NCBI GenBank assembly: GCA_020849105.1
Contig: JADLGW010000028.1
Location: 1-64,000 of the forward strand
Reading direction: 5' to 3'
DNA from: Phycisphaerales bacterium
GTDB lineage: Bacteria > Planctomycetota > Phycisphaerae > Phycisphaerales > UBA1924
Length of the DNA stretch: 64,000 nt
Shown here: positions 1 through 64,000 of the stretch, in pieces
Layout: each line of letters begins with the position of its first letter
How positions within the stretch are numbered: the stretch's first letter is position 1
Made by a program: the position numbers and the translations under genes
Notes under the pieces: model-generated
Databases searched by the model: none
What the model was told of the DNA's origin: nothing
The model's input: only the letters and a program-made list of their open reading frames with translations

Positions 1-916
1 AGTCGGACAGGTTGCGGATGCCGTCGCCGTTGCAGTCGGCGTACGGGTCACCCAGCGCGAACTTCGTGGTGAAGCAGCCGAAGTCGGACAGGTTCAGCAC
101 GCCGTCCCCGTTGCAGTCCGGGTAGCACGGCACCGCGCCGGTGCCCAGGATCGCGATCTCCATCTCGGGGCCGTTCGGGGTCCAGGGCTGGGTGTTCACC
201 ACAGGGGTGCAGGCGCCGGTGGTGAGGTTCACCGTGCAGAACTGCCCCGTGCCGCCGCCCGTGTACATGCAGGCGTACAGGATGTTCGTATCCGGGTCGA
301 AGTCCATGCCCTGGGCGAAGTTCGCCAGGAGACCGGTCGGCCCGAGGATCGTGCAGACGCCCGTGTTCTTGTCGATCTTGCACATCTGGTCGGTGGCGAT
401 GTCGTGGATGTACATGTCGCCGGTGGGGCCGCAGGCAATCTCAATCCACAGCGCACCGGCCGGGCCGCCCGTGATCGGGGCGACGAGGGTCGTGGCGGCG
501 GTGGCCAGGTCAATCTTGAACAGGTTCTGCCCGCCCAGCATGTACATCGTGCTGGTGGTCTGGTCCCACGCCATGCCGCCGGCGTTGGCCTCGTTCAGGC
601 CCGGGCCGCTGAGCGTGGCGATGGGGGTGAAGGCACCGGTGCCGGTGTCGAACTTGCCCAGCTGGTTCGTCAGGGCGCCAGCCGAGTAGGTGATGCCGTA
701 CAGCGTGCCCGTGCTGTCAAACTCGATGGCGAAGCACGTCGCCGTCACCGGCCCGATGATGTTGAACGCCGGCGCATTGATCGGGAAACTCGCCATCTGC
801 TTGACAGGCGCCCGGTTGTCGATCACATACGCCGTGCTCTGGGCGACGGCGCTCGACGCAAAACCGGCACCCATGGCGGCCGCCAGACCCATCAGTTGAA
901 CACGAGACTTCATCAT
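1..916 (-). CDS. Secreted propeller-like protein with C-terminal GC-type dockerin repeats (3' end off the window)
   Basis: This is a partial gene read leftwards off the window edge. It starts at ATG 916 (a second ATG follows directly) behind a good AAGGAG ribosome site. The first 25 or so residues are a signal peptide ending near SAVAQS. The middle (about residues 30-255) has repeating short beta-strand units of the type LYGIT...LGKFDTGTG...ATLSG, as in SMP-30/DUF4394-like propellers. The tail has two dockerin-like calcium loops (DCNGDG..NLSDFGCF); the second is cut by the edge. Three other genes here share this tail. The tail is probably an export, anchoring or assembly module; its partner is not visible. 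The ligand of the propeller part is unknown. Confidence 0.85.
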   Translation of the reverse strand, partial: MMKSRVQLMGLAAAMGAGFASSAVAQSTAYVIDNRAPVKQMASFPINAPAFNIIGPVTATCFAIEFDSTGTLYGITYSAGALTNQLGKFDTGTGAFTPIATLSGPGLNEANAGGMAWDQTTSTMYMLGGQNLFKIDLATAATTLVAPITGGPAGALWIEIACGPTGDMYIHDIATDQMCKIDKNTGVCTILGPTGLLANFAQGMDFDPDTNILYACMYTGGGTGQFCTVNLTTGACTPVVNTQPWTPNGPEMEIAILGTGAVPCYPDCNGDGVLNLSDFGCFTTKFALGDPYADCNGDGIRNLSD

Positions 917-1048
917 CTGCTCCTTCTTCTCAAATCCGCAACTCGGTGATTCCGCGGCGACAGCGCCGCGCGAAGTACTCCACGACCGACACACAGCCAC
1001 GATGCTGGGACGGGCTCCCTCTCATCCTGCCGCGACAGGACCGCACTT

Positions 1049-1076
1049 AAACTACTGGAATGGCAGAGGTTGTCAA
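1049..1076 (-). promoter_or_regulatory. Sigma-70-like promoter of the left-edge dockerin gene
   Basis: Read on the minus strand there is a perfect TTGACA (1076-1071), a 16-nt spacer and TAGTTT (1054-1049). It points at the gene starting at 916 and would give a leader of roughly 130 nt. The -35 is strong and the -10 weak. Inferred from sequence only. Confidence 0.45.
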
Positions 1077-1124
1077 GGGGTCGGACACGATATTCCACCG
1101 CCCCTTACCTATCTTCACACGGGT

Positions 1125-2411
1125 TCATCCCACCCTCTCGCCCTTGAGTTCACGGCTCATCAGCCGCGCGATCGCCGCGAGCGGGTCGAGCCCCTCGTAC
1201 AGCACCGCGTGCACGGCGGCCGTTATCGGCATCTCCACCCGGTACTTCCGGGCCAGTGCCAGGACCGCCTTGGCCGTCGGCACGCCTTCCACCACGAACG
1301 GGCTCCGGCCCAGGTATGACTTCAGCGAGTCGCCGCGCCCCAGGGCCTCGCCCAGCGACCGGTTGCGCCCCTCCGGGCTGAAGCACGTTGTCGCCAGGTC
1401 TCCCACACCCCCAAGCCCGAAGAACGTCTCCTGGCTGGCGCCCATGGCCGCCCCCAGCCGGGTGATCTCCGCCAGGCCCCTCGCCAGGAGCGCCGACTTC
1501 GCGTTGTACCCGGCCTGCAAGCCGTCCAGTATCCCGGCCGCGATCGCGATCACGTTCTTCGTCGCCCCGGCCAGTTCCACGCCCAGCACGTCCGGATTGG
1601 TGTAGACGCGCAGCCAACTGGTCGAGAACAGCCGCTGCACCTGCCCGGCGAACTCCTGATCGTCACTTGCGGCGATCATCGTCGCGGGCATGCACCGCGC
1701 AAGTTCGGCCGCGATCGTCGGGCCGGAGAGCACACCAATACGACGCGGCCGCGCATCGGGGTCGTCCCGGAGGGTCTCCGCGATCACCTGGGTGGGCCGG
1801 CGGAGCGTCTCCGTCTCGATGCCCTTGGACACGGACAGGACCGCCGCCGTGGGCCGGACGTACGGCCGCAGGCGGGACCACGCGGAGGCCAGAAACTGCA
1901 CCGGAACCGCGGAGATGACCAGGTCGGCACGGGACAGCGCCTTCCGGTCCGAGAGGGCCACCTGCACGGTGTCCGGCAACCGGAAACCCGGCAGCCTGGG
2001 GCTCGACCGGGCTTGGGCAAGGTCGCCCGCCTCCGCATCGTCATGGGCCCAGATGACGACAGGGGGCACGGGGCTCCACGGGTCTTGATCCTGCGTCTCG
2101 GTGGCACGGCCCCGGTCCGGCGTGCCCAGGATTCCGGCGCAGACCAGTCCCATCTGCCCCGCCCCGAGAATGGCGATCGTCGGTCCAGAGTCGGTTCGGC
2201 CGCGTCCCTTGTCGCCCTGGCTCGGTCGTTTGGCGATTGGACACCTCCGGATCGAACCTGCCCCGAAACCGCGGCGTATCCCACGCGGGCATCGCCGCTC
2301 TCGGCGGCTACCATACGCCCCGCGCGGCAGGGTCGCGCTGGGGCAGGGCGAGCCGCGACGGAGTCGCGGGGGTACCACGGGGGGAACCGCCGGTCTTCTT
2401 CGGCGGGGCAT
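1125..2411 (-). CDS. gpsA: Glycerol-3-phosphate dehydrogenase [NAD(P)+]
   Basis: Makes sn-glycerol 3-phosphate from dihydroxyacetone phosphate for phospholipid synthesis in the cytoplasm. The Rossmann motif GAGQMG is followed by VSKGIE, SGPTIAAEL, the catalytic-lysine region GATKNVIAIAAG and FGLGGVGDLATTCFSPEGRN, all in family order. From the Rossmann strand to the stop there are about 350 residues, near the family length of about 330; a proline-rich insert lies before strand 2. The start is unclear. The only standard in-frame starts, ATG 2411 and GTG 2378, would add an Arg-rich extension of roughly 70-80 residues. A strong GGAGGT (2248-2243) sits 5 nt before an in-frame ATC at 2237, so the true start may be there. 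The outer limit is given here. The metal ATPase gene is divergent. Confidence 0.9.
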   Translation of the reverse strand: MPRRRRPAVPPVVPPRLRRGSPCPSATLPRGAYGSRRERRCPRGIRRGFGAGSIRRCPIAKRPSQGDKGRGRTDSGPTIAILGAGQMGLVCAGILGTPDRGRATETQDQDPWSPVPPVVIWAHDDAEAGDLAQARSSPRLPGFRLPDTVQVALSDRKALSRADLVISAVPVQFLASAWSRLRPYVRPTAAVLSVSKGIETETLRRPTQVIAETLRDDPDARPRRIGVLSGPTIAAELARCMPATMIAASDDQEFAGQVQRLFSTSWLRVYTNPDVLGVELAGATKNVIAIAAGILDGLQAGYNAKSALLARGLAEITRLGAAMGASQETFFGLGGVGDLATTCFSPEGRNRSLGEALGRGDSLKSYLGRSPFVVEGVPTAKAVLALARKYRVEMPITAAVHAVLYEGLDPLAAIARLMSRELKGERVG

Positions 2412-2452
2412 CAGGCTTCAACGGGGCTTTGGCCCCCACTTCCGGAGTCCCC

Positions 2453-4510
2453 ATGGCCACAGCCACAGCCCACGAGCACGGCCACACCCACGGCAAAGAG
2501 GACGACAACTGCTACATGGTGGCCTGCTCGCACGGGGAGGCCCAGAGCGAGGGGTTCATCGTGCTGGCGCTGGTCGGCGGCGTGCTGGTCCTTATTACGA
2601 CCATCTGCAACGTCTTCGGCCTCGCGAGTTCGGAGATCGGGCAACTGCCGGCCGCCATCGGGGCCATCCTGCTCTCCTGGCGGCTGTTCGGGGCCGCGAT
2701 CACGGAGATCCGGCGGAACCGGCCGTCCTCCTCCACGCTGGTCGCCATCGCGATCCTGGCCGCCCTGGCCAACCAGTCGTATCAGACAGCCGGGTGGCTG
2801 GCGTTCATCCTGCTCGCGGCCGACCAGATCGTGAGCCGGACGGCGTGGGGCGCCCAGCGGGCGATCGAGGAACTCGTCGGCCTGACGCCGGACGTCGCCC
2901 GCATCGTCGAGTCCGGCGCGGAGCGCGAGGTGTCGCTGTCGGAGGTCAAGGTCGGCCAGACGGTCCGCGTCCGGCCCGGCGAGAACCTGCCCGTGGACGG
3001 GCGCATCGCCGCCGGACGATCCAACGTCAACCAGGCGTCCCTGACCGGCGAGGCCATGCCGGTCGAGGTCGGCCCGGGCGACCCGGTCTACGCCGGCACC
3101 AGCAACCTGACCGGCGGCCTGGACGTGACCGTCACCCAGGTCGGTGCGGACACCACCATCGGCAAGGTGACGCAACTGATCCGCGAGGCCGAGTCCACCC
3201 GCACGCCCCGCCAGCTGCTCATCGAGCAGGTTGCCAGTTTCTTCGTTCCCATCGCGCTGTCGGTCGCCGCGATTGTCTGGTTTGTCAAGAGCCAGAGCAC
3301 CGATCCGGCGATCAAGAGCACCGCGACGCTCTCGGCCATCACCGTCCTGATCGTCGCCTGCCCCGCCTCGCTGCTGCTGTCGAGCCCCAGCGCCATGGTC
3401 GCCGCGTTCGCCGCGGCGGCACGCCTGGGAATCCTTATCAAACGCACGCAGTACCTGGAGGCATCGGCCTCCGTCGACGCCGTCGTGATGGACAAGACCG
3501 GCACCATGACCACCGGGCGGTTCGAGGTCACCAAACTCGTCCCGGCCACGGGTGTGGAGGGTGCCGAACTCCTGAAGGCCGCGGCCAACGGGGAGCAACA
3601 CTCGAACCACCCGCTGGCTCAGTCCATCGTGACGACAGCCCGGGCGGCCCGCATCGAGCCCGACGGCAGCACCGAGTATGAGGAACTGCACGGGCGCGGC
3701 GTGAAGGCGCGGACCAGCATGGGCGAACTTGCCGTCGGGCGCGCCAAGTGGCTGCTGGAACTGAAGCCCGGCATCAAGAGCGAGATCGAAGCGGTCGAGG
3801 CCAAGATCGAGGGCATGACCGGCGTGCATGTGATGCGCGACGGGCGGTACCTGGGGGCCGTGGGCCTCGAGGACAAGGTCCGCGGCAATACGCGCACCGT
3901 CGTTGGGCGCCTGCGTGAACTGGGTGTGCGGCACGTCGCGATCTTCACGGGCGACCGCCTGGGCGTCGCCAAACGCGTCGGTCTCTCCGTGGGCGTGGAC
4001 GCGATCGAGGCCGAGTGCCTGCCCGAGGAGAAGCACGAGCAGATCCGCGGGCTGGTGCGCGCGGGCTACCGCGTCATGATGGTCGGCGACGGCATCAACG
4101 ACGGCCCGTCTCTGGCGGCCGCGGACGTCGGCGTGGCGATGGGGCTGGAGGGGTCGGACGTCGCCGCCAACTCCGCGGGCGTGGCCCTGATGAACGACGA
4201 CCTGGCCCGTGTCCCGTTCCTCATTGAACTGGCCCGCAAGACACGGACGATCACCGCGCAGAACATCGCGGCGTCGATCATCATCGCGATCATCGGCCTG
4301 GTCCTGGCCGGCACGGGCCGGCTGGCCGAGACCGGGAGTTTCGCGGTCGGCATCGCGGCCCTCTACCACTTCGCCGGCGAGGTCTTCGTGCTCGCCAACA
4401 GTTTCCGCCTGTTCCGCTTCGGCGAGGGCTTCGCCGAGTCCGAGCAGGCCGTACCCGTCATCCGCAGGCGCGAGGCCAGCGTCCGCGGGCTCGTGCCGCG
4501 GACCGCGTAG
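2453..4510 (+). CDS. Heavy-metal-translocating P1B-type ATPase with a CPA membrane motif
   Basis: An inner-membrane metal efflux pump of 685 residues. There is no N-terminal HMA domain; instead the first 30 residues are His/Cys-rich (HEHGHTHG...CYMVACSHG), a likely metal-binding tail. Membrane helices precede the actuator domain (SLTGEAMPVEVG near residue 200). The transport-helix motif near residue 302 reads ACPASL, that is CPA rather than the usual CPC, CPH or SPC, so the metal cannot be assigned with confidence. Phosphorylation motif DKTGTMT is near 346, the HP motif (NHPLAQ) near 386 and the hinge GDGINDGPSLAAADVGVAMG near 545. ATG 2453 was chosen because the His-rich tail starts there; upstream in-frame codons look non-coding. 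Divergent from gpsA. Confidence 0.92.
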   Translation: MATATAHEHGHTHGKEDDNCYMVACSHGEAQSEGFIVLALVGGVLVLITTICNVFGLASSEIGQLPAAIGAILLSWRLFGAAITEIRRNRPSSSTLVAIAILAALANQSYQTAGWLAFILLAADQIVSRTAWGAQRAIEELVGLTPDVARIVESGAEREVSLSEVKVGQTVRVRPGENLPVDGRIAAGRSNVNQASLTGEAMPVEVGPGDPVYAGTSNLTGGLDVTVTQVGADTTIGKVTQLIREAESTRTPRQLLIEQVASFFVPIALSVAAIVWFVKSQSTDPAIKSTATLSAITVLIVACPASLLLSSPSAMVAAFAAAARLGILIKRTQYLEASASVDAVVMDKTGTMTTGRFEVTKLVPATGVEGAELLKAAANGEQHSNHPLAQSIVTTARAARIEPDGSTEYEELHGRGVKARTSMGELAVGRAKWLLELKPGIKSEIEAVEAKIEGMTGVHVMRDGRYLGAVGLEDKVRGNTRTVVGRLRELGVRHVAIFTGDRLGVAKRVGLSVGVDAIEAECLPEEKHEQIRGLVRAGYRVMMVGDGINDGPSLAAADVGVAMGLEGSDVAANSAGVALMNDDLARVPFLIELARKTRTITAQNIAASIIIAIIGLVLAGTGRLAETGSFAVGIAALYHFAGEVFVLANSFRLFRFGEGFAESEQAVPVIRRREASVRGLVPRTA

Positions 4511-4543
4511 GCGTCACGCTCCGCCCGGGGCTACTCTCCCGCG

Positions 4544-5551
4544 GTGACGGCCCAGGATGGTCCCAGCCTTCAAGTGCGGATCGCCGGCATCCGGCTCCGT
4601 AACCCCGTGATCCTCGCGGCCGGAACGTGCGGCCACCTCGACGAGATGGCGGACGTACTGGACCTGCCGCGGGTCGGTGCGATCGTGACCAAATCCATCA
4701 CGCGCCTGCCGCGGGAGGGCAACCCGACCTGGCGCATCCTGGAGTGCCGGGGCGGGATGCTCAACGCGATCGGCCTGGCGAACCCGGGGCTGGATTCCTT
4801 TGTCTCCCACGTCGCGCCGCGGATCGCGGGCGTCCCGTGCCCCGTGATCGGCTCCGTCGCCGGGTTCAGCATCGACGACTATGTACAGGTCGCGGCAGCA
4901 ATGGACGAGATTGATGCGCTGGCGGGCGTCGAACTCAACGTTTCGTGCCCGAACGTACACGGCGGGACGGAGTTCGGGTCGGACCCGGCGGCCCTGTCGG
5001 ATCTGGTGGCGAAGGTCCGCCCGGTCCTGAGTCGCAAGCCCATGATCGTCAAACTCAGCCCGATTGCGGCCGGGCTGCCGACAATCGTGGATATCGCGCG
5101 GGCCGCCATCACCCCGGCCGCGGCTGCCCGATCAGGTGGGGCTTCGCCCTCTGGCGGCCCTGACGGGCGTCCGGGCGCCGATGCCTTGTCCATTTCCAAC
5201 ACCATCCCAGCCATGGCGATCGACGTAGAGAGCCGCCGCCCGCGGCTCGCCAACACGACCGGCGGCCTGTCCGGCCCAGCCCTGCATCCTGTGGCGGTTC
5301 GGTTGGTGCATCTTGTCTACACCCAGGTGGCGAAGGATGCGGGGATCCAGGTCATCGGGGTCGGCGGCGTCTCCACATGGCGCGACGCCGCGGAGTTCAT
5401 TCTGGCCGGGGCCACCGCTGTACAGGTAGGCACCGCGCTCTTTGCCGACCCTCGCTGCCCGATCCGCATTGCCAAGGGCCTCAAGAACTGGACACTTCGG
5501 CAACATGTTTCTTCGATTGAGGAACTTGCCGGATCTGTTAGCCTCGCCTAA
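4544..5551 (+). CDS. pyrD: Dihydroorotate dehydrogenase, class 1B type
   Basis: Oxidises dihydroorotate to orotate in pyrimidine synthesis. It is an FMN TIM barrel of 335 residues: NPVILAAGTCGH at the N-terminus, GAIVTKSIT, the active-site cysteine in ELNVSCPNVHGG (class 1 enzymes use Cys, class 2 Ser), IVKLSP, and the FMN phosphate site IQVIGVGGVSTWRDAAEFILAGA. The LANTTGGLSGPALHPVAVRLV block favours class 1B (PyrD/PyrK-type), but no pyrK is nearby. It starts at GTG 4544. About 21 extra residues (near 190-210, rich in Ala, Gly, Pro and Ser) sit just before GADALSISNT, where relatives have none; this may be an in-frame repeat insertion. Confidence 0.93.
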   Translation: MTAQDGPSLQVRIAGIRLRNPVILAAGTCGHLDEMADVLDLPRVGAIVTKSITRLPREGNPTWRILECRGGMLNAIGLANPGLDSFVSHVAPRIAGVPCPVIGSVAGFSIDDYVQVAAAMDEIDALAGVELNVSCPNVHGGTEFGSDPAALSDLVAKVRPVLSRKPMIVKLSPIAAGLPTIVDIARAAITPAAAARSGGASPSGGPDGRPGADALSISNTIPAMAIDVESRRPRLANTTGGLSGPALHPVAVRLVHLVYTQVAKDAGIQVIGVGGVSTWRDAAEFILAGATAVQVGTALFADPRCPIRIAKGLKNWTLRQHVSSIEELAGSVSLA

Positions 5552-5640
5552 CCTCTGGGCCCTGTTCCAGAAAACAGAGTCCAAGGGGTGCCCGGTTGCA
5601 ATGGAACCGATCTTTCTCCGAACATGAATAGGATCGGGCG

Positions 5641-5976
5641 ATGCCCGGTGTTGGGCTGGCCTTGGCGATGAACGGAAATCGAGTGTCAGCGCGATCGAAG
5701 ATTGTGGTTGGGCTGGCCGTTGCGGCGGCAGGCATCGCGGTGGCCCTGATTGCCGCTCCGTGGGGGCCTGCGCCGCACGCGGAGCCCCTGTTCGCTGTTC
5801 CCGTCGCACCGGCGGTAGCGGCCGGGCATCAGCCGGCAGCGCGGGGCCCGATCCGGGTGACCAACGTCCCAGGCGGAACCCAGGGCCAGAGGTCGCCCGC
5901 GACCCCCGGCGTCGCACAACCGGCCACAGGCGGCACAACCGACAACTCCGCGGTTGCGGGCCGGGTGGTGCGGTAA
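5641..5976 (+). CDS. Small hypothetical protein with one membrane anchor
   Basis: A 111-residue protein of unrecognised family. One hydrophobic segment (KIVVGLAVAAAGIAVALIAA, about residues 20-40) follows a short basic N-terminus and could be a signal anchor. The rest is Pro/Ala/Gly/Thr-rich and probably disordered and periplasmic. An alternative ATG lies 27 nt downstream (5668). It stands alone between pyrD and a likely terminator at 6017-6054. No function is proposed. Confidence 0.5.
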   Translation: MPGVGLALAMNGNRVSARSKIVVGLAVAAAGIAVALIAAPWGPAPHAEPLFAVPVAPAVAAGHQPAARGPIRVTNVPGGTQGQRSPATPGVAQPATGGTTDNSAVAGRVVR

Positions 5977-6016
5977 CGCCGGGCGGGTACCGCGCGTATC
6001 ACACTCGTTAGCATTG

Positions 6017-6054
6017 AACGGGCCGCGGCACGGGTGTGGCCGCGACCCGTTTTT
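6017..6054 (+). terminator. Rho-independent terminator
   Basis: A 12-bp stem (AACGGGCCGCGG with CCGCGACCCGTT, one mismatch) around an 11-nt loop is followed by TTTTT. It would end transcription of the small gene at 5641-5976, just before the serine hydrolase start at 6069. Confidence 0.6.
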
Positions 6055-6068
6055 CGTTGGGTGACGCC

Positions 6069-7238
6069 ATGAAGATGCTGGCTGCGTTGTGCGCGGGGTT
6101 GATCCTGGCGGTGGCTGGCGCGCGGGCGCAGCCGAAGCCGCTGCCGGACCTGCTGGATCCGATCCGCACAAAGCACAAACTCCCGGCCCTGGGAGGGGCG
6201 ATCGTGACCACGGATGGGCTGGCGGCAATCGGGGTGTGCGGAGTTCGCCGCGCCGGCCACGACGAGGCGGTGACGGACAACGACCTGTGGCACCTGGGGT
6301 CGTGCACAAAGGCGATGACCGCGACGCTGGTGGCGCGGCTGGTGGAGCGGGGGACGCTCAAATGGATGACGACGCTCGGCCAGGGGCTGCCGGACATGAA
6401 CATGGACCCGGGCTGGCGCGACGTGACGCTGGAGCAACTCCTGTGCAACCGCGGCGGGGCGCCGAGCGGGCTGGAGAGGGATGGGCTGTGGGGGCGGCTG
6501 TGGCGCTTCCGCGGCGCGCCAACGGAGGCGCGGCGGCTGCTGACCGAGGGGGTGCTGAATCACCCGCCGGAGTACGAACCCGGGTCGAAGTTCCTCTACT
6601 CAAACTCCAACTTCGCGATCGCGGGGTACATGGCGGAGGCGGCGACAGGCACGGCCTGGGAGGACCTGATGCGGCGGGAGGTCTTCGGGCCGCTGGGCAT
6701 CACGTCCGCGGGCTTCGGGGCCCCCGGCAACCCTGTGTCAGGGGATTCCGGCGCCGATCAACCCCGCGGGCACTCGGCGGGCGTGCCGCTGGAGCCGGGG
6801 CCGTTCTCGCGGTCGGACAACCCGGTGGCCATCGGACCCGCGGGCATCGTGCACATGTCACTGGCGGACTGGAGCAGGTTTGTCACGGCGCACCTGCGTG
6901 GGGCGGCCGGGCTGGAGGTCCGTGCCGCGGACGGCACGCCCTTCCTGACGCCGGAATCGTGGACAAAACTGCACACGCCGCCGGCGGGCGGGTACGCCAT
7001 GGGCTGGTCGGTCGCGACCCGCCCGTGGGCCAAGGGGAACCAGGAAGGCGACACGGGGCTCGTGCTGACTCACAGCGGATCGAACACGATGTGGTACTGC
7101 GTAACGTGGCTGGCGCCGGAGCGCGGGTTCGCCGTGCTCGTCACCACGAATACGGCGGCGGACGGCGGACGGGCGACCGATGAGGCGGCGTCCGGGTTGA
7201 TCCGGTACTGGCTGAACCGGCGCCCGGACCGACCTTGA
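6069..7238 (+). CDS. Exported serine hydrolase, class C beta-lactamase family
   Basis: A 389-residue protein with a clean signal peptide (MKMLAALCAGLILAVAGARA). The three signatures of class C beta-lactamase/DD-peptidase-like hydrolases are present in order: SCTK (SxxK nucleophile, about residue 78), YSNSN (YxN, about 178) and HSGSN near 337 in place of the KTG box. It probably acts outside the cytoplasm on a peptide or ester; the family is broad, so no antibiotic role is claimed. ATG 6069 was chosen because the signal peptide begins there; an earlier in-frame ATG would lie across the terminator hairpin. Monocistronic. Confidence 0.85.
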   Translation: MKMLAALCAGLILAVAGARAQPKPLPDLLDPIRTKHKLPALGGAIVTTDGLAAIGVCGVRRAGHDEAVTDNDLWHLGSCTKAMTATLVARLVERGTLKWMTTLGQGLPDMNMDPGWRDVTLEQLLCNRGGAPSGLERDGLWGRLWRFRGAPTEARRLLTEGVLNHPPEYEPGSKFLYSNSNFAIAGYMAEAATGTAWEDLMRREVFGPLGITSAGFGAPGNPVSGDSGADQPRGHSAGVPLEPGPFSRSDNPVAIGPAGIVHMSLADWSRFVTAHLRGAAGLEVRAADGTPFLTPESWTKLHTPPAGGYAMGWSVATRPWAKGNQEGDTGLVLTHSGSNTMWYCVTWLAPERGFAVLVTTNTAADGGRATDEAASGLIRYWLNRRPDRP

Positions 7239-7243
7239 TGAAG

Positions 7244-7318
7244 TGCCGAGGGGGGGACTCGAACCCCCGACCTCCGGGTTATGAATCCAGCGCTCTAAAC
7301 CAGCTGAGCTACCTCGGC
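7244..7318 (-). tRNA. tRNA-Met (anticodon CAT)
   Basis: The minus-strand sequence folds as a full cloverleaf: acceptor GCCGAGG/CCTCGGC with A discriminator, D arm GCTC...GAGC, anticodon loop TTCATAA, and a T arm GGGGGTTCGAGTCCCCC. The CAT anticodon and the AGCTCAGCTGG..AGAGCGCTGG pattern suit an elongator Met tRNA. A tRNA-Ile with modified CAT cannot be excluded from sequence alone. CCA is not encoded. Confidence 0.93.
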
Positions 7319-7404
7319 GTCGGCGGAACTATACGCAAACGAGCCCCGAGCGTGAGCGAACGGGCCGCGCGGCACCGCGCGTCGCTCCCTGACGGCCGCG
7401 TCTC

Positions 7405-9642
7405 CTATGGCACGGGTTCGAGGCGAACGTCGAGCGTCGCGCCGCCCATGATCTCGAAGTACTCCACCCGCAGCACGGTCGGCTTGTTGCCGGGCGTCGC
7501 GTCAAACTCGGCACGGTTCTCGGCCGGGCCGTGCCAGGTCCAGTTGTCGATCACCGGCGTGCCGTTCACGAAGATCCGGATGCCGTCGTCGCTGCGCGTG
7601 ATGACGCGCCACCTGCCGGGCGGCAGGCTGACCGACGCGGTGGCGATGACGCCGAAATAATCGCCCCCGAAGCGGGCGGCTTTCACGGCGGGGTCGTCGA
7701 TCACGCCGCTGGGCCCGCGTCCGCCGAACGAGAAGTTGAGCCCCGGGAGTCTGGTGTGCACCGCACCGGGACCGGTCGCCAGCGCCCGCCACGCGGCCAG
7801 GTCCGGCGGGATGCGCGGACCCTCGGGGGTTTCCCGCGGCTCCGGCGCCGGCCAGGCGAACACAGCGGTGTCCCAGTCCGCCTTGATGAGGGTCCCGCTG
7901 AAGGCGGCGTTGTAATCGCCCTGCGCGACCTTCACGGAATACTCCGTGACGCCGTGCGGGGCGGCGAAGGTCAGTTGCCAGGGGGTGTCCGCGGCGTGCG
8001 GGGTCGGGGTGTCCTCGTGCCCGTTCACGACGGTCCGCACGCTCCGCGAATCGATCCCCGTGAACTCGAGCGTGCAGGTGTCGGAGTCGTGGTGGATGAC
8101 GCGGGCCAGCGGCGACCGGTGATCCCACGGGAACCAGTCGGTCATCACGATGTTCTCCCGCCCGGCGAGGTCCTTGCGCGCCCCTACCGGGCGCGTATCC
8201 CCCAGCGCCTCGTACGTCGGCGCCGCATAACTCACGGCGATGGGTGATTCGACGGGTGCCGAGCCCTGCGAGGCGTCGATCACCTTCCCGACGTTGGTGA
8301 ACGTGTTGCGAGCGGTGGTGGTCGCGTCGCAGTCGTGGAGCACGAGAGCCGTCTCGCCGCCCTCGAACGTGTTCTCGGCGATGAAGTTGTCCGTCGACGG
8401 CAGGCGGCGCGTGCCGCTGCCGCGATCGTTGGCGGAGACCCAGGGCATGTTGTCGTCGAGCCACTTGTCCTCGTCCCACCACAGGTGGACGCCGAACGAG
8501 TTGTTCCTGAAGGTGTTGCCGACGATCTGGTTGCCCGCCCCGTGCTCGATGTTCACCCCGCCGCGCTCGAGGCCGTAGCCCCTGTCGCCGTTGTCCGCGA
8601 AGAGGTTCTTGGCGATGAGCGTGTCCTGCGAGTACCCGCCCCACACGCCGCAGATCGCGTTGCCGACGACCGTGTTCCCGATGATCCGGTTGTCGAACGA
8701 GAATGTGAGTTCGATCCCGTGGGCCGGGGCATAGGAGAAATCGTTGTTCACGATCACGTTGCCGGAGTTGCCCAGCCCCTTGTAGTCGAGGGTGACGCCG
8801 GGCGGCGGCGGGTTCTGGGCGATCGCCTCCTTCCCCCCGAAGCCGAAGAACCCGTCCCCGCCGTGCGTCGCAGAGTTCTCCGCGATGATGTTGTTCCTGT
8901 TCTGCTCAAAGAACAGGATGCCGGCCGAGTCCTGCCCCCGGTTGTACACACCGTGGCTGTAGCCGCGGACGCAGAAGTCAAACGCGTTGCGGGTGATCGT
9001 GTTGCCCTCGCAGCGCCACATCGCCAGCCCCCACCCGGAGAGGAACGAGCAGTCGTTGTCGTAGACCCTGGATTCGCGCACGCGATCGAGGATGATGCCG
9101 TTCTGCCTGCGGCGCGCGGTGCAGTTCCTGATGGTGACGCCGCCCGATCGCTCGACCTGGATGCCCGCGCCGTAGTTGGTCCCCCACTGCCCCTGATCGT
9201 TCTCGTGCGGCCAGAGCCAGTCGGACTCGTCCTCGGCCTGGGGGGTGGACTTCAGGTGCATCGCGTAGCCGCCGGACACATCGCATGAATCGATGGTGAG
9301 TCCGTTGGCGTTCCTCGCCCGGATGCCGACGCGGAAGCCGTGGACGGCCGCGCCGCGCACCGCGACTCCCCCGTGCCCGTCGATCGCGATGCCGACGCCC
9401 TTCATCAGGTCCGGCGGCGTGCCCGGCGGGCAGCCCCACAGGACGGACCCGGGCGCAAACTCGACGGTGATGCCATCGGCGGCGACGTGCAGCACACCGT
9501 CGTTGTTGGCGTCGTCGATCACCGTGCCCGCGGGGATGACGACCCGGCATGAGCGGTCGATGGGTGTGTCGTCCCTCGTGACGATGATGGTGGGCAGGTC
9601 GGGATGGAAAAGGAGCGCGAGGGCAAGAACCGCGGGGATCAT
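7405..9642 (-). CDS. Secreted right-handed beta-helix protein with C-terminal PA14 domain
   Basis: A 745-residue protein with a short signal-like N-terminus (MIPAVLALALLF). Residues about 60-480 are a run of beta-helix coils of the NosD/pectate-lyase type, with many Asn/Val-rich turns (such as NNIIAENSATHGGDG and NQIVGNTFRNNSFGVHLWWD). After a linker, residues about 620-745 form a PA14-like carbohydrate-binding domain (GVIATASVSLPPGRWRVITR, SDDGIRIFVNGTPVIDNW). This suggests a polysaccharide lyase, epimerase or carbohydrate-binding surface protein; no catalytic residues could be assigned. Monocistronic; palindromic repeats lie just upstream. Confidence 0.85.
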   Translation of the reverse strand: MIPAVLALALLFHPDLPTIIVTRDDTPIDRSCRVVIPAGTVIDDANNDGVLHVAADGITVEFAPGSVLWGCPPGTPPDLMKGVGIAIDGHGGVAVRGAAVHGFRVGIRARNANGLTIDSCDVSGGYAMHLKSTPQAEDESDWLWPHENDQGQWGTNYGAGIQVERSGGVTIRNCTARRRQNGIILDRVRESRVYDNDCSFLSGWGLAMWRCEGNTITRNAFDFCVRGYSHGVYNRGQDSAGILFFEQNRNNIIAENSATHGGDGFFGFGGKEAIAQNPPPPGVTLDYKGLGNSGNVIVNNDFSYAPAHGIELTFSFDNRIIGNTVVGNAICGVWGGYSQDTLIAKNLFADNGDRGYGLERGGVNIEHGAGNQIVGNTFRNNSFGVHLWWDEDKWLDDNMPWVSANDRGSGTRRLPSTDNFIAENTFEGGETALVLHDCDATTTARNTFTNVGKVIDASQGSAPVESPIAVSYAAPTYEALGDTRPVGARKDLAGRENIVMTDWFPWDHRSPLARVIHHDSDTCTLEFTGIDSRSVRTVVNGHEDTPTPHAADTPWQLTFAAPHGVTEYSVKVAQGDYNAAFSGTLIKADWDTAVFAWPAPEPRETPEGPRIPPDLAAWRALATGPGAVHTRLPGLNFSFGGRGPSGVIDDPAVKAARFGGDYFGVIATASVSLPPGRWRVITRSDDGIRIFVNGTPVIDNWTWHGPAENRAEFDATPGNKPTVLRVEYFEIMGGATLDVRLEPVP

Positions 9643-9664
9643 GGTTGCAGTCTATGGGGCACCC

Positions 9665-9761
9665 CGACGGAGCCCGCGGCGGAAGCCGGGGGTTGACGGC
9701 GCAATGCTCCGACAGAGCCCCCGGCGGAAGCCGGGGATTGACCCGCTGCTCCCGCAGCGGG
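9665..9761. repeat. Two tandem palindromic units plus a hairpin upstream of serS
   Basis: Two 32-bp copies (9665-9696 and 9710-9741) match at most positions; the core is GAGCCCCCGGCGGAAGCCGG. A third hairpin (CCCGCTGC/GCAGCGGG, 9742-9761) follows. A related unit lies inside the regulator gene at 27394-27420, so this is a dispersed family, not a local structure. Confidence 0.75.
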
Positions 9762-9788
9762 CTCTGAAAGAGCTCGTACACTCCGCCC

Positions 9789-11324
9789 ATGATCGACCTG
9801 AAGCAACTCCGCGAGAACCCGCAGCGATTCATCGACGGCAGCCTCAAGAAGGGGATTGAGGCGGACATCCCGCGGCTGCTGGACCTGGACGCGCGGCGGC
9901 GGGAACTCACGACGGAGCGCGAGAGACTGCGGGCCGAGCAGGCGAAGGTCGAGAAGGAGATCGGGCCGCAGATCGGCAGGCTCGCCGGGGCGATGAAGAA
10001 GGCCCCGCCCGGCGAGCAGGCCGCCATGCAGACGCAACTCGACGAACTGAAGACGGGGCCGGCGGCGCTGAAGGCCCGTGGCGCAGCGCTGGAGGCCGAG
10101 ATCGCCCGGATCGAGCCGGGGCTGCGCGAACTCCTCCTCACCGTCCCGCTGCCGCCGGACGATGACGTACCCGTCGGCGCCGGGAGCGAGGGGAATGTCG
10201 AGATCCGCCGCTGGAACCCGCCCGGGTTCGACGCCGCTCGGGGATTCGAGGCGAGCCGCGGCTTCACGCCCAAGTCGCACCTGGACCTCGTGCGCGACCT
10301 GGGGCTGGCCGACTTTGAGCGCGGCGTCAAGATGGCTGGGTCGCGCAGTTACATCCTTACGGGCGACGGCTTCCGCCTGCACCAGGCGGTGCTGCGGTAC
10401 GCCTTCGACTTCATGGTTGAGAAGCACGGCTTCCGCGCGATGTCGGTCCCTGTGCTCGTCCGCGAGGAGGCGATGGTCGGCACCGGCTTCTTCCCCGCCG
10501 GGCGCGAGCAGGCGTACGAAGTCTTGGGTGGCCCGGCGCTCCGCGCCGGTTCTTCGGAGGTTGCGGAATCCGGGAAGAGGTCAGGGGATGTTCCAAGCCC
10601 GGAATCCGCGGCGCAGTCGCGGGCCAACCCGAACGACCTGTTCCTCACCGGCACGGGCGAGGTCGGGCTCATGGGCATCCACCAGGGCGAGATCCTGGAC
10701 GAGGCAACGCTGCCGCGGAAGTACGTCACCGTCTCCACATGCTTCCGGCGCGAGGCGGGGGCCGCGGGCAAGGACACCGCGGGCCTCTACCGCATCCACC
10801 AGTTCGACAAGGTCGAGCAGGTGGTGATCTGCCGCGCGGACGAGGCCGAGAGCCGGGCGTGGCACAAGCGGATGATCGGGTACGTCGAAGAACTGCTGCA
10901 ATCGCTCTCGCTGCCCTACCGGCTGCTCCAGTGCTGCACCGGCGACCTGGGCCCGAAGAACGCGGATATGGTGGACATCGAGTGCTGGATGCCGGGACGT
11001 GATCCGGGTAGATCGGCTCTCCGAGCCGACGGAGCGGCGCCGGATGTCGGCAGGGAGAGCCGACCTACGCAGGGCGGCTACGGCGAGACGCACTCGGCGT
11101 CGCGCCTCTACGACTACCAGTGCCGGCGCCTCAACATGCGCTACCGGGCGGGCGGCGAGCAGGGCAAGGGCGAGACCGTCTTCTGCCACTCGCTCAACAA
11201 CACCGTGGCCGCGAGCCCGCGCATCCTGATCCCTCTGCTGGAGATCCACCAGCAGCGCGACGGCACGGTGAGCATCCCCGCGCCCCTGCGCCCCTACATG
11301 GGGGGCAGGAGCGTGATCGCGTAG
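9789..11324 (+). CDS. serS: Seryl-tRNA synthetase with two in-frame palindromic insertions
   Basis: Charges tRNA-Ser with serine. The start MIDLKQLRENP is typical, and residues about 30-110 form the long antiparallel coiled-coil arm. The class II catalytic core follows: motif 2 near STCFRREAGAAG..GLYRIHQFDKVE, and motif 3 near the C-terminus (LNNTVAASPRILIPLLE). At 511 residues it is about 80 longer than usual. The excess sits in two blocks: residues about 247-280, before DLFLTGTGEVGL, and about 406-427, after IECWMPG. Both coincide with palindromic DNA repeats (10527-10629 and 11008-11068) that keep the frame. Conserved motifs on either side are intact, so the enzyme is probably active. Confidence 0.95.
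   Translation: MIDLKQLRENPQRFIDGSLKKGIEADIPRLLDLDARRRELTTERERLRAEQAKVEKEIGPQIGRLAGAMKKAPPGEQAAMQTQLDELKTGPAALKARGAALEAEIARIEPGLRELLLTVPLPPDDDVPVGAGSEGNVEIRRWNPPGFDAARGFEASRGFTPKSHLDLVRDLGLADFERGVKMAGSRSYILTGDGFRLHQAVLRYAFDFMVEKHGFRAMSVPVLVREEAMVGTGFFPAGREQAYEVLGGPALRAGSSEVAESGKRSGDVPSPESAAQSRANPNDLFLTGTGEVGLMGIHQGEILDEATLPRKYVTVSTCFRREAGAAGKDTAGLYRIHQFDKVEQVVICRADEAESRAWHKRMIGYVEELLQSLSLPYRLLQCCTGDLGPKNADMVDIECWMPGRDPGRSALRADGAAPDVGRESRPTQGGYGETHSASRLYDYQCRRLNMRYRAGGEQGKGETVFCHSLNNTVAASPRILIPLLEIHQQRDGTVSIPAPLRPYMGGRSVIA
10527..10629. repeat. Palindromic element inside serS (copy 1)
   Basis: The left arm starts GGTGGCCCGGCGCTCCGCGC and continues CGGTTCTTCGG; the right arm is GGAATCCGCGGCGCAGTCGC then GGGCCAACC. 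The arms are imperfect reverse complements. The same two arms recur at 27139-27202 inside another gene. The reading frame is kept and the insert encodes a Gly/Ser/Pro/Ala-rich peptide. Confidence 0.8.
11008..11068. repeat. Palindromic element inside serS (copy 2, different family)
   Basis: A 61-bp imperfect inverted repeat: the left arm GTAGATCGGCTCTCCGAGCC mirrors the right end GGGAGAGCCGACCTAC. It is in frame within serS, encoding an Arg/Asp/Gly-rich segment where relatives have none. Confidence 0.75.
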
Positions 11325-11415
11325 CCGCGCGGGCCGGTGAATCCCGGGCGGCGACCCGGGCCGGACCGCTCCGGTCCGTGAACCTCTCGCACGCTCCTCC
11401 AGTACGATTGCCACC

Positions 11416-13362
11416 ATGATCCTCCGCGCCCTCCTCGCGCTGATCCCCGCCCTCGCCGCGCCCGCCGCGCTGGCCCAGCCCGAGTCGCCCGCCACCGTCA
11501 CGGTCAAGCCTCTGCGCACGACAGTGACACCCGGCGACCGCCTGCCCATCGCCGTCGTCTTCGACACCGCCCCCGGCTGGCACATCAACACGAACGACCC
11601 CGTGGCCCCGCCGGAACTCGGCGGCTTCGTCCCCTTTCCGACCACGATCAGCGTCACCACGCCCCCCGGGGCTCGCGCCCTGCCGACACAGTGGCCGACC
11701 GTGCAGCAGGTGGAGGTCCGCTTCTCCGGCTCGCCCGTGCAGTTCGGCGTGTTCGACGGCCGCGCCGTCGCGTTCATCCCGCTCACCATCGCGCAGGACG
11801 CCGCCCCCGGCACGGAACTGAGTGTCGAAGTCAAGGCCGAGTGGCAGACCTGCGACGACTCGATCTGCCTCATGCCCGACAGCCTGACTCGGGCCGTCAA
11901 ACTCAGTGTCATCAGTCTCGACCAGGCCGCCGCGCTCCCCCCGCCGCTCGCGGACGCGGACTTTGCCTCCTTCGACCCCGCGTCCTACAGCCGCGACCCT
12001 TCCGCCGCGACGGCCCCGCGCGCCGCCCCCCCGCCGGCATCAGCGGGCGTCCGGTTCCAGGCCTTCGGCTGGTCCTTCACCATCGACCCCACCGGCGGCG
12101 TCGGCCTGGCCCTGCTGCTGCTCACCGCCGCCCTCGGCGGGTTCCTGCTCAACCTCACGCCATGCGTCATGCCCGTCATCCCGCTGAAGATCATGGGCCT
12201 CAGCCACGCCGCCGGGAATCCGGCCCGCTGCCTCTACCTGGGGGTCATGCTCTCCGTCGGGGTCGTCGCGTTCTGGATGGCGATCGGCCTGGCGATCGCC
12301 TTCATCAGCGGCTTCACGGCGATCAGCACGCTCTTTCGCACGCCGTGGTTCTCGCTGGGCGTCGGCGTGTTCATTGCCGCGATGGCCGTCGGCATGCTCG
12401 GGCTGTTCAGCGCCCGGCTCCCGCAGGCCGTCTACCTCATCAGCCCCAATCACGAGACGGCCCGCGGCTCCTTCCTTTTCGGCATCATGACGGCGGTGCT
12501 CTCGACCCCCTGCACCGCGCCGTTCATGGGCGCCGCGGCAGCGTGGGCCGCCACACAGAACCCGGCGATCACCCTCGCCACCTTCGCCGCGATCGGCGCC
12601 GGCATGGCCCTGCCCTACCTCGTGCTGTCGGCGCGTCCGCAGTGGGTCGCCCGTTTCCCCCGCACCGGCCCCGCGAGCGAACTCGTCAAGCAGGTCATGG
12701 GCCTGCTCATGCTGGCCGTCGCCGCGTTCTTCCTCGGTGTCGGGAGCGTCGCCCTCGTGCCGGGCCTGCCCGCCTGGGCCAAGGGCGCCCACTGGTGGGC
12801 CATCGCCGGCCTCGTCTGTGCCGCGGCCCTGTGGCTCATCATCCGCACGTTCCAGATCACCCGGAGCCTCGCCGCCCGCGGCACATGGACCGTCGTGGGC
12901 GGCGCCCTTGCCGCCGCGTTTGTCTATATCGCCGTCCTCCTCGGCATCCCCGATACGTCCATCCCGTGGCGGGTGTACGGCGGCCCGCCGGTCGCGGCCG
13001 GTGAACCGCGGCCGATCAGCCCGGCGGACCTCGCGGCGCTGCGTGACCAGCCCGTCGCCCTCGTCATCGATTTCACCGCCGACTGGTGCCTGAACTGCAA
13101 GACGCTCGAGCAGGCCGTGCTCCGCAGCAAGGCCGTCGTTGCCGCCCTCAACCAGAGCGATGTCGTTCCCGTCAAGGTGGACCTCACCGCCAGCGATGCC
13201 GCGGGGTGGTCACTCCTCAAGGAGTACGGCGCCGTCGGTATCCCGCTGCTCGTGATCGAAGGCCCCGGCCTCCGAGAACCCTTCCGCAGCAACGCCTACA
13301 CGCCCGGTCAGGTCCTGGACGCCGTCCGCGGCGCACGCGGGCAGACCGCCGCCCGGCGATAG
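11416..13362 (+). CDS. DsbD-like thiol:disulfide interchange protein
   Basis: Carries reducing power from cytoplasmic thioredoxin across the inner membrane to periplasmic thiol proteins. The 648 residues show a signal peptide, an N-terminal periplasmic domain with a cysteine pair (CDDSIC near residue 146), eight or so membrane helices of the CcdA/DsbD type with the two conserved cysteines (LTPCVMP near 251, STPCTAPFMG near 364), and a C-terminal thioredoxin fold with ADWCLNCK near 557. This is the full alpha-beta-gamma DsbD arrangement. It starts at ATG 11416, where the signal peptide begins. It stands alone between serS and the convergent trehalose genes. Confidence 0.93.
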   Translation: MILRALLALIPALAAPAALAQPESPATVTVKPLRTTVTPGDRLPIAVVFDTAPGWHINTNDPVAPPELGGFVPFPTTISVTTPPGARALPTQWPTVQQVEVRFSGSPVQFGVFDGRAVAFIPLTIAQDAAPGTELSVEVKAEWQTCDDSICLMPDSLTRAVKLSVISLDQAAALPPPLADADFASFDPASYSRDPSAATAPRAAPPPASAGVRFQAFGWSFTIDPTGGVGLALLLLTAALGGFLLNLTPCVMPVIPLKIMGLSHAAGNPARCLYLGVMLSVGVVAFWMAIGLAIAFISGFTAISTLFRTPWFSLGVGVFIAAMAVGMLGLFSARLPQAVYLISPNHETARGSFLFGIMTAVLSTPCTAPFMGAAAAWAATQNPAITLATFAAIGAGMALPYLVLSARPQWVARFPRTGPASELVKQVMGLLMLAVAAFFLGVGSVALVPGLPAWAKGAHWWAIAGLVCAAALWLIIRTFQITRSLAARGTWTVVGGALAAAFVYIAVLLGIPDTSIPWRVYGGPPVAAGEPRPISPADLAALRDQPVALVIDFTADWCLNCKTLEQAVLRSKAVVAALNQSDVVPVKVDLTASDAAGWSLLKEYGAVGIPLLVIEGPGLREPFRSNAYTPGQVLDAVRGARGQTAARR

Positions 13363-13371
13363 TCGGCCGGA

Positions 13372-14118
13372 TCACTCGCCCGCGCGCAGCACCACCAGCC
13401 GCTCCAGCAGCGCCACAACCGCCCGGACATCGGCCACACGCGGGAAGCCCTCGCCGAGGCCCGTGCCCACGCACACGCCCAGGTCGCGCGGGCCCAGCGT
13501 GCGCAGCGCATCGAGGTCCGTCAGGTCGTCGCCGATGAACACCGCGGCCGTTGCGCCGACGTGAGCCCGCAGGCGGCTCAGCGCGGCCCCCTTATCCGCG
13601 CTGCTCACGCAGACCTCGACCACCCGGCTGCCGTGCCGGACCGTGACGCCGGCGCGGGCACCCGGGCCCCGGAGCACCGCGTCAACCGCTGCCGCCGCGT
13701 CCGCATCGCCCGCGCGTCGGCAGTGCAGCGCCACCGCCAGGGGCTTCCGTTCAACTTCCAGCCCCGGCGCGCGCGCCGCGATCGCATCCATCTCCGCCGC
13801 CAGGGCCTCCAGCAGCCCTGCCGGCGGTGATTCCCGAGTCGCCAGGTCGTCCTCGGCCCCGTGGCTTCCCACGAGGTGGACGCCGGGCGGGCCGCCGGTC
13901 AGCCGGCTCAGCAGGGCGCGTCCGCGCCCGGAGATGATGGCCGCGTGGGTACGTTCGAGCCGGGCGAGCGCGACCAGTGCCTCTACCGCCCCGGGGTAGG
14001 CTTCGGCCCGCTCCGGGTCCGGCACCAGGGGCGCCAGCGTGCCGTCAAAGTCCGACGCGACAAGCAGGACCGTGGTCCGGGCGATCTCCGCCAGGCGCGA
14101 TGGCAGCCCCCCGCTCAT
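13372..14118 (-). CDS. otsB: Trehalose-6-phosphate phosphatase
   Basis: Removes phosphate from trehalose 6-phosphate to give trehalose, an osmoprotectant. A HAD-family protein of 248 residues: nucleophile motif DFDGTLAPL near residue 24, the ISGR motif near 61, GSHGAE near 83, and the magnesium motif GDDLTDLDAL near 192. The start ATG overlaps the otsA stop by 4 nt, so the two are translationally coupled and form the complete OtsA/OtsB pathway. Confidence 0.93.
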   Translation of the reverse strand: MSGGLPSRLAEIARTTVLLVASDFDGTLAPLVPDPERAEAYPGAVEALVALARLERTHAAIISGRGRALLSRLTGGPPGVHLVGSHGAEDDLATRESPPAGLLEALAAEMDAIAARAPGLEVERKPLAVALHCRRAGDADAAAAVDAVLRGPGARAGVTVRHGSRVVEVCVSSADKGAALSRLRAHVGATAAVFIGDDLTDLDALRTLGPRDLGVCVGTGLGEGFPRVADVRAVVALLERLVVLRAGE

Positions 14119-15524
14119 TCTTCAAGCGTATGAAGGAACGTCCGGGCCCAGTAGAAGACATCGTGCCGCCGCACCTGGGTGCGGAGCACCGCCATCCGCA
14201 TCTTCGCCTCCCGCCCGTCCATGGAGAGGGCCTGGAGCAGCACGCCGCAGAACGCGTCGACGTCCCGCGGGTTCACCTGCACCGCCCGCCGCAGTTCCCG
14301 CGCCGCCCCGGCGAACTCGCTCAGCACCAGAACACCCGTGTGGTTCACGCGGCACGCCACATACTCCTTGGCGACCAGGTTCATCCCGTCGCGGAGCGGA
14401 GTGACCACCATCACGTCCGCCGCGACGTAGTACGCCGCCAGTTCCTCCTTGGGCAGCGAGCGCCGGAAGTAGTGCACCGGGGTCAGCCCGGGCTCGCTGA
14501 AACTGCCGTTGATCCGCCCCACCGTCTGCTCCACCTCGCGGCGCACCTCGTCGTAGCCGACGGCTTCCTCGCGGCTGGGCACGGCGACCTGGACGTGCAC
14601 GACCCGCTGCGCGCTGACCCGGCCCTTGCGCAGCAGTTCCTCGAATGCCCGAAGCCGGGTCGGGATGCCCTTGGTGTAGTCCAGCCGGTCGACCGAGAGC
14701 AGCACCCTTCTTCCCCCCAGTTGCCGCCGGATCTCCGCGGCGCGCCGCTGCACGGAGTCCGAGCGCGCCAGGGCCTCAAACTGGTCGGCGTCCACGGAGA
14801 TCGGCGCGGCGATGCACCGGACCCGCCGCCCCTCGGCCTCCAGTTCGCGGTCCGTCCCCTCGGCGGCCGTGTAGCGGCGGGCCACGCGGGAGAAGTTGGC
14901 GGCGCTCGCCTCGGTCTGGAATGCGCAGACGTCCGCGCCCAGCAACCCCCGCAGCAGCGCCGCACGCCACGGGAGCCACGCGAACAACTCCTCGGCCGGG
15001 AACGGGATGTGAAGGAAGAACCCGATCCGCAGGTCCGGCCGGGTCAGCCGGACGATCTGCGGCACCAGTTGCAGGTGGTAGTCGTGCACCCAGACCGTCG
15101 CCCGCCGACCGGCGCGGCGCACGATGGCCCGCGCGAACCTGGCGTTCACGTCGCGGTACGGCCGCCACCAGTCACGGTGGAACTGCGGAGGGTGGATCGC
15201 GTCGTGGTACAGCGGCCAGAGCGTGCTGTTGCAGAAGCCGTGGTAGTAGTGATCCACGTCGGTGCGGTTCAGCCGGACCGGCGAGAGGCTGAGCGTGTCA
15301 AACGCGGGGATGCGCGCCGCCCCCGTGCCGCCGTCCCAGCCCACCCACAGGGCGCCGCGCTCCTCGATCACCGGCTGCATCGCGCTCACCAGGCCGCCGG
15401 GGCTCCGTTCCCACCCCACGGACCGCGCCCCGGGGCTGCGGCGCACCGGCAGCCGGTTCGCCGCGATGACAAGCCGAGCCCGACCCTTCGCTACGCGGCC
15501 GCCGTGTGCTCGGGTGTGTGCCAG
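14115..15524 (-). CDS. otsA: Trehalose-6-phosphate synthase, probable CTG start
   Basis: Joins UDP- or GDP-glucose to glucose 6-phosphate. It is a GT20 glycosyltransferase with NRLPVRR and GGLVSA at the N-terminus, WVHDYHLQLVP, FFLHIPFPAEELF, DRLDYTKGIPTRL and RDGMNLVAKEY. The first standard start, GTG 15446, would remove the conserved beta-strand and loop (RLVIAANRLP) that bind substrate phosphate. Reading back in frame there is no ATG, GTG or TTG before a stop, but there is a CTG at 15524 preceded, with 7 nt spacing, by a strong GGAGGG. That start gives 469 residues, the family length. otsB follows with a 4-nt overlap. Confidence 0.92.
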   Translation of the reverse strand: MAHTRAHGGRVAKGRARLVIAANRLPVRRSPGARSVGWERSPGGLVSAMQPVIEERGALWVGWDGGTGAARIPAFDTLSLSPVRLNRTDVDHYYHGFCNSTLWPLYHDAIHPPQFHRDWWRPYRDVNARFARAIVRRAGRRATVWVHDYHLQLVPQIVRLTRPDLRIGFFLHIPFPAEELFAWLPWRAALLRGLLGADVCAFQTEASAANFSRVARRYTAAEGTDRELEAEGRRVRCIAAPISVDADQFEALARSDSVQRRAAEIRRQLGGRRVLLSVDRLDYTKGIPTRLRAFEELLRKGRVSAQRVVHVQVAVPSREEAVGYDEVRREVEQTVGRINGSFSEPGLTPVHYFRRSLPKEELAAYYVAADVMVVTPLRDGMNLVAKEYVACRVNHTGVLVLSEFAGAARELRRAVQVNPRDVDAFCGVLLQALSMDGREAKMRMAVLRTQVRRHDVFYWARTFLHTLEE

Positions 15525-15531
15525 GCGGGAG

Positions 15532-15537
15532 CCCTCC
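15532..15537 (-). promoter_or_regulatory. Shine-Dalgarno site supporting the otsA CTG start
   Basis: GGAGGG on the minus strand lies 7 nt before the CTG at 15524-15522. It is the only good ribosome site near the conserved N-terminus of OtsA, and no standard start codon is in frame with it. Confidence 0.6.
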
Positions 15538-15661
15538 GTCGCGACAGATCACGCGGACTGTAACAGGCCGCGGCCCCGGTCGCCCTCCCCAGAACAGGTG
15601 GACATGCCCATGCAGGAGGCTATGCTGCGATCCGCCGCCCGGGCAGGCCGCTGGAGGGGAG

Positions 15662-16060
15662 ATGAGCGATGACCGCATGCCGCCGCAGGTTCAGGCGTTC
15701 ATCTTCGAGTACATCCACTCCGTGGCCCAACTGGAGATACTCCTCCACATCATGGCGCTGGACCCCGCGGCCGTGTCACCCGCCGCCGCCGCCACGAAAC
15801 TGCGGTTGAGCGAGCCCTGGGCGGCGGACCAGATGGCGGACATGGCGCGATGCGCCCTCCTGAAACGGGAGGCCGCCGGGTACCGGTTCGCGCCCGCGTC
15901 AGAAGCCGCGAGAGCGGCGGCCCACGCACTGGCGCACGCCTACACGGACCGGCGCGTCGCGGTGATCGGCCTGATCTACAACAAGCCCTCGCCCCAGTTG
16001 AGGGCGTTCTCCGACGCCTTCCGCCTGGGCTCACGCCCGCAGGAGCCGCCCAATGGCTGA
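15662..16060 (+). CDS. Predicted winged-helix-like protein, first gene of a three-gene unit
   Basis: A 132-residue cytoplasmic protein of unnamed family. Residues about 10-85 look like a winged-helix fold: helices around FIFEYIHSVAQLEILLHIMA, then PAAVSPAAAATKLRLSEPWA and a wing near GYRFAP. The C-terminal half is helical. ATG 15662 is preceded by GGAGGGGAG, a strong ribosome site. Its 3' end overlaps the next gene by 8 nt, and that gene overlaps the third by 4 nt. It may regulate, or transmit a signal with, the two small membrane proteins; this is inference. Confidence 0.75.
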   Translation: MSDDRMPPQVQAFIFEYIHSVAQLEILLHIMALDPAAVSPAAAATKLRLSEPWAADQMADMARCALLKREAAGYRFAPASEAARAAAHALAHAYTDRRVAVIGLIYNKPSPQLRAFSDAFRLGSRPQEPPNG

Positions 16061-16331
16061 GACGGTCTACCTCCTCTGCGCCCTGACGAGCCTGGCGTGC
16101 GCCGCGCTGCTCATCCGCGGCTACCTTCGCTCCGGCGCCGCCCTGCTCCTGTGGGGTGGACTGTGCTTCGTCGGCCTGGCCGTCGACAGCCTGCTCGTCT
16201 GCGCCGACCTGATGTTTCTCCCCACGGTGGACCTGCGCCTGTGGCGGTCCGCGGCCGCCTTTGTGGGCCTTCTCCTGCTGCTGTATGGGCTTGTCTGGGA
16301 GATGGGGGGCGGCCGGAGGGCCGGGCCATGA
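16053..16331 (+). CDS. Small membrane protein, DUF5985-like (first of a pair)
   Basis: 92 residues with three hydrophobic segments (about 4-22, 28-48 and 64-82): a short integral membrane protein with little loop sequence. It resembles the DUF5985 group, which commonly occurs as adjacent pairs; the assignment is from memory of the family pattern. It overlaps the winged-helix gene (8 nt) and the next membrane gene (ATGA), so all three are probably made together. Function unknown. Confidence 0.75.
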   Translation: MAETVYLLCALTSLACAALLIRGYLRSGAALLLWGGLCFVGLAVDSLLVCADLMFLPTVDLRLWRSAAAFVGLLLLLYGLVWEMGGGRRAGP

Positions 16332-16603
16332 GCGTGGAAACCTTGCTCGTGTTCCTGAACGGGGCGCTCGCCGCCGCCGCGGGCATCGGCGGGCTGTTCT
16401 TTCTTCGCTTCTGGCGTGACACCCACGACCGGCTTTTCCTGGCGCTCGCGCTGGCGTTCTGGACGCTGGCCCTGAACTGGATCGTGCTGGCGTTCGCAAC
16501 GGGTGGGGACATCAGCCTGGTTGTGCCGCACGCGATCCGCCTCGTGGCGTTCCTGATCATCCTCGCCGGGATCGCTGACAAGAACCGAAGGCCGACGAAA
16601 TAG
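16328..16603 (+). CDS. Small membrane protein, DUF5985-like (second of a pair)
   Basis: 91 residues with three hydrophobic segments. Like its neighbour it starts with a short polar stretch and then a first helix (VFLNGALAAAAGIGGLFF); the motif FFLRFWRDTHDRLFL between helices 1 and 2 is typical of this group. It starts at ATG 16328 inside the stop of the previous gene. Its C-terminus (DKNRRPTK) is basic and probably cytoplasmic. A hetero-oligomer with the preceding protein is plausible but unproven. Confidence 0.78.
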   Translation: MSVETLLVFLNGALAAAAGIGGLFFLRFWRDTHDRLFLALALAFWTLALNWIVLAFATGGDISLVVPHAIRLVAFLIILAGIADKNRRPTK

Positions 16604-16761
16604 CGGCTACCGGTCTCCGGACGGGCGGTCGGGCTGTCGCCGGCGGACCTTAATCCCGGGCACCAAACCGCGGCAGCGGATGTGGACCTGGATTGACCGG
16701 CCCCACCCCCCCGCCTACCTTCCTCTGCTTCCCTGGGCCGCAAAGGGTCCGGGGAGGTCGC

Positions 16762-16833
16762 GCGGGCGTAGCTCAGTGGTAGAGCGTCACGTTGCCAACG
16801 TGAAAGTCGAGGGTTCAAGTCCCTTCGCCCGCT
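16762..16833 (+). tRNA. tRNA-Gly (anticodon GCC)
   Basis: Acceptor GCGGGCG/CGCCCGC with T discriminator, D arm GCTC..GAGC, anticodon stem CACGT/ACGTG around TGCCA, and T arm GAGGGTTCAAGTCCCTT. All stems pair. CCA is not encoded. Confidence 0.95.
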
Positions 16834-16867
16834 TTCTCCGCCGGGGTCGGGTCCACTACCATCCGGC

Positions 16868-17761
16868 GTGAGCCGACTCCCCGAAACCGCACGCGCCGCC
16901 GATCCCGACGGGGCCCCAGCCCCGCCGGCGCCCCTTCTCTCCGTCACCGACCTCCACACCCACTTCCCCATCCGGGCCGGGATCCTCCAGAGGACGGTGG
17001 GCTACGTCCGCGCCGTGGACGGCGTCTCCTTCGACATCGCCCGCGGCGAGACCCTGGGCCTGGTCGGCGAGTCCGGCTGCGGTAAGACCACCGTCGGCCG
17101 CACCGTCCTCAAACTCATCCCGCCCACCTCCGGCGTCGTCATCTTCGACGACGAGCTCGTCTTCCAGGCCCGCGGGCACGCCCTGAAGGGCCTCCGCCGC
17201 CGGATGCAGATCATCTTCCAGGACCCCGCCGGCTCGCTCAACCCGCGCATGCGCATCGCCTCCATCCTGGGGGAACCGCTGCTGGTCCACGGCCTCGTCG
17301 AGTCCCGCGACGAACTGCGCGCGAAGGTCGAGTCGCTGCTCGTCCGCTGCGGCATGCCCAAGGCCGCGGCCGACCGCTACCCGCACGAGTTCAGCGGCGG
17401 GCAGCGCCAGCGCATCGGCATCGCCCGGGCCCTCGCGCTCGAGCCCGAGTTCATCGTCTGCGACGAGCCGACCAGCGCCCTGGACGTCTCCATCCAGGCC
17501 CAGATCATCAACCTGCTCCACGACCTGCAGACCGAGTTCGGCCTTTCGTACCTATTCATCAGCCACGACATGGCCGTGATCCAGCACGTCTGCAAGCGCA
17601 TCGCCGTCATGTACCGCGGCAAGATCGTGGAGGAGGGGCCCCGCGAGCAGGTCCTGGGCGACCCGAAGCACGACTACACGAAGTCGCTCCTCTCGGCCGT
17701 CCCCGAGCCCGACCCCCGCCGCAAGAAGCACCGCGTCGTCTTCGCCGGCGGGGCGATGTAG
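16868..17761 (+). CDS. ABC transporter ATP-binding protein, oligopeptide OppF/DppF type
   Basis: ATPase subunit of an oligopeptide or dipeptide importer. The 297 residues contain Walker [13 protein letters not shown] (near residue 64), Q-loop [14 protein letters not shown], signature [15 protein letters not shown], Walker [14 protein letters not shown], the H-loop SHD, and the C-terminal oligopeptide-transporter extension ([22 protein letters not shown]). It starts at GTG 16868. It is orphaned: no permease, binding protein or partner ATPase is adjacent. The specific substrate is not deducible. Confidence 0.9.
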
Positions 17762-17771
17762 GCGGGCGTTC

Positions 17772-17846
17772 TACCGTGTCTTGTGGCACAGGCGTTACGC
17801 CTTCCTTACCTACCATGTCTTGTGGCACAGGCGTCCCGCCTGTGTC
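17772..17846. repeat. Two copies of a TGTGGCACAGGCGTCCCGCC-type repeat
   Basis: The copies at 17772-17801 (second arm degraded) and 17811-17846 both begin TACCxTGTCTTGTGGCACAG; the second continues to a perfect hairpin (CACAGGCG..CGCCTGTG). A 24-bp identical match to it lies in inverted orientation at 40490-40513, in the type II secretion operon. The region 17762-18026 holds no gene apart from these copies and the leader of the next gene. Confidence 0.8.
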
Positions 17847-18026
17847 TACTCCGCTTCCTCGCGCAAGTGCCCGCCGCGGCTCGGGTTAGGCAGGAGTCCA
17901 AGGATTTCGACGGCATCGGCCAAAGCCCGTGGTATACTGGAGGAGCGTTCGGTGTGACCCCGGTTCTCAGGGAGGTCTCCAGATCAGTGCTGAAAGCATT
18001 AATGTCGTCCAGTTGTCGGGGACGCC

Positions 18027-18650
18027 ATGATCTGGCGCTGCGGCGTCCTCTGTTTCGTCGCAATGCCGTTGTCAACGGCATCCGGCCAGGAGGAAGCCTA
18101 CTTTCATATTGAGTTCGAGCACAGCGTCCTCGCCCCGGGAGAATCCCAAACTATTACCGTGTCCGCTTCCTTCGCCCCACCGGTGAACGGGACCGCAATC
18201 TGGGATACGCACGGCGGGATTGGACAAGTTGGTCACGTCCTCTGTCTCAATGATTCCTATTTTAATCTTGTCAATGTGTTGAACGCCTCGACCGGCGTGT
18301 ATTCCAACCCTGCAACTAATATGTCCATATACAGTTTCCCCGGGATTCCATCCGGTGGGGGCGTGCGCATGATCTCAGTCGGTCAGTTCGAGGATATTGA
18401 GTACGCCAATCCCGTCTGGCTTTGGCGTGCCACCTGGACTCCGGTCAATTACACCCCACGGGAAGTCGTCTTGCGGACGGAGGCGATCCAGCCTATCGAC
18501 ATTTTTCTTACTCTCGGGCTCGCATTCCCCGTGCGCGATGCCTGGACGACATTCGACGATCAGGCGGGCTTCCAGATTGTGCCCGAACCGCCGGTAGCCG
18601 CGTTGGCGCTCATCCTCTTTGGCGGCGCCATGCGCCGTCGCCGCCTGTGA
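18027..18650 (+). CDS. Secreted protein with PEP-CTERM-like sorting tail
   Basis: A 207-residue protein with an N-terminal signal (about residues 1-20, ending TASGQ), a beta-rich domain of unrecognised family, and a C-terminus VPEPPVAALALILFGGAMRRRRL: the PEP motif, one hydrophobic helix and an Arg cluster expected of PEP-CTERM proteins, which are cleaved and re-anchored by exosortase. The exosortase itself is not in the window. Its DNA is visibly less GC-rich than its neighbours, suggesting separate ancestry. It is monocistronic; a TATACT at 17934-17939 could be a -10 box but has no matching -35. Confidence 0.75.
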   Translation: MIWRCGVLCFVAMPLSTASGQEEAYFHIEFEHSVLAPGESQTITVSASFAPPVNGTAIWDTHGGIGQVGHVLCLNDSYFNLVNVLNASTGVYSNPATNMSIYSFPGIPSGGGVRMISVGQFEDIEYANPVWLWRATWTPVNYTPREVVLRTEAIQPIDIFLTLGLAFPVRDAWTTFDDQAGFQIVPEPPVAALALILFGGAMRRRRL

Positions 18651-18753
18651 AGTGTTCTCTCATGCCGGCGTGTCGCTGATCGACCCGCAGCCCGGGCAGA
18701 TGATCCCGTGCTCACCCCCGCGCCTGCGACGCCGGATTCGCCGGGGCCCCGCG

Positions 18754-20397
18754 TCACCCCTGCCCGGCCACCTGGTCGACCTCTTCGAGGGTCGTGACCC
18801 CCTCGGCCACCAGGCGCCAGCCGGACTGCGCCAGCGTCGTGAAGTGTCCCTGGTCGATGATCTTCTTCATCGCCTGGATGGACGGGTCGCGGAGGATGAT
18901 GTCGCGCAGTTCGTCGTTGAAATCCAGCAACTCGAAGATGGCGCGGCGGCCGCGGAAGCCGGTGCGCAGGCACCGCGCGCACCCGGTGGCCGTGTACACC
19001 TGGGTCTTCCCGCCCAGGAACCGCCCGAGCCGCGTCGCCTGTCCCGGCGCGACGGCCACCGGGCGCTTGCACCCCTCGCACAGCGTCCGCACCAGCCGCT
19101 GGGCCAGCACGATCTCCAGCGAACTGGCCACCAGGTACGGCTCCACCTTCAGGTCCAGCAGCCGGAACACGGACGCGATCGTGTCCTTGGCGTGCACCGT
19201 GGAGAACACCAGGTGCCCGGTCATCGCCGCCTGCATCGCCGTGCGGGCCGTGTCCTCGTCGCGGACCTCGCCGACCAGGATCACGTCCGGGTCCTGCCGG
19301 AGCACCGACCGCAGCAACTGGTTGAAGTTGTTGCCCCTGGCCTCGTCGATCGGGATCTGCGTCACGTTGTCCAGTTGGTACTCCACCGGGTCCTCGATGG
19401 TCACCACGTTCTTGGCGTGGCGGTCGATGTGCCGCAGCGCGTTGTACAGCGTCGTCGTCTTGCCGGAGCCCGTGGGCCCGCACACCAGCAGCAGCCCGTG
19501 GTCCTGCTCGCACGTCCGCCGCACCCGCTGGTACATCCACGGGATCAGCCCCAGTTCGTCGAGCGCCCGGGGGATCTCCCGCTGGTCCAGCACCCGCATC
19601 ACCAGTTTCTGCCCGTGCACGCTGGGCGTGAAACTCACCCGGAACTCCACCCGGCGGTCCGGGTACCGGGCCGAGAAGTGCCCCTCCTGCACCGCGTCGC
19701 GCGCCGCCTGCCCCATCTGGCACGCGGTCTTGATCAGCCCGGAGACCAGGTTCCCCACCCGGGCCGGCAACTCCACCACGGTCACCATCTGCCCGTCCAC
19801 GCGGAGCCGCACCTGCGTCAGTTCCCCCTTGGGCTCCATGTGGATATCCGTCGCCCGGGACTTGGACGACAGTTCCAGCAGCAACCGCACCGCCAGCGGC
19901 CCCTCCGCGTCGCCCCCGAGCGCCTCCGACGGCTTGCCCGCCGCGTCGATGATCGTGATCGTTGTCTCCCGCTCGTCCCTGGGCGGCAGCGACTCGATCA
20001 CCCGGTTCAGTTCACCGACCCAGTCCGGTTCTCCTGCCCGCGGCGTGAATGGCGACCCGGGCTGCGCCTTCTTCCGGGTCCTGGCCGCGGCCTTCGGCGC
20101 GGCCTCGCTGGTGATCTCCACCGTGAACTCGTGGTCGCCGACGCGGACGGTGTCCCCGTTGCGCAGGGGCGAATCCTCCACCTTCGCCTCGTTGACCCGG
20201 GTGCCGTTGCGGGAGCCCAGGTCGCGGAGCCGGAAGCCACCGCCATCCTCCGGCTCGATCACGCAGTGGAACCGGCTGGCCTTGTCGTCGTGGATCGGGA
20301 TCGTGTTGTCAGGATGGCGCCCGATGGAGATCGGGTCCAGTTCAACCTTCACATGCTGGCCCTGCCAGTTGGCGGGCCGGAGTGTCATCCGCGCCAT
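18754..20397 (-). CDS. FHA domain fused to a GspE/PilB-type secretion ATPase
   Basis: A 547-residue fusion. Residues about 1-95 are a forkhead-associated domain (SIGRHPDN..SRFHCVIE..LRDLGSRNGTRVNE), which binds phosphothreonine. A charged linker leads to a type II secretion/type IV pilus ATPase: a degenerate N2 part, Walker A GPTGSGKTTTLYN near 307, the Asp box, Walker B VILVGEVRDEDTA, the His box, and a zinc site of two CxxC pairs (CEGC, CARC, near 437-475). It is separate from the main type II operon, which has its own gspE. ATG 20397 was chosen because the FHA strand begins there. It may power pilus or transport assembly gated by Ser/Thr phosphorylation (inference). Confidence 0.9.
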   Translation of the reverse strand: MARMTLRPANWQGQHVKVELDPISIGRHPDNTIPIHDDKASRFHCVIEPEDGGGFRLRDLGSRNGTRVNEAKVEDSPLRNGDTVRVGDHEFTVEITSEAAPKAAARTRKKAQPGSPFTPRAGEPDWVGELNRVIESLPPRDERETTITIIDAAGKPSEALGGDAEGPLAVRLLLELSSKSRATDIHMEPKGELTQVRLRVDGQMVTVVELPARVGNLVSGLIKTACQMGQAARDAVQEGHFSARYPDRRVEFRVSFTPSVHGQKLVMRVLDQREIPRALDELGLIPWMYQRVRRTCEQDHGLLLVCGPTGSGKTTTLYNALRHIDRHAKNVVTIEDPVEYQLDNVTQIPIDEARGNNFNQLLRSVLRQDPDVILVGEVRDEDTARTAMQAAMTGHLVFSTVHAKDTIASVFRLLDLKVEPYLVASSLEIVLAQRLVRTLCEGCKRPVAVAPGQATRLGRFLGGKTQVYTATGCARCLRTGFRGRRAIFELLDFNDELRDIILRDPSIQAMKKIIDQGHFTTLAQSGWRLVAEGVTTLEEVDQVAGQG

Positions 20398-20438
20398 GCA
20401 CCAATGGTAACGCTGGCCGCTGCGGGAGGTTGCATCCT

Positions 20439-20463
20439 GGGTACCCCGCCGCTCCGCGGCGGG
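20439..20463. repeat. GGGTACCCCGCCGCTCCGCG repeat
   Basis: A short palindrome (CCGCCGCTCCGCGGCGG core) next to GGGTACC. Similar units occur at 29967-29986 and, inverted, at 47541-47563; the core is shared with the in-gene elements at 10527 and 27139. Confidence 0.6.
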
Positions 20464-20468
20464 ATCGG

Positions 20469-20736
20469 TCACGCCGAAGGCGGCCCACTTTCCCCTCGTG
20501 ACCCGAGCCATGCCCCGGCGAGGGCGAAGAGCACCATGCACGCTCCCCAAACCCCGACGGCCGTCGGAAAATGGCGCTGTCTCGCACGATCTTCGGGAAC
20601 TCTTCATGTAGTCCCGAACCGAGAGAATCACCCGCACCAACCCGGGCTGGAACCAGTAACGAATCGGGTATCCGAGCAGTGCACCAAGAATGACGCCGAC
20701 TGCGAAACTCCGGCGCTTCGCAGAGTGGCGGGGCAC
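20469..20736 (-). pseudogene. Possible small two-helix membrane protein, apparently frameshifted
   Basis: Directly after the HNH gene stop, a GTG start at 20736 opens a frame with a good membrane helix (FAVGVILGALLGYPIRYWF) and RVILSVRDYMK. That frame then loses protein character. A different frame of the same strand continues with a second hydrophobic helix (GVWGACMVLFALAGAWLG) and stops at 20469. Together these suggest an original protein of about 90 residues broken by a frameshift, or a sequencing error. The evidence is compositional only. Confidence 0.3.
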
Positions 20737-20739
20737 CCA

Positions 20740-21483
20740 CTACCGCAGTTCCACCGACCAGTACGCCTCGTCCAGGAACGTCTTCCACGACTGGTACTTC
20801 TCGCTGCCCAGGCGCAGCGTGATGAGCGGGTTGCGCTTGGGACGCTTGACCGCGCGGACAAGCCTCATGCCCGCCTGCTCGGGCGTCCGCCCGCCCTTGC
20901 GTGCGTTGCACCACAGGCACGCGCACACCAGGTTCTCCCACGTGTCGCCGCCGCCCTGGGCCCGCGGCAGCACATGGTCGATCGACAGGTCCGCGGTCGA
21001 GAAGTGCTTGCCGCAGTACTGGCACTGGTTGCGGTCCCGCGCGAACAGGTTGCGCCGGTTCAACTTCACGTCCTGCCGCAGCAGGCGGTCGTACCCCATC
21101 AGCCGGATGATCCGCGGCACCGCGATCTCGTAGCGCACGGTGCGCACCCAGTCGTGGCGCTCGCGCTCCAGTTCGCGCTGCACCTCGGCGATCTCGCGCC
21201 ACGACTCGAAGTCGTAGTTCAGGTACTTCCCGTCCTCGACGTGGATGACCTCCGCCAGGTCCTTGAGCAGCAGCGTGAACGCACGCCGCGCCGACACCAC
21301 GCGCACCGCCATGAACAGTTTGTTGAGGACCAGCACCTTCGCATCCAGCCCGGACCCGAAGCGGTGGATCACCGCCCCGCCCCCCGCGGCGGCCACCACC
21401 GAGCCGTCCAGCGACTCGCCGTCGTCAATCGCGAAGCCGTCCCGCCCCCCGCCGCTCTGCCGAGTTGCCCGGTCCCTGTGCAT
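20740..21483 (-). CDS. HNH endonuclease family protein
   Basis: A 247-residue protein. An N-terminal helical region (AKVLVLNKLFMAVRVVSARR) resembles the RRXRR/HNH_5 group, and the nuclease core lies near residues 170-215: CQYCGKHF, then STADLSIDHVLPRAQGG with the catalytic DH pair, WENLVCACLWCNARKGG and the second CxxC. Zinc is probably held by the two CxxC pairs. The natural role of this group is poorly known; it is chromosomal and not next to a restriction system or phage. ATG 21483 was preferred over upstream in-frame starts, whose residues look non-coding. Confidence 0.82.
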   Translation of the reverse strand: MHRDRATRQSGGGRDGFAIDDGESLDGSVVAAAGGGAVIHRFGSGLDAKVLVLNKLFMAVRVVSARRAFTLLLKDLAEVIHVEDGKYLNYDFESWREIAEVQRELERERHDWVRTVRYEIAVPRIIRLMGYDRLLRQDVKLNRRNLFARDRNQCQYCGKHFSTADLSIDHVLPRAQGGGDTWENLVCACLWCNARKGGRTPEQAGMRLVRAVKRPKRNPLITLRLGSEKYQSWKTFLDEAYWSVELR

Positions 21484-21729
21484 CGAACACCCCGCAGCCC
21501 GCGTCGGCAGGGTCACCCTGCGGCCGGGCCGGGCTGCGCGGCCCAGGCGGGAGAAGGGTAGTGTGCCGTTCGGACAGGTTCCACAGGCCCTTCCGGCTCC
21601 ACTGTGGTGCAACTCTGCCGCGGCTCCAGAGCGCCGCCGACGAAGAGACCATTGGCTTTCATCCGCACGATCAGGTCCGGGCCCCTCACGCCGCCGGCGC
21701 GGCTGCTTCCGGCTCGGAACTTGCGGGGC

Positions 21730-23343
21730 TCAATGCCGGAAATGCCGCACGCCCGTGACTAGGCAGGTGACCCCGGCGCGGTTGCACAGGTCGAAGGTCT
21801 CCGCATCGCGTTTGGACCCGCCGGGGTGCACGATCACCTTCACCCCCGCGTCGATCAGCGCCCCCGGACCGTCGGGGAACGGGAAGAACGCATCGCCCGC
21901 CGCAACCGCGCCGCGGCAGAGTTCACCGGCCTTCGCCACGGCGATGCGGCAGGACGCGACCCGATCCATCTGCCCTGCGCCCGCGCCGTACAGCCGTGTC
22001 GCGCCGGGCCGCTGCGGGTCGGGCCCGCCGATGGCGATCGCGTTGCTCGACAGGAAGCGTGCGATGGTCTCCACGAACGCCGCATCCGCCATGTGCCGCG
22101 CCGTGGGCACAGGGCCTGCGCTGTGCTTCCACCCGCTCGGGTCGGCCCCGCCCGTGTCGCGGTCCTGCACCAGCATCCCGCCGGGGATCGAACGGTACTC
22201 CATCTTCCGGCGTACCGACGCGGGCCGCTCTCCCACCGCCAGCAGACGCACGTTCACCCAGCGGGATTTCAGGCGTTCCAGGGCCGCGGGCTCGAACGCC
22301 GGGGCGACCACGACCTCCAGGAACAGGTCGCCGGCGCAGAGCCGCTCGGCCGCCCCTGCATCAAGCGCGCGGTTCACCGCCAGAATCCCGCCGTACGCCG
22401 CCAGCGGGTCGCCCACCAGCGCGCCATCCACCGCACCCGTCACGTCCGCCGCCAGGGCCGCCCCGCACGGGTTCAGGTGCTTGATGACCGCCGCGCCCAC
22501 GCGCGACGGGTCCAGCCGCGACAGCGCCTTCGCAATCTCCAGCGCGGCCGCGGCATCGGCGACGTTGTTGTAACTCAGGGCCTTCCCGTGCAACTTCTCC
22601 GCCGCCACAATCGTCGGCCCGCTGGAGGCCGGATCGCGGTAGAGTGCCGCCTCCTGGTGCGGGTTCTCACCGTACCGCAGCGCATCCATCTTTACATAGC
22701 CGAGTTTGAGCACCGGCGGGAACGCCGAATCCCCCGATGATTTCCCCAGGTACGCCGCGATCGCCGCGTCGTACTCGCTGGTTCGCGCGAACGCCGCGGC
22801 CGCGAGTTGCGCCCGCAGGCGGCGGGCCGTCGCCCCCTTCCCGTCAACCTTGTTCTCGTGCAGTTCGGCCGCGACCCGGTCGTACTGACCGGGCGAGGTC
22901 ACGACCGTCACCCACTCGTGGTTCTTGGCCCCGGAGCGGATCATGCTGGGCCCGCCGATGTCGATCTGCTCGACGGCCTCGTTCCGGTCGGCCCCGGCCG
23001 CCACCGTGCGCTCGAACGGGTACAGGTTGATGCACACCAGGTCGATGGGTTCAATCCCGTGGGTCTTCATGGCCGCCGCGTGCTCGGCGTCGTCGCGCAG
23101 GCCCAGCAGGCCCCCGTGAACCTTCGGGTGCAGCGTCTTGACCCGCCCTCCCATCATCTCCGGAAAGCCCGTGACCTTGTCGATGGGAGTCACGGGCAGC
23201 CCGGCGCCCGCCAGGGTTTTCGCCGTGCCCCCCGTCGAGATCAGCTCCGCGCCCGCGGCGGCCAGCGCCCGCGCCAGCGGCACAAGGTCGGTCTTGTCGC
23301 TGACGCTCAGGAGCGCTCTTCGAATGGGAACCAGGTCGGGCAT
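21730..23343 (-). CDS. purH: Bifunctional AICAR formyltransferase / IMP cyclohydrolase
   Basis: Catalyses the last two steps of purine synthesis. The 537 residues are close to family length. The N-terminal MGS-like cyclohydrolase domain shows ALLSVSDKTDLV, ISTGGTAKTL, GGRVKTLHPKVHGGLL and the IDIGGPSMIRSGAKNH block. The C-terminal transformylase domain shows LRYGENPHQEAALY, KHLNPCGAALA (Lys-His active-site pair) and AIGGPDPQ. It starts at ATG 23343 and is monocistronic. Confidence 0.96.
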   Translation of the reverse strand: MPDLVPIRRALLSVSDKTDLVPLARALAAAGAELISTGGTAKTLAGAGLPVTPIDKVTGFPEMMGGRVKTLHPKVHGGLLGLRDDAEHAAAMKTHGIEPIDLVCINLYPFERTVAAGADRNEAVEQIDIGGPSMIRSGAKNHEWVTVVTSPGQYDRVAAELHENKVDGKGATARRLRAQLAAAAFARTSEYDAAIAAYLGKSSGDSAFPPVLKLGYVKMDALRYGENPHQEAALYRDPASSGPTIVAAEKLHGKALSYNNVADAAAALEIAKALSRLDPSRVGAAVIKHLNPCGAALAADVTGAVDGALVGDPLAAYGGILAVNRALDAGAAERLCAGDLFLEVVVAPAFEPAALERLKSRWVNVRLLAVGERPASVRRKMEYRSIPGGMLVQDRDTGGADPSGWKHSAGPVPTARHMADAAFVETIARFLSSNAIAIGGPDPQRPGATRLYGAGAGQMDRVASCRIAVAKAGELCRGAVAAGDAFFPFPDGPGALIDAGVKVIVHPGGSKRDAETFDLCNRAGVTCLVTGVRHFRH

Positions 23344-23411
23344 CGCCCCAGTTTACCCGAGACTGCTTCCTGTATCCCGCGCCGGCGAGCCCGGCCACGG
23401 GCTCACGACAC

Positions 23412-24581
23412 CTACTTCCCGACCGGTGCAAACTTCACCACAAGGCCGGACGTGCTCACCGCGTACAGGTTGCCGTCGTCGAACTTGTCCGTCGTGAACT
23501 TCGCCACGCCGGGCAGGGTCGCCCGCTCGATCACGTCCCCGTTGGCCGCGTCGATCAGGTACATGGTCCGCCCGTCCCAGCACTCCAGGCGCCCGCCGTT
23601 GGTCGCGATGACCTGGCCCCTGGCGGCTTTGCTGGTCCAGATCACGGTCCCGCGCTGCGCATCGAACGCCGTCAGCCCCTTGCCCGCCAGTTCGCAGTAC
23701 AGGACCGCCCCGTGCAGCGTCGGCTGCACCCGCAGCGGCGAATCCGTCCGCACCCGCCAGAGTTGCGTCCCGCCGCTGGCGTTGAACGCCCACAGCGACT
23801 GGTCGAGGCCCGCGATGTACATCACGCGGTCGCTGGCCACGGGGTCCGTCACCGTCCCGTCATAGATCTGGTTGGACCCCGTCGGCGTGCCGGACTCGGC
23901 ATCGATGAACATCACGCGGCCGGTCTGCGTCACGACGCCCACCGAGGTGCCCACCAGCACCGGCGCCGCCACGATCGCCCCGGTGATGTGGTTGCCCCAG
24001 GCCTTGACCCCCTCGACCGCCGACAGAACCATGTGAGCGAACACCTCGCCCACACCCGTCCCGTAGATCAGCAGCGAGCCGTAGATCACCGGCGGCGTCG
24101 ACACGATCTTCTGGTATTTCTGCCGGCTCACCACGTTGCCGGAGTCCACGTCCAGCAGAAACAGGTCGCCCTCGCCCGAGGCGTACACCCGGCTGCCTAT
24201 CCGGTCCAGCCCGACAAACCGCGTCAACCGGTCGCCGAGCTGGTTCGTCCACCGCACCGCCCCGTTGCCGGCCGCCAGCAGCGACACCGTGCTGCCCTCC
24301 TCAAGCGTCGCGACCACGTCCGAATCCGCATGGATGAAGTTGATGCGGCCCTTCCCGGTCGCCACCGGGAATCCGACCCAGTCCAGCCGGTATCCGACCC
24401 GCCGGTAGTCGGCGTGGTTGATCGGGAACTTCGCCCGCCGCTCCTCCGGCGAACGGGAGGCGTACCCCGTGCCGCAACCGGTGGGCACCAGCCCCGCCAG
24501 CACCCCCGCGGCCAGCGCCGCCGACAGCACCGCCCCACGGACGATCCGGCACACTCGCGACGACAGGCGGGGATTGAGCAT
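23412..24581 (-). CDS. Envelope PQQ-like beta-propeller protein
   Basis: A 389-residue protein with a hydrophobic export signal (GAVLSAALAAGVLAGL) ending near a cysteine (PTGCG), which could be a loose lipobox. The rest is a run of WD/PQQ-like blades (LLAAGNGAVRWTNQLG, GSRVYASGEGDLFLLDVDSG, VMFIDAESGTPTG, AFNASGGTQLWRVRTD, AFDAQRGTVIWTSKAARG). It resembles the BamB/PQQ-repeat group but no Bam genes are nearby. The start chosen is ATG 24581 at the signal; palindromic sequence upstream is unlikely to be coding. Confidence 0.82.
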   Translation of the reverse strand: MLNPRLSSRVCRIVRGAVLSAALAAGVLAGLVPTGCGTGYASRSPEERRAKFPINHADYRRVGYRLDWVGFPVATGKGRINFIHADSDVVATLEEGSTVSLLAAGNGAVRWTNQLGDRLTRFVGLDRIGSRVYASGEGDLFLLDVDSGNVVSRQKYQKIVSTPPVIYGSLLIYGTGVGEVFAHMVLSAVEGVKAWGNHITGAIVAAPVLVGTSVGVVTQTGRVMFIDAESGTPTGSNQIYDGTVTDPVASDRVMYIAGLDQSLWAFNASGGTQLWRVRTDSPLRVQPTLHGAVLYCELAGKGLTAFDAQRGTVIWTSKAARGQVIATNGGRLECWDGRTMYLIDAANGDVIERATLPGVAKFTTDKFDDGNLYAVSTSGLVVKFAPVGK

Positions 24582-24795
24582 CCGGCGTGGACTCCACCCC
24601 CTGCTCCGGGCTCTCCGAGCCGGCGCAGGGGTTGATTGCAGTCGGCTTTCCATAGCCAACGGGATGGGTTCGCGGCCGCCCGCGCCCGGTTCCCGCGCTC
24701 GGCAACCCGGCGCGGGATGGGCAGTATCGAGGGCACCGCACCCCCGGTCAAGCCCGGCGCTTGTGCGGGGAGGTCGAACCTGCGACAGTGGGGGG

Positions 24796-25419
24796 ATGTT
24801 CACGGGGATTGTTCAGGCCAGGGGGAGGGTGGCGGCGGCGATGGCCTCGCCGTCGGGCCTGCGCCTGGCGGTGGACCCCGGCGGGTGGACGCACAAGCAC
24901 TCGCCCGGGGACTCGATCTGCGTGAGCGGGGTCTGCCTGACGCTCGCGGAGCCGCCGGTGTCCGGCGACCTGATCTTCAACGCCGTTCCCGAGACGCTGT
25001 CGAAAACGACGCTCGCGGACCTGCGGCCGGGGTCGATGGTGAACCTGGAGCCGGCGCTGCGGGTCGGCGATCCGCTCGGCGGGCATTTCGTCCAGGGGCA
25101 TGTGGACGGGGTGGCGGTGGTCGAGGACCTGTGCACCCGCGGCGATCACCGGGTGACGATCCGCCCGCCGCCGGACCTGATGCCGTATGTGACGCCACGC
25201 GGGTCGGTGACGCTCGACGGCGTGTCGCTGACGATCGCGCGGGTAGACCCGGCGGGTGGCGTGTTCGACGTGGCACTGATCCCCACGACGCTCAACCTGA
25301 CGACCCTCGGGTCGCTGGCGCCCGGCTCGCGCGTGAATCTCGAAGCCGACGTGCTCGCCCGGACGATGGTCCACTGGCTGCGGCATTACGGTGGCACCGG
25401 TCTCCAGACCGGTGGTTAG
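24796..25419 (+). CDS. ribE: Riboflavin synthase, alpha subunit type
   Basis: Converts two molecules of 6,7-dimethyl-8-ribityllumazine to riboflavin. It shows the two tandem lumazine-binding barrels: MFTGIVQARGRV and SVCLTLA-type sequence in the first, GDPLGGHFVQGHVDGVAVV at the junction, and VTLDGVSLTIARV in the second. The ATG 24796 start gives the canonical MFTGIV N-terminus. The last nine residues (GGTGLQTGG) and the stop codon lie inside a palindromic repeat (25390-25446), so the native C-terminus has been replaced or extended. No other rib genes are adjacent. Confidence 0.95.
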   Translation: MFTGIVQARGRVAAAMASPSGLRLAVDPGGWTHKHSPGDSICVSGVCLTLAEPPVSGDLIFNAVPETLSKTTLADLRPGSMVNLEPALRVGDPLGGHFVQGHVDGVAVVEDLCTRGDHRVTIRPPPDLMPYVTPRGSVTLDGVSLTIARVDPAGGVFDVALIPTTLNLTTLGSLAPGSRVNLEADVLARTMVHWLRHYGGTGLQTGG

Positions 25420-25446
25420 GTGGCACCGGTCTCCAGACCGGTGGTT
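25390..25446. repeat. Tandem palindromic repeat at the end of ribE
   Basis: Two identical 28-bp copies (25390-25417 and 25419-25446), each with the perfect palindrome ACCGGTCTCCAGACCGGT. The first copy supplies the last codons and most of the stop codon of ribE. Confidence 0.85.
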
Positions 25447-25485
25447 CGATTTGAGACTTTGCGGCTTTGGAGCCCTTGAGATTTC

Positions 25486-26013
25486 ATGTTGATCCTCGGC
25501 ATCGATCCCGGCCTGCGCGTCACGGGCTACGCCTGCCTGGACACGGGCGCCGACGAGCCGCGGCTTGTCGAGGCGGGCGTGATCCGGCTGGGGCGCGACG
25601 GCGCCCGCAACGCGGCCACCATTGCCGAGCGCCTGGTCGAACTCGACGCGGACCTGTCGGCGATCTTCGCCCGCCTGCGGCCGGCGGCGGTCGCGGTCGA
25701 GGCCGTGTTCGCCCACCCGAAGCACCCGGCCACGGCGATCACGATGGGGCACGCCCGCGGCGTCATCCTGCTGTGCGTGCGCCGGGCGGGGCCGGCGCTG
25801 ATCGAACTGCGCCCCGGGGCGGTCAAGAAGTTCCTGACCGGCAACGGGCAGGCGGGCAAGGCCCAGATGCAGGACGCCGTGCAGGCCCGCCTGCGCCTGG
25901 TCTCCCGCCCGGAACCCGCGGACGTCGCGGACGCGATCGCCATCGCCCTCTGCGCGGCGTGCCGGGGCCACCTGGCCGGGGCGGGACCTTTCCAGGTCCC
26001 GCTCGGGGCCTGA
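25486..26013 (+). CDS. ruvC: Holliday junction resolvase RuvC
   Basis: Cuts Holliday junctions during recombination, normally with RuvA and RuvB (not in this window). An RNase H-like fold of 175 residues: first catalytic Asp in ILGIDPGLRVTGYA (D7), Glu in VAVEAVFAHP (near 69), the TAITMGHARGVILL helix, basic GAVKKFLTGNGQAGKAQM, and the terminal acidic pair in EPADVADAIAIALCA. The last dozen residues (AGAGPFQVPLGA) fall in a palindromic repeat (25978-26026), where the stop codon also lies. Confidence 0.94.
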   Translation: MLILGIDPGLRVTGYACLDTGADEPRLVEAGVIRLGRDGARNAATIAERLVELDADLSAIFARLRPAAVAVEAVFAHPKHPATAITMGHARGVILLCVRRAGPALIELRPGAVKKFLTGNGQAGKAQMQDAVQARLRLVSRPEPADVADAIAIALCAACRGHLAGAGPFQVPLGA

Positions 26014-26026
26014 AAGGCCCCGCCCC
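25978..26026. repeat. Palindromic element over the ruvC stop codon
   Basis: The left arm GGGGCGGGACCTTTCCAGG and the right arm, read in reverse complement as GGGGCGGGGCCTTTCAGG, form a long imperfect hairpin. The ruvC stop TGA (26011-26013) lies in the right half. It could also act as a hairpin terminator but has no T-run. Confidence 0.65.
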
Positions 26027-26058
26027 AGATCAGCGCATCAGACCAATAGACTTCTTGG

Positions 26059-27573
<1,515 letters not shown>

Positions 27574-27628
27574 ACCGGGCGCATGGCGCCCGCCGACGCG
27601 CGTGATCGCTCCGGCCCAGACCGATTCG

Positions 27629-28032
27629 TCAGTGCCAGGGTCGACATAGGCGATCGGCGAGAACCGGAAGAACATCGCGCGATCCGCATATCCAGTAGAA
27701 CTCGTCGTTCTCGAACACCTCGGCCTTCGGGGCGGGCCCGGGACACGCCGGGCGGTAGCACACCGAGATGCAGTCGATCATCCGGGGTCCGCCGAACGTC
27801 CGGGGTTCCTGGTACAGGCACCACAACCCGGCATCGCGGCAGAACTGCCGGGCGCCGCCCCTTTGTGCCGTGCCGCTCGAAAGACGCCAGGACCCATGAA
27901 CCCCATAAAACGGCAGGCTTACCGGGCGCGCGGTCCCGGCCTCCTCCGCACGTACGACTCGATCGCATCCCGCTCGACATGAACGAGCGAGTCCCAGCTG
28001 AAGCCGAGGTCGATCGAGGCGGCGGGCACCAT
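27629..28032 (-). pseudogene. Frameshifted hypothetical gene
   Basis: ATG 28032, behind a good GGAGGTG site, opens a protein-like frame (MVPAASIDLGFSWDSLVHVE, RDAIESYVRRRPGP) that stops at 27919 after 37 codons. A different frame of the same strand then continues as LPFYGVHGSWRLSSG and a Cys-rich tail (FCRDAGLWCLYQEP, MIDCISVCYRPACPGP, DEFYWICGS), stopping at 27629. The parts look like one protein of about 134 residues broken by a frameshift between about 27920 and 27950. The family is not recognised. It occupies most of the 520-bp gap between the regulator and the phosphatase gene. Confidence 0.45.
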
Positions 28033-28096
28033 CGGCCGGCACCTCCGCAACCACCCCGCGGCTGCGCGGGTACACTCGCAAGGAGTCTCCCCTTCC

Positions 28097-29038
28097 ATGC
28101 ATACACGCGCCGCCCCTGTCGTTCTCTTGATTGCCCTCGCCGCGGCCTCCTGCTCCACACCCGCCACGCCGCACGCCGCGACACGCGCCTGGCCCGCTGT
28201 TTCCGACCCCGCCGCGGCCAGCCTGCCCGGCCTGGTCAACGTCGTCGCCTACCACGACAACTTCTGGTCCGGCTCAGCACCCGAGGGTGCGCAGGGGTTC
28301 CGGACGCTGAAGCGGATGGGCGTCCGCACGGTGATCAGCGTCGACGGCATGGAACCAGAGGTTGCCCTGGCCCACGAGCAGGGCCTGCGGTACATCCACC
28401 TGCCCATCGGCTACAACGGCATGACCGATGCTCGCCGCGCCGAACTGGCGCGCGCCGCCCGCGACGCCATGAAGGATGGCCCGGTCTACATCCACTGCCA
28501 CCACGGCAAGCACCGCAGCGCCGGCGCCGCGGCCGCGATCGCCGTCAGCCTCGGATGGGACCGGCCCGGCGACGCCGTGGAACGGATGAAGGTCTCCGGC
28601 ACCTCCCCCAACTACAAGGGCCTGTACGCGTGCGCGGCCACGGCAACGGTGCTCTCGGCCGCGCAACTGGACGCCGTGCCCGGCGCCTTCCCGGAGGTCT
28701 CGCCCCCGCCGGGCTTCGTGAAGGGCATGGTGGAGATCGACCAGCACCACGACAACCTGAAGGAGATCGAGGCCGCGGGCTGGACGACGCCGTCCGGCCA
28801 CCCGGACCTGGTGCCGGTCGCGGAGGCCGGACGCCTGGCCGACCTGCTGCGCTACGCGGCGGGGTCGCCGGCGGCGGCCGCGAAACCCGCCGATTTCGCG
28901 GCTCACCTGCTCGCCAGCGCGGAACTGGCCCAGGCCATTGAGGACGGCCTGCCCGCGCGTGACGCGGCCGCGCTCTCCGCGAAGTTCAGGCTGCTCGGCG
29001 CCTCGTGCACGGACTGCCACACGAAGTACCGCGATTGA
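28097..29038 (+). CDS. Lipoprotein-type cysteine phosphatase fused to a cytochrome c'-like domain
   Basis: A 313-residue envelope protein. The signal ends in AAASC (Cys19), a likely lipidation site. Residues about 45-190 resemble a dual-specificity/DUF442-like phosphatase: FRTLKRMGVRTVISVDG and the P-loop HCHHGKHRS, a Cys-x5-Arg site near residue 133. Residues about 210-313 are helical (MVEIDQHHDNLKEIE...) and end in CTDCHTKYRD, where CxxCH at residues 304-308 is a covalent heme site in the C-terminal position typical of cytochrome c'/c556. Both domains would be outside the cytoplasm. I know of no characterised protein with this pairing. Confidence 0.85.
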   Translation: MHTRAAPVVLLIALAAASCSTPATPHAATRAWPAVSDPAAASLPGLVNVVAYHDNFWSGSAPEGAQGFRTLKRMGVRTVISVDGMEPEVALAHEQGLRYIHLPIGYNGMTDARRAELARAARDAMKDGPVYIHCHHGKHRSAGAAAAIAVSLGWDRPGDAVERMKVSGTSPNYKGLYACAATATVLSAAQLDAVPGAFPEVSPPPGFVKGMVEIDQHHDNLKEIEAAGWTTPSGHPDLVPVAEAGRLADLLRYAAGSPAAAAKPADFAAHLLASAELAQAIEDGLPARDAAALSAKFRLLGASCTDCHTKYRD

Positions 29039-29041
29039 GGG

Positions 29042-29929
29042 TCACGGACACCCGAGCGCAAACTTGGTCGTGAAGCACCCGAAGTCGGCGAGATTGAGGA
29101 CCGTGTCGGCGTTGCAGTCGGCGTACGGATCGCCGAGCGCAAACTTCGTTGTGAAGCACCCGAAGTCGGCAAGGTTGAGCGCGCCGTCGCCGTTGCAGTC
29201 CGGGTAGCACGGGGCAGGCATCCACGCCAGCCCCTGGATCGCGCCCGAAGTCCCGGTGATCGCGCCCAGGCTGGTGACCACCCCCGTGACCGTGCTGATC
29301 GTGACCAGCCGGTTCGGGTTGACCGTGGTGGCGTAGAGCAGGCCGGTGGAGGAGTCGATGTCCAGCCCGCGCCAGATGCCGGGGAACGGCATCACCGCCA
29401 GTTGGCTGGTCTGGCCGCTGGGGGCGTGGATCTTGTAGACCGCCTCCGTCGCGCCGTCGCTGAGGCCGAAGAGCGTCTGGCTCGTGGTGTTGTACCCCAG
29501 GCCCTCGATATCCGTCGCCCCGGAAATGGTGGACAGCAGCGCGGACCCACCTGTCGTCAGGTTGTATTCGTGCAACTCGTTGGCGTTGTTGTCGGACACG
29601 AGCAGCCGCGGCCCCACGGGGTCGAAGGCAAGGCCGTTGGCGTTATTGGTGAACAGCCCCGAGGCGATGAGGGACGTCGCCCCCGTCGCCGGGTTGATCC
29701 GGTACAGCCCGCCGTCGCCGGGGTTGAGGGCGTAGAGCGTGTTGGTCGCGGGGTCCGCGGTCAGGCCGTTCAGCGGCCCCGTGCCGACCGGTCCGACCAC
29801 CGTCGCGACGAGGGTCGCGGGGTCGATCTTTACGAGTTGGTTCGTCCCGATGTTGACGCCGTACAGGGTGCCCTGCGCGGCAGCGACGGACGCCGCGGTG
29901 AGCAGCACACCGATCATGGCCCTGGTCAT
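29042..29929 (-). CDS. Secreted propeller-like protein with GC-type dockerin tail
   Basis: 295 residues: a signal peptide (about 1-20, MTRAMIGVLLTAASVAAA), a beta-propeller of repeated units (LYGVNIGTNQLVKIDPAT, LYALNPGDGGLYRINPATG, LLYATTVNPNRLVTIST), then two dockerin-like loops (CYPDCNGDGALNLADFGCF and YADCNADTVLNLADFGCF) ending TKFALGCP. It has the same plan as the left-edge gene. ATG 29929 is preceded by GGAGGACCACC. Its stop lies 3 nt from the stop of the convergent phosphatase gene, with no terminator between them. Confidence 0.88.
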   Translation of the reverse strand: MTRAMIGVLLTAASVAAAQGTLYGVNIGTNQLVKIDPATLVATVVGPVGTGPLNGLTADPATNTLYALNPGDGGLYRINPATGATSLIASGLFTNNANGLAFDPVGPRLLVSDNNANELHEYNLTTGGSALLSTISGATDIEGLGYNTTSQTLFGLSDGATEAVYKIHAPSGQTSQLAVMPFPGIWRGLDIDSSTGLLYATTVNPNRLVTISTVTGVVTSLGAITGTSGAIQGLAWMPAPCYPDCNGDGALNLADFGCFTTKFALGDPYADCNADTVLNLADFGCFTTKFALGCP

Positions 29930-29966
29930 GGTGGTCCTCCGGCCGCAGGATACCACGGCGCACACG

Positions 29967-29986
29967 GGGTACCCCGCTCCGCGGCG
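29967..29986. repeat. GGGTACCCCGCTCCGCGGCG repeat
   Basis: A member of the short palindrome family also found at 20439-20463 and, inverted, at 47541-47563. It lies in the intergenic space between the type II secretion operon and the dockerin gene. Confidence 0.55.
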
Positions 29987-30026
29987 CGGCACGCCCGGGG
30001 AGAACTCCTGAACCCCCCTCGGGCGC

Positions 30027-31400
30027 TCACGATTCGGGCGGCGCGACGGCCATCGCCACGATCCGCAGACGCAACGGGTCGCGCGGCACGGGCCCGATCA
30101 GGATGTAGGGCCGCTCCGGGTTGGTGGTCGCCCGCGGCACATACGGGTCGCCCAGCACCGGGGCCGCTCCGGGGGCCGACGCTGTGCCGGCAGCATCCCG
30201 GAGCGCCCTGTCGGCGACGAAGACCAGGCCGTCCGGGGTGGCCGCGAAATACCCGGGCGGATCACCGGCCGACAGGGCCGCCGCGACCGTGTTCGGAGGA
30301 AACAGGTCGAACCCGGCCCGGGCCGGGTCGAAGCGCCCGAGGCGCTGCGCCCGCGGCACGAGCAGCAGCAGGTCGCGGGCCGGCGCACCGGGATCTGTCG
30401 ACCGGACCGGCAGGGCCGGCGCGGCGCCGGCGGCGACCTGGTACGCCATCTCGGCACCGGACGGCCCGGTCAGCCGCGCGCGGGCCACGACGGCGCCCAG
30501 GCTCGTGCGCCCCGCCGCCGCGGGGTCGGGCGTCAGGGCGATCGCGGCAACGTCCAGCCCGGCGGGCGACTCGATGAGCGTGAACACCGTGGTCGTGTCA
30601 CCGGTGGTCATCGGGAAGGTGTACGACTCTCCCGCGTCCGAGCGCACGTCCTCCGAACCGTCCCGCCGGCGCAGGACCAGTTGCCGGGGCGCGTCGTAGC
30701 CGTCGCCGCGGGTGTAGAGAAGTTCACCGCCGGGGGTGAGCACGGCGTGCGCGTTCACGGCGTCGCCCCGGGCCAGCCATGTGATCCCGCCGCTGAGCCA
30801 GTCCGCCAGGCCGATCCACCGCGCGCCATCGGGGCGCGGCCACTCGACCAGGAAGCCCTCGTCGCCGCATCCGCGTCCGAGGACGGCGCCGGTGGGCAGG
30901 GGTGTGCCGAAGACCACCGGGACCGGCGCCGCCCCCGCCAGGGAGTACACGATGACTGTGGTCCTGAGCGGCACCGCAGCCCCGCGGGCCGCCAGGAGGG
31001 TCTCCCACGTCGGCGCTTCGCCGCCCTCAACGGCGATGAACCGGCCGTCGGGCGACACCAGCGGGAGCACCTGCCCGTCATACCCGACCTGACCCAGCGG
31101 CCGCACCTGGACCCGCACACGCGCCGTGCTGCTGGTGGCGCCGAGCGCGGGCTGGGCGACGGGGCCGTCGGGCATGGCAACGGGGGCTCCGGTGCGCGCG
31201 GATGGGTCCTGTCCGTGCACGCGGATGCCCCGCGATGGGGACTCGTCCACGGTGACGCAGGCGGCGAGCGCAAGGCAGAACAGCGGGAGAACTCGGGCGG
31301 CGGCGCCGCGGGCTCGCGTCCGTGGGAGGCGCTGCGCCGGAGCGGCGGGAACGGGCGCCGGGCGACACGGCCGTCCGGAGCCGCGGCACCCGGGCCGCAT
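30027..31400 (-). CDS. Putative lipoprotein at the end of the type II secretion operon
   Basis: 457 residues. A long basic N-terminus leads to a hydrophobic signal with lipobox LALAACV, so it is probably lipidated. The remainder is beta-rich with propeller-like strands (LVSPDGRFIAVEGGE, HAVLTPGGELLYTRGDGYD, YFAATPDGLVFVADR). The family is not recognised. Its ATG overlaps the gspD stop by 1 nt, so it is coupled to the secretin. By position it could be a secretin-assembly or pilotin-like factor, but pilotins are much smaller; this is speculative. Confidence 0.75.
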   Translation of the reverse strand: MRPGCRGSGRPCRPAPVPAAPAQRLPRTRARGAAARVLPLFCLALAACVTVDESPSRGIRVHGQDPSARTGAPVAMPDGPVAQPALGATSSTARVRVQVRPLGQVGYDGQVLPLVSPDGRFIAVEGGEAPTWETLLAARGAAVPLRTTVIVYSLAGAAPVPVVFGTPLPTGAVLGRGCGDEGFLVEWPRPDGARWIGLADWLSGGITWLARGDAVNAHAVLTPGGELLYTRGDGYDAPRQLVLRRRDGSEDVRSDAGESYTFPMTTGDTTTVFTLIESPAGLDVAAIALTPDPAAAGRTSLGAVVARARLTGPSGAEMAYQVAAGAAPALPVRSTDPGAPARDLLLLVPRAQRLGRFDPARAGFDLFPPNTVAAALSAGDPPGYFAATPDGLVFVADRALRDAAGTASAPGAAPVLGDPYVPRATTNPERPYILIGPVPRDPLRLRIVAMAVAPPES

Positions 31401-33943
31401 TACTTGTTCTCCCGCAGATCGGGGGCCTCGCCGCGGTTCTTCTCGTCCCAGTGGAAGCGCTGGCGGAGCGTGTCGAGCGGGCCCCGGAGGGGCTGGGTCA
31501 CGGCGTCCACGTCGTCCACGTTGTCCACGACGACGGGGGTGATGAACAGGATGAGTTCGGTCTCCTTGATGGTCTTGTCGCGGGAGCGGAAGATGGCCCC
31601 GAGCAGCGGGATATCGCCCAGGATCGGCACCTTGCGCAGGACGTTCGAGTCCTCGCTGCGGAGGATGCCGCTGATGACGATGGTCTGGCCGTTCTTGACG
31701 ATGACCTGGGTGGTGGTCTCGCGCCGGTCCACGATGAAGCCGCCGAAGAGGGTCTGGCCCGGGACGATGGAGGAGAGTTCGAGGTTGACACGGAGGTCGA
31801 CCTTGCGGTCGGGCGTGATGCGCGGGCGGGCGCGGAGCTGGATGCCCACCGCGCGGTAGTCGAAGGACTGGACCAGGTTGCCCTGGTTGTTCGTCTGCGT
31901 GTCGGTGACGAAGGGGATGTCCTGGCCGTCGAAGAACTCCGCCTCCTGGTTGTCGCTGGTGAAGATCTTGGGCTCGCTGAGGATGTTGACGGCGGTCTTC
32001 TGGGCCAGGGCCTGGAGCAGCACGTTGAGGTTCGCGTTGACGTTCAGGACGGAGGTGTCGAAGAGGTTGTTGCCGAAGACCTGGTTCTCCGTGCCGCGCG
32101 TCCCCGCGCCGATGCTGATGGAGTTGTCGGGGCCGGCGGCGGGGCTGATCGCCGTGCTCGACCACCGCAGGCCGAGGCTGGTCGCGTCGTCGCGGGCAAC
32201 CTCCGCCACGATGGCGGAGATGAGGACCTGCCGCCCCGGCTGGTCGAGTTGCCCGATGAGTTCGATGATGGAGTTCTTGTATTCCGGCGGCGACAGCACC
32301 ATCACGGCGTTCTGACGCCACACCGGGACGAGGCGCACCTTCGCCACAAGGTTCGAGGCGCCGCGCGAATCCGTCGGCGGGCGCGCCCGCTGCCACCAGA
32401 AGGTCATGGTGGTGCTGCTCGTGGTGTCCTGGGTCGTATTGCCCGTGCTGTCGGTGGTGGTCTGCTGCGTGGCGAACGGGCTGGCGTTGGCCTCGCTGTC
32501 GGACAGGCCCGACTCGGCCCGGGGGATCTGGGCCAGCGTGCCCTCCTGGGAGAGCAGCGTGTTGAGTTGCTCGGCCAGTTCCTCGGCCGACGCGTGCTTC
32601 AGTTCAACGATGGCGGGCAGGCCCACGGTCTGCGGCTTGTCGAGTTCCTTGATGATCTCGTCGATGACGGCGATGTTGTCGGGTGATTTCGCCACGACCA
32701 GCAGACGGCCGGACTCCGGCATGGCCTGGAACGAGAACTGCCCGGCGAGGCGGCCGACGCCCTGGCTCGCCCCTCCCGACGCGGTGCCGCGGTTCGCGTT
32801 GTTGCCGCCGCCCCCCCCGCCCCCTCCCCCCCCTCCGCCGCCGCCGGTGACGCCCTCGGGCTGGCCGAAGGTCTGCTGGAGCAGGTCGCGCATCTTGATA
32901 GGGTCGGTGTTCTGGAGGTCGTAGATCTTGGGGACGACGGCCTCCGGCTCCAGGGGCAGGTCCCAGTTCTTCTCGATCAGGTCGCGGACCTCCGACAAGA
33001 TCATCGGCTCCGCGACAACCGTGACGGCGTTCTGCTGGGTGTTGGCGGTGACGCGGAGGTTCTCGGAGGCGGCCGCGCCGCCCGGACCGGACTCGCCCTG
33101 GTTGCGCTGGTTCTGGTTGTTCTGCCCGCCCCCCGGGCCGCCGAAGAACTGGAAGTTGCGCCCACCGCCGCCGCCCTGGTTGTTCCGGCCGCGACCGGCG
33201 GCCTGCCCGGATTCGGCGGAGAAGAGTTCCTCGATATTGGCCTTGATCTGCGCGGCGTCGGCGTAGCGGAGGCGGAACGTCTCGCTGACGAGCGCGGCCG
33301 AGGAGGGGCGGTCGAGCGACGTGATCAGGCGTTCCATGCGCTGCAGGAGGGCGATGTTGCCCATGACGGCGACCTGGTTGGACTCCGCATCCACCGAGAG
33401 TTTGGCGTACTTGGGGATGGCGTCCTTCAGCAGTTCGCCCATCTTCTCGGCGGTCGAGTTGCTCAGGGGATAGACCTTCTCCGCCATCAGGCCCAGGTCG
33501 CCGCGTCCCAGCACGGATTCCTTCGGGCCGATCACGGGCACGTCCTGCCGGTCTACCTCGGTGATGTCCCGCAGCGTGATGACGCCGCCGGACTCGACCA
33601 CGGCGACACCGGCCTGGTGCAGCGCCAGGAAGACCAGGTCCAGGGCCTGCTCCTGGGGAATGGCCTGGTCGTTCATCACGGTGATGGGCCGGGTGAGGAC
33701 GTCAGGCTGCGGCATCACGACCATGCCGGTGGCCTTCACGATGAACGGGATGAGTTTGTCGACCGTGACCTTGTCGAAGGCGAGGACCGTGGGCTCGTCG
33801 TTCTTGAGCGAGCGGCGGCCCGGGAGCGGGGGGCGTTCCGCCGCCGGGGCATCGGCGCGGGGCGGCGGTGCGCCGTTCTGCGCCAGCGAGGTTCCTGCGG
33901 CGAGCACGAGGACCGCGGCGGGGGTGTAGCGGAGGAAGCGCAT
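31400..33943 (-). CDS. gspD: Type II secretion secretin
   Basis: Forms the outer-membrane pore of the type II secretion system. The 847 residues comprise a signal peptide (about 1-21), N0 and several N1-N3 repeats (LSVDAESNQVAVMGNIALLQ, LRVTANTQQNAVTVVAEP, FQAMPESGRLLVVAKSPDN) and the C-terminal secretin domain from about 560 (VLISAIVAEVARDDATSLGL, QDIPFVTD, VGIQLRARPRITPD, VPILGDIPLLGAIFR). A run of 14 glycines near residue 370, encoded by long C-rich tracts on the plus strand, and Gly/Asn-rich linkers sit between N domains. It lies between the gspC-like gene and the lipoprotein. Confidence 0.95.
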   Translation of the reverse strand: MRFLRYTPAAVLVLAAGTSLAQNGAPPPRADAPAAERPPLPGRRSLKNDEPTVLAFDKVTVDKLIPFIVKATGMVVMPQPDVLTRPITVMNDQAIPQEQALDLVFLALHQAGVAVVESGGVITLRDITEVDRQDVPVIGPKESVLGRGDLGLMAEKVYPLSNSTAEKMGELLKDAIPKYAKLSVDAESNQVAVMGNIALLQRMERLITSLDRPSSAALVSETFRLRYADAAQIKANIEELFSAESGQAAGRGRNNQGGGGGRNFQFFGGPGGGQNNQNQRNQGESGPGGAAASENLRVTANTQQNAVTVVAEPMILSEVRDLIEKNWDLPLEPEAVVPKIYDLQNTDPIKMRDLLQQTFGQPEGVTGGGGGGGGGGGGGGNNANRGTASGGASQGVGRLAGQFSFQAMPESGRLLVVAKSPDNIAVIDEIIKELDKPQTVGLPAIVELKHASAEELAEQLNTLLSQEGTLAQIPRAESGLSDSEANASPFATQQTTTDSTGNTTQDTTSSTTMTFWWQRARPPTDSRGASNLVAKVRLVPVWRQNAVMVLSPPEYKNSIIELIGQLDQPGRQVLISAIVAEVARDDATSLGLRWSSTAISPAAGPDNSISIGAGTRGTENQVFGNNLFDTSVLNVNANLNVLLQALAQKTAVNILSEPKIFTSDNQEAEFFDGQDIPFVTDTQTNNQGNLVQSFDYRAVGIQLRARPRITPDRKVDLRVNLELSSIVPGQTLFGGFIVDRRETTTQVIVKNGQTIVISGILRSEDSNVLRKVPILGDIPLLGAIFRSRDKTIKETELILFITPVVVDNVDDVDAVTQPLRGPLDTLRQRFHWDEKNRGEAPDLRENK

Positions 33944-33945
33944 GT

Positions 33946-34584
33946 CTACTCCTGGTCGGATTCGCCGGATGGCAGCGGCCCGTCGTACGCGATCGGGGGG
34001 GAGTCGCTCGCGGCGGTTGAGGGTGATCGAGAGGCGGGCGGCTGGGCAGGCTGCTCCTTGTTCACCACGGTGTCCGGCGCCAGGAGCGGCACGTCGAACT
34101 CAACACCCTTCCACAGGACCCTCGCGGACCACGGCGGGTTCAGGCCCAGCAGCGTGACGCCGCGGACCTCCGGACCGCCGATGGTGAGCACCGAGATGAT
34201 CTTGTCGCTGGCGCCCCCATCGCCCTTGTCCTTTCCGAACCACGCCGTGCCATTGACCATCGCGACCAGGACCGGGCCGGTGTAGGTGCTCGGCTTCGGG
34301 ACCGGGCGGGGCCCCTCGTCCTTTGGCGGGGGCGGGGGCGGAGGCGGCGGGGCGGCGGGGACGAAGAACAGAGAACGCCCGTCCACCTGGGCGAGTTGCG
34401 CCATGATCCTGTCGGACACCCCCGCGCCGGGCCCGGCGAGCGGGGCCGGCGGCTGCGGCCCGCGTGTCAGCAGCGCGACGGCGAGCGAGGGAACGGTCAC
34501 AACGATGATCAGGAGGGCCAGCGCGCACGCGACCAGCGCGGCCTGCACGGCGGGCCCCAGCCGAGCCCATGCGGAACGGGTCAA
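33946..34584 (-). CDS. GspC-like inner-membrane type II secretion component
   Basis: 212 residues: one N-terminal membrane helix (AALVACALALLIIVVTVPSL), a Pro-rich linker with nine consecutive prolines, and a periplasmic beta domain (VLVAMVNGTAWFGKD, ISVLTIGGPEVRGVTLLGL, WKGVEFDVPLL) resembling the homology region of GspC/PilP, which contacts the secretin N0 domain. There is no PDZ domain. The position right before gspD supports this role. It overlaps gspM by 4 nt. Sequence similarity is weak, so the name rests on topology and context. Confidence 0.7.
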   Translation of the reverse strand: MTRSAWARLGPAVQAALVACALALLIIVVTVPSLAVALLTRGPQPPAPLAGPGAGVSDRIMAQLAQVDGRSLFFVPAAPPPPPPPPPKDEGPRPVPKPSTYTGPVLVAMVNGTAWFGKDKGDGGASDKIISVLTIGGPEVRGVTLLGLNPPWSARVLWKGVEFDVPLLAPDTVVNKEQPAQPPASRSPSTAASDSPPIAYDGPLPSGESDQE

Positions 34585-35168
34585 CGGGCCTCCTTCCGTG
34601 CGCGGGCCCAGGCCTCGGCCGTGATCGCCGCCCGGAGGATGCGCCCCTCGGGCTGGCGGTCGAGTTGCACCCGCGTCACCTGTGTGACCTGCGGTTGCTG
34701 CTCCAGAGCCGCGAGGACGGCGGCGGCCTGCTCGGGTGTGCCGTCGAACTGGATGTCCACGATGCGGCGCTCGATCTTCTCGCCCGGCCGGAGCACGCGG
34801 TCCAGGGGCCCGGGGTTCAGCGGCACGGTCCTGGAGCGCAGGACCGCCTTCCCGACGTGATTGTCGTCGAGCACCTTGTTGATGGCCTTGTTCAGGGCTT
34901 CGGCCGCCTGGTCGCCCTCCCCCGGGAACGCGATCGCGGCGAAGCGCTCCTGGCCGCGCCGGATGGTGTCCGCGGCACGGGCCCGGCTCTCCCCGCCGCG
35001 CCGGTAGTTCGCCAGGCGGATCGCCGCGGCGTCCGCGCGGGCATCAAGAGTCGCCTTGTAGTCCAGCGTGGGCTCCACGACGGCAAAGTACACCGCGATG
35101 GCGGCGAGCCCGATGATCCCCCAGCGGGCGGCACGCGGGAGCGCGGTGTACGAGGACAGCAGGCTCAT
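34581..35168 (-). CDS. GspM/PilO-like type II secretion component
   Basis: 195 residues with a short cytoplasmic N-terminus, one membrane helix (WGIIGLAAIAVYFAVVEPTL), a helical stretch (about 45-100) and a small alpha-beta periplasmic domain (DIQFDGTPEQAAAVLAALE). This is the topology of GspM/PilO, which supports GspL on the inner-membrane platform. ATG 35168 lies in a 4-nt overlap with the preceding gspL-like gene. Assigned mainly by topology and operon position. Confidence 0.75.
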   Translation of the reverse strand: MSLLSSYTALPRAARWGIIGLAAIAVYFAVVEPTLDYKATLDARADAAAIRLANYRRGGESRARAADTIRRGQERFAAIAFPGEGDQAAEALNKAINKVLDDNHVGKAVLRSRTVPLNPGPLDRVLRPGEKIERRIVDIQFDGTPEQAAAVLAALEQQPQVTQVTRVQLDRQPEGRILRAAITAEAWARARKEAR

Positions 35169-36877
35169 GTGCCACCCCCGGCGGGTGCGGGGGCCTGGGC
35201 AGCCTTGAAGCGAGCGAAAAGTTTGTCGGCCTCCGCGCTGAGCCGGTCCCTGGTTGCCGCGTCCGCGGCGGGGAGCGTCCGGATGAGCGACTTGTATTCG
35301 GCCCACCGCTTGCCCGCGGCGGTGGCGTCCAACTTCTCGATATCCGCGTCCGAGAGCGGCGGCGGGATGGTCGCGGGGCCGGACGCCGCGGGGCGATCGG
35401 GCGAGCGGGGCGCCCCGTCTCCGGAACCATCCTCCCGTTCCGCGCGTTCGGCGCGCGCTCGCTGGCGGCCCGTGTCGTGCGCCGATGATGCGCTGTACGC
35501 GGTGTTGGAGGCGCCGTCACCATAGAGGCGTACGGCCAGAGATCGGCCGGCGAAGTCCTCGGCATCCGCGACGCGGACGTGCGGGCTGGCGACCTTCGCG
35601 CTCACGCTGAACTTCACGCCCGCGTCGGTGCTCTCCTGCCGGTCGATGCGGAGGTCGCGGAACAGGCCGGTCTTGTTGAACGCGGCCTGCATCTTTTCGA
35701 TGTGCTCCGGGCTCGGCGCCGTGCCGTCGAGCCCGACCCCTGTCTCCGGCGACAGACGCACGCTGTCCAGGACAACCCCGACAGGGGTGGCCGCGGCGAT
35801 GTCCGCCAGCAGTTTGGTCATCGGCCAGCGGGATTGATCCAGGGCCTCGTACAGCGCCGCCTGGCGGTCCAGGTCCGCGAGTTGTCCCGCGGATTCGTCG
35901 AGCGCGCCGGCCCTGGATGCCAGCACCGCGCTGCGCCCCCACGACACCCCCAGCGGCACCAGGAGCATCAGGGCGACCGCGGCGGCGATGACGGCGGGGG
36001 CGCGGCCCGGGATGGAGAGCCAGTCAAGAGTGCGCTCCACCGCTCCCGTCCTGGTCCCGGGCGCCGAGGCGGAGAGGTCCGTCAGGCCGCGCGATCCGAC
36101 CGCCACCATGGCGGCGCCCAGCGCGAGGCCGTACTCGCGGAGCCACGCGCCGTCCGCCGGCAGGCCGCTGACCACTCCCGCCACGGACGCACGGGCCCGC
36201 TCATCCAGCCAGAGATCGCCGTCGGCGCGACCGTCCGCTCCGACACCCGCGGCCTGGGCTGTCTCGTGCACGGCGGCGCCGAAGTCGGCCTCGCGTTCGG
36301 TGATCAGAACCCGGGCGAGAGTCCGGGTCGGGCCCCGAACGATGATGCTCACGGCCCCGCCCGATCCCACACCCGCGTCCCGCGCTGCCGCCACGGGCGC
36401 CGTGCCGCTGAGAACCGCGAGGGCCGCCGGCACGGTGGTCCACCGTTCCTCGGTGTCGCCGTCGAGGGGAACCGGTTCGCTCCCGGCCCGCCAACCCGTC
36501 AGCAGGCCGGATTTCTGCCCGTGCCGATCGACATCGGGGATGGCGCCGCTGGCGCGGCGGTGGCGCGGAAGTGCGTCCGGTAACTGCGCCTCGGCCATCA
36601 GCGCCAAGGCCGATGCCACGGCGTCGGGGTCCCCCGCCGGCACGCTGACCGACTTGCAGATCGTCTCTGCGGCGGGGGCGAGCCGGACGACCTCTTCGAC
36701 GCGGTGGCGGTGCAGGATGTCCCGCAGGCCGGCGGAATCCCGTGCATCAAGCGAGCGGGATTCCAGCACCGCCAGGCCGGTGCGGTTCTGGAGCGCCACA
36801 AGCCACAGCCGGCCCGCGTGCTCGCGGATGCCGGCGACGCGGTGGGGATGATCCTGGCCTGATCCGGCCCTTGTCAT
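35165..36877 (-). CDS. GspL-like type II secretion component
   Basis: 570 residues. The N-terminal 280 or so are a cytoplasmic actin-like fold (PilM/GspL type; WLVALQNRTGLAVLESRSLD, GAAMVAVGSRGLTDLSA). A membrane helix (APAVIAAAVALMLLVPLGV) near 305 is followed by a coiled coil and a ferredoxin-like periplasmic domain (PVGVVLDSVRLSPETG, IDRQESTDAGVKFSVSAKV) like PilN. The last 130 residues are a charged, probably disordered extension plus a helical end. In known systems GspL recruits the ATPase GspE. It overlaps its neighbours by 4 nt on each side. Confidence 0.78.
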   Translation of the reverse strand: MTRAGSGQDHPHRVAGIREHAGRLWLVALQNRTGLAVLESRSLDARDSAGLRDILHRHRVEEVVRLAPAAETICKSVSVPAGDPDAVASALALMAEAQLPDALPRHRRASGAIPDVDRHGQKSGLLTGWRAGSEPVPLDGDTEERWTTVPAALAVLSGTAPVAAARDAGVGSGGAVSIIVRGPTRTLARVLITEREADFGAAVHETAQAAGVGADGRADGDLWLDERARASVAGVVSGLPADGAWLREYGLALGAAMVAVGSRGLTDLSASAPGTRTGAVERTLDWLSIPGRAPAVIAAAVALMLLVPLGVSWGRSAVLASRAGALDESAGQLADLDRQAALYEALDQSRWPMTKLLADIAAATPVGVVLDSVRLSPETGVGLDGTAPSPEHIEKMQAAFNKTGLFRDLRIDRQESTDAGVKFSVSAKVASPHVRVADAEDFAGRSLAVRLYGDGASNTAYSASSAHDTGRQRARAERAEREDGSGDGAPRSPDRPAASGPATIPPPLSDADIEKLDATAAGKRWAEYKSLIRTLPAADAATRDRLSAEADKLFARFKAAQAPAPAGGGT

Positions 36878-38250
36878 CGGATGCGCAACTCCCGTATGGA
36901 CACCGGCAGGGTCGAACGATCCAGTGTGGCCACGATTTCAGTCTCCAGGCCGGTGGCGGTGTCCCGCCCGCGGACGGTGGCAATGTACGCGCTGGAGCGG
37001 ACGGTCAGCAGCGGGAAGAGTTGGGCCAGGCGGTTCCGGGTCATGCCGGGCACGTCCAGGAGGTCGGCCAGGCTGGTGAACCCGAACGACCGCGCGGACC
37101 GCTCGCTGATAATCGCGTCGGCGAGGGTCAGGTCGCTGCCCAGCAGGTACTCCAGCGGCTCGGCCTCGCACATGTTGATGTTGAGTTTGCCGGGGACGCC
37201 CGGGGCGGGCGGACCGAAACTCGTCTCGTTGAGCAGGGCCCCGAGCTGCTCGCGGGTCAGGGCGCGGGCGCCGGCGTCCATCGGCTGATTGGTCGTCGGA
37301 TTGCGCAGGCGGTTCAGGTCGGTGCGCAGGAAGTCCGCGAGCGTGCCGCCGGTTGCCAGCGCGGCGTAGTTGACGACGACTTCCGCCTGCTGGTTGTCAA
37401 TCCCCAGCCGCTTGACAAGGGTGCCGGAGTCCGCAGCGGTCAGGTCCAGAAGTTCTTCGCCGCTGGATCCGAGCATGGGCTCGCGGCTCTGCGTGGTGAG
37501 CAGCCCTGACCACCCGGCGTCGAGCCTGCCGTCGCGGTTGTCGGGAGGGAACGAGTCGTCGCCGTCGTCCTCGCCGGCGTCGAGCAGGCCGTTGAGATTC
37601 CAGTCTTCGCCGCGGACGAACTCCGGCTCCACACCGAGGATCAGTTCCATTTCCGCGAGCGAGCGCAGGGGGGCGTTGCGGGGGATGTAGGGGAACGGCA
37701 GGCCCTGGTACTGGCCGATCTCCGCGCCCAACGGATTGACGTCATCGTCCGCGTCCACCCAATCCAGGATGGCGTCCGCCACGTCCTCCGTCATGTAGGG
37801 CATCGCCATCATGGTGTTCGATGACGCGGTGTTCACGTTGATCTTGGCATGGGCGTCGGCGGGGCCGAGCACATCCCCGGTCGGGGAGGAATAGGCCACA
37901 AGGTACTCCGCCCCACCACCGCCACCCAGCGTGCCCCTGGCCGCGTCGGCCATGTCGTCCACGACGAGGAAGGCGTCGGTGGTGTCGGGGTTCCGGGTGT
38001 CGTACTCGAGGCGGGCCAGGGTCGCCTCCACCCCGGCCCGGGCGGCCCAGGTGGAGCGGACGCGGGCCAGGGCCTCGCGCCCCCCCGCGGCCTGCTGGAA
38101 AGCCGCCGACTCGATGCCGACCAGGAGCACGGACGAGATGACGATGACCCAGAGGACGAGGAAGGTCGCAAAGGCGGGCGCCACAGTCCCGCCCGCTCTG
38201 GGCCGGGGCCGCGCGTCCGCCAATCGCCGCACCCTGTGGTCCGCGCTCAT
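36874..38250 (-). CDS. gspK: Type II secretion minor pseudopilin GspK
   Basis: 458 residues, longer than the usual 320 or so. A basic N-terminus precedes a hydrophobic helix (ATFLVLWVIVISSVLLVGIE). The large GspK domain follows: KINVNTASSNTMMAMPYMTE, DAILDWVDADDDVNPLGAE, YQGLPFPYIPRNAPLRSLAE and a second helix-hairpin-helix-like part (LNINMCEAEPLEYLLG). An acidic loop (DWNLNGLLDAGEDDGDD) may bind calcium. GspK caps the pseudopilus tip with GspI and GspJ, encoded directly before it. Confidence 0.88.
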   Translation of the reverse strand: MSADHRVRRLADARPRPRAGGTVAPAFATFLVLWVIVISSVLLVGIESAAFQQAAGGREALARVRSTWAARAGVEATLARLEYDTRNPDTTDAFLVVDDMADAARGTLGGGGGAEYLVAYSSPTGDVLGPADAHAKINVNTASSNTMMAMPYMTEDVADAILDWVDADDDVNPLGAEIGQYQGLPFPYIPRNAPLRSLAEMELILGVEPEFVRGEDWNLNGLLDAGEDDGDDSFPPDNRDGRLDAGWSGLLTTQSREPMLGSSGEELLDLTAADSGTLVKRLGIDNQQAEVVVNYAALATGGTLADFLRTDLNRLRNPTTNQPMDAGARALTREQLGALLNETSFGPPAPGVPGKLNINMCEAEPLEYLLGSDLTLADAIISERSARSFGFTSLADLLDVPGMTRNRLAQLFPLLTVRSSAYIATVRGRDTATGLETEIVATLDRSTLPVSIRELRIR

Positions 38251-38927
38251 GGCGTGCCCTCCGCCGGCGGGGGTGCGGATTCATCTTCATCCGCGGTCTC
38301 GGGCGGCGGGGGCACGCGGTCGAGCGGGACGACCTTGCGCACGACGGCGGTGGCGCGGCCTTCGGAATCCCGGGCGGTGACGATGATGCGGACGCCGTAG
38401 GGCAGCCCGTCGGAGTCCGAATCCCACGAGGCCACCCAGTTCTCACGGTCACAGGCCTCGATAGAGAGCGACGCGATTCCTTCGGCGACCGGGGCCGCCA
38501 CGCCGCCCGCGTCAGGATAGTCGTCGAGCGCAGGGTCGCAGCGACGCCACAGCGTGCCGTCCAGGAGGCGGTACTGCACCTCGAAATCGGCCCCCTCCGG
38601 AGATTCGACGAGGCCGCGGACGCGCCGCAGCGAGCGGGTCAGGAGCAGGATCGAGTCGGATTCCGCGCCGGGCGCGCCGCCATCGGTGACGGCCACGCGA
38701 CAGAACGCCAGATCCTCATCGCGGGCCGCGGTCAGCACGTCGAGGGCGATGCGATCAGCCGCGGCCTGGGCAGCGGAGAAGGCCTCCTGGTGGGCCACCG
38801 ACGCGGCGCGGGCACGCGACATCTGGCCGAGCGCGGTCGCGGTCGCGCCGGCGATGAGCGCGGTGATCATCGCGGCGAGGATCAACTCCACGAGCGTGAA
38901 GCCGCGATGGCGGGGCCCGGGCGTCAT
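38247..38927 (-). CDS. gspJ: Type II secretion minor pseudopilin GspJ
   Basis: 226 residues with a class III prepilin signal: RHRGFTLVELILAAMITALI, cleavage expected after Gly and the conserved Glu at +5. The body is beta-rich with a C-terminal acidic/Pro-rich tail (PPPPETADEDESAPPPAEG). The size and position between gspI and gspK fit GspJ. It overlaps both neighbours by 4 nt. Confidence 0.85.
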   Translation of the reverse strand: MTPGPRHRGFTLVELILAAMITALIAGATATALGQMSRARAASVAHQEAFSAAQAAADRIALDVLTAARDEDLAFCRVAVTDGGAPGAESDSILLLTRSLRRVRGLVESPEGADFEVQYRLLDGTLWRRCDPALDDYPDAGGVAAPVAEGIASLSIEACDRENWVASWDSDSDGLPYGVRIIVTARDSEGRATAVVRKVVPLDRVPPPPETADEDESAPPPAEGTP

Positions 38928-39445
38928 TGGTAGCGGCTCACGGGTGTTTCCGGCCGGCGGACGGGATCCTCCTCAGTGCGCGGGGCGATCAGGGTCTCGG
39001 CGGTCTCGCTGCGGGGGCGCCCGCCGGTGGTCCAGGAGACGGTGGCCCGGACGCGATAGGCCCCGCCCCCGGTCCCGCCGGAGAACTCCAGTTTGAAGCG
39101 ATAGTCCTGGTAGGGGGCGTCGCAGGATCCCTCGGCGGGGAAGGCCGCGGCGTAGTTGTCCGCGCCGCGCATCGTGACCAGCCCCAGTTGCTCGTCCAGG
39201 AGCATGGCGGCGACCTGCAGTTCCTGTCCGCGGGACTGCGAGGACAGGGCACGGCCGGAGAGCCCGATGATGACCACGAGCGCGACACCGAGGATGACAG
39301 CCCCGATGATCGCGTCGACGAGGATGACGCCGCGAACGTGCCACGGCCTCCGCGGGCTGTGACGCCACGGCCGTGGGTGCGAACGAAGCCCTGCCCCACA
39401 GCGGGCAGGATCATGGCCCCCGAACTGCCGCCCGTCGGTCACCAT
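38924..39445 (-). CDS. gspI: Type II secretion minor pseudopilin GspI
   Basis: 173 residues. The prepilin-like signal is unusual: a long leader of about 38 residues, then RGVILVDAIIGAVILGVALV, with Val in place of Phe at +1 and Asp in place of Glu at +5. The body has two or three beta strands (YRFKLEFSGGTGGGAYRVRA, VSWTTGG). Identity follows from order (H-I-J-K) and size. The ATG overlaps the gspH stop by 7 nt. Whether the prepilin peptidase (not in this window) processes this variant signal cannot be told from sequence. Confidence 0.8.
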   Translation of the reverse strand: MVTDGRQFGGHDPARCGAGLRSHPRPWRHSPRRPWHVRGVILVDAIIGAVILGVALVVIIGLSGRALSSQSRGQELQVAAMLLDEQLGLVTMRGADNYAAAFPAEGSCDAPYQDYRFKLEFSGGTGGGAYRVRATVSWTTGGRPRSETAETLIAPRTEEDPVRRPETPVSRYQ

Positions 39446-39990
39446 GCGGCGTCCCTCAGCCCGGAACGGTCCAGGTCGATGGAGGTCGCCGGCGGCGTGT
39501 CACCCTCGGCCAGCGATGCCGCCGCGGACTCGGAAGGCAGGTCGATGGTCCAGGTGCCCGACGACGAGCGGAGCGAGAGCCGCAGCGCCGGCCTGCGGTC
39601 CGCGGCCTGCATCACAACGCGCCAGCGCTTCGCGGGGAGCGGCACATCGTCGGCGGTCGCCTTGACAACTTCCAGCGGGGCCAGCGCGGCGGGCGGGGTC
39701 ATCGGGTCCGGACGCCAGACGATGGAGCGGGACCAGTCGCCGGCGCCGCGCGGCACGGGGGTCAGCACGGAAAGCACGCCGGTCTCGGAGTCGAAGTCGA
39801 GCGCGACCGGCTCGCTGGTCAGGGCCTCGCGCCGTGCCGCGGCGGACACCACATCGCGGAGCGCCCGTGCCGCGGCCTCCGCCCGGTGTCGGTCCGGAGA
39901 GACCATGCGGGGCAGCACCATCCCGGCGGTGATCGCCAGAACGATCACGACGAGCACGAGTTCCACGAGCGTGAATCCGCGGGGGCGCAT
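39439..39990 (-). CDS. gspH: Type II secretion minor pseudopilin GspH
   Basis: 183 residues with a canonical type III signal: short basic leader MRPRG, then FTLVELVLVVIVLAITAGMV. A beta-sandwich body follows (VALDFDSETGVLSVLTPV, LRLSLRSSSGTWTIDLPS). It is assigned as GspH by size and by position between the major pseudopilin and gspI; it could alternatively be another minor pseudopilin. It starts 14 nt after the gspG stop. Confidence 0.85.
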   Translation of the reverse strand: MRPRGFTLVELVLVVIVLAITAGMVLPRMVSPDRHRAEAAARALRDVVSAAARREALTSEPVALDFDSETGVLSVLTPVPRGAGDWSRSIVWRPDPMTPPAALAPLEVVKATADDVPLPAKRWRVVMQAADRRPALRLSLRSSSGTWTIDLPSESAAASLAEGDTPPATSIDLDRSGLRDAAW

Positions 39991-40004
39991 GAGAGGGTCT
40001 GTGG

Positions 40005-40472
40005 TCAGGGCTTGGTGATGTCCGCGTCCTCACCCGTGCCGCCGGGCTGTCCGTCGGCGCCGTAACTCACGACGTCGAAGTCGAAGTTCTTCTCGCCCGG
40101 AACCTTCAGGATGAACTTGTTGCCCCAGGGGTCGACCAGCGCCTCGGCCGAGTCCACATACGGGCCGTGCCCTCCCTCCGCGGTCGGGCGTTCGGCGAGC
40201 ACGTCGATGGACGTGCCCTGCGGGACCTTCCCGCCGTTGTCGATCATGTAGGTGCCAACGGCGCCGGCGAGGCTCGCGGCGTTGCTCGCCGCGACGCTCT
40301 GCTTGGACTGGCCGATGCGGGAGAAGAGCCGCGGCGCGATGACGGCCGCGATCACGCCCAGGATCACGACGATCACGATGACCTCAATGATCGTGAAGGC
40401 TCGTGCAGGGCGGGCGTCCCGCCTGCCTCGCGGGCGGGACGCCCGCGCCGCACATCTGTTGCTGGTCTTCAT
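40005..40472 (-). CDS. gspG: Type II secretion major pseudopilin GspG
   Basis: 155 residues; forms the pseudopilus shaft. After the leader comes FTIIEVIVIVVILGVIAAVI with the +5 Glu, then the GspG signatures AVGTYMIDNGGKVP, GPYVDSAEALVDPWGNKF and the calcium-loop-like C-terminus (YGADGQPGGTGEDADI). Two oddities: the leader is long (25 residues) with Ala rather than Gly at -1, and most of it (residues about 9-21, Arg-rich) is encoded by a palindromic repeat with perfect 14-bp arms (40410-40446). It starts at ATG 40472, with a further repeat just upstream. Confidence 0.93.
   Translation of the reverse strand: MKTSNRCAARASRPRGRRDARPARAFTIIEVIVIVVILGVIAAVIAPRLFSRIGQSKQSVAASNAASLAGAVGTYMIDNGGKVPQGTSIDVLAERPTAEGGHGPYVDSAEALVDPWGNKFILKVPGEKNFDFDVVSYGADGQPGGTGEDADITKP
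40410..40446. repeat. Palindromic repeat inside the gspG leader
   Basis: Perfect 14-bp arms GCGGGCGTCCCGCC (40410-40423) and GGCGGGACGCCCGC (40433-40446) around a 9-nt loop. It encodes the Arg-rich part of the GspG leader peptide. Confidence 0.8.
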
Positions 40473-40489
40473 GGCGCCTCTGGACTCCG

Positions 40490-40513
40490 CACAGGCGGGA
40501 CGCCTGTGCCACA
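40490..40513. repeat. CACAGGCGGGACGCCTGTGC repeat between gspF and gspG
   Basis: An exact 24-bp inverted copy of the repeat at 17822-17845. It lies between the gspF stop and the gspG start, where it could form a hairpin in the operon mRNA. Confidence 0.8.
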
Positions 40514-40524
40514 GGAAAAACCGA

Positions 40525-41754
40525 TCAGAACTTTCCGACAGCGTCCTGCATCTCCAGCATGGGCAGCAGGATCGCAAGCACGATGAACCCGACGATGCCG
40601 GCCATCAGGGCCACGAGCAGCGGCGGAAGGGCGGTGGTGAACAGTTTCAGGCTCGTCTCCGTCCGGTCCTCGAACGCCCCGGCGGCCTGGGAGAGCATCT
40701 GGTCCAGGCGGCCGGAGCGCTCGCCCATGCTCACGATCTGCACGAGCATGGGCGGGAAGTACCCCGACTTCTGGAGCGGCTCGGCGATGGTTCGGCCGGC
40801 CGCGATCTGCTCCGCCACGTCGTCGATGACGCGCTCCATCGCCTTGTTCCCGAGCGTGCCGCGGGTCGTGCGCAGGGCCGCGAGCACCGGGATCCCCGCC
40901 GCGGTGAGCGTGCCCAGCGTGCGCGTGAAGCGGGCCACCGCCACGTCGCGCAGCAGGCGGCCCAGGATCGGCACCCGGAGCAACTGGGTGTCCACCCACA
41001 GGCGCGGGCCCGGACGGGCGAGCGTGCGCTTCAGGAGGAAGATGACGACGACAATCCCGAGAACGACCGCCCACCCCCAGGCGCCCAGGAACGCGGCGAA
41101 CCCCTGGACAATGCGGGTCGGGAGCGGAAGCGTGGCGACGCCCTCGATCGACTTCAGCACCTGCGGCACGATGACGGTCACGATCACGACGATCGCGGCG
41201 CTGATGAGCGCCAGCAGGATCAGCGGGTAGAGCAGGGCGGCCAGCAGCGACCGGCGCATCTTCACGTCGCGGTCCAGCAGGTCCGCGGCCTGGAGAAGGA
41301 CTTCCGGCAGGCGGCCGGAGACCTCGCCCGAGCGGATGAGGTTGACCGTGAGGTCGGTGAACGGCCGACCCCAGGTCTCGGCGGCGTCGCCGAGGCTGCG
41401 GCCGTGCTCCACCTGGTCGATGATCGAGGTGAGCATGGCCTTCTGTCGCGGGCGGTGGAGTTGGGAGGCGATGGTGCGCAGGCCCTGGACGAGGGGGAGC
41501 CCGGCCTGGACGGCGGTGGCGAGTTCGCGGATGAAGGTGGCCATCTCCGCGCGGGACATGACGGAGGGGGTGAACGTGAACGAGGAACCCGTCGCTGGCG
41601 CTCCGGGCTCCGATCGCGTCGGGCCCGTGAGGGGAACGACCTCGCTGGGCGTGACGCCGCGGCGCAGGAGTTCGCGCACGGCCGAGGCGCGGTCCGCCGC
41701 CTCGACGGTCCCCGCCCCGCCGGCCGCCAGGCTCTCGTAGCGAAAGGTCGGCAT
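40525..41754 (-). CDS. gspF: Type II secretion inner-membrane platform protein GspF
   Basis: 409 residues, the family size. It shows the N-terminal cytoplasmic part (MPTFRYESLAAGG), two copies of the GspF helical domain (MATFIRELATAVQAGLPLVQ and ARFTRTLGTLTAAGIPVLAA), and three membrane helices (LLYPLILLALISAAIVVIVT, WAVVLGIVVVIFLL, and the end MAGIVGFIVLAILLPMLEM). It anchors the pseudopilus assembly and contacts GspE. The ATG lies in a 4-nt overlap with the gspE stop. Confidence 0.95.
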   Translation of the reverse strand: MPTFRYESLAAGGAGTVEAADRASAVRELLRRGVTPSEVVPLTGPTRSEPGAPATGSSFTFTPSVMSRAEMATFIRELATAVQAGLPLVQGLRTIASQLHRPRQKAMLTSIIDQVEHGRSLGDAAETWGRPFTDLTVNLIRSGEVSGRLPEVLLQAADLLDRDVKMRRSLLAALLYPLILLALISAAIVVIVTVIVPQVLKSIEGVATLPLPTRIVQGFAAFLGAWGWAVVLGIVVVIFLLKRTLARPGPRLWVDTQLLRVPILGRLLRDVAVARFTRTLGTLTAAGIPVLAALRTTRGTLGNKAMERVIDDVAEQIAAGRTIAEPLQKSGYFPPMLVQIVSMGERSGRLDQMLSQAAGAFEDRTETSLKLFTTALPPLLVALMAGIVGFIVLAILLPMLEMQDAVGKF

Positions 41755-43388
41755 CACAGGCCCTCTTCGGCGTCCTGGGTGGCGCGGAGAACCTCGGTGA
41801 CGCTGGTCTCGCCCGCCGCGGCCTTGGCCAGGCCGTCGCGCCGCATCGGCTGGTAACTGGCGGGCGCGACGCGGAGGAGGTCGCGCTCCGACCTGCGGGC
41901 CGAGACGGCCTCGCGGACGGCCCCGCTGACGATGAGCATCTCGTAGAACCCGAGCCGCCCCCTGAGCCCGGAGCCGTCGCACTTGTCGCACCCGGCGCCC
42001 CTGTACGCCTTGCCGTCCGTGAACAGGGCGCGCTCGGCATCGCTCAGGCGGTGGCGGGTCTCCTCCGGCAGGTCGATCTGGGTGCGGCAGAACGGGCACA
42101 GGCGGCGACCCAGCCGCTGACCGATGATGCCCTCGAGCACGCTGCCGAGCAGGAACGGCTCAACGCCCATGTCCAGCAGCCGGCCCACGGCGCTGGGGGC
42201 GGTGTTGGTGTGCAGGGTCGAAAAGATCAGGTGCCCGGTGAGCGCGGCCCGCACCGCGATCTCCGCGGTCTCACCGTCCCGGATCTCACCGACCATGATC
42301 ACGTCAGGATCCTGGCGCAGGATCGATCGCAGGCCGGAGGCGAAGGTGAGCCCGCGCTTCGGGTTCACCGGGATCTGGTTGACGCCGGCGAGCTCGTACT
42401 CCACCGGGTCCTCGATCGTGATGATCTTGAGCGCGGGGTCGTACAACTTCGTGAGGGCGGCGTAGAGGGTGGTCGTCTTGCCGGAGCCGGTCGGCCCGGT
42501 GACGAGCACCATGCCGTGCGGCAGGTCGATGAGGCGCTGCATCTCGCGCCGGTCCTGTTCCCGCATGCCCAGGGTGGCAAGGTCCAGCTGCACGGCCTGC
42601 TTGTCGAGGATGCGCATGACCACCGACTCGCCGTAGAGCGTGGGCACCGTGGAGACGCGGATGTCGATCTTGCGCCCCTCGAACCGGAGCGTGATGTGCC
42701 CGTCCTGCGGGGCATAACGCTCCGCGATGTTCATGCCGCCCATGATCTTGATGCGGCTGGTGATCGCCGGCTGGAGGTGCTTCGGCGGCGGCTGCTGCTC
42801 GACCAGTTCGCCGTCCACGCGGTACTTCACCGCGAGTTTCTTCTCGAAGGGCTCGATGTGGACGTCGGAGGCGCGCGCCCGGATCGCCTCCAGGATGATG
42901 AGGTTGACGAGGTTGATGAGTGACGGCTGCTCGGCCATCCGGTGCAGGTCGCCGGTCTCGACGGCCTCCAGGTTCGCGACAAGGTCGTCCTCCCCGCCGC
43001 CGGCGCCGCCGAGTCGTGCGGCCATCTGGGCCGCCGTGGTCCCGTACACGCCCCGCAGGAGATCGGAGAAAACGTCCGGCGCAATGGGAACGCGCTGCAC
43101 GGGCCGCCCGGCCGACACGGACAGTTCGTCCGCCGCCTCCAGGTCGCTCGGGTCGAGCATGGCCGCCAGCAGGCGCCCGTTCCTGAAGGCATAAGGCACC
43201 GCGCGGAGGCGGACCGCCTGCTCCGGCTGAATCAAGGCGGCCGCCGCGGGATCGACCTCAGGGCGTTCGGTCAGCACGCCCGCGGCGTGGCCGTTCTGGG
43301 CGGGCAGGCCCTCCGAGCCGACACCGCTCCGGGCGGGCCGGCGCTCCGGGCCGACGGTGTCCAGCGATTCCTTGCCTTGCGTTGCCAT
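41754..43388 (-). CDS. gspE: Type II secretion ATPase GspE
   Basis: Drives pseudopilus assembly from the cytoplasm. The 544 residues show an N1-type domain (about 40-150), the N2 region (SDVHIEPFEKKLAVKYRVDG), Walker A GPTGSGKTTTLYAA near 300, the Asp box, Walker B VIMVGEIRDGETAEIA, the His box (GHLIFSTLHTN) and a zinc module with CPFC and CDKC pairs. ATG 43388 is the first codon with protein-like residues; an upstream in-frame GTG adds only basic low-complexity sequence. It is the first gene of the operon reading leftward to 30027. Confidence 0.95.
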   Translation of the reverse strand: MATQGKESLDTVGPERRPARSGVGSEGLPAQNGHAAGVLTERPEVDPAAAALIQPEQAVRLRAVPYAFRNGRLLAAMLDPSDLEAADELSVSAGRPVQRVPIAPDVFSDLLRGVYGTTAAQMAARLGGAGGGEDDLVANLEAVETGDLHRMAEQPSLINLVNLIILEAIRARASDVHIEPFEKKLAVKYRVDGELVEQQPPPKHLQPAITSRIKIMGGMNIAERYAPQDGHITLRFEGRKIDIRVSTVPTLYGESVVMRILDKQAVQLDLATLGMREQDRREMQRLIDLPHGMVLVTGPTGSGKTTTLYAALTKLYDPALKIITIEDPVEYELAGVNQIPVNPKRGLTFASGLRSILRQDPDVIMVGEIRDGETAEIAVRAALTGHLIFSTLHTNTAPSAVGRLLDMGVEPFLLGSVLEGIIGQRLGRRLCPFCRTQIDLPEETRHRLSDAERALFTDGKAYRGAGCDKCDGSGLRGRLGFYEMLIVSGAVREAVSARRSERDLLRVAPASYQPMRRDGLAKAAAGETSVTEVLRATQDAEEGL

Positions 43389-43476
43389 GCCGCCCAGTCG
43401 TCTCCGTCTTGACCGGGCCGGGACCCCGCGGGCCACGACTTGCGGGGCCGGAAGCCCCCGCTCCCGGAGGGAGGGG

Positions 43477-44676
43477 TCAACCCCCGCCGAACATAACGTC
43501 GAACCCGTTTTCAGATTGCTTCACGTCGTCCTTGGTGGGCAGGCGTTCATTCTGGGCGTCCGTCAGGGCCGCCTTCAACTTCGACAGCAGTTGGTCTTCG
43601 AGGTCGCGGACCGCCTTGCGGGCGTCCTTCACGCCGTCGCTGCCGCCGCCTCCGTCGCCCATGGCCCCCTGCATCATGCCGCTGAGCATGCCGCCCTCGG
43701 CGTTCTCCCGATCGGTGATGGCGGCGGCCCACGCGTCGCGGGCGGAGGGGAGTTCGCGGTCCGCCTGCTCCCGGAGCGACCCGAGCGTCTCGCGCTGCTC
43801 GGGGGTCAGGTCGCTGAACTTCTCCGCCGCGGCCAGGCTCTTCTCGGCCAGAGTCTCGCGGTAGACGCGGGGGTAACTGCGCCGCTTGACCTCCGTATCG
43901 AACTTCGTCGCGGCGTCCGCGGGCAGCAGCGGCCGCACAAGCCGTGCGTAGCGCTGGTTGATGTCCCGCAGGCCCTTGGCCATGTCCTCGAACTTCTTCA
44001 TCATGGCACGCATCGCGTCCATGTCCATGTTGCTCGCGGCGTCCATGGCCTTGTCCTGCTGCTCCCTGCCCGCGTCCTGAAGGTCCACCAGCGCCTTGTC
44101 CATCTCCAGTTCGTAGCGGTCCAGGACCGCGGGGAGTTCCGCCGGCGGCGGCGCCTCGCCCAGCGCGCCCGCCGCCACGTCCACGATGTCCACCCCGGCG
44201 CCGCTGACGAAACCGAATCGGAGCCCCTCGTCGCGCCGGCGCATGCGCTCGACCTTCGGCCAGCGAGCCTTCTGGTCCTCGCTGAGCAGGGCCTTCACGT
44301 CGTCGAGGAAGCCGGTCCGCACCTTCTCCATGCGCTCCGTGAAGCCCTTCATCTTCTCGGGCATCTCCGTGCGGTAGAGGGACCAGTCGCGGTCCTCCTG
44401 GGCGCGGCGCCCGATGTCCTGGATCGCCTCCTGCATCTCCTTGCCGATGGCCTTGTACGCGGTCCGGTAGCCCTCGAAGAGGGTGCCCGCCATCTCCTTC
44501 TGGGCGTCGTCCATGCCCAGCACCCTGGCGTACTTGTCGAGGCTCGTGCGCGTGATCGAACCGTCAAAGTCCCCCATGTTCATGGCCATGCCCACCTGCG
44601 CCCGCGCGGGGCCCGGGATGAGCAGCGCGACCATCGCGGCGAGCAGGCAGGCCAGGCGTGAACGGTGGGTCGTCAT
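43477..44676 (-). CDS. Secreted helical protein with LTxxQ-like motifs (paralogue 1 of 3)
   Basis: 399 residues: a signal peptide (about 1-26) then a nearly all-helical, highly charged protein. Four LTxxQ-type motifs are visible: LGMDDAQKEM near 50, LLSEDQKARW near 130, FSDLTPEQRETL near 290 and ALTDAQNERLP near the end. The shared signature RRSYPRVYRETLAEKSL lies about residue 265. LTxxQ motifs occur in the small periplasmic Spy/CpxP chaperones, but these proteins are over twice that length. An internal Met-rich stretch (MDMDAMRAMMKKFEDM) stands out. Two paralogues follow upstream in the same direction; gspE begins 88 nt downstream. Confidence 0.8.
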   Translation of the reverse strand: MTTHRSRLACLLAAMVALLIPGPARAQVGMAMNMGDFDGSITRTSLDKYARVLGMDDAQKEMAGTLFEGYRTAYKAIGKEMQEAIQDIGRRAQEDRDWSLYRTEMPEKMKGFTERMEKVRTGFLDDVKALLSEDQKARWPKVERMRRRDEGLRFGFVSGAGVDIVDVAAGALGEAPPPAELPAVLDRYELEMDKALVDLQDAGREQQDKAMDAASNMDMDAMRAMMKKFEDMAKGLRDINQRYARLVRPLLPADAATKFDTEVKRRSYPRVYRETLAEKSLAAAEKFSDLTPEQRETLGSLREQADRELPSARDAWAAAITDRENAEGGMLSGMMQGAMGDGGGGSDGVKDARKAVRDLEDQLLSKLKAALTDAQNERLPTKDDVKQSENGFDVMFGGG

Positions 44677-44773
44677 GGGGGCTCCGGTGTCAGGGGGCAA
44701 CCGCGGCATCGCCGCGATGGTCAGTATAAACCGGTCGCGGACACCCGCGTTCTTCGCGACGGGCGCTCACGGA

Positions 44774-45991
44774 TCACCCGCCGCCGCCGATGGTGATGAC
44801 CTCCGCGCCGCCCTCGACGACGTGGCGCTGGCCCTCCTCCTCCGGCTTGGGCAGGCGATCCTGCTGCTCCTTGGTCAGGCGATCCTTCAGACGGTCGCGG
44901 AACTTCTGGTCCAGTTCGCGCCGGGCCTTGCGGGCGTCCGTCAGGGCCCGCGGCTCGTCGCCCGTCCGCAGGCTGATGACCGTGCCGCCGCCCATGCTGA
45001 CCGTGCCGCTGCCGGGGTCATCCTCCGACTCCGCGATGGCGTCCGCCCACGCGGAGTTCGCGGTGTCCAGTTCGTGCCGGTAGCGATCAAGGTCGGCGCC
45101 GATCTGCTCCTTCTGATCGGGGGTCAGGTCGCTGAACCCCTGCGCCGCCTTGTACATCTTCATCGCGTAGGGCTCGCGATACACCTGCGGGAAGGACCGG
45201 CGACGGACCTCGGCGAGGAACGCCGGCCGGTCGCCCTCGGCGAGCTGGGTCTCGACGCGGCGGGTGAAGGACTCGTTGATGTCGCGGACACGCCGACCGA
45301 ACTCCTTGGACTCGGCCATCAGCGACTGGAGTGACCCGGCGTCGAAACTCCCGCCGCCCGGATGGGAGCCGTCAAACTCATCCTTGGCGTCCAGTCGCTC
45401 GACCATGACCCGGTCAAGTTCCACCTCGTACTGGCCCAGCGCATCGGCCAGCCCCGGTCCATCGAGGTCCAGCGACCGCGCGACATCGATCAGGTCCACC
45501 GACCCGCCCGACACTCCGCCGGAATGACCCAGGCCCAGCTCGCGCCTCCGCATCCGCTCCACGCCGGGCCAGCGGGCCGATTGCTCCTCGGTGAGCAGGG
45601 CTCTCAGGTCGGACATGAACGACGTCTCGAGCCCGGACACCTTTTTCCGGTAGGCCTTCATGACCTCCGCCGTCTTCTCCTGCTGGGCGCCCCGATCGCC
45701 GGTCTCCTCGATCGATCTCATCAGGACCCCCAACTGGTCCTTGCGTTCCTTCGACGCGGCCTCGTGGGCCCCGCTGTATCCCTCGTACAGCGTCCGCGCC
45801 ATCTCCATCTGCGTGTCGTCGAGAGCAAGCAGCCGCGTGTACTTGTCGAGGCTGCTGCGGGGAATCCGCCCGCTCGCTCCGCCGGGCCCCCCCACGCTGG
45901 TCATCGCGGAGACCATGACCTGCTGCTGGGCGGAAGCAACGCCGCCCAGCCCGATCACCGCGACGACCGCCAGGATGCACGATGCCTTCAT
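44774..45991 (-). CDS. Secreted helical protein with LTxxQ-like motifs (paralogue 2 of 3)
   Basis: 405 residues with a signal peptide (MKASCILAVVAVIGLGGVAS). Same plan as its neighbours: SSLDKYTRLLALDDTQMEMA, LLTEEQSARWPGVERMRRRE, the signature RRRSFPQVYREPYAMKM, FSDLTPDQKEQIG and RLTKEQQDRLPKPEE. It ends in a Gly run (ITIGGGG), as do the other two. It is closest to paralogue 1. It may be a periplasmic chaperone-like or metal/stress-buffering protein; this is inference from motifs only. Confidence 0.8.
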   Translation of the reverse strand: MKASCILAVVAVIGLGGVASAQQQVMVSAMTSVGGPGGASGRIPRSSLDKYTRLLALDDTQMEMARTLYEGYSGAHEAASKERKDQLGVLMRSIEETGDRGAQQEKTAEVMKAYRKKVSGLETSFMSDLRALLTEEQSARWPGVERMRRRELGLGHSGGVSGGSVDLIDVARSLDLDGPGLADALGQYEVELDRVMVERLDAKDEFDGSHPGGGSFDAGSLQSLMAESKEFGRRVRDINESFTRRVETQLAEGDRPAFLAEVRRRSFPQVYREPYAMKMYKAAQGFSDLTPDQKEQIGADLDRYRHELDTANSAWADAIAESEDDPGSGTVSMGGGTVISLRTGDEPRALTDARKARRELDQKFRDRLKDRLTKEQQDRLPKPEEEGQRHVVEGGAEVITIGGGG

Positions 45992-46108
45992 GGGGCTGCT
46001 CCTTCCGCTCGTTGGGGAACCATCCGCCCGCTCAACCGGGAATGAAAGACGCCGGGCACTAGGGATGCGCCCGGCGTCCGATTCCGTCAGTGTATTCGCT
46101 GAGTGAGA

Positions 46109-47398
46109 TTACCCGATCCCGCCGCCGCCCCGCCGCCCCCCCTGCCCGCCCGGGCGGCCGCCGTCCTGCCCACCCCCTCCACGCCGCCGCCCGCCGCCCT
46201 GGCCCTCATCCGGCCCACCGCCCTGCCGGTTCCCCGCCCCTGGACCGCCGCGATCTTCGTTGCTGGGCAGGCGTTCAACCTGCTCGGGCCTCAGGATCTT
46301 CTTCAGGTTGTCCAGGGTCGTTCGATCCAGGTCCCGGCGCTCGCGGCGCAGGTCGCCGAGAGGCCCGTCATCCTGCCCGCGGCCGCGGCGCATGATCTCC
46401 ATGACGCTCATGGTCTCCTCGGCCTTCTGCTGCGCCTCGCCCAGTCGCAGGTTCACGCCCGCCGAATCGCGGGTGTAGGACGCCTGGAGGGCCGCGATCC
46501 CGGTCTTCTGGGTGTCGTCAAGGTCGGCAAAGCCCGCGGCGGCTTCCAGGGCACGGGAAGCCTGAGTGGGCCGGTAGATCTGCGGGAAGGAGGCCCTGCG
46601 CACGGCGTCCTGCCAGGCCGCCTTCTTGTCGTCCGGGAGCATCCCCTCGATCTGGCGGGCGTACTTGGTGTTCACGTCGCGGACGGCGACGGCTGCCTCT
46701 CGGGCCTTGTCGAGGAGTGCCTCGGCCTTCTCCATGTCGCCATCGCGAAAGAGCACGCCGGCCTGCCGCATCGTGTCCTCGGTGACCTCCGTCCGCTTGA
46801 CCAGGGCCCGGTCCAGTTCTTCCTGATACTGCTCGAGCACCGGATCGGCCTGGGCCTTCACCTCCGCGGGGAGTTCGGCCTGTTCGGCCAGTTCCACGAC
46901 GTTGACGCGCTCCCCGCTCATCAGGCCGCGGGGCAGCATCCGGTCGCGGCGGATCAAACGCTCCAGTTGCGGGAAGCGTGCCGACTGGTCGGCCGTCAGA
47001 ACTGCCTTCACGTCGTCCAGAAACGCGGCGTCCATCTTCTTGCGGCTTGCCCGGGCCTCCTCCATCGTCCCTTGAAGCCCCTGCCAGACGCTGGGGTCGC
47101 GCGTGTCCTGGAACTCCGCCCGGACCTTGTCCATCTTCTCGCGGAGGCTGTCGTTCTGGGCATTGGCCTGTTCGGTGTAGCCGTCGTGCAGGGTCTTCAC
47201 CATGTCACGCTGCTCGGGCGTCAGTTGGAGGAAGTCCTCGTAGCGGGTCAGGTCCCGCGTGCTGATTGTCTGGTTCATGCCGCCGAACGGGCCGCCCCCG
47301 AACCCGCCGAAGCGCCCGCCGCCCCCGCCGCCCCCCTGGGCCAGCACCGTCGCCGCCGCCATCGCCACCGCCCCGACAAGCCACACGCCGCGTTTCAT
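46109..47398 (-). CDS. Secreted helical protein with LTxxQ-like motifs (paralogue 3 of 3)
   Basis: 429 residues: a signal peptide (MKRGVWLVGAVAMAAATVLA), a Gly/Phe-rich N-terminal stretch, then the shared helical body: LTRYEDFLQLTPEQRDMV, VLTADQSARFPQLERLIRRD, the signature RRASFPQIYRPTQASRAL, FADLDDTQKTGI and ILRPEQVERLP. It ends in about 55 residues of Gly/Arg-rich low complexity, where the DNA is very G/C-repetitive. It is the most divergent of the three. The start is ATG 47398, where the signal begins. Confidence 0.78.
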   Translation of the reverse strand: MKRGVWLVGAVAMAAATVLAQGGGGGGGRFGGFGGGPFGGMNQTISTRDLTRYEDFLQLTPEQRDMVKTLHDGYTEQANAQNDSLREKMDKVRAEFQDTRDPSVWQGLQGTMEEARASRKKMDAAFLDDVKAVLTADQSARFPQLERLIRRDRMLPRGLMSGERVNVVELAEQAELPAEVKAQADPVLEQYQEELDRALVKRTEVTEDTMRQAGVLFRDGDMEKAEALLDKAREAAVAVRDVNTKYARQIEGMLPDDKKAAWQDAVRRASFPQIYRPTQASRALEAAAGFADLDDTQKTGIAALQASYTRDSAGVNLRLGEAQQKAEETMSVMEIMRRGRGQDDGPLGDLRRERRDLDRTTLDNLKKILRPEQVERLPSNEDRGGPGAGNRQGGGPDEGQGGGRRRGGGGQDGGRPGGQGGRRGGGGIG

Positions 47399-47540
47399 GC
47401 GTTGAACTCCTGTTTGACCCGCCACAGCATCGGCACCGAGGGGGTGCAACGACGGTCCCCCACGGTTATTTCAGAATACCGGCAGGCCGGCCGGGCAGGT
47501 CGTCTCTCCGAATCAACGGCGGGGCATGTCGGCCCCGGGC

Positions 47541-47563
47541 CGCCGCGGAGCAGCGGGGTACCC
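47541..47563. repeat. CGCCGCGGAGCAGCGGGGTACCC repeat (inverted family member)
   Basis: The reverse complement of the repeat type at 20439 and 29967. It lies immediately upstream of the oxidoreductase start at 47573 and may contribute to its leader. Confidence 0.55.
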
Positions 47564-47572
47564 TCTGCCCGC

Positions 47573-48601
47573 GTGGAACTGGGCATCGGCATCATCGGGC
47601 TGGGGTTCATGGGGCGGACCCACCTGCGGGCGTACCGGGCGGCCGCGGCGGCCGGGCTGCCGTGCCGGGTCGTGGCCGTCTGCGACCGCAGCGCGGGCGC
47701 CGAGTCGGCCGGCCGCGGCAACCTCGCGACCGGCGAGCCCGTGGACCTGTCGGGGGCGCGGGTCTACCGGGACGCGGCGGCGCTGCTGGCGGACCCGGGG
47801 GTCGGGGCGGTCAGCGTCTGCACGTACACGGACACGCACGCGAGCCTGGCCGAGGCGGCCCTGGCGGCGGGCAGGCACGTCCTGGTGGAGAAGCCGGTCG
47901 CGCTGGCGAGCGCGGCGGTGCGGCGGCTGGACCAGGCGGCGGTCGCGGCGGGGCGGGTGTGCATGCCGGCGATGTGCATGCGGTTCTGGCCCGGCTGGGA
48001 CTGGCTGCGCGACCGGGTCGTGGGCGGCGAGTTGGGGGCGGTGCGGAGCGTGGCGCTCCAGCGGCTGGGAGCGGGGCCGGGCTGGGCGACGGAGTTCTAC
48101 CGGGATGAGTCCCGCAGCGGCGGGTGCCTGTTCGACCTGCATGTGCACGACGTGGACTTTCTGTACTGGTGCTTCGGCAGGCCGCGGACGGTGTCGTGCG
48201 CGGGCGGGCGGGACCACTTCACGACCTCGTTCCACTTCGACGGCGGGCCGCCGCACGTCACGGCCGAGGCGGCCTGGGACCTGGCGCCGGGGGCGGGCTT
48301 CCGGATGCGGTACACGGCGACATTCGAGCACGCGACGGCCGAGTGGGACCTGGCGCGGACTCCCCCCCTCCCGGCGTTGCTGGTCCACCACTTCCCGGGG
48401 CGGGGGGCCCCCGAGACCGAGGCGGTGCCGCAGCCGCCCGGCACGGGGTACGAGGCGGAGGCGGCGCACTTCGCCCACGCGGTGCTGACGGGTCGCGGCG
48501 ACGTGCGCGCCACCCTGGCGGACGCTGCGGTGGTGACGGAAATCCTGGAGGCGGCCGCGGCGAGCCGGGCCAGCGGGCGGCCGGTGACAGTATTCCAGTA
48601 G
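47573..48601 (+). CDS. Gfo/Idh/MocA-family oxidoreductase
   Basis: 342 residues, probably cytoplasmic. The N-terminal NAD(P)-binding Rossmann fold has GIIGLGFMGRTHLRAY (near residue 5), VSVCTYTDTHASLAEAALAA and the conserved EKP motif (VLVEKPVAL). The C-terminal domain includes RSGGCLFDLHVHDVDFLYW, the usual catalytic HDxD-like region. It likely oxidises or reduces a sugar or inositol; the substrate cannot be told. GTG 47573 was chosen because the Rossmann strand starts there; longer in-frame extension crosses a repeat and the preceding gene's leader. Confidence 0.88.
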   Translation: MELGIGIIGLGFMGRTHLRAYRAAAAAGLPCRVVAVCDRSAGAESAGRGNLATGEPVDLSGARVYRDAAALLADPGVGAVSVCTYTDTHASLAEAALAAGRHVLVEKPVALASAAVRRLDQAAVAAGRVCMPAMCMRFWPGWDWLRDRVVGGELGAVRSVALQRLGAGPGWATEFYRDESRSGGCLFDLHVHDVDFLYWCFGRPRTVSCAGGRDHFTTSFHFDGGPPHVTAEAAWDLAPGAGFRMRYTATFEHATAEWDLARTPPLPALLVHHFPGRGAPETEAVPQPPGTGYEAEAAHFAHAVLTGRGDVRATLADAAVVTEILEAAAASRASGRPVTVFQ

Positions 48602-48664
48602 AAATCCTGGATTCGGCATTGCGGAAACCGGTCGTTGCGGTACGCTGCGAGGGCGGCGGGGCAC

Positions 48665-48772
48665 TGAGCAGATGATCTGCTCGGTTTCTCGCGGCGTGCC
48701 GCGGGCGTAGTCCGCGGGCGTGGCGTGTTTCTTGAACGCAATGCTTGCCCGAATGCGCCCTTGCGGCGTCGT
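48665..48772 (-). pseudogene. Fragment of an endonuclease III (nth)-like gene
   Basis: About 36 codons on the minus strand read FKKHATPADYARGTPRETEQ followed by IICS, closely matching FRKYPTPADYARATPREIEP followed by LIRS in the intact nth at 51420-52154. At DNA level about three quarters of positions agree over the best 75 nt, and weaker similarity extends to TTPQGRIRASIA against TTDAGVNRATPA. It has no start, catalytic Lys or Asp, and ends abruptly on both sides. It lies directly upstream of the dockerin gene at 48801, just as intact nth lies upstream of the paralogous dockerin gene at 52221, but in inverted orientation. Confidence 0.6.
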
Positions 48773-48800
48773 GGCGTTAGGGTGCAAGGGGAGACGCAAC

Positions 48801-49535
48801 ATGCGATGCCGATGCAGCGTCGCCGTTCTCGCCCTCTCGATGGGGGCGACGACCGGGGCCCAGATCGTCAATGGTGATTTCGAGACCGGGAGCCTGACGC
48901 CGTGGTCGATCGGTTTCACGCCGAACGGCGCGACCATCTTCCAACTCGTCGAATCAATCGATATCGACGGTCCCGGGCCGTTGTCGCCAAGCAACGCCGC
49001 GCGGTTCGGCGTGGGCAACGCGGCGCCGCCGAACCAACCGAACCAGGGCATCCTGGTGACACAACTGGTCGCGCTCACGGGCGGGGTGACCTACACGATC
49101 CGGTTGGACTACGCGGCGGTCGTCCAGATCGGCGGGCTGCCCAACAACGACGGCGGTCGGTTCTCGATCATCGTGGACGGAGTGCCGCTCGTCAGCGTCG
49201 CGACCGGGCTCACGCTTCCGACCATCCCGCACTATGGGTCGCTCTCGACGCCGTTCATGCCGCCGACGTCGGGCACCTATTCGGTCGGCGTCATGATCGC
49301 GCGGAACTTCCTGGCCCCCAATGACCTCTCTCAGTATGTGGACAACTTCTCGCTCGGCACCGCGACCTGCTACCCGGACTGCAACGGCGACGGCGCGCTC
49401 AACCTTTCGGACTTCGGGTGCTACCAGACAAGGTTCGCGCTGGGCGAGCCCTACGCCGACTGCAACGGGGACGGCGTGCGGAATCTTGCCGATTTCGGAT
49501 GCTTCCAGACGAAGTTTGCGCTCGGGTGCCCGTAG
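48801..49535 (+). CDS. Secreted GC-type dockerin protein (paralogue of 52221-52961)
   Basis: 244 residues: signal peptide (about 1-20), a beta-sandwich domain of the choice-of-anchor type (QIVNGDFETGSLTPWSIGFT, DIDGPGPLSPSNAARFGVGN, GVTYTIRLDYAAVVQIGG) like PEP-CTERM/CBM-type jelly rolls, and two dockerin-like loops ending TKFALGCP. More than half of its residues match the gene at 52221 along the whole length, so the two are recent duplicates. ATG 48801 follows GGGGAGACGCA. The likely role is extracellular or surface binding; the partner is unknown. Confidence 0.88.
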   Translation: MRCRCSVAVLALSMGATTGAQIVNGDFETGSLTPWSIGFTPNGATIFQLVESIDIDGPGPLSPSNAARFGVGNAAPPNQPNQGILVTQLVALTGGVTYTIRLDYAAVVQIGGLPNNDGGRFSIIVDGVPLVSVATGLTLPTIPHYGSLSTPFMPPTSGTYSVGVMIARNFLAPNDLSQYVDNFSLGTATCYPDCNGDGALNLSDFGCYQTRFALGEPYADCNGDGVRNLADFGCFQTKFALGCP

Positions 49536-49574
49536 CCGCCGTGTCGAAGTCGCAAAGCCGACGTGGACGGCACG

Positions 49575-50615
49575 TCACCAGGTAACCACGATCTTCCCGA
49601 ACTGCTCTCCCGCTTCGAGGCGCTCGTAGGCCTGTGCGGCGCCCGCGGCGGGGAAGGCGCGGTCGACGACCGGGCGGAGCCTGCCGGCGCGGAAGAGGGC
49701 CGTCACCTCGCGGAACTCGTCGCTGGAACCCATCGTCGAGCCGAGCACGCGGAGTTGGTTCCAGAACAGGCGGGCCAGGTCGGTGGTCGCGTCCGGGCCG
49801 CTGGTGGCGCCGGGGCAGACGTACGCCCCGCCGCGGGCCAGCGACTTGATGCTGTTGAGGTGGGTGGCCTTGCCGCTGGAGTCGACGGCCATATCGATGC
49901 CGCGTCTGTTGGTCCAGCCCCGCACGTCGCGTGACCAGTCCTGCCCGGTGTCGAGGATGGTGAAGTCGGCGCCGAGGGATTTCGCGCGGTCCAGTTTCCA
50001 TTGGTGTCGGCTGGTGACGGCGACCGGACAGGCGAGGTGCTTCGCGATCGAAAGTGCCGCGGTGGCGACCCCGCCGCCGATGCCGGTGATGAGGACCGCC
50101 TGCCCGGGGCGGAGGTTGCCCTTGGTGACCATCATCGAGTACGCCGTGAGGGCGCAGAGCCCGAACGCCGCCGCCTCCGCCGCGTCGGCATCGCCGACGG
50201 GGGCGAGGTTGGCCGCCGGCGCGAGGAACCGCTCGGCGAGCATCCCGTTGTGGTGCTCGCCGATCAGTTGGTAGGCGGGGGCGAGGGTGGAGGCGGGCGG
50301 GTCGTCGGGGTGGGAGCGATCCGGCTGGCGGACGGCGGCGTTCACGATGACGCGGCGGCCGACCCAGGCGGGGTCCACGCCGGGGCCCACTTCTTCGACG
50401 GTGCCGCACGCATCGCACCCACTGACGCGCGGATAGGTCAGGTCCAGCCCCGGCACGCCGCGCCCGACCCACAGGTCCATCTGGTTCAGGGCGGTGGCGA
50501 GCGCGCGGACCAGGGCCTGCCCCGGCCCCGGCACCCCAGGCTCCGGCCAATCGGCGACATGGGTGATGTTCGGCGCGACGGGCCTGCCCTGCTTCGTGAC
50601 GACGACGGCTCGCAT
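49575..50615 (-). CDS. Zinc-independent quinone-oxidoreductase-like MDR protein
   Basis: 346 residues of the medium-chain dehydrogenase/reductase fold: N-terminal GroES-like domain (LATALNQMDLWVGRGVPG, SGCDACGTVEEVGPGVD), then the NADPH-binding domain (GQAVLITGIGGGVATAALSI with the glycine-rich motif, and SLGADFTILDTG). The catalytic and structural zinc cysteines of alcohol dehydrogenases are not evident, which points to the quinone-oxidoreductase branch. The start is ATG 50615 (MRAVVVTKQG). Convergent with the dockerin gene at 48801. Substrate unknown. Confidence 0.88.
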   Translation of the reverse strand: MRAVVVTKQGRPVAPNITHVADWPEPGVPGPGQALVRALATALNQMDLWVGRGVPGLDLTYPRVSGCDACGTVEEVGPGVDPAWVGRRVIVNAAVRQPDRSHPDDPPASTLAPAYQLIGEHHNGMLAERFLAPAANLAPVGDADAAEAAAFGLCALTAYSMMVTKGNLRPGQAVLITGIGGGVATAALSIAKHLACPVAVTSRHQWKLDRAKSLGADFTILDTGQDWSRDVRGWTNRRGIDMAVDSSGKATHLNSIKSLARGGAYVCPGATSGPDATTDLARLFWNQLRVLGSTMGSSDEFREVTALFRAGRLRPVVDRAFPAAGAAQAYERLEAGEQFGKIVVTW

Positions 50616-50665
50616 GACGAAACCGTACGCCGCGTTCGCGGAGGGGGCGCGGAGAAGAACTGAAT

Positions 50666-50806
<141 letters not shown>

Positions 50807-50829
50807 TTCAAGTCCTCGTACTGTTGTGG

Positions 50830-51423
50830 ATGCTGCGGATCGTGCAGGTTGTCCATGTTGTCGCGGCCGGGGTGTGGCTCGGGGCGCTGGTGATGAGGGG
50901 GGTGCAGGCGGCCCTGGTATTCCGCACCATGCGATCGATCAGGCCCACCCTGCCGGACTTCGCGGCCTACCCCGGCGAACACTGGCGCCTGGCGGGCGGG
51001 ATGCTGACGTCGCGGCTGTTCGTCGCGTCGGACGTGGTGCAGTTCGTGTGCCTGATGGCCTGCGGCGTCACATTCACCATTGCCGTGCTGGGGCTGGGGC
51101 TGCCGGTGCGGCGGGCGTCCTGCTCCGTGGGCGGGGCGGTCATCATCGCGCTGGTCGCGGTGCTCAGTTACCAGTTCTTCGTGCTCACACCGAACCTGAC
51201 GGAGCACATGCAGGCATACTGGGATGCCGCCCGGGCGGGCAGCATCGCGGCCGCGGACTCGCACCGGGCCGCGGTGGATGCCCTGCACCCGACGGCCCGG
51301 GCGCTGATGACGACCGACGCGGCGCTGGTGCTGGTGCTGCTCGTGGCCGGGGCGTGGTCGATGACGCCGCCACGGGCGGGCCCGGAACTCCAGGAGCCGG
51401 GGCTGATGGGGCGGGGCCGATGA
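50830..51423 (+). CDS. Integral membrane protein, DUF4149-like
   Basis: 197 residues with four hydrophobic segments: RIVQVVHVVAAGVWLGALVM near the N-terminus, then about residues 70-90, 100-120 and 165-185. The first helix with HVVAAGVWLGALV and the PNLTEHM segment resemble the DUF4149/TMEM205-like group; no function is known. ATG 50830 is preferred because upstream sequence belongs to the repeat element. The stop overlaps the nth start (ATGA), so it is coupled to nth. Confidence 0.72.
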   Translation: MLRIVQVVHVVAAGVWLGALVMRGVQAALVFRTMRSIRPTLPDFAAYPGEHWRLAGGMLTSRLFVASDVVQFVCLMACGVTFTIAVLGLGLPVRRASCSVGGAVIIALVAVLSYQFFVLTPNLTEHMQAYWDAARAGSIAAADSHRAAVDALHPTARALMTTDAALVLVLLVAGAWSMTPPRAGPELQEPGLMGRGR

Positions 51424-52154
51424 ACGCCCGCCAGCGGCCCGTGGACCCGGAATGGCCCTTTGAACTGCCCGTCGTTTCGGCGGCCGAGAAACGGCGTGCG
51501 GCCGCACTCGCGCGGGCGCTCGCAAAGGCGTACCCCGATGCCCGCTGCGAACTCAACTACACCTCGCCGCACGAACTGCTGGTCGCAACGATCCTGTCGG
51601 CGCAGACCACCGACGCGGGTGTGAACAGGGCGACGCCGGCGCTCTTCAGGAAGTACCCCACGCCGGCCGACTACGCCCGCGCGACGCCGCGGGAGATCGA
51701 GCCGCTGATCCGCTCGACCGGGTTCTATCGCAACAAGGCCCGGGCGGTCCATGAGGCGATGGCAGCCGTGGTCGATCGCTTCGGTGGCACCGTGCCGCGG
51801 ACGATGAAGGAGTTGCTGTCTCTGCGGGGCGTGGCACGAAAGACGGCCAACGTGGTGCTGGGCAATGCCTACGGGATCAACGTCGGGTTCGTGGTGGACA
51901 CGCACATCGAGCGGCTGTCCAAGCGGTTCGGGCTGGCGCCGTGGGGGGCAAACGTGGCGACGGTGGAGCGGCGGCTGATGGCCCTGTTCCCGCGCCGGCG
52001 GTGGTGCGACCTGTCGCACATGATCATCTGGCACGGGCGGCGGGCGTGCACGGCAAGGGGCAAGGGGTGCTCCTCGCACCCGATCTGCCAGAGGTTCGGG
52101 GTGGCGTGCGAGCGGCGGGCGAGTGCGACCCGCCGGCCCGTGGAGGCACGGTGA
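51420..52154 (+). CDS. nth: Endonuclease III
   Basis: A base-excision glycosylase/AP lyase that removes oxidised pyrimidines. 244 residues: LLVATILSAQTTDAGVN, the helix-hairpin-helix LLSLRGVARKTANVVLGN with the catalytic Lys, and the catalytic Asp in FVVDTHIERLSKRFG. The iron-sulphur cluster region has four cysteines, but spaced C-x6-C-x5-C-x6-C rather than the usual C-x6-C-x2-C-x5-C (a His sits where the third Cys is expected), so the cluster may be altered. The ATG overlaps the membrane gene by 4 nt. Confidence 0.94.
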   Translation: MNARQRPVDPEWPFELPVVSAAEKRRAAALARALAKAYPDARCELNYTSPHELLVATILSAQTTDAGVNRATPALFRKYPTPADYARATPREIEPLIRSTGFYRNKARAVHEAMAAVVDRFGGTVPRTMKELLSLRGVARKTANVVLGNAYGINVGFVVDTHIERLSKRFGLAPWGANVATVERRLMALFPRRRWCDLSHMIIWHGRRACTARGKGCSSHPICQRFGVACERRASATRRPVEAR

Positions 52155-52173
52155 GGCGCTCGCAGGAATTGTC

Positions 52174-52201
52174 TTGACTCCCGGCGGCGAAACAGTAGAG
52201 T
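52174..52201 (+). promoter_or_regulatory. Sigma-70-like promoter of the dockerin gene at 52221
   Basis: TTGACT (52174-52179), a 16-nt spacer and TAGAGT (52196-52201). It gives a very short leader before the AAAGGAG site and ATG 52221. Similar spacing is seen upstream of the left-edge dockerin gene. Confidence 0.5.
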
Positions 52202-52220
52202 GGCGCCAAAGGAGACCTTC

Positions 52221-52961
52221 ATGCAACCCAAGTTCAGCGTAGCCATTCTCGCCCTCGCTCTGGCGGGAGGGACGGCCGGGGCCCAGGTCGTCAATGGAGA
52301 TTTCGAGACGGGGAGCCTCGATCCGTGGGCGATCGGGTTCACGCCCAACGGGGCGACAAGCGTGCAGACCGTCGAGGTGTTCGACATCGACGGGCCGGGG
52401 CCGCTGGCGGACAGCCAGGCGGCGGTGTTCGGAGTCGGCAACGCCGCGACGCCCAACCAGCCCAACCAGGGCATCGAGATGACGCAGTCCCTGGCGCTGA
52501 CCGGCGGCGTCGCGTACACGATCAAGTTTGATTACGCCGCGACCCGCATCTCCGCCGGGAACAACGCCGACGGCGGGCAGTTCGCCATCATCGTGGACGG
52601 CACGTCGCTCACCAGCGTCGCCACGGGCTCCACCAGTGCCACGAACCCGCACTACGGCAACCTGTCCACGGTGTTCACCCCGCCCTCGTCGGGCAACTAT
52701 GTGGTGGGCGCGCGGATCGGACGCAACTTCCTGCCGCCGGGCGACCTGTTCCAGCACGTCGACAACTTCTCGGTCGACGGCGGCCCGGCCCCCTGCTACC
52801 CGGACTGCAACGGCGATTCCGTGCTGAACCTGTCGGACTTCGGCTGCTTCACGACGAAGTTTGCCCTCGGCGACCCGTACGCCGACTGCAACGGGGACAC
52901 CGTGCTGAACCTGTCCGACTTCGGCTGCTTCACGACGAAGTTCGCGCTGGGATGCCCGTGA
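52221..52961 (+). CDS. Secreted GC-type dockerin protein (paralogue of 48801-49535)
   Basis: 246 residues with the same layout as the gene at 48801: signal peptide, jelly-roll-like domain (QVVNGDFETGSLDPWAIGFT, DIDGPGPLADSQAAVFGVGN, GVAYTIKFDYAATRISAGN) and two dockerin-like loops (CYPDCNGDSVLNLSDFGCF, YADCNGDTVLNLSDFGCF), ending KFALGCP. ATG 52221 is preceded by AAAGGAG. It has its own promoter upstream and a terminator downstream (53051-53075), so it is an independent transcription unit. Confidence 0.9.
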   Translation: MQPKFSVAILALALAGGTAGAQVVNGDFETGSLDPWAIGFTPNGATSVQTVEVFDIDGPGPLADSQAAVFGVGNAATPNQPNQGIEMTQSLALTGGVAYTIKFDYAATRISAGNNADGGQFAIIVDGTSLTSVATGSTSATNPHYGNLSTVFTPPSSGNYVVGARIGRNFLPPGDLFQHVDNFSVDGGPAPCYPDCNGDSVLNLSDFGCFTTKFALGDPYADCNGDTVLNLSDFGCFTTKFALGCP

Positions 52962-53050
52962 TGAGCCCCGCCGTGCCCACGGAAGTCAGGATCCGCTGAG
53001 TCTGGCGGACACCGGATGAGGCTGGGCCGGCAGCGGCGCCCGATTTCCAG

Positions 53051-53075
53051 CCCCGGCCGCGCGGCCGGGGTTTTT
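53051..53075 (+). terminator. Rho-independent terminator
   Basis: A perfect stem CCCCGGCCGC/GCGGCCGGGG with almost no loop, followed by TTTTT. It ends the dockerin unit and separates it from the biosynthetic operon starting at 53105. Confidence 0.8.
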
Positions 53076-53104
53076 CGTGCGCCGGTCCCGCTATTCTCTC
53101 CTCC

Positions 53105-53380
53105 ATGCCCGAAACGCCGACCATCGACCGCGTCAAGGCCGTGATCCGCACCTCGCTCAAACTCCCCGCCGCCGCGGCACTGGACGACGAGATGCCGCTG
53201 GTCGGCGGCGAGTACGACCTGGACTCGCTGGACATCCTGCTCATCATCACGAGCATCGAAAAGGAGTTCGGGATCAAGGTGGAGGACAAGAAGGTCGGGC
53301 GGGCCGCGTTCGCCACCGTCCGCACGCTCACGGAGTTCGTGCGGGCCCAGCAGGAGCCCCCGGGAGTTTCGGCCGCGTGA
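53105..53380 (+). CDS. Acyl carrier protein of the polyene-type pathway
   Basis: 91 residues, acidic and four-helical, with the phosphopantetheine attachment serine in DLDSLDIL (Ser41). It is one of the proteins that would carry the growing chain for the ketosynthases in this operon; a second ACP may lie beyond the window. There is no evident Shine-Dalgarno site before the ATG (the upstream bases are CTCTCCTCC), so initiation may be leaderless or weak. First visible gene of the operon; the next gene overlaps it by 4 nt (GTGA). Confidence 0.9.
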   Translation: MPETPTIDRVKAVIRTSLKLPAAAALDDEMPLVGGEYDLDSLDILLIITSIEKEFGIKVEDKKVGRAAFATVRTLTEFVRAQQEPPGVSAA

Positions 53381-54087
53381 CCCGCCTGGCCGCCATCCTG
53401 TTCCTGGTCGCGCTGGCCGCGGCGGCGCGGGCGCAGGACCTGTCGCCGCTGCCCGCGAACCTGGCGCCGCGCCTGGAGGACATCGACCGGCGCGCCGCGA
53501 CGGTCGCGGACCTGCGGGCCGACTTCGAGCAGACGCGGTACTCGACGCTGGTCCGCGCGCCCATGAAGTCCTCCGGCACCCTGGCCGTCCGCGGCGGCCG
53601 CGTCCGCTGGGACACGCGGAAGCCGCACGCCTCCGTGATGACGATCGGCGACGGGGAAATCCGCATCTACTACCCGGAGGAGCGGGTGCTGGAGGTCTAC
53701 GAGGCTCGCGGCGACCTGCGCGAACTGACCGGGTCGCCGCTCCCCCGCCTCTCCGTCCTGCGCGAGCGATTCACCATCGAACCGGCCGATCCCGCCTCGT
53801 TCGGCGCGGGCACCGACGGGGACCGCTCCGTCGCGCTCGAACTCCTGCCGCGGACGGACGACCTCAGGGAGCACGTCGCTCGCGTGCGCGTGCTGGTGGA
53901 CGCCCAGACCGCGTGCCTGAAGGTCATGGAGATGACGGACCCCGACGGCGAAGTCACCCGCCTGGAGTTCAAGAACATCCGCGTCAACCCGGGCGTGAAG
54001 GACTCCGAACTCGATCTGAGGATTCCGGAGGGCACGCAGACCGTCCACCCGATCCCCCCCGCCGGCGCGGAAGCCCGGCGCAGATGA
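53377..54087 (+). CDS. LolA-like periplasmic carrier protein
   Basis: 236 residues: signal peptide (ILFLVALAAAARA), then a LolA/LolB-type half-barrel (LRADFEQTRYSTLVRAPMKS, SGTLAVRGGRVRWDTRKP, IRIYYPEERVLEVYE, VRVLVDAQTACLKVMEMTDP). LolA-like proteins are regular members of aryl polyene clusters, where they are thought to help move the lipid-like product to the outer membrane. It starts at GTG 53377 in a 4-nt overlap with the ACP gene. Confidence 0.85.
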   Translation: MTRLAAILFLVALAAAARAQDLSPLPANLAPRLEDIDRRAATVADLRADFEQTRYSTLVRAPMKSSGTLAVRGGRVRWDTRKPHASVMTIGDGEIRIYYPEERVLEVYEARGDLRELTGSPLPRLSVLRERFTIEPADPASFGAGTDGDRSVALELLPRTDDLREHVARVRVLVDAQTACLKVMEMTDPDGEVTRLEFKNIRVNPGVKDSELDLRIPEGTQTVHPIPPAGAEARRR

Positions 54088-54977
54088 CAACCCTGCGCCA
54101 CCGGGCGGCCGCGGCGTGGCTGACGCTCCTGTTCTGGTTCGTCGCGCACGCTCCGGGGCTGGCGCGGGCGCTGCGGACGCCGGGGGTGTGGGGGGGCTGG
54201 GCGTTCTCGCCCGCGACCCGGCGCGGGACGCTCGCCAATGCACGCCGCGTCCTGGGGGCGGGCCCGCACGGCCGGGGCGTGCCCCGGCTGGCGCGGGCGA
54301 TGATCGGGAGTTTCTACGACGCCGTGCTGGAGTTCGGCGACAGGGACGGCGGCGCCCCGCGCCTGGAGAGCGTGGTCGGGCAGGAGCACTACGACGCGGC
54401 CCGCGCGCCGGCCCGCGGCACAATCCTGGCCACCGCTCACATGGGGTCGTTCGAGGGCGCCATGGCGCTGGTCGCGCGGCGCGAACGCCGCGTCTACGTC
54501 GTCTTCCGGCGCGACCCCTACCCGGTCTTCGAGCGGCTCCGCGTCCGCCGGCACGAGCGGCTCGGCGTCCTGGAGTGCCCCGTGGACGACGGCCTGCCCG
54601 CCTGGATGCACCTGCGCGACGCCCTGCGCAAGGACGCCGTCGTCCTGCTCCAGGCCGATCGCGTGCTCCCGGGGCAGAAGGGCGTGCCCGCGCCGTTTCT
54701 CGGGGGCTCCCTGCTCATGCCGGAAGGCATCGTGAAACTCGCCCGCCTCACGAGCGCGCCGATCCTGCCGGTCTTCGCCCCTCGCGTCGCGGGCGGCGTC
54801 AGGATCGTCGTGGACGAGCCGATCCATGTGGACCCGGAGCCGCCGCCGCGCGGTACCATCGACCCGGCGCAGCGCCTCCTCGCCGCCGCGGTCGAGCGGG
54901 CGGTCCTGGCGTATCCGGACCAGTGGCTGTGCCTGCACCCCGCACTCCTGGAGGACCAGTGGTGCCCGGCATCGTGA
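54084..54977 (+). CDS. LpxL/HtrB-family acyltransferase
   Basis: 297 residues. One N-terminal hydrophobic segment (AWLTLLFWFVAHAPGLA) and the acyltransferase core: catalytic H-x4-E in TAHMGSFEGAM (near 115), VVFRRDPYP, DAVVLLQADRVLPGQ and the PVFAPRV strand. The family transfers acyl chains from ACP to lipid A-like or lysolipid acceptors. In aryl polyene clusters a member of this family is proposed to attach the polyene to a membrane lipid. It overlaps the preceding gene by 4 nt and the next by 16 nt. Confidence 0.87.
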   Translation: MTTLRHRAAAAWLTLLFWFVAHAPGLARALRTPGVWGGWAFSPATRRGTLANARRVLGAGPHGRGVPRLARAMIGSFYDAVLEFGDRDGGAPRLESVVGQEHYDAARAPARGTILATAHMGSFEGAMALVARRERRVYVVFRRDPYPVFERLRVRRHERLGVLECPVDDGLPAWMHLRDALRKDAVVLLQADRVLPGQKGVPAPFLGGSLLMPEGIVKLARLTSAPILPVFAPRVAGGVRIVVDEPIHVDPEPPPRGTIDPAQRLLAAAVERAVLAYPDQWLCLHPALLEDQWCPAS

Positions 54978-57139
54978 TCACGGGGACCGGCCTGGCGGTC
55001 AATCTCGGGCTCTCCCCGGCGTCCGTGTGGGACGCGATGGCATCGGGAACATCGGCATTGGGGCCGATGGCAGCGCTGGAGCAGCGACCGGAGCGGGACA
55101 AGGGGGGCGGGCAGGCGGCCGAGTTGCCCGCGGAGTTCCATCCCCACCTGGACCGGGCCGCGCGCTATATGCGGTATGTGGTCGAGCGGGCCCTGGAACG
55201 GGCCCGGAGCGTCAGCGGGCGGATTCCGTGCGGAACCGAGCCCGGTCGCGCCCGCGCCCGGCCCGTTCGCACCGCCGTTGTCATGGGCACGACGCTGCAC
55301 GGCATGCGCGCCGCGGGGGCGGCGCTGCGAACCGGCGACCTGTCGCGCCTGCGCGGGTTCCTGGCCGGGTCCGTGCTGGAGCAGGCCCTGGGCGGCCTCG
55401 GCATCACGGGTCCGATGCTGACGACGTGCTCCGCGTGTTCCTCCGGGCTGGGGAGCATCGCGCTGGGCGCCACGCTCCTGGCGGGGGGCGCGGCGGACGC
55501 CGTGATCGCCGGGGGCTACGACAGCGTCAGCGAGTATTCCTACGCCGGCTTCGACAGCCTGGGTCTTGTCGCCGCGGGGTTGCCCCGCCCGTTCGTCGCG
55601 GATCGGGACGGGATGAAGGTGTCGGAGGGGTACGCGGCGGTCATCCTGGAGCGGGCCCGGGACGCGTCGGCACGCGGCGCGGACGTGCTGGCTGCGCTCG
55701 CGGGTTTCGGCGAAACCTCGGACTCGTTCCACCTGACACAGCCGCAGCCGGAGGGCCGGGGTGCGGCCCGCGCGATCCGGGCTGCGCTCCGGGACGCGGG
55801 GATGGAACATGCTGAGATCGACCTGATTGTCGCGCACGCCACGGCCACGCCGAACAACGACGCGGCCGAATACGCGGCCCTCGCCGCCGTGTTCAGCGAT
55901 GGCCTGCCGAAGGTCCCGGTCGCGGCGCTCAAGAGCCATCTGGGCCACACCCTGGGCGGGGCCGGCGCCGTGGAACTGGTGCTGGCCGTCGAGGCGATGC
56001 GCCGCCAACTCGCGCCGCCGACGGCCGGTCACCACCAGCCGCAGTTCGGCGGCCTTCGGCTTGTCCGCGCCGCGCCCTTGCCGCACAGGATTCGCCGGAC
56101 CATCAACCTTTCTCTAGGCTTTGGCGGGGCCAACACATGCATTGTCCTGGCCCCGCCGCGGGCCAGCGCCCGGCATCGCCCCGCGGAGGGAGTCGCGATC
56201 ACGGGAGTGGGCCTGGTGCTGCCGGGCGCGGCCACGCCTGAAGAACTGGTCCATCTTGTGAGCCGCGGCCGGCGGGTCGAGTCCGATACAGGCCCGATCC
56301 CGGAGGCCGCGTATCAGCACCCGCTCGGCGCCCGCCGCACGCGCCGCATGAGCGACTACGCCAAACTGACCCTCGCCGCCGCAACCGCCGCGTGCGCCGA
56401 TGCGGGCCTGGGCCCCGGCTCCCCCGAGCTCGCAGAGTCATCGGCGGTGCTCGGCACGACGCAGGGCTCGACCAACTTCTGCGAGGCGTACTACGGGCAG
56501 ATCGTCCGCGAGGGCCCCGCCGCCGCGAATCCGGCCCTCTTCGCCGAGGGTGTCCCCAACGCCGCCGCCGCGCACCTGAGCATGGCCCTGGGGCTCCAGG
56601 GCGGGTGCCAGACGCTCATCGGGTCTCGCCGCGCCGGGCTCGACGCCCTGGCCCTCGCGGCGCTCCGCATCCGGGAGGGGCGCTGGACGCGGGCCGTCGT
56701 CAGCGCCGCCGAGGAATACTCCGAACTCGTCGCGCGGGCGTATGAGGCGTGCGGGCTCGGACGCGTGCCCATGGGCGCCGGGGCCGTCGCCATCATCCTG
56801 GAGCGTGCCCCCTCCGCCGCGGCCCGTGGCAGGCCGCCGATCGCGATGATCGGGCCGCCCACCTGGACCGGGCCAGGCGGCGCCCTCGATGGACCCGGCC
56901 CGATCGCCGCGTCGCTCGGGCCCATGGCCGCAGATCGGGCGGCGTCGGCCGCGCTCACCGGGCGACGGGTGCTCAATGTCGCCGGTGCCCTGCCCGAGAT
57001 GTTCAGCGCCGGGCCCCTGGCGGCGCTCGCCTACGCCCTGGCCGCCGGCGAGCCGGCCTTCGAGGTGCTCTCCGTTGGTACGCTGGGCAGTTGCACAAGA
57101 CTCGGAATCGCGGCCCATTGCGAGCCCGGTTTCCTGTAG
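54962..57139 (+). CDS. Double-ketosynthase fusion: active KS plus degenerate (chain-length-factor-like) KS
   Basis: 725 residues. Domain 1 (about 1-400) is a KAS II-type ketosynthase with the catalytic triad visible: Cys159 in CSACSSGLG, His292 in VAHATATPNND and His329 in KSHLGHTLGGAGA. Domain 2 (about 411-725) restarts with GVAITGVGLVLPGAATPEEL and keeps the fold (GTTQGSTNFCEAYY, ALALAALRIREG), but the Cys position reads SRRAGLDAL and the His motifs are absent. This is the KS-alpha/chain-length-factor arrangement, normally two proteins, here in one chain. GTG 54962 follows GGAGG by 7 nt. It would build the polyene chain on the ACP. Confidence 0.9.
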   Translation: MPGIVITGTGLAVNLGLSPASVWDAMASGTSALGPMAALEQRPERDKGGGQAAELPAEFHPHLDRAARYMRYVVERALERARSVSGRIPCGTEPGRARARPVRTAVVMGTTLHGMRAAGAALRTGDLSRLRGFLAGSVLEQALGGLGITGPMLTTCSACSSGLGSIALGATLLAGGAADAVIAGGYDSVSEYSYAGFDSLGLVAAGLPRPFVADRDGMKVSEGYAAVILERARDASARGADVLAALAGFGETSDSFHLTQPQPEGRGAARAIRAALRDAGMEHAEIDLIVAHATATPNNDAAEYAALAAVFSDGLPKVPVAALKSHLGHTLGGAGAVELVLAVEAMRRQLAPPTAGHHQPQFGGLRLVRAAPLPHRIRRTINLSLGFGGANTCIVLAPPRASARHRPAEGVAITGVGLVLPGAATPEELVHLVSRGRRVESDTGPIPEAAYQHPLGARRTRRMSDYAKLTLAAATAACADAGLGPGSPELAESSAVLGTTQGSTNFCEAYYGQIVREGPAAANPALFAEGVPNAAAAHLSMALGLQGGCQTLIGSRRAGLDALALAALRIREGRWTRAVVSAAEEYSELVARAYEACGLGRVPMGAGAVAIILERAPSAAARGRPPIAMIGPPTWTGPGGALDGPGPIAASLGPMAADRAASAALTGRRVLNVAGALPEMFSAGPLAALAYALAAGEPAFEVLSVGTLGSCTRLGIAAHCEPGFL

Positions 57140-57173
57140 ACTTTGGTTCGTGGGTTTCCGGGGCGGGGTCCGC

Positions 57174-58073
57174 ATGTATCCATCCGTGCTCAAGCCGTCG
57201 GTGTTCCGCTGCCCGAGCGCCGCCGGCACGATACCCCTGCCAGGTTGGGTGCAGGCTCTCGTCCCCGCCGCCGGCTCCACCGACTCGGGCCCCGCGGTCA
57301 CCGAGGCGCCCGGACTGGCCCTTGTGTCGGCCATGATCCAGGGGGCCCGTGCGATGGCCCCTGATCGCCTGCGAACCGCGGTCGCCGAGATGTACGGCGA
57401 CGCCGGCGATGCGCTGCGGGCGACGGGGGCTCCCCACCTGGTCCGCATCTGGAACTTCATCCCCGGCATCCACGACCCGCTGGGCCCCGGGATGACCCGG
57501 TACTTCGTCTTCAACCAGGGCCGGTTCGATGCCTTCACGCGGTCGCTGGGCGGTGCGGCCGCCTTCGACGGCTCGCTCCCGACCGCCACGGGCATCGGGC
57601 ACGACGGTGAAGACCTGACGCTGCACTTCCTGGGCGTCCCGCGCCCGGGGCGGTCGCTGGAGAATCCGCGCCAGTGCCCCGCGTACCGGTATTCGCACCG
57701 TCACGGCCCGCGCCCGCCGTGCTTCGCCCGCGCCACGCGCGTGCGCCTCCCCGCGGGTGCATCGCTCCTGGTCGGGGGGACGGCCTCGGTCAGGGGCGAG
57801 GAGTCGGTGTACCCGGGGTCGCTCCAACTGCAACTGAAGGAGACCTTCGAGAACCTCGGCGCGCTGCTCTCCGCGGCCGGCGCCCCGGACCTTGGCGCGC
57901 TGACCCATGCCCGCGTCTACTACCTGCGTCCGGAGGACCGCGCCGCGCTCAACCATGTGGCCGACGCCTTCCACCCCGCGTGCGACCTGGAGTTTGTCCG
58001 GGCCGACATCTGCCGGCGCGAGCTCCTGGTGGAGATCGAGGGGATCGCGCGGCTCCCGGAGGAACCCGCATGA
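57174..58073 (+). CDS. Chorismatase (XanB2/FkbO-type), hydroxybenzoate-forming
   Basis: 299 residues with the signatures of the chorismatase/pteridine-dependent deoxygenase-like family: LVRIWNFIPGIHD, FVFNQGRFDAF, LTLHFLGVPRPGRSLENPRQ, HGPRPPCFARATRVRL, GTASVRGEESVYPG and LQLKETFENLGALL; the C-terminal half is YjgF/RutC-like. XanB2 splits chorismate to 3- and 4-hydroxybenzoate, the former being the starter for xanthomonadin; FkbO gives a dihydroxy acid. Product type cannot be settled by eye. It starts at ATG 57174 (an in-frame GTG at 57150 is possible), 34 nt after the ketosynthase stop. It would supply the aryl starter unit. Confidence 0.87.
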   Translation: MYPSVLKPSVFRCPSAAGTIPLPGWVQALVPAAGSTDSGPAVTEAPGLALVSAMIQGARAMAPDRLRTAVAEMYGDAGDALRATGAPHLVRIWNFIPGIHDPLGPGMTRYFVFNQGRFDAFTRSLGGAAAFDGSLPTATGIGHDGEDLTLHFLGVPRPGRSLENPRQCPAYRYSHRHGPRPPCFARATRVRLPAGASLLVGGTASVRGEESVYPGSLQLQLKETFENLGALLSAAGAPDLGALTHARVYYLRPEDRAALNHVADAFHPACDLEFVRADICRRELLVEIEGIARLPEEPA

Positions 58074-59359
58074 TCGCGGACACGACGTACGACGCGGCGG
58101 TCATCGGCGGCGGGCCCGCCGGGGCGACGGCGGCCCTGTGCTGCGCCCGCGGCGGGCTGTCCGTGATCGTGCTCGAAAAGGACACCCACCCCCGCTTCCA
58201 TATCGGGGAGTCGTTCCTGCCGCGGCACTACGCGCTGCTCCGCGAACTCGGGCTGCTCGACCGCTTCCACACGCTCCCGCAGGTCCCGAAGTTCGGCGCG
58301 TCGTTCGTGATGGGCAACGGCGAGAAGGCCCGAGACTTCTGGTTCAAGCCGGGGCCGCACGGCGAGGAATCTCACGCCGCAAGCCTGGAGCGCGCCCCGT
58401 TCGACCAGATGGTCGTGAGCGCGGCACGCGAGGCCGGCGCGGTGGTCCACGAGAGCACCGGCGTCAGGTCGATCGACCGGCTCGGCGACGGCGACGTGGC
58501 GCTGACCACGACCGCCGGCCCCGTGCGCGCCCGCGTCCTGCTGGACGCCAGCGGCCAGGGCGCTGTCGCCGGGCGCCACCTGGGCACGCGCCGGCAACTC
58601 CCGGACCTCCGGCGCGTCGCCTATTACTCGCACTTCACGGGCGTCGAGCGCCGCGAGGGCAGACTCGGCGGCTCCCCGATCATCGTGATGTGCCAGGAGG
58701 GCTGGTTCTGGGTCATCCCGCTCGATGAACAACGCACCAGCGTGGGCATGGTCATCGGGATGGACATCATCAAGGCCGCGGGGATCGCCCCCGACCGGGC
58801 CCTGGCCTGGGGCATCGAGCGCACGCCCTACCTGCGCCGGATCATGGCCGGGGCCCGCGCCACCGACGAAAGGAACCACGTCACCGCCGACTTCTCCCAC
58901 CGGTGCGAACCCTTCGCCGGACCGGGGTACTTCCTCGTGGGAGACGCCGCGACGTTTGTCGATCCCATCTTCTCGACCGGCGTCTGCATGGGCATGATGT
59001 CCGGCCGCGCCGCGGCCACGGCCGCCGCCGCCCTGCTGCGCGAGCCCCGCCGCGCCGAGCGGCTCCGCCGCGACTACGCCCGGTTCGTCGACGGGTCGTC
59101 GTCGGTCTTCTTCGGAATGGTCCGGCGGTATTACCGCCACGGCTTCCGCGAGATGTTCCTGAACGGCACGGGCCCGTGCGGGGTGCACGATGCGGTCATC
59201 GCCGTGCTGGCCGGGCATGTGTTCCCGAGGCCGGTCTTTGCCCTCCGCTGGCGCCTGCGGCTCTTCAAGACACTCCTGGACATCCACGAACGCATCAGGC
59301 CCCTGGTGCCGAAGCAGCCGAACTTCTCGCTCCTGACGGCGGGACCGGCGGCCGCATGA
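58070..59359 (+). CDS. FAD-dependent halogenase-like / monooxygenase family protein
   Basis: 429 residues. Motifs in order: FAD-binding GGGPAGATAALCCARGG, EKDTHPRFHIGESFLPRHYA, KFGASFVMGNG with a Lys at the place of the halogenase active-site Lys, LLDASGQGA, the GWFWVIPL signature (WxWxIP of flavin-dependent halogenases) and GPGYFLVGDAATFVDPIFST. This resembles carrier-bound pyrrole/phenol halogenases and related tailoring monooxygenases more than tryptophan halogenases. In a xanthomonadin-like pathway it would halogenate, or hydroxylate, the aryl end. It overlaps its neighbours by 4 nt. Halogenase against hydroxylase is unresolved. Confidence 0.82.
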   Translation: MIADTTYDAAVIGGGPAGATAALCCARGGLSVIVLEKDTHPRFHIGESFLPRHYALLRELGLLDRFHTLPQVPKFGASFVMGNGEKARDFWFKPGPHGEESHAASLERAPFDQMVVSAAREAGAVVHESTGVRSIDRLGDGDVALTTTAGPVRARVLLDASGQGAVAGRHLGTRRQLPDLRRVAYYSHFTGVERREGRLGGSPIIVMCQEGWFWVIPLDEQRTSVGMVIGMDIIKAAGIAPDRALAWGIERTPYLRRIMAGARATDERNHVTADFSHRCEPFAGPGYFLVGDAATFVDPIFSTGVCMGMMSGRAAATAAAALLREPRRAERLRRDYARFVDGSSSVFFGMVRRYYRHGFREMFLNGTGPCGVHDAVIAVLAGHVFPRPVFALRWRLRLFKTLLDIHERIRPLVPKQPNFSLLTAGPAAA

Positions 59360-60789
59360 TCGCGGGCGCCGGCGCCGCTTCCGAGATCCTCAGCGCCCTC
59401 GCGCGGCACGCGACCGACGCCCCCGATGCCCCCGCGATCTGTGCCGTGGAGCCCGACGGCGCCCCGCGCACCGTCGCGTCGTGGAATGAACTGGCGCACC
59501 GGGCGGGCAGACTCGCCGCGGCCCTCTCGGCCCAGGTTCCTCCGGGCGCGGTCGTGCTGCTCCACGGGGGTCGGGCCGCGGACGCCGTCGGGTGGTACCT
59601 CGCCGCGATCGCCGCCGGTGTATCGATCCTCCCCGTGCACCGCGCGGCCGCACCCGCGGAGGTCGAATCGATCGCCCGGCGCTCGCGTGCCATCGCGCGC
59701 GTGCCGGCCGGCCCGGCGGTCCGCGGTGTGCCCGTCATCGATCTCGATCGGGCCGGGGCCCACGGTGCCGGAGCGTCCGGCGCTGTGGTCCTGGTCTCTT
59801 CCGGCACCACGGGCGCCTCGAAACTCGCCCGCCGCCTCTCGCCCGCGCTCGACGCCGACGCGCACAGCGTCGCGCACGCCGCACGCCTCGGGCCGGGCGA
59901 CCGCGTCCTCCTCGCTGTGCCCGCGTGCCACTCCTACGGCCTGGACATGATCGTCGCCGCGGTGCTCGCCGGCGCGGCCATCGACATCCTCGATCCATTC
60001 GACCCCCAGGCCGCGGCCGCGCACCTGGCCGCGCACGGCACAGTCTTCCCGGGCGTGCCGGTGATGTTCGAGTCGCTCTCGCGGCACGGGCCGACGCGCC
60101 GGGGCCCGCTGCGGCTCGCCTTCTCCGCCGGCGCCCCGCTCCCGGACCGCCTGCTCTGTGAGTTCACGCAGCGCTGGGGGATCGGCCTGGGCCAGTTGTA
60201 CGGGGCGTCGGAACTCGGCTCCGTCACCCTCTGCGACCCGAACTCACTCGACTACGCCCGCGGCTCCGTGGGGCTGCCGATGCGGGACGTCAGCATCCGG
60301 GTGCTGGACCCGGCCGATCCCGCCCGCGCCCTGCCCACCGGGGCAACAGGCCAGATCGCGGTCCGTGCCCCGTCCATGTTCTCCGGATACCTCGATGGCG
60401 ACTCCCCGCTGGCCGACGGACACTTCCTGACCGGCGACCTTGGCCACCTCGACTCCCGCGGCCGCCTGTTCGTCACCGGCCGACTCAAACTCCTCATCGA
60501 TGTCGGCGGCCTGAAGGTGAACCCGCAGGAGGTCGAGGCCGCGCTGGCCGACCATCCCGGCGTGGCGGAGTGCGTTGTGGTCCCGCTCGCCGTCAGCGAC
60601 ACCGTCACCCGCCTGCGGGCCGTCTATGTCCCGCGCCATGCCGACGCCGCGCCGCCCGATTCCAGCCTCCGTGAGTTCCTGCGCACCCGGCTGGCGCCGC
60701 ACCAGATTCCGCGCCTGATTGAACCCGTCGCCTCGCTGCCCAGGTCCCCCACGGGCAAAGTGCTCCGCACCAAGGTGGCGGGATGCTGA
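59356..60789 (+). CDS. Acyl/aryl-AMP ligase (ANL superfamily)
   Basis: 477 residues. Adenylate-forming core: P-loop VLVSSGTTGASKLARR near 143, the helix ACHSYGLDMIVAAVLAGA, GQLYGASELGSVTLCDP, TGDLGHLDSRGRLFVTGR and the catalytic-lysine end SPTGKVLRTK. It is shorter than typical acyl-CoA synthetases and matches the aryl-carboxylate ligases of polyene clusters that activate hydroxybenzoate and load it on the ACP. It overlaps the halogenase-like gene by 4 nt and the lipoprotein gene by 7 nt. Confidence 0.88.
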   Translation: MIAGAGAASEILSALARHATDAPDAPAICAVEPDGAPRTVASWNELAHRAGRLAAALSAQVPPGAVVLLHGGRAADAVGWYLAAIAAGVSILPVHRAAAPAEVESIARRSRAIARVPAGPAVRGVPVIDLDRAGAHGAGASGAVVLVSSGTTGASKLARRLSPALDADAHSVAHAARLGPGDRVLLAVPACHSYGLDMIVAAVLAGAAIDILDPFDPQAAAAHLAAHGTVFPGVPVMFESLSRHGPTRRGPLRLAFSAGAPLPDRLLCEFTQRWGIGLGQLYGASELGSVTLCDPNSLDYARGSVGLPMRDVSIRVLDPADPARALPTGATGQIAVRAPSMFSGYLDGDSPLADGHFLTGDLGHLDSRGRLFVTGRLKLLIDVGGLKVNPQEVEAALADHPGVAECVVVPLAVSDTVTRLRAVYVPRHADAAPPDSSLREFLRTRLAPHQIPRLIEPVASLPRSPTGKVLRTKVAGC

Positions 60790-61484
60790 GGACCCTCCCC
60801 CTCCTGGTCGCGATCGCCTGGATCACCGGCTGCGCCGCGACCCCGCTCCCGACATACGAGCCGATGGACGCCGGGCGAGCGCTCGACGTCATCGCCCGGC
60901 GCCTCGACTCGGTCCGCACGGTCTCGGCGACCGCGGGCGTCACGCTCTCCGACCGCACCGGGTCCTCCGTCCGTCTGGACGGGGCCCTGGCGGTGGAGTT
61001 CCCTGACCGGCTCCGCCTCCGCGCCTGGAAGTTGAACACAGCGGTCTTTGACGTGACCGCGCTCGCGGACCAGGTCTGGATGCTCACCTCGGACCGCATG
61101 TCCGCGGAGCAGGTGGGCTCCATCCCGGCCCGCGGCATCCTCGCCGCCCGCGACCTGCTCGGGCCGGCCTTCTTCCGCTCCGCCCGCGAGGCCCCCGGCA
61201 CCAGCGTCAGCACCCTCGTTGTGGAGGGCGTCCTCCCGGACGGCACGTCCGCGGTCTGCGAGATCGACCGCGCCACGCTCACCCCGCGCCTCTACCGCGC
61301 GGGGGATTCCACGCTCACGCTCGATCGGTACCGCGTGATCAGCGGCGTGCCGTGGGCCGGGCTCTGGCGCCTCGACTCCACCCGGGGCGCCGTCACCGTC
61401 AGGTTCGATCGCATCGAACTCGGCGCCCCTCTCCCGCCGGCGGCGATGACCCCTCCCCGCCGCGCCGTGAGAGTCGCGCCATGA
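60783..61484 (+). CDS. Putative outer-membrane lipoprotein, LolB/DUF4292-like
   Basis: 233 residues with a lipobox (VAIAWITGCAA; Cys17) and a beta-rich body (VSATAGVTLSDRTGSSVRLD, AVEFPDRLRLRAWKLNTAVF, VWMLTSDRMS) resembling LolB/DUF4292 half-barrels. Together with the LolA-like protein at 53377 and the RND exporter after it, this suggests a dedicated route of the product to the outer membrane. It is coupled at both ends (7-nt and 4-nt overlaps). The family call is moderate. Confidence 0.75.
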   Translation: MLRTLPLLVAIAWITGCAATPLPTYEPMDAGRALDVIARRLDSVRTVSATAGVTLSDRTGSSVRLDGALAVEFPDRLRLRAWKLNTAVFDVTALADQVWMLTSDRMSAEQVGSIPARGILAARDLLGPAFFRSAREAPGTSVSTLVVEGVLPDGTSAVCEIDRATLTPRLYRAGDSTLTLDRYRVISGVPWAGLWRLDSTRGAVTVRFDRIELGAPLPPAAMTPPRRAVRVAP

Positions 61485-63988
61485 GCGCGGGCCGCCTGGC
61501 GGGAGCAACGTCCGCCCTCGCAGCGTGGTCCGCGTCGCATCCGCGCCCGGTTCTCATCGCCGCCGCGCTCCTGGTCGCCGTGTCCATCGTGTCCATTGCC
61601 CGCGCACCGTTCTCCACCTCACTCGGAGCGATGCTCGGAGATGCAACCCCTTCCGCCGCCGCCCTTGCCCGCGTCGCCGCCCGGTACCACGACCTGGACA
61701 ACCTGCTCGTGATCGCGCGCGTCAAGGACGACGCGCTCCCCGCCGCGGCCGCCCGCGCGGCTCTCCTGGGCTACGCGGAACGCCTGCACGCCGCGCTCGC
61801 GGCGGACCCGGATGCCCGCGCGATGGTCGCGGGCTACCGCGACCGCGCCGACCCGCAGGAGGCCGCGTACATCCGGGACGTGGTGCTGCCCGCGGGAGCG
61901 TTCTACCTGACGGACAACGGCTTCAACAGGCTCCTGGAACGCCTCCAGCCACGCGAGATGCGCCGCGCACTGGCCCGGGGGGAATCGCTGATCTCCGCGC
62001 CGGGGCCCGCGGCCTCCGCACTCGCACGGAACCTCCTGCGCGACCCGCTCCGGCTCGCCGAACTCATCGAACCCGGCGAACAGGCGGGTGACGGCGGGGG
62101 CGACTTCTCCGCCGACGGACGCTCGCTGCTCATCCGCATCGAGGGGCGCTCACCCTCCAGCGACCTGGAGTTCTCCGTTCGATTCTCGGCCGCGGTCGCC
62201 CGCGTCATCGGCGGCCTCGCCGCGCCGGGTATCACGGCGGAACTCGGCGGGTCGTACGCCATCGCCGCGTTCACGTCCTCCGTGATCCGGGCGGACTCGA
62301 TCCGCGCGACGCTGCTCTCCGTCGCGCTGCTCCTGGCTGTCTTTGCGGCGTTCTACCGCGCGCTCATGGCCCCGGTCGTCATCTGCACGACGGCCGCCGT
62401 CGGCATCCTCGCCGGCTTCGGCGTCTATTCCGCGCTCGGGTGGCCCCTCACCCCGCTCACCGCCGTGGTCGGCGCCGTGCTGGCCGGCCTCGGCGTCGAC
62501 TACGGCATCCATTTCCTGTCCAACTACCGGACGCAGCAGGCCCGGGGCCTTCCCCACGTCGCCGCTGTGCGCGGCGCGATGCTGCACGTCGGGCCGGCAA
62601 CCACCGCGAACTGCGTCACCAGCATGGTCGGATTCGTCGCGGTCGGCCCCAGCGGGATCGCCGCGCTCCGCGATTTTTCGGTGATCGGGACGCTCGGCCT
62701 GGCGGGTTCGCTGCTCGCCGTGTTCCTCCTGATGCCCGCGATCCTGCCGCTGACCGGCCGCACCCGCCAACCCGGACGCACCGGGGCCGTGGCCGCGCGG
62801 ATCACCGCATCCATCGCCCGCGGCCCCCGGATCACCCTCACCCTGGGCCTGTTGCTGACCCTCGGCGCACTCGCCGCCGCCGCCGCGGGCGGCTTCCGCC
62901 CGACGCTCGGCAGCGACCTCACCGTCATCCACCCGCGCCCGAATCCGCCGCTCGACGCGACCGAGGCGGCGACGCGCACCTTCGAGTCCCGGGGCGAGAC
63001 AATCGCGGTGGAGATCCGCGCCGCCACGTTCGATGAACTCCTCGCACGCTCGCACGACGCCGCCCGTGCCCTTGCCGCGCCGCCGCTGCGCGACGCCGGG
63101 GTGCGCTCCGTCGCTGGGCTGCCGCTGCTCCTCCCCGATCCGCGCACCGCGCCCGCCCGCGCCGCCCGGCTCGCCGGCCTCAACCCGGAAGCCGTCCTCG
63201 CCGACTTCGACGCCGCGGTCGCGGCCACCGCGTTCGACCCCGCCGCCTTCACGGATTACCGCGGTTTCCTCCGCCGCCTGGTGTCCGCGCGCACACCGCC
63301 CGCGTTCACCGATCTCCGCCGCTACCCCGCGCTCGCGGGCCGCGTCCTCCCGGACTCCGGCGAGCCCGGCACCGTCCTGGTCGTGCGGTTTGGTTCGCCC
63401 CTCTCAACCCGGACCGACCGCGACGCCGCGGTCCTGGCTCTGCGCAGCGCCCTCGCTCCGATTCCCGGCGCCACGCCGACCGGCATGAGCGTGCTCGGCT
63501 ATGACCTGGAGCAGGCGACCCGGGCGGCCCTGCCGCGTTCCCTGGCTCTCTCGGTCGGGCTCGTGATCGGGTCGCTCATCGTCTTCCTCCGCACACCACT
63601 CGGCGTTGCGCTCTCACTCATCCCGCTCCTCTTCGGCGCGCTCGCCACCTACGCCGTGATCGTGGCCGCGGGTGTCCCACTCAACCCGGTCAACGCCGCG
63701 GGGCTGCCGCTGCTGGCCGGGATCGCCGTGGACGCCGGGGTCTACATCGTGGCGGCGGCCCGTGACCACGCGCCGGGCGTGCCGTGGCTCGCCGCTACGC
63801 TTCACGCCGTGCTCGCCGCATCGATCACGACCGTCACCGGCTTCGGTTCGCTCCTGTGGACGCACACGCCGGCGGTCCGCTCCCTCGGCCTGCTGACCTC
63901 GATCGGGATCACCGCCGCGCTCGTCGGGGTCATCCTGATCCTCATCCCGGCCCTGGCGCTGCTCCGCGGGCGGGGGGTGCGCGTGTGA
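61481..63988 (+). CDS. MMPL-type RND exporter
   Basis: 835 residues with the two-fold RND plan: TM1 near the N-terminus (VLIAAALLVAVSIVSIARAP), a first periplasmic loop (about 40-260), five clustered helices (from IRATLLSVALLLAVFAAFYR through GLGVDYGIHFLSNY to MPAILPL), TM7 near 455, a second loop and a final helix cluster (LSVGLVIGSLIVFLRTP to IGITAALVGVILILIPALAL). The GLGVDYGIHF motif is typical of MMPL/HpnN-like proteins that move lipids and pigments. RND exporters of this type are standard in aryl polyene clusters. It overlaps the lipoprotein gene by 4 nt. Confidence 0.9.
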   Translation: MSAGRLAGATSALAAWSASHPRPVLIAAALLVAVSIVSIARAPFSTSLGAMLGDATPSAAALARVAARYHDLDNLLVIARVKDDALPAAAARAALLGYAERLHAALAADPDARAMVAGYRDRADPQEAAYIRDVVLPAGAFYLTDNGFNRLLERLQPREMRRALARGESLISAPGPAASALARNLLRDPLRLAELIEPGEQAGDGGGDFSADGRSLLIRIEGRSPSSDLEFSVRFSAAVARVIGGLAAPGITAELGGSYAIAAFTSSVIRADSIRATLLSVALLLAVFAAFYRALMAPVVICTTAAVGILAGFGVYSALGWPLTPLTAVVGAVLAGLGVDYGIHFLSNYRTQQARGLPHVAAVRGAMLHVGPATTANCVTSMVGFVAVGPSGIAALRDFSVIGTLGLAGSLLAVFLLMPAILPLTGRTRQPGRTGAVAARITASIARGPRITLTLGLLLTLGALAAAAAGGFRPTLGSDLTVIHPRPNPPLDATEAATRTFESRGETIAVEIRAATFDELLARSHDAARALAAPPLRDAGVRSVAGLPLLLPDPRTAPARAARLAGLNPEAVLADFDAAVAATAFDPAAFTDYRGFLRRLVSARTPPAFTDLRRYPALAGRVLPDSGEPGTVLVVRFGSPLSTRTDRDAAVLALRSALAPIPGATPTGMSVLGYDLEQATRAALPRSLALSVGLVIGSLIVFLRTPLGVALSLIPLLFGALATYAVIVAAGVPLNPVNAAGLPLLAGIAVDAGVYIVAAARDHAPGVPWLAATLHAVLAASITTVTGFGSLLWTHTPAVRSLGLLTSIGITAALVGVILILIPALALLRGRGVRV

Positions 63989-64000
63989 ACCGGGCGGCCG
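63985..64000 (+). CDS. Start of the next gene of the operon (cut by the window edge)
   Basis: GTG at 63985 overlaps the exporter stop (GTGA), the junction type used at the ACP/LolA-like junction in this operon, and begins VNRAA. Only five codons are visible, so the product is unknown; a missing dehydratase, ketoreductase or thioesterase could follow. Confidence 0.4.

Follow-up and report, generated by a model that had tools for sequence, protein, structure and literature searches.

Introduction

REPs are extragenic by name. The GTAG REPs described by Di Nocera et al. (2013; PMC3733652), with Planctomycetes named among their hosts, are called mostly intergenic, intragenic REPs being accepted as members; they form head-head dimers, and most Opitutus GTAG-20 elements carry GTGG. 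The same study described REPs that extend known genes in frame by 20-30 aa, tRNA synthetases and UvrA included, as well as two inserts in one gene, and placed the rickettsial RPE-4 and RPE-6 in CGTC-tagged families. No Y1 association is reported for CGTC repeats. On single-stranded DNA, TnpA-REP enzymes recognise a hairpin headed by GTAG and cleave at a nearby CT or CA, or at CC when the head is GTGG (PMC8266576), and REPs in frame inside tnpA-REP genes have also been noted, in a study that set unusually long fusion proteins aside (PMC6006769).

Here we analyse a seryl-tRNA synthetase (SerS) gene of a Phycisphaerales bacterium (assembly GCA_020849105.1), which lies in a 64,000-nucleotide stretch of contig JADLGW010000028.1, the whole of which is called the window below. 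Both palindromes inside this gene are assigned to REP families, which were followed through the genome and its relatives (genome numbers preceded by G).

Results

Two palindromes lie in frame inside serS

The SerS protein matched its profile over the full length with the class II motifs intact (TIGR00414, 339 bits against a cutoff of 302), and PF00587 and PF02403 were also matched. Within the gene we found two DNA palindromes, both in frame, one headed by GTGG (insert 1) and the other by GTAG (insert 2) (Table 1). The arms, the hairpins, the open frame and the single copy of SerS thus confirm the original prediction, made from the window alone, that two palindromic elements are carried in frame by this gene. 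Its further claim that the class II motifs were spared is borne out by the profile score and by an alignment to Thermus thermophilus SerRS (1SER), which placed site 1 between residues 215 and 218 and site 2 at ~338-340, both between conserved blocks and outside motifs 2 and 3.

The arms of insert 2, of 23 nt each, are 87% complementary and separated by a 15-nt loop, and they give a DNA hairpin with z = -4.1. The left arm of insert 1 is exact, and the hairpin of this whole insert reaches a z of only -2.1. As had been predicted, insert 1 shares both arms with the element in an NtrC-type gene of the window, the right arm being degenerate in SerS, and the spacer between them measures 58 nt in SerS versus 18 there. 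Because of this long spacer and its native-like middle, insert 1 may consist of two hits flanking native codons rather than one unit, as far as can be read from the sequences.

Two further sets of repeats were observed in the window. Upstream of serS (about 9600-9780) lie repeats whose translation is SPRRKPGV/ID (GGAAGCCGGG type), which are probably a further REP-like family. The segments 1-140, 29042-29218, 48842-49533 and 52265-52961 contain repeats that reach 277 nt in length, are 70-90% similar and encode NGDG-type (dockerin-like) motifs.

Table 1. Coordinates of serS, of the REP elements and of the nested Y1 genes (window positions unless a contig is given)
Feature	Position	Strand	Remarks
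serS, seryl-tRNA synthetase	9789..11324	+	511 aa; sole copy found in genome
Insert 1 left arm, family A REP, GTGG head (GGGTGGCCCGGCGCTCCGCGCCGG)	10526..10549	+	Frame reading LGGPALRAG
Insert 1 spacer, 58 nt	10550..10607	+	VAESGKRSGDV; resembles native loop IPESQRQSADD of nearest relative G020
Insert 1 right arm, degenerate	about 10608..10631	-	Matches right arm of NtrC-type insert; reading ..ESAAQSRANP
Insert 2, family B REP doublet, GTAG head	11008..11068	+	Arms 11008-11030 / 11046-11068; in-frame reading GRSALRADGAAPDVGRESRPT
Family C REP half-site (GGGTACCCCGCCGCTCCGCGGCGG)	20439..20462	+	Outside genes
Family D, two tandem half-sites	25390..25443	+	Family D flanks ValS-nested RAYT, same genome
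Family A doublet in NtrC-type sigma-54 activator gene	27138..27203	+	In frame; hairpin z = -6.4
Family C REP half-site	47540..47563	-	Outside genes
Y1 gene nested in ValS	C42:82670-86560 (L189/L265)		ORF about 1479 aa, in frame
Y1 gene nested in RdgB/Ham1	C60:28443-29708 (L191/L295)		ORF 462 aa, in frame

Both inserts belong to abundant REP families

The genome-wide count of both families returned 82 half-sites for the A/C pattern and 75 for the B pattern, many of them in frame in other genes, while the reversed controls returned 0 in either case. In the window alone, 8 half-sites of A/C type were observed against 0.41 expected and 3 of B type against 0.02 expected. The elements consist of a head, GTAG in family B (GTAGGTCGG...) and GTGG in family A (GTGGCCCGG...), located 5' of the palindrome, followed by a hairpin arm, and they are arranged in inverted pairs with variable spacers, of which family B has 23 clusters, and in some tandems. 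Four tandem B arms, 42 nt (14 codons) apart and in frame, were seen at C48:130370-130518 (L113), within the gene of a UbiD-type menaquinone decarboxylase (VGSESRPTPESAIG repeats). The two families had been described as unrelated, which is overstated, as both are headed hairpins with a common CTCCG core (GTGGCCCGGCGCTCCGCGCCGG, GTAGGTCGGCTCTCCGAGCCGAC) and they are mixed in composite arrays, such as A-B-A in IleS.

By head and inverted-pair layout, the SerS inserts are of the REP doublet type (BIME/REPIN anatomy). The hairpin arm expected of a REP is present, insert 1 fitting through its left arm, and the mostly extragenic location is found for family C, not for B doublets. A likeness to the Rickettsia palindromic elements (RPE) had also been proposed. 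It stands for the functional outcome, palindromes in frame in essential genes being common to these inserts and to the Rickettsia RPE and Wolbachia WPE, and fails for the family, as the heads here are those of REP doublets, GTAG or GTGG, instead of the CGTC tag of RPE-4 and RPE-6 (PMC3733652). The hosts of the Rickettsia and Wolbachia elements are also low-G+C and intracellular. On the head tetranucleotide we rejected a Rickettsia-type family, and we give next to no credence to the inserts being RPE members or deriving from a transfer of them.

The insertion sites are empty in related SerS proteins

Next, we aligned related SerS proteins of the same family or order. Inserts 1 and 2 were absent from all 30, in which both sites are short empty loops. 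In about 30 relatives, loop 1 typically reads QAYHI-EESKR-GGG-YDLFLTG(TGEV) and loop 2 WMPGR-GExxxDGxPTG-AYGETH. Since the relatives measure 462-492 aa, and the nearest one (G020) 481, compared to 511 here, this SerS is longer by about 30-45 residues net, which corrects the earlier figure of about 80.

These data bear on the possibility that the inserts represent old protein loops, specific to the lineage, whose palindromic look comes from G+C-rich codon use. The genome is about 70% G+C and the length of loop 1 varies among relatives (L052-L055), as such an origin would have it, but identical DNA recurs in unrelated genes and in intergenic DNA with no match in the reversed controls, the hairpin score of insert 2 is strong, and the relatives' loops are empty. 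It had been set beforehand that an old protein feature would show itself by the presence of the insert in every related SerS with the DNA palindrome missing; no relative has the insert, and both inserts fall in high-copy palindrome families. An old protein loop was rejected on this multi-copy DNA identity outside SerS, and we consider it very improbable.

Two relatives carry other REPs at the same place. Loop 1 of the G008 SerS contains two tandem copies, one imperfect, of GACAGCTCGGAGAGCTGTCCTACC, a GTAG REP that differs from family B by paired stem changes, and loop 1 of G014 contains one GTGG REP (reverse of CACCGGCTGGAAGCCGGTGCCAC). As these REPs are different, loop 1 of SerS received REPs on separate occasions in three genomes. 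The exact B doublet was found in only one other organism among the named genomes, SAT56 (G021), which carries a B doublet in frame in ValS near KMSKS. The doublet search returned no exact inverted doublet from G099, G087 or G008, indicating that the numerous B-like half-sites of these genomes occur singly, in tandem or as variants. Such half-sites are plentiful in G008, G093, G087 and G099 (56-100 per genome), and variants such as GTAGGTCGGATCTCCGAGCCGAC predominate in G008 and G093.

Inverted doublets of family B are mostly in frame inside conserved genes

To describe the pattern across the genome, we surveyed the surroundings of the listed element copies, which had been found by pattern, so that degenerate copies are missed, and called the coding frames by a simple codon-usage score. 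Strictly in-frame clusters inside genes numbered 35 of 94, plus MetG by eye, a count to be read knowing that 53% of random 60-bp window intervals also pass the frame caller. The families differ: 19 of the 23 B inverted doublets are in frame versus 2 of 25 family C clusters (p = 1.8e-7), and only 2 of 17 single B arms are (p = 1.4e-5 against the doublets). The 19 in-frame doublets are read as RSALRAD in 17 cases and as VGRLSEP in 2, and never in the phase that holds TAG. Since most single arms lie between genes and most whole doublets within them, we infer that copies between genes decay freely, while selection on the reading frame maintains those inside genes.

The carriers are conserved genes, and profile matches flank many of the inserts on both sides. 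They comprise the aminoacyl-tRNA synthetases (aaRS) SerS (2), CysS, IleS (2), ThrS, LeuS, GltX, GlnS, TyrS and MetG, and also SucD, SdhA, MnmG, TruA, RimO (2), UvrA, RarA, TopoVI-B, MetH, AsnB, PutA, Kbl, GspE/PilB, NuoF, a UbiD-type decarboxylase, MqnC, an E2 subunit and the NtrC-type regulator. The aaRS account for 9 of 33 carrier genes (p about 4e-13, on an assumed background of 22 aaRS per 2900 genes) and for 6 of 18 among the B doublets.

This over-representation of aaRS genes, together with the recurrence of REPs at one SerS loop in three genomes, would suit inserts that are selected for SerS function (stability, tRNA contact or mRNA-hairpin regulation) and not merely tolerated. However, the REP families and peptides at that loop differ, and REPs also occur in unrelated enzymes and are absent from most relatives, all of which points to tolerance, and we regard selection for function as unlikely. 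An assembly artefact could be suspected in a metagenome-type genome whose draft is in 61 contigs, but this one genome alone has dozens of in-frame junctions that are independent of each other, and similar junctions recur in many separately assembled relatives, which makes this explanation extremely improbable.

Y1 transposase genes are nested in ValS and RdgB

As in REPINs/RAYTs (PMC3116915) and TnpA-REP systems (PMC8266576, PMC6006769), the inverted REP pair would be the mobile unit here, and Y1 transposases occur in the genome and in the family. The genome, 94% complete, has 7 Y1_Tnp (PF01797) matches, but arms of family A or B flank none of them, and for this reason the SerS elements are filed as REP-type doublets and not as REPINs of a known RAYT. 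A second difference from REPINs/RAYTs is that two Y1 genes are nested in frame inside ValS and RdgB (Table 1). In both nested ORFs, Pfam domains of the host enzyme stand on either side of Y1_Tnp, the match in RdgB being just below the cutoff in a whole-protein scan (22.6 versus 23 bits), and the HUH (DHVH) and Tyr (YIxNNP) motifs are present. Inverted arms bound 7 of the 8 nested inserts examined, with arm sequences that differ between genomes. Those of the ValS-nested Y1 belong to family D (GGTGGCACCGCTCTCCAGAGCGGTG), which has about 70 half-sites in the genome and whose inverted pairs are in frame in 11 of 18 cases, one of them being a second doublet elsewhere in ValS.

The same residence was observed in relatives. 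In a survey of 150 genomes of the family, such an insert occurs at one fixed loop of ValS in roughly 25 (G148, G134, G085, G147, G165, G053 and G055 among them), and at a fixed loop of RdgB in about 19 of the 144 that gave a match (including G127, G084, G017, G014 and G099), most others having a plain RdgB. Where the nested gene is missing, the loop is mostly continuous or just slightly expanded. The ValS inserts of G053 and G120 are of a different Y1 class, which means at least two entries into this site. In a quick FastTree tree of sampled sequences, where the free-standing RAYTs were represented only by the top-scoring ones, the RdgB inserts formed a clade among the ValS inserts, and on these sequences the nested Y1 genes are provisionally a separate lineage.

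Inteins are mobile enzyme genes kept in frame at one conserved site of an essential protein. The ValS-nested Y1 appears similar in its in-frame residence at a fixed site and different in that no splicing domain was seen in the nested Y1 inserts, which presumably stay in the protein. Searching the open-access literature, we found no prior description of Y1/RAYT genes in frame inside ValS or RdgB.

Discussion

The reading that we hold with considerable confidence is that the SerS inserts are REP palindromes copied into the gene, probably by a Y1/RAYT (TnpA-REP) enzyme, of which the in-frame copies in loops survived and were then protected from decay. Families A (GTGG) and B (GTAG, as an inverted doublet) would have been copied into serS on single-stranded DNA. 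Their heads, hairpin arms and inverted pairs are what TnpA-REP enzymes recognise (PMC8266576), and the typical flanks of the elements, CTGG-GTAGG...CCTAC-CCAG, would suit cuts of the TnpA-REP type. Copies that broke serS would have been lost, whereas the survivors would lengthen the protein without a frameshift, at two hairpin turns in surface loops away from the class II motifs, where the longer enzyme, if translated and nearly neutral, should still work. Any partial deletion in serS would then shift the frame, so that selection would preserve the element, while intergenic copies, by contrast, would decay to single arms.

SerS is therefore a further example of a published phenomenon, in-frame REPs in genes (Di Nocera 2013, PMC3733652), and what sets this genome apart is the intensity of the phenomenon together with the nested transposase genes. 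The elements resemble those published in their head, their head-head pairs and their in-frame inserts in tRNA synthetases, and differ in that B doublets are here mostly in frame in conserved genes and that many aaRS are hit in one genome.

A broader proposal, whose chances we judge to be evenly balanced, is that the REP/RAYT complement of this Phycisphaerae family is largely translated, in-frame DNA inside essential genes. A Y1 (RAYT-like) lineage would have settled in fixed loops of ValS and RdgB, with at least two independent entries given the two Y1 classes at the ValS site, and the host enzyme would contain the translated product of the whole REP-flanked gene as an internal stretch, a refuge like that of inteins but with no splicing. 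In this lifestyle the SerS inserts would be the non-autonomous part.

One REP family that lies mostly in frame in conserved genes would supply essential enzymes with new protein segments, and the in-frame REPs amount to a natural insertion scanning of tolerant loops. Whether REPs persist by taking shelter in genes that the cell cannot lose thereby becomes a testable question. If the Y1 genes nested in ValS and RdgB are expressed, these mobile elements would follow a strategy of making their transposase an internal domain of an essential protein.

Follow-up and report, generated by a model that had tools for sequence, protein, structure and literature searches.

In the window, the 64,000-nucleotide stretch of a Phycisphaerales bacterium contig analyzed here, a single unbroken reading frame that starts with ATG encodes a 313-residue protein in which a PTP-fold domain is followed by a class II cytochrome c domain (Table 1). 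The original prediction that a Cys loop (HCHHGKHRS) and a terminal heme site (CTDCHTKYR, residues 304-312) are joined in one frame was confirmed. Chance motifs or a frame artefact as the source of the fusion were ruled out by the profile matches, the AlphaFold2 (AF2) models and the invariance of key residues in 88 homologues; the fusion is real. The N-terminus carries an export signal, and the protein is predicted to be exported, as had been proposed. The accompanying claim of lipidation fared less well: anchoring through Cys19 of the AASC motif is plausible but weak, the −3 residue being Ala and a lipobox-like Cys being detected, with a loose pattern, in 40 of 87 homologues.

Several other reading frames of the window were noted around the fusion gene. 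Directly upstream on the same strand, ∼520 bases away, an ORF at 26059-27573 (+) reads as an NtrC-type sigma-54 response regulator, with no sensor kinase seen adjoining it. Convergent with the fusion gene is an exported repeat protein (29042-29992, −), the end of which bears a pair of almost identical dockerin-like motifs (DCNGDGALNLADFGCFTTKFALG, then DCNADTVLNLADFGCFTTKFALG). Further downstream, an 847-residue secretin-like ORF (31400-34584, −), of GspD/PulD type by reading, adjoins a GspC/PilP-like ORF; the two probably belong to a cluster for type II secretion or type IV pili.

Table 1. Features of the fusion gene in the window, and of the separately encoded gene pairs in the coordinates of their own loci
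Feature	Residues	Position	Strand	Basis or remark
Whole gene, PTP-fold/class II cytochrome c fusion	313 aa	28097..29038	+	ORF, profile matches, full-length homologues
Probable ribosome binding site AAGGAG		28080..28085	+	sequence; 11 nt 5′ of ATG
Export signal with possible lipobox AASC (Cys19)		28097..28153	+	sequence pattern alone
PTP/DSP-fold domain	43-194	28223..28678	+	AF2 model, Foldseek, VIA
Asp83 of SVDG turn	83	28343..28345	+	invariant in 88 homologues
HLPIGYN segment	101-107	28397..28417	+	H101, P103, Y106 invariant
Catalytic P-loop HCHHGKHRS, predicted nucleophile Cys134, Arg140	133-141	28493..28519	+	
Four-helix bundle, class II cytochrome c fold	206-311	28712..29029	+	AF2, PF01322, VIA
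Met211, predicted sixth heme ligand, helix 1	211	28727..28729	+	invariant in 88/88; b562 alignment
Conserved A-B loop WTTPSGHPDLVP, between first two cytochrome helices	229-240	28781..28816	+	
Heme attachment site CTDCH	304-308	29006..29020	+	CxxCH invariant in 88 homologues
Arg312 after CxxCH	312	29030..29032	+	invariant in 88 homologues
L151, PTP gene		4991-5566		
L151, cytochrome gene		5650-6081		follows the PTP gene
L152, PTP gene		7966-7415		
L152, cytochrome gene		7418-6972		follows the PTP gene; 4-base overlap (GTGA)

AlphaFold2 modeling of the full protein from 78 aligned sequences gave two domains, with a mean pLDDT of 96.7 and a pTM of 0.89. Within the N-terminal half, residues 59-160 match PTP-type Pfam profiles. 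PF22784 (PTP-SAK) was matched with an E-value of 8e-6 and a score of 26.4 bits, slightly below the curated cut-off of 27, and the Pfam entry Tc-R-P likewise lay slightly below its cut-off (26.4 bits against 27), the PTP-type E-value being ∼1e-5. The top sequence match among PDB structures was TpbA (E 2.4e-10, phmmer). Structural comparison of this half with TpbA (4r0s) yielded a Foldseek E-value of 4.5e-7 and a VIA Z-score of 16.6, and the Z-score with DUSP23 was 17.0; the C-x5-R loop, HCHHGKHR, is thus present on a PTP fold. Also common in Planctomycetota are exported TpbA-like proteins of another, generic family, whose loop reads HCxHGxDRTG; no nearby CxxCH ORF was seen in the regions read for these relatives (L146-L150 and L154-L159).

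For the C-terminal half, the two outcomes by which the predicted cytochrome was to be judged, a match to a c′/c556 profile and a four-helix bundle in a model, were both found. PF01322 (Cytochrom_C_2) matched residues 262-312 with an E-value of 8.8e-6 and 27.1 bits, above the cut-off of 26.5, and scored 29.7 bits against the cytochrome domain alone. The same profile matched 67 of 73 relatives at E ≤ 0.01, and in the host genome assembly the fusion protein was its sole match. Cytochrome c′ chains also appeared in the PDB sequence search, behind TpbA, with E-values of 0.02-0.05. When modeled alone, the domain formed a four-helix bundle (pLDDT 96.2) with helices at domain residues 7-27, 41-56, 66-88 and 91-112, the CxxCH motif lying in the last helix near the C-terminus. 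Foldseek matches to this domain were weak (best E 0.07), as is expected for a small helical bundle, and the class II assignment therefore rests on the sequence profile and the VIA alignment. The latter gave Z-scores of 13.5 with Kuenenia Kusta0087/0088, 12.2 with cytochrome b562 and 12.1 with cytochrome c′; values of ∼12-13 are no proof by themselves for a helical bundle, but they agree with the profile match and the invariant CxxCH.

Conservation was assessed by column counts over 88 distinct homologue sequences. Invariant in the N-terminal half are H133, C134, H135, H136, G137, H139 and R140 of the P-loop, together with G59, P62, V82, D83, A92, H101, P103, Y106, Y173, G175 and L176; invariant in the cytochrome half are M211, C304, C307, H308 and R312. 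Given that invariant residues occur in both halves, the two active sites have been retained together. Seven positions of the loop between helices A and B of the cytochrome (W229, P232, H235, P236, D237, L238 and P240) are conserved in 80-87 of the 88 sequences. As this WxxPxxHPDLxP loop lies outside the heme-binding motif and is apparently absent from the separately encoded cytochromes described below (L151 and L152), it may form an interface with the PTP domain.

The conserved CxxCH suggests covalent heme loading of the window protein; the host genome encodes a cytochrome c assembly protein (Cytochrom_C_asm) and two COX1 genes. In the VIA superposition, residues 6-113 of the domain model align with residues 1-106 of b562. 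Carried in from the aligned ends, this places Met211 (domain residue 12) on Met7 of b562, and His308 (domain residue 109) coincides with His102; these b562 residues are its axial heme ligands. A Met at the distal site of c′-type proteins is not always an iron ligand. Nevertheless, the invariance of Met211 and its position on the axial Met7 of b562 argue against an open gas site, and the model makes a six-coordinate His/Met, c556-like electron-transfer heme more likely than a gas-binding one. Of the predicted cytochrome c′-like sensor, the class II fold therefore stands, whereas gas sensing is the less supported part.

The general acid of the PTP half is less constant than its P-loop. N107 aligns with the TpbA general acid D105 in an ungapped stretch of the phmmer alignment, so that the window protein has Asn where TpbA has Asp. 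Among the 88 homologues this column holds Asp in 44, Asn in 34, Ser in 6, His in 2 and Ala in 2, and a tree of 118 sequences requires at least 12 changes between Asp and other residues. The D105A variant of TpbA keeps about half of its catalytic efficiency (PMC4409338), and loss of the Asp at position 107 thus does not exclude a phosphatase; the invariant D83 or H101 might act as the acid instead. Because the general-acid Asp is absent, the name PTP-fold enzyme was chosen here over phosphatase. The fold and the C-x5-R loop of the original prediction are borne out, but the phosphatase label itself is uncertain, and other thiol chemistry is possible, given an acid position that is labile across the family.

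The fusion proved to be widespread in one phylum. In all 80 of the genome loci fetched the match spans most of the protein, with two of them (L075 and L079) shortened by the contig end or the extent of the match, and nearly all are the fusion. They derive from Planctomycetota or from differently labeled metagenome bins that resemble Planctomycetota. Cultured planctomycetes with a homologue include Adhaeretor mobilis (L068) and Rhodopirellula baltica (L080). Six of these bins (L020, L029, L050, L054, L063 and L074) bear the labels Leptolyngbya, Chitinophaga pinensis, Kuenenia, Limnohabitans and Abditibacteriales; their homologues are planctomycete-like, and mistakes in binning or naming probably explain the labels. 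A match was found in 56 of 101 relatives, most of them the fusion. The survey across Planctomycetota called for by the original prediction showed the fusion to be conserved: the family profile was matched in 209 of 392 sampled genomes, and about 131 of the 392, approximately one third, contain the full-length fusion by a hand count of matches over essentially the whole length. In a plasmid collection, full-length matches were confined to two planctomycete plasmids, where the homologues are annotated “dual specificity protein phosphatase” or “hypothetical protein”; matches on Embleya plasmids covered the PTP part only.

In two lineages the PTP relative ends short of the cytochrome part, and an exported class II cytochrome is encoded by the gene that immediately follows on that strand (L151 and L152; Table 1). 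PF01322 matched these separate cytochromes below its cut-off (E 5.7e-5 and 1.2e-3), and in both a Met can be recognized by eye where the fusion has Met211. The occurrence of the two halves as one protein in most lineages and as adjacent genes in others implies that they are functionally linked. A third candidate pair (L153) was set aside as unsafe: its PTP ORF (11981-12952) abuts the end of a contig, opens with a tRNA-binding-like stretch in frame with the PTP domain, and is probably a chimeric assembly.

When all ORFs lying up to about 5 kb from the gene at 80+ loci were compared with one another, no widely shared neighbor emerged. The commonest recognizable one was an ABC ATPase, present at 9 of these loci at scattered distances. 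The gene thus stands alone, and its context names no substrate or electron partner. On plasmid pPL62-1 of Planctomyces sp. SH-PL62 (L113, 6936-10864), a cytochrome c oxidase cluster and a DUF3365 gene are found close to the homologue, an arrangement that did not recur generally.

The explanation that best accommodates these observations, although we hold it with a little under even confidence, is that of an extracytoplasmic PTP-fold Cys enzyme that is coupled to, and probably gated by, the respiratory redox state. Here, a two-domain protein would be exported and possibly anchored by lipid. Its N-terminal half would be a TpbA/DUSP23-type enzyme acting through the Cys134 thiolate and Arg140, most likely in phosphoester hydrolysis in the manner of TpbA, for example of phosphotyrosine in an envelope protein. 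The cytochrome half would carry covalent heme at C304 and C307, with His308 and probably Met211 as axial ligands. A heme that is probably six-coordinate would most likely exchange electrons with other periplasmic carriers rather than bind gas. Its redox state would then set that of the neighboring enzyme, either through an altered domain interface or through reduction and oxidation of the catalytic cysteine, such that enzyme activity would track the respiratory electron supply. Oxidation of the catalytic cysteine inactivates PTP-type enzymes. Export, heme loading, catalytic activity, His/Met ligation and control by the heme redox state are what we infer, and the coupling of the halves draws on the phylum-wide retention of the fusion and on the separate adjacent genes of other lineages. 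The labile acid position, Asn here, and the lack of a conserved neighbor that would name a substrate or partner count against this explanation. A wider proposal, which we regard as possible and put forward more tentatively, is that of a new class of extracytoplasmic enzyme, present across Planctomycetota, with a PTP-fold thiolate wired to its own c-type heme. Such an enzyme would either carry out redox reactions of a small sulfur compound or oxyanion, as a phosphatase-fold oxidoreductase, or be switched by electron supply, as a respiration-gated phosphatase.

Given that the nearest matches are TpbA and DUSP23, phosphatase-type chemistry was ranked first and sulfur or other redox chemistry is its main rival. 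In the latter case the protein would be no phosphatase but a redox enzyme for sulfur compounds or small oxyanions, in which Cys134 would form a persulfide or thiosulfonate and the heme would take or supply electrons; SoxAX and TsdA offer an analogy for such heme-coupled sulfur chemistry. The PTP fold would play the part that it has in Blh, whose DUF442 domain is a demonstrated sulfurtransferase (PMC5823870). The DUF442 structure 3gxg is among the top structural matches to the PTP half (Foldseek TMt 0.69; VIA Z 14.9), PF04273 (BLH_phosphatase, DUF442) weakly matches 39 of 78 family members at E ≤ 0.01, and a thiolate linked to an electron carrier, with an unconserved general acid, suits redox chemistry. 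However, TpbA and DUSP23 match better than DUF442 in both sequence and structure searches, the window protein itself has no match to PF04273 up to an E-value of 1, no neighbor of any kind is widely shared, and the residual efficiency of TpbA lacking D105 keeps a phosphatase possible. We consider this reading unlikely.

Somewhat less probable still is that the two halves do independent jobs on one chain, the cytochrome shuttling electrons and the enzyme acting alone, with fusion merely co-localizing them. Each half is a complete domain, and the case for regulation is indirect. By contrast, the presence of the A-B loop in the fused proteins and its absence from the separate cytochromes hint at an interface, and the pTM of the full-length model suggests a fixed domain arrangement. 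That a five-coordinate c′-type heme binds NO, CO or O2 and thereby switches the phosphatase seems improbable: the domain shares its fold family with cytochrome c′, but a distal gas pocket has no need of a Met that is invariant, that superposes on the axial Met of b562 and that recurs at the matching place in the separately encoded partners. Finally, the PTP-fold domain might have lost catalysis and serve only to bind an anionic ligand, which it would report or present to the cytochrome. This would fit the Asn at the general acid position, but is very improbable, since invariance of Cys134, Arg140 and nearly the whole loop would be unusual for a pseudo-enzyme.

Both halves belong to known families, and no description of a PTP/cytochrome fusion, nor of a PTP-type enzyme carrying its own heme, was found in the open-licence papers searched. 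The family is widespread yet unnamed, and proteins now annotated as dual specificity phosphatases or hypothetical proteins would gain a function. With a phylum-wide fusion and adjacent genes elsewhere, the family offers a tractable test of whether an envelope enzyme can be directly controlled by respiratory electron flow, and a laboratory host would allow the proposed coupling to be examined.

Among characterized systems, the closest to the N-terminal half is TpbA (PA3885; PDB 4r0s, 4r0t and 2m3v), a periplasmic dual-specificity phosphatase of Pseudomonas aeruginosa with which the window protein shares its fold and export. Unlike the window protein, TpbA has no heme domain; its loop is HCKHGNNR rather than HCHHGKHR, the window protein having extra invariant His residues there, and its general acid D105 corresponds to Asn107. 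The DUF442 domain of Blh is structurally related, with a PTP fold and a Cys loop, but by profile the relationship is weak and extends to half of the fusion family, the window protein being nearer to TpbA; in Blh, moreover, the domain is joined to a persulfide dioxygenase and not to a cytochrome (PMC5823870). With the class II cytochromes c (c′, c556 and Kusta0087/0088, and the b562 fold) the C-terminal domain has in common the four-helix bundle, a CxxCH close to the C-terminus and the PF01322 match. It differs from them in being fused to an enzyme, in its short bundle of about 106 residues and in its WxxPxxHPDLxP loop, and its predicted axial Met is like that of c556 and b562 and unlike the gas-binding cytochromes c′.
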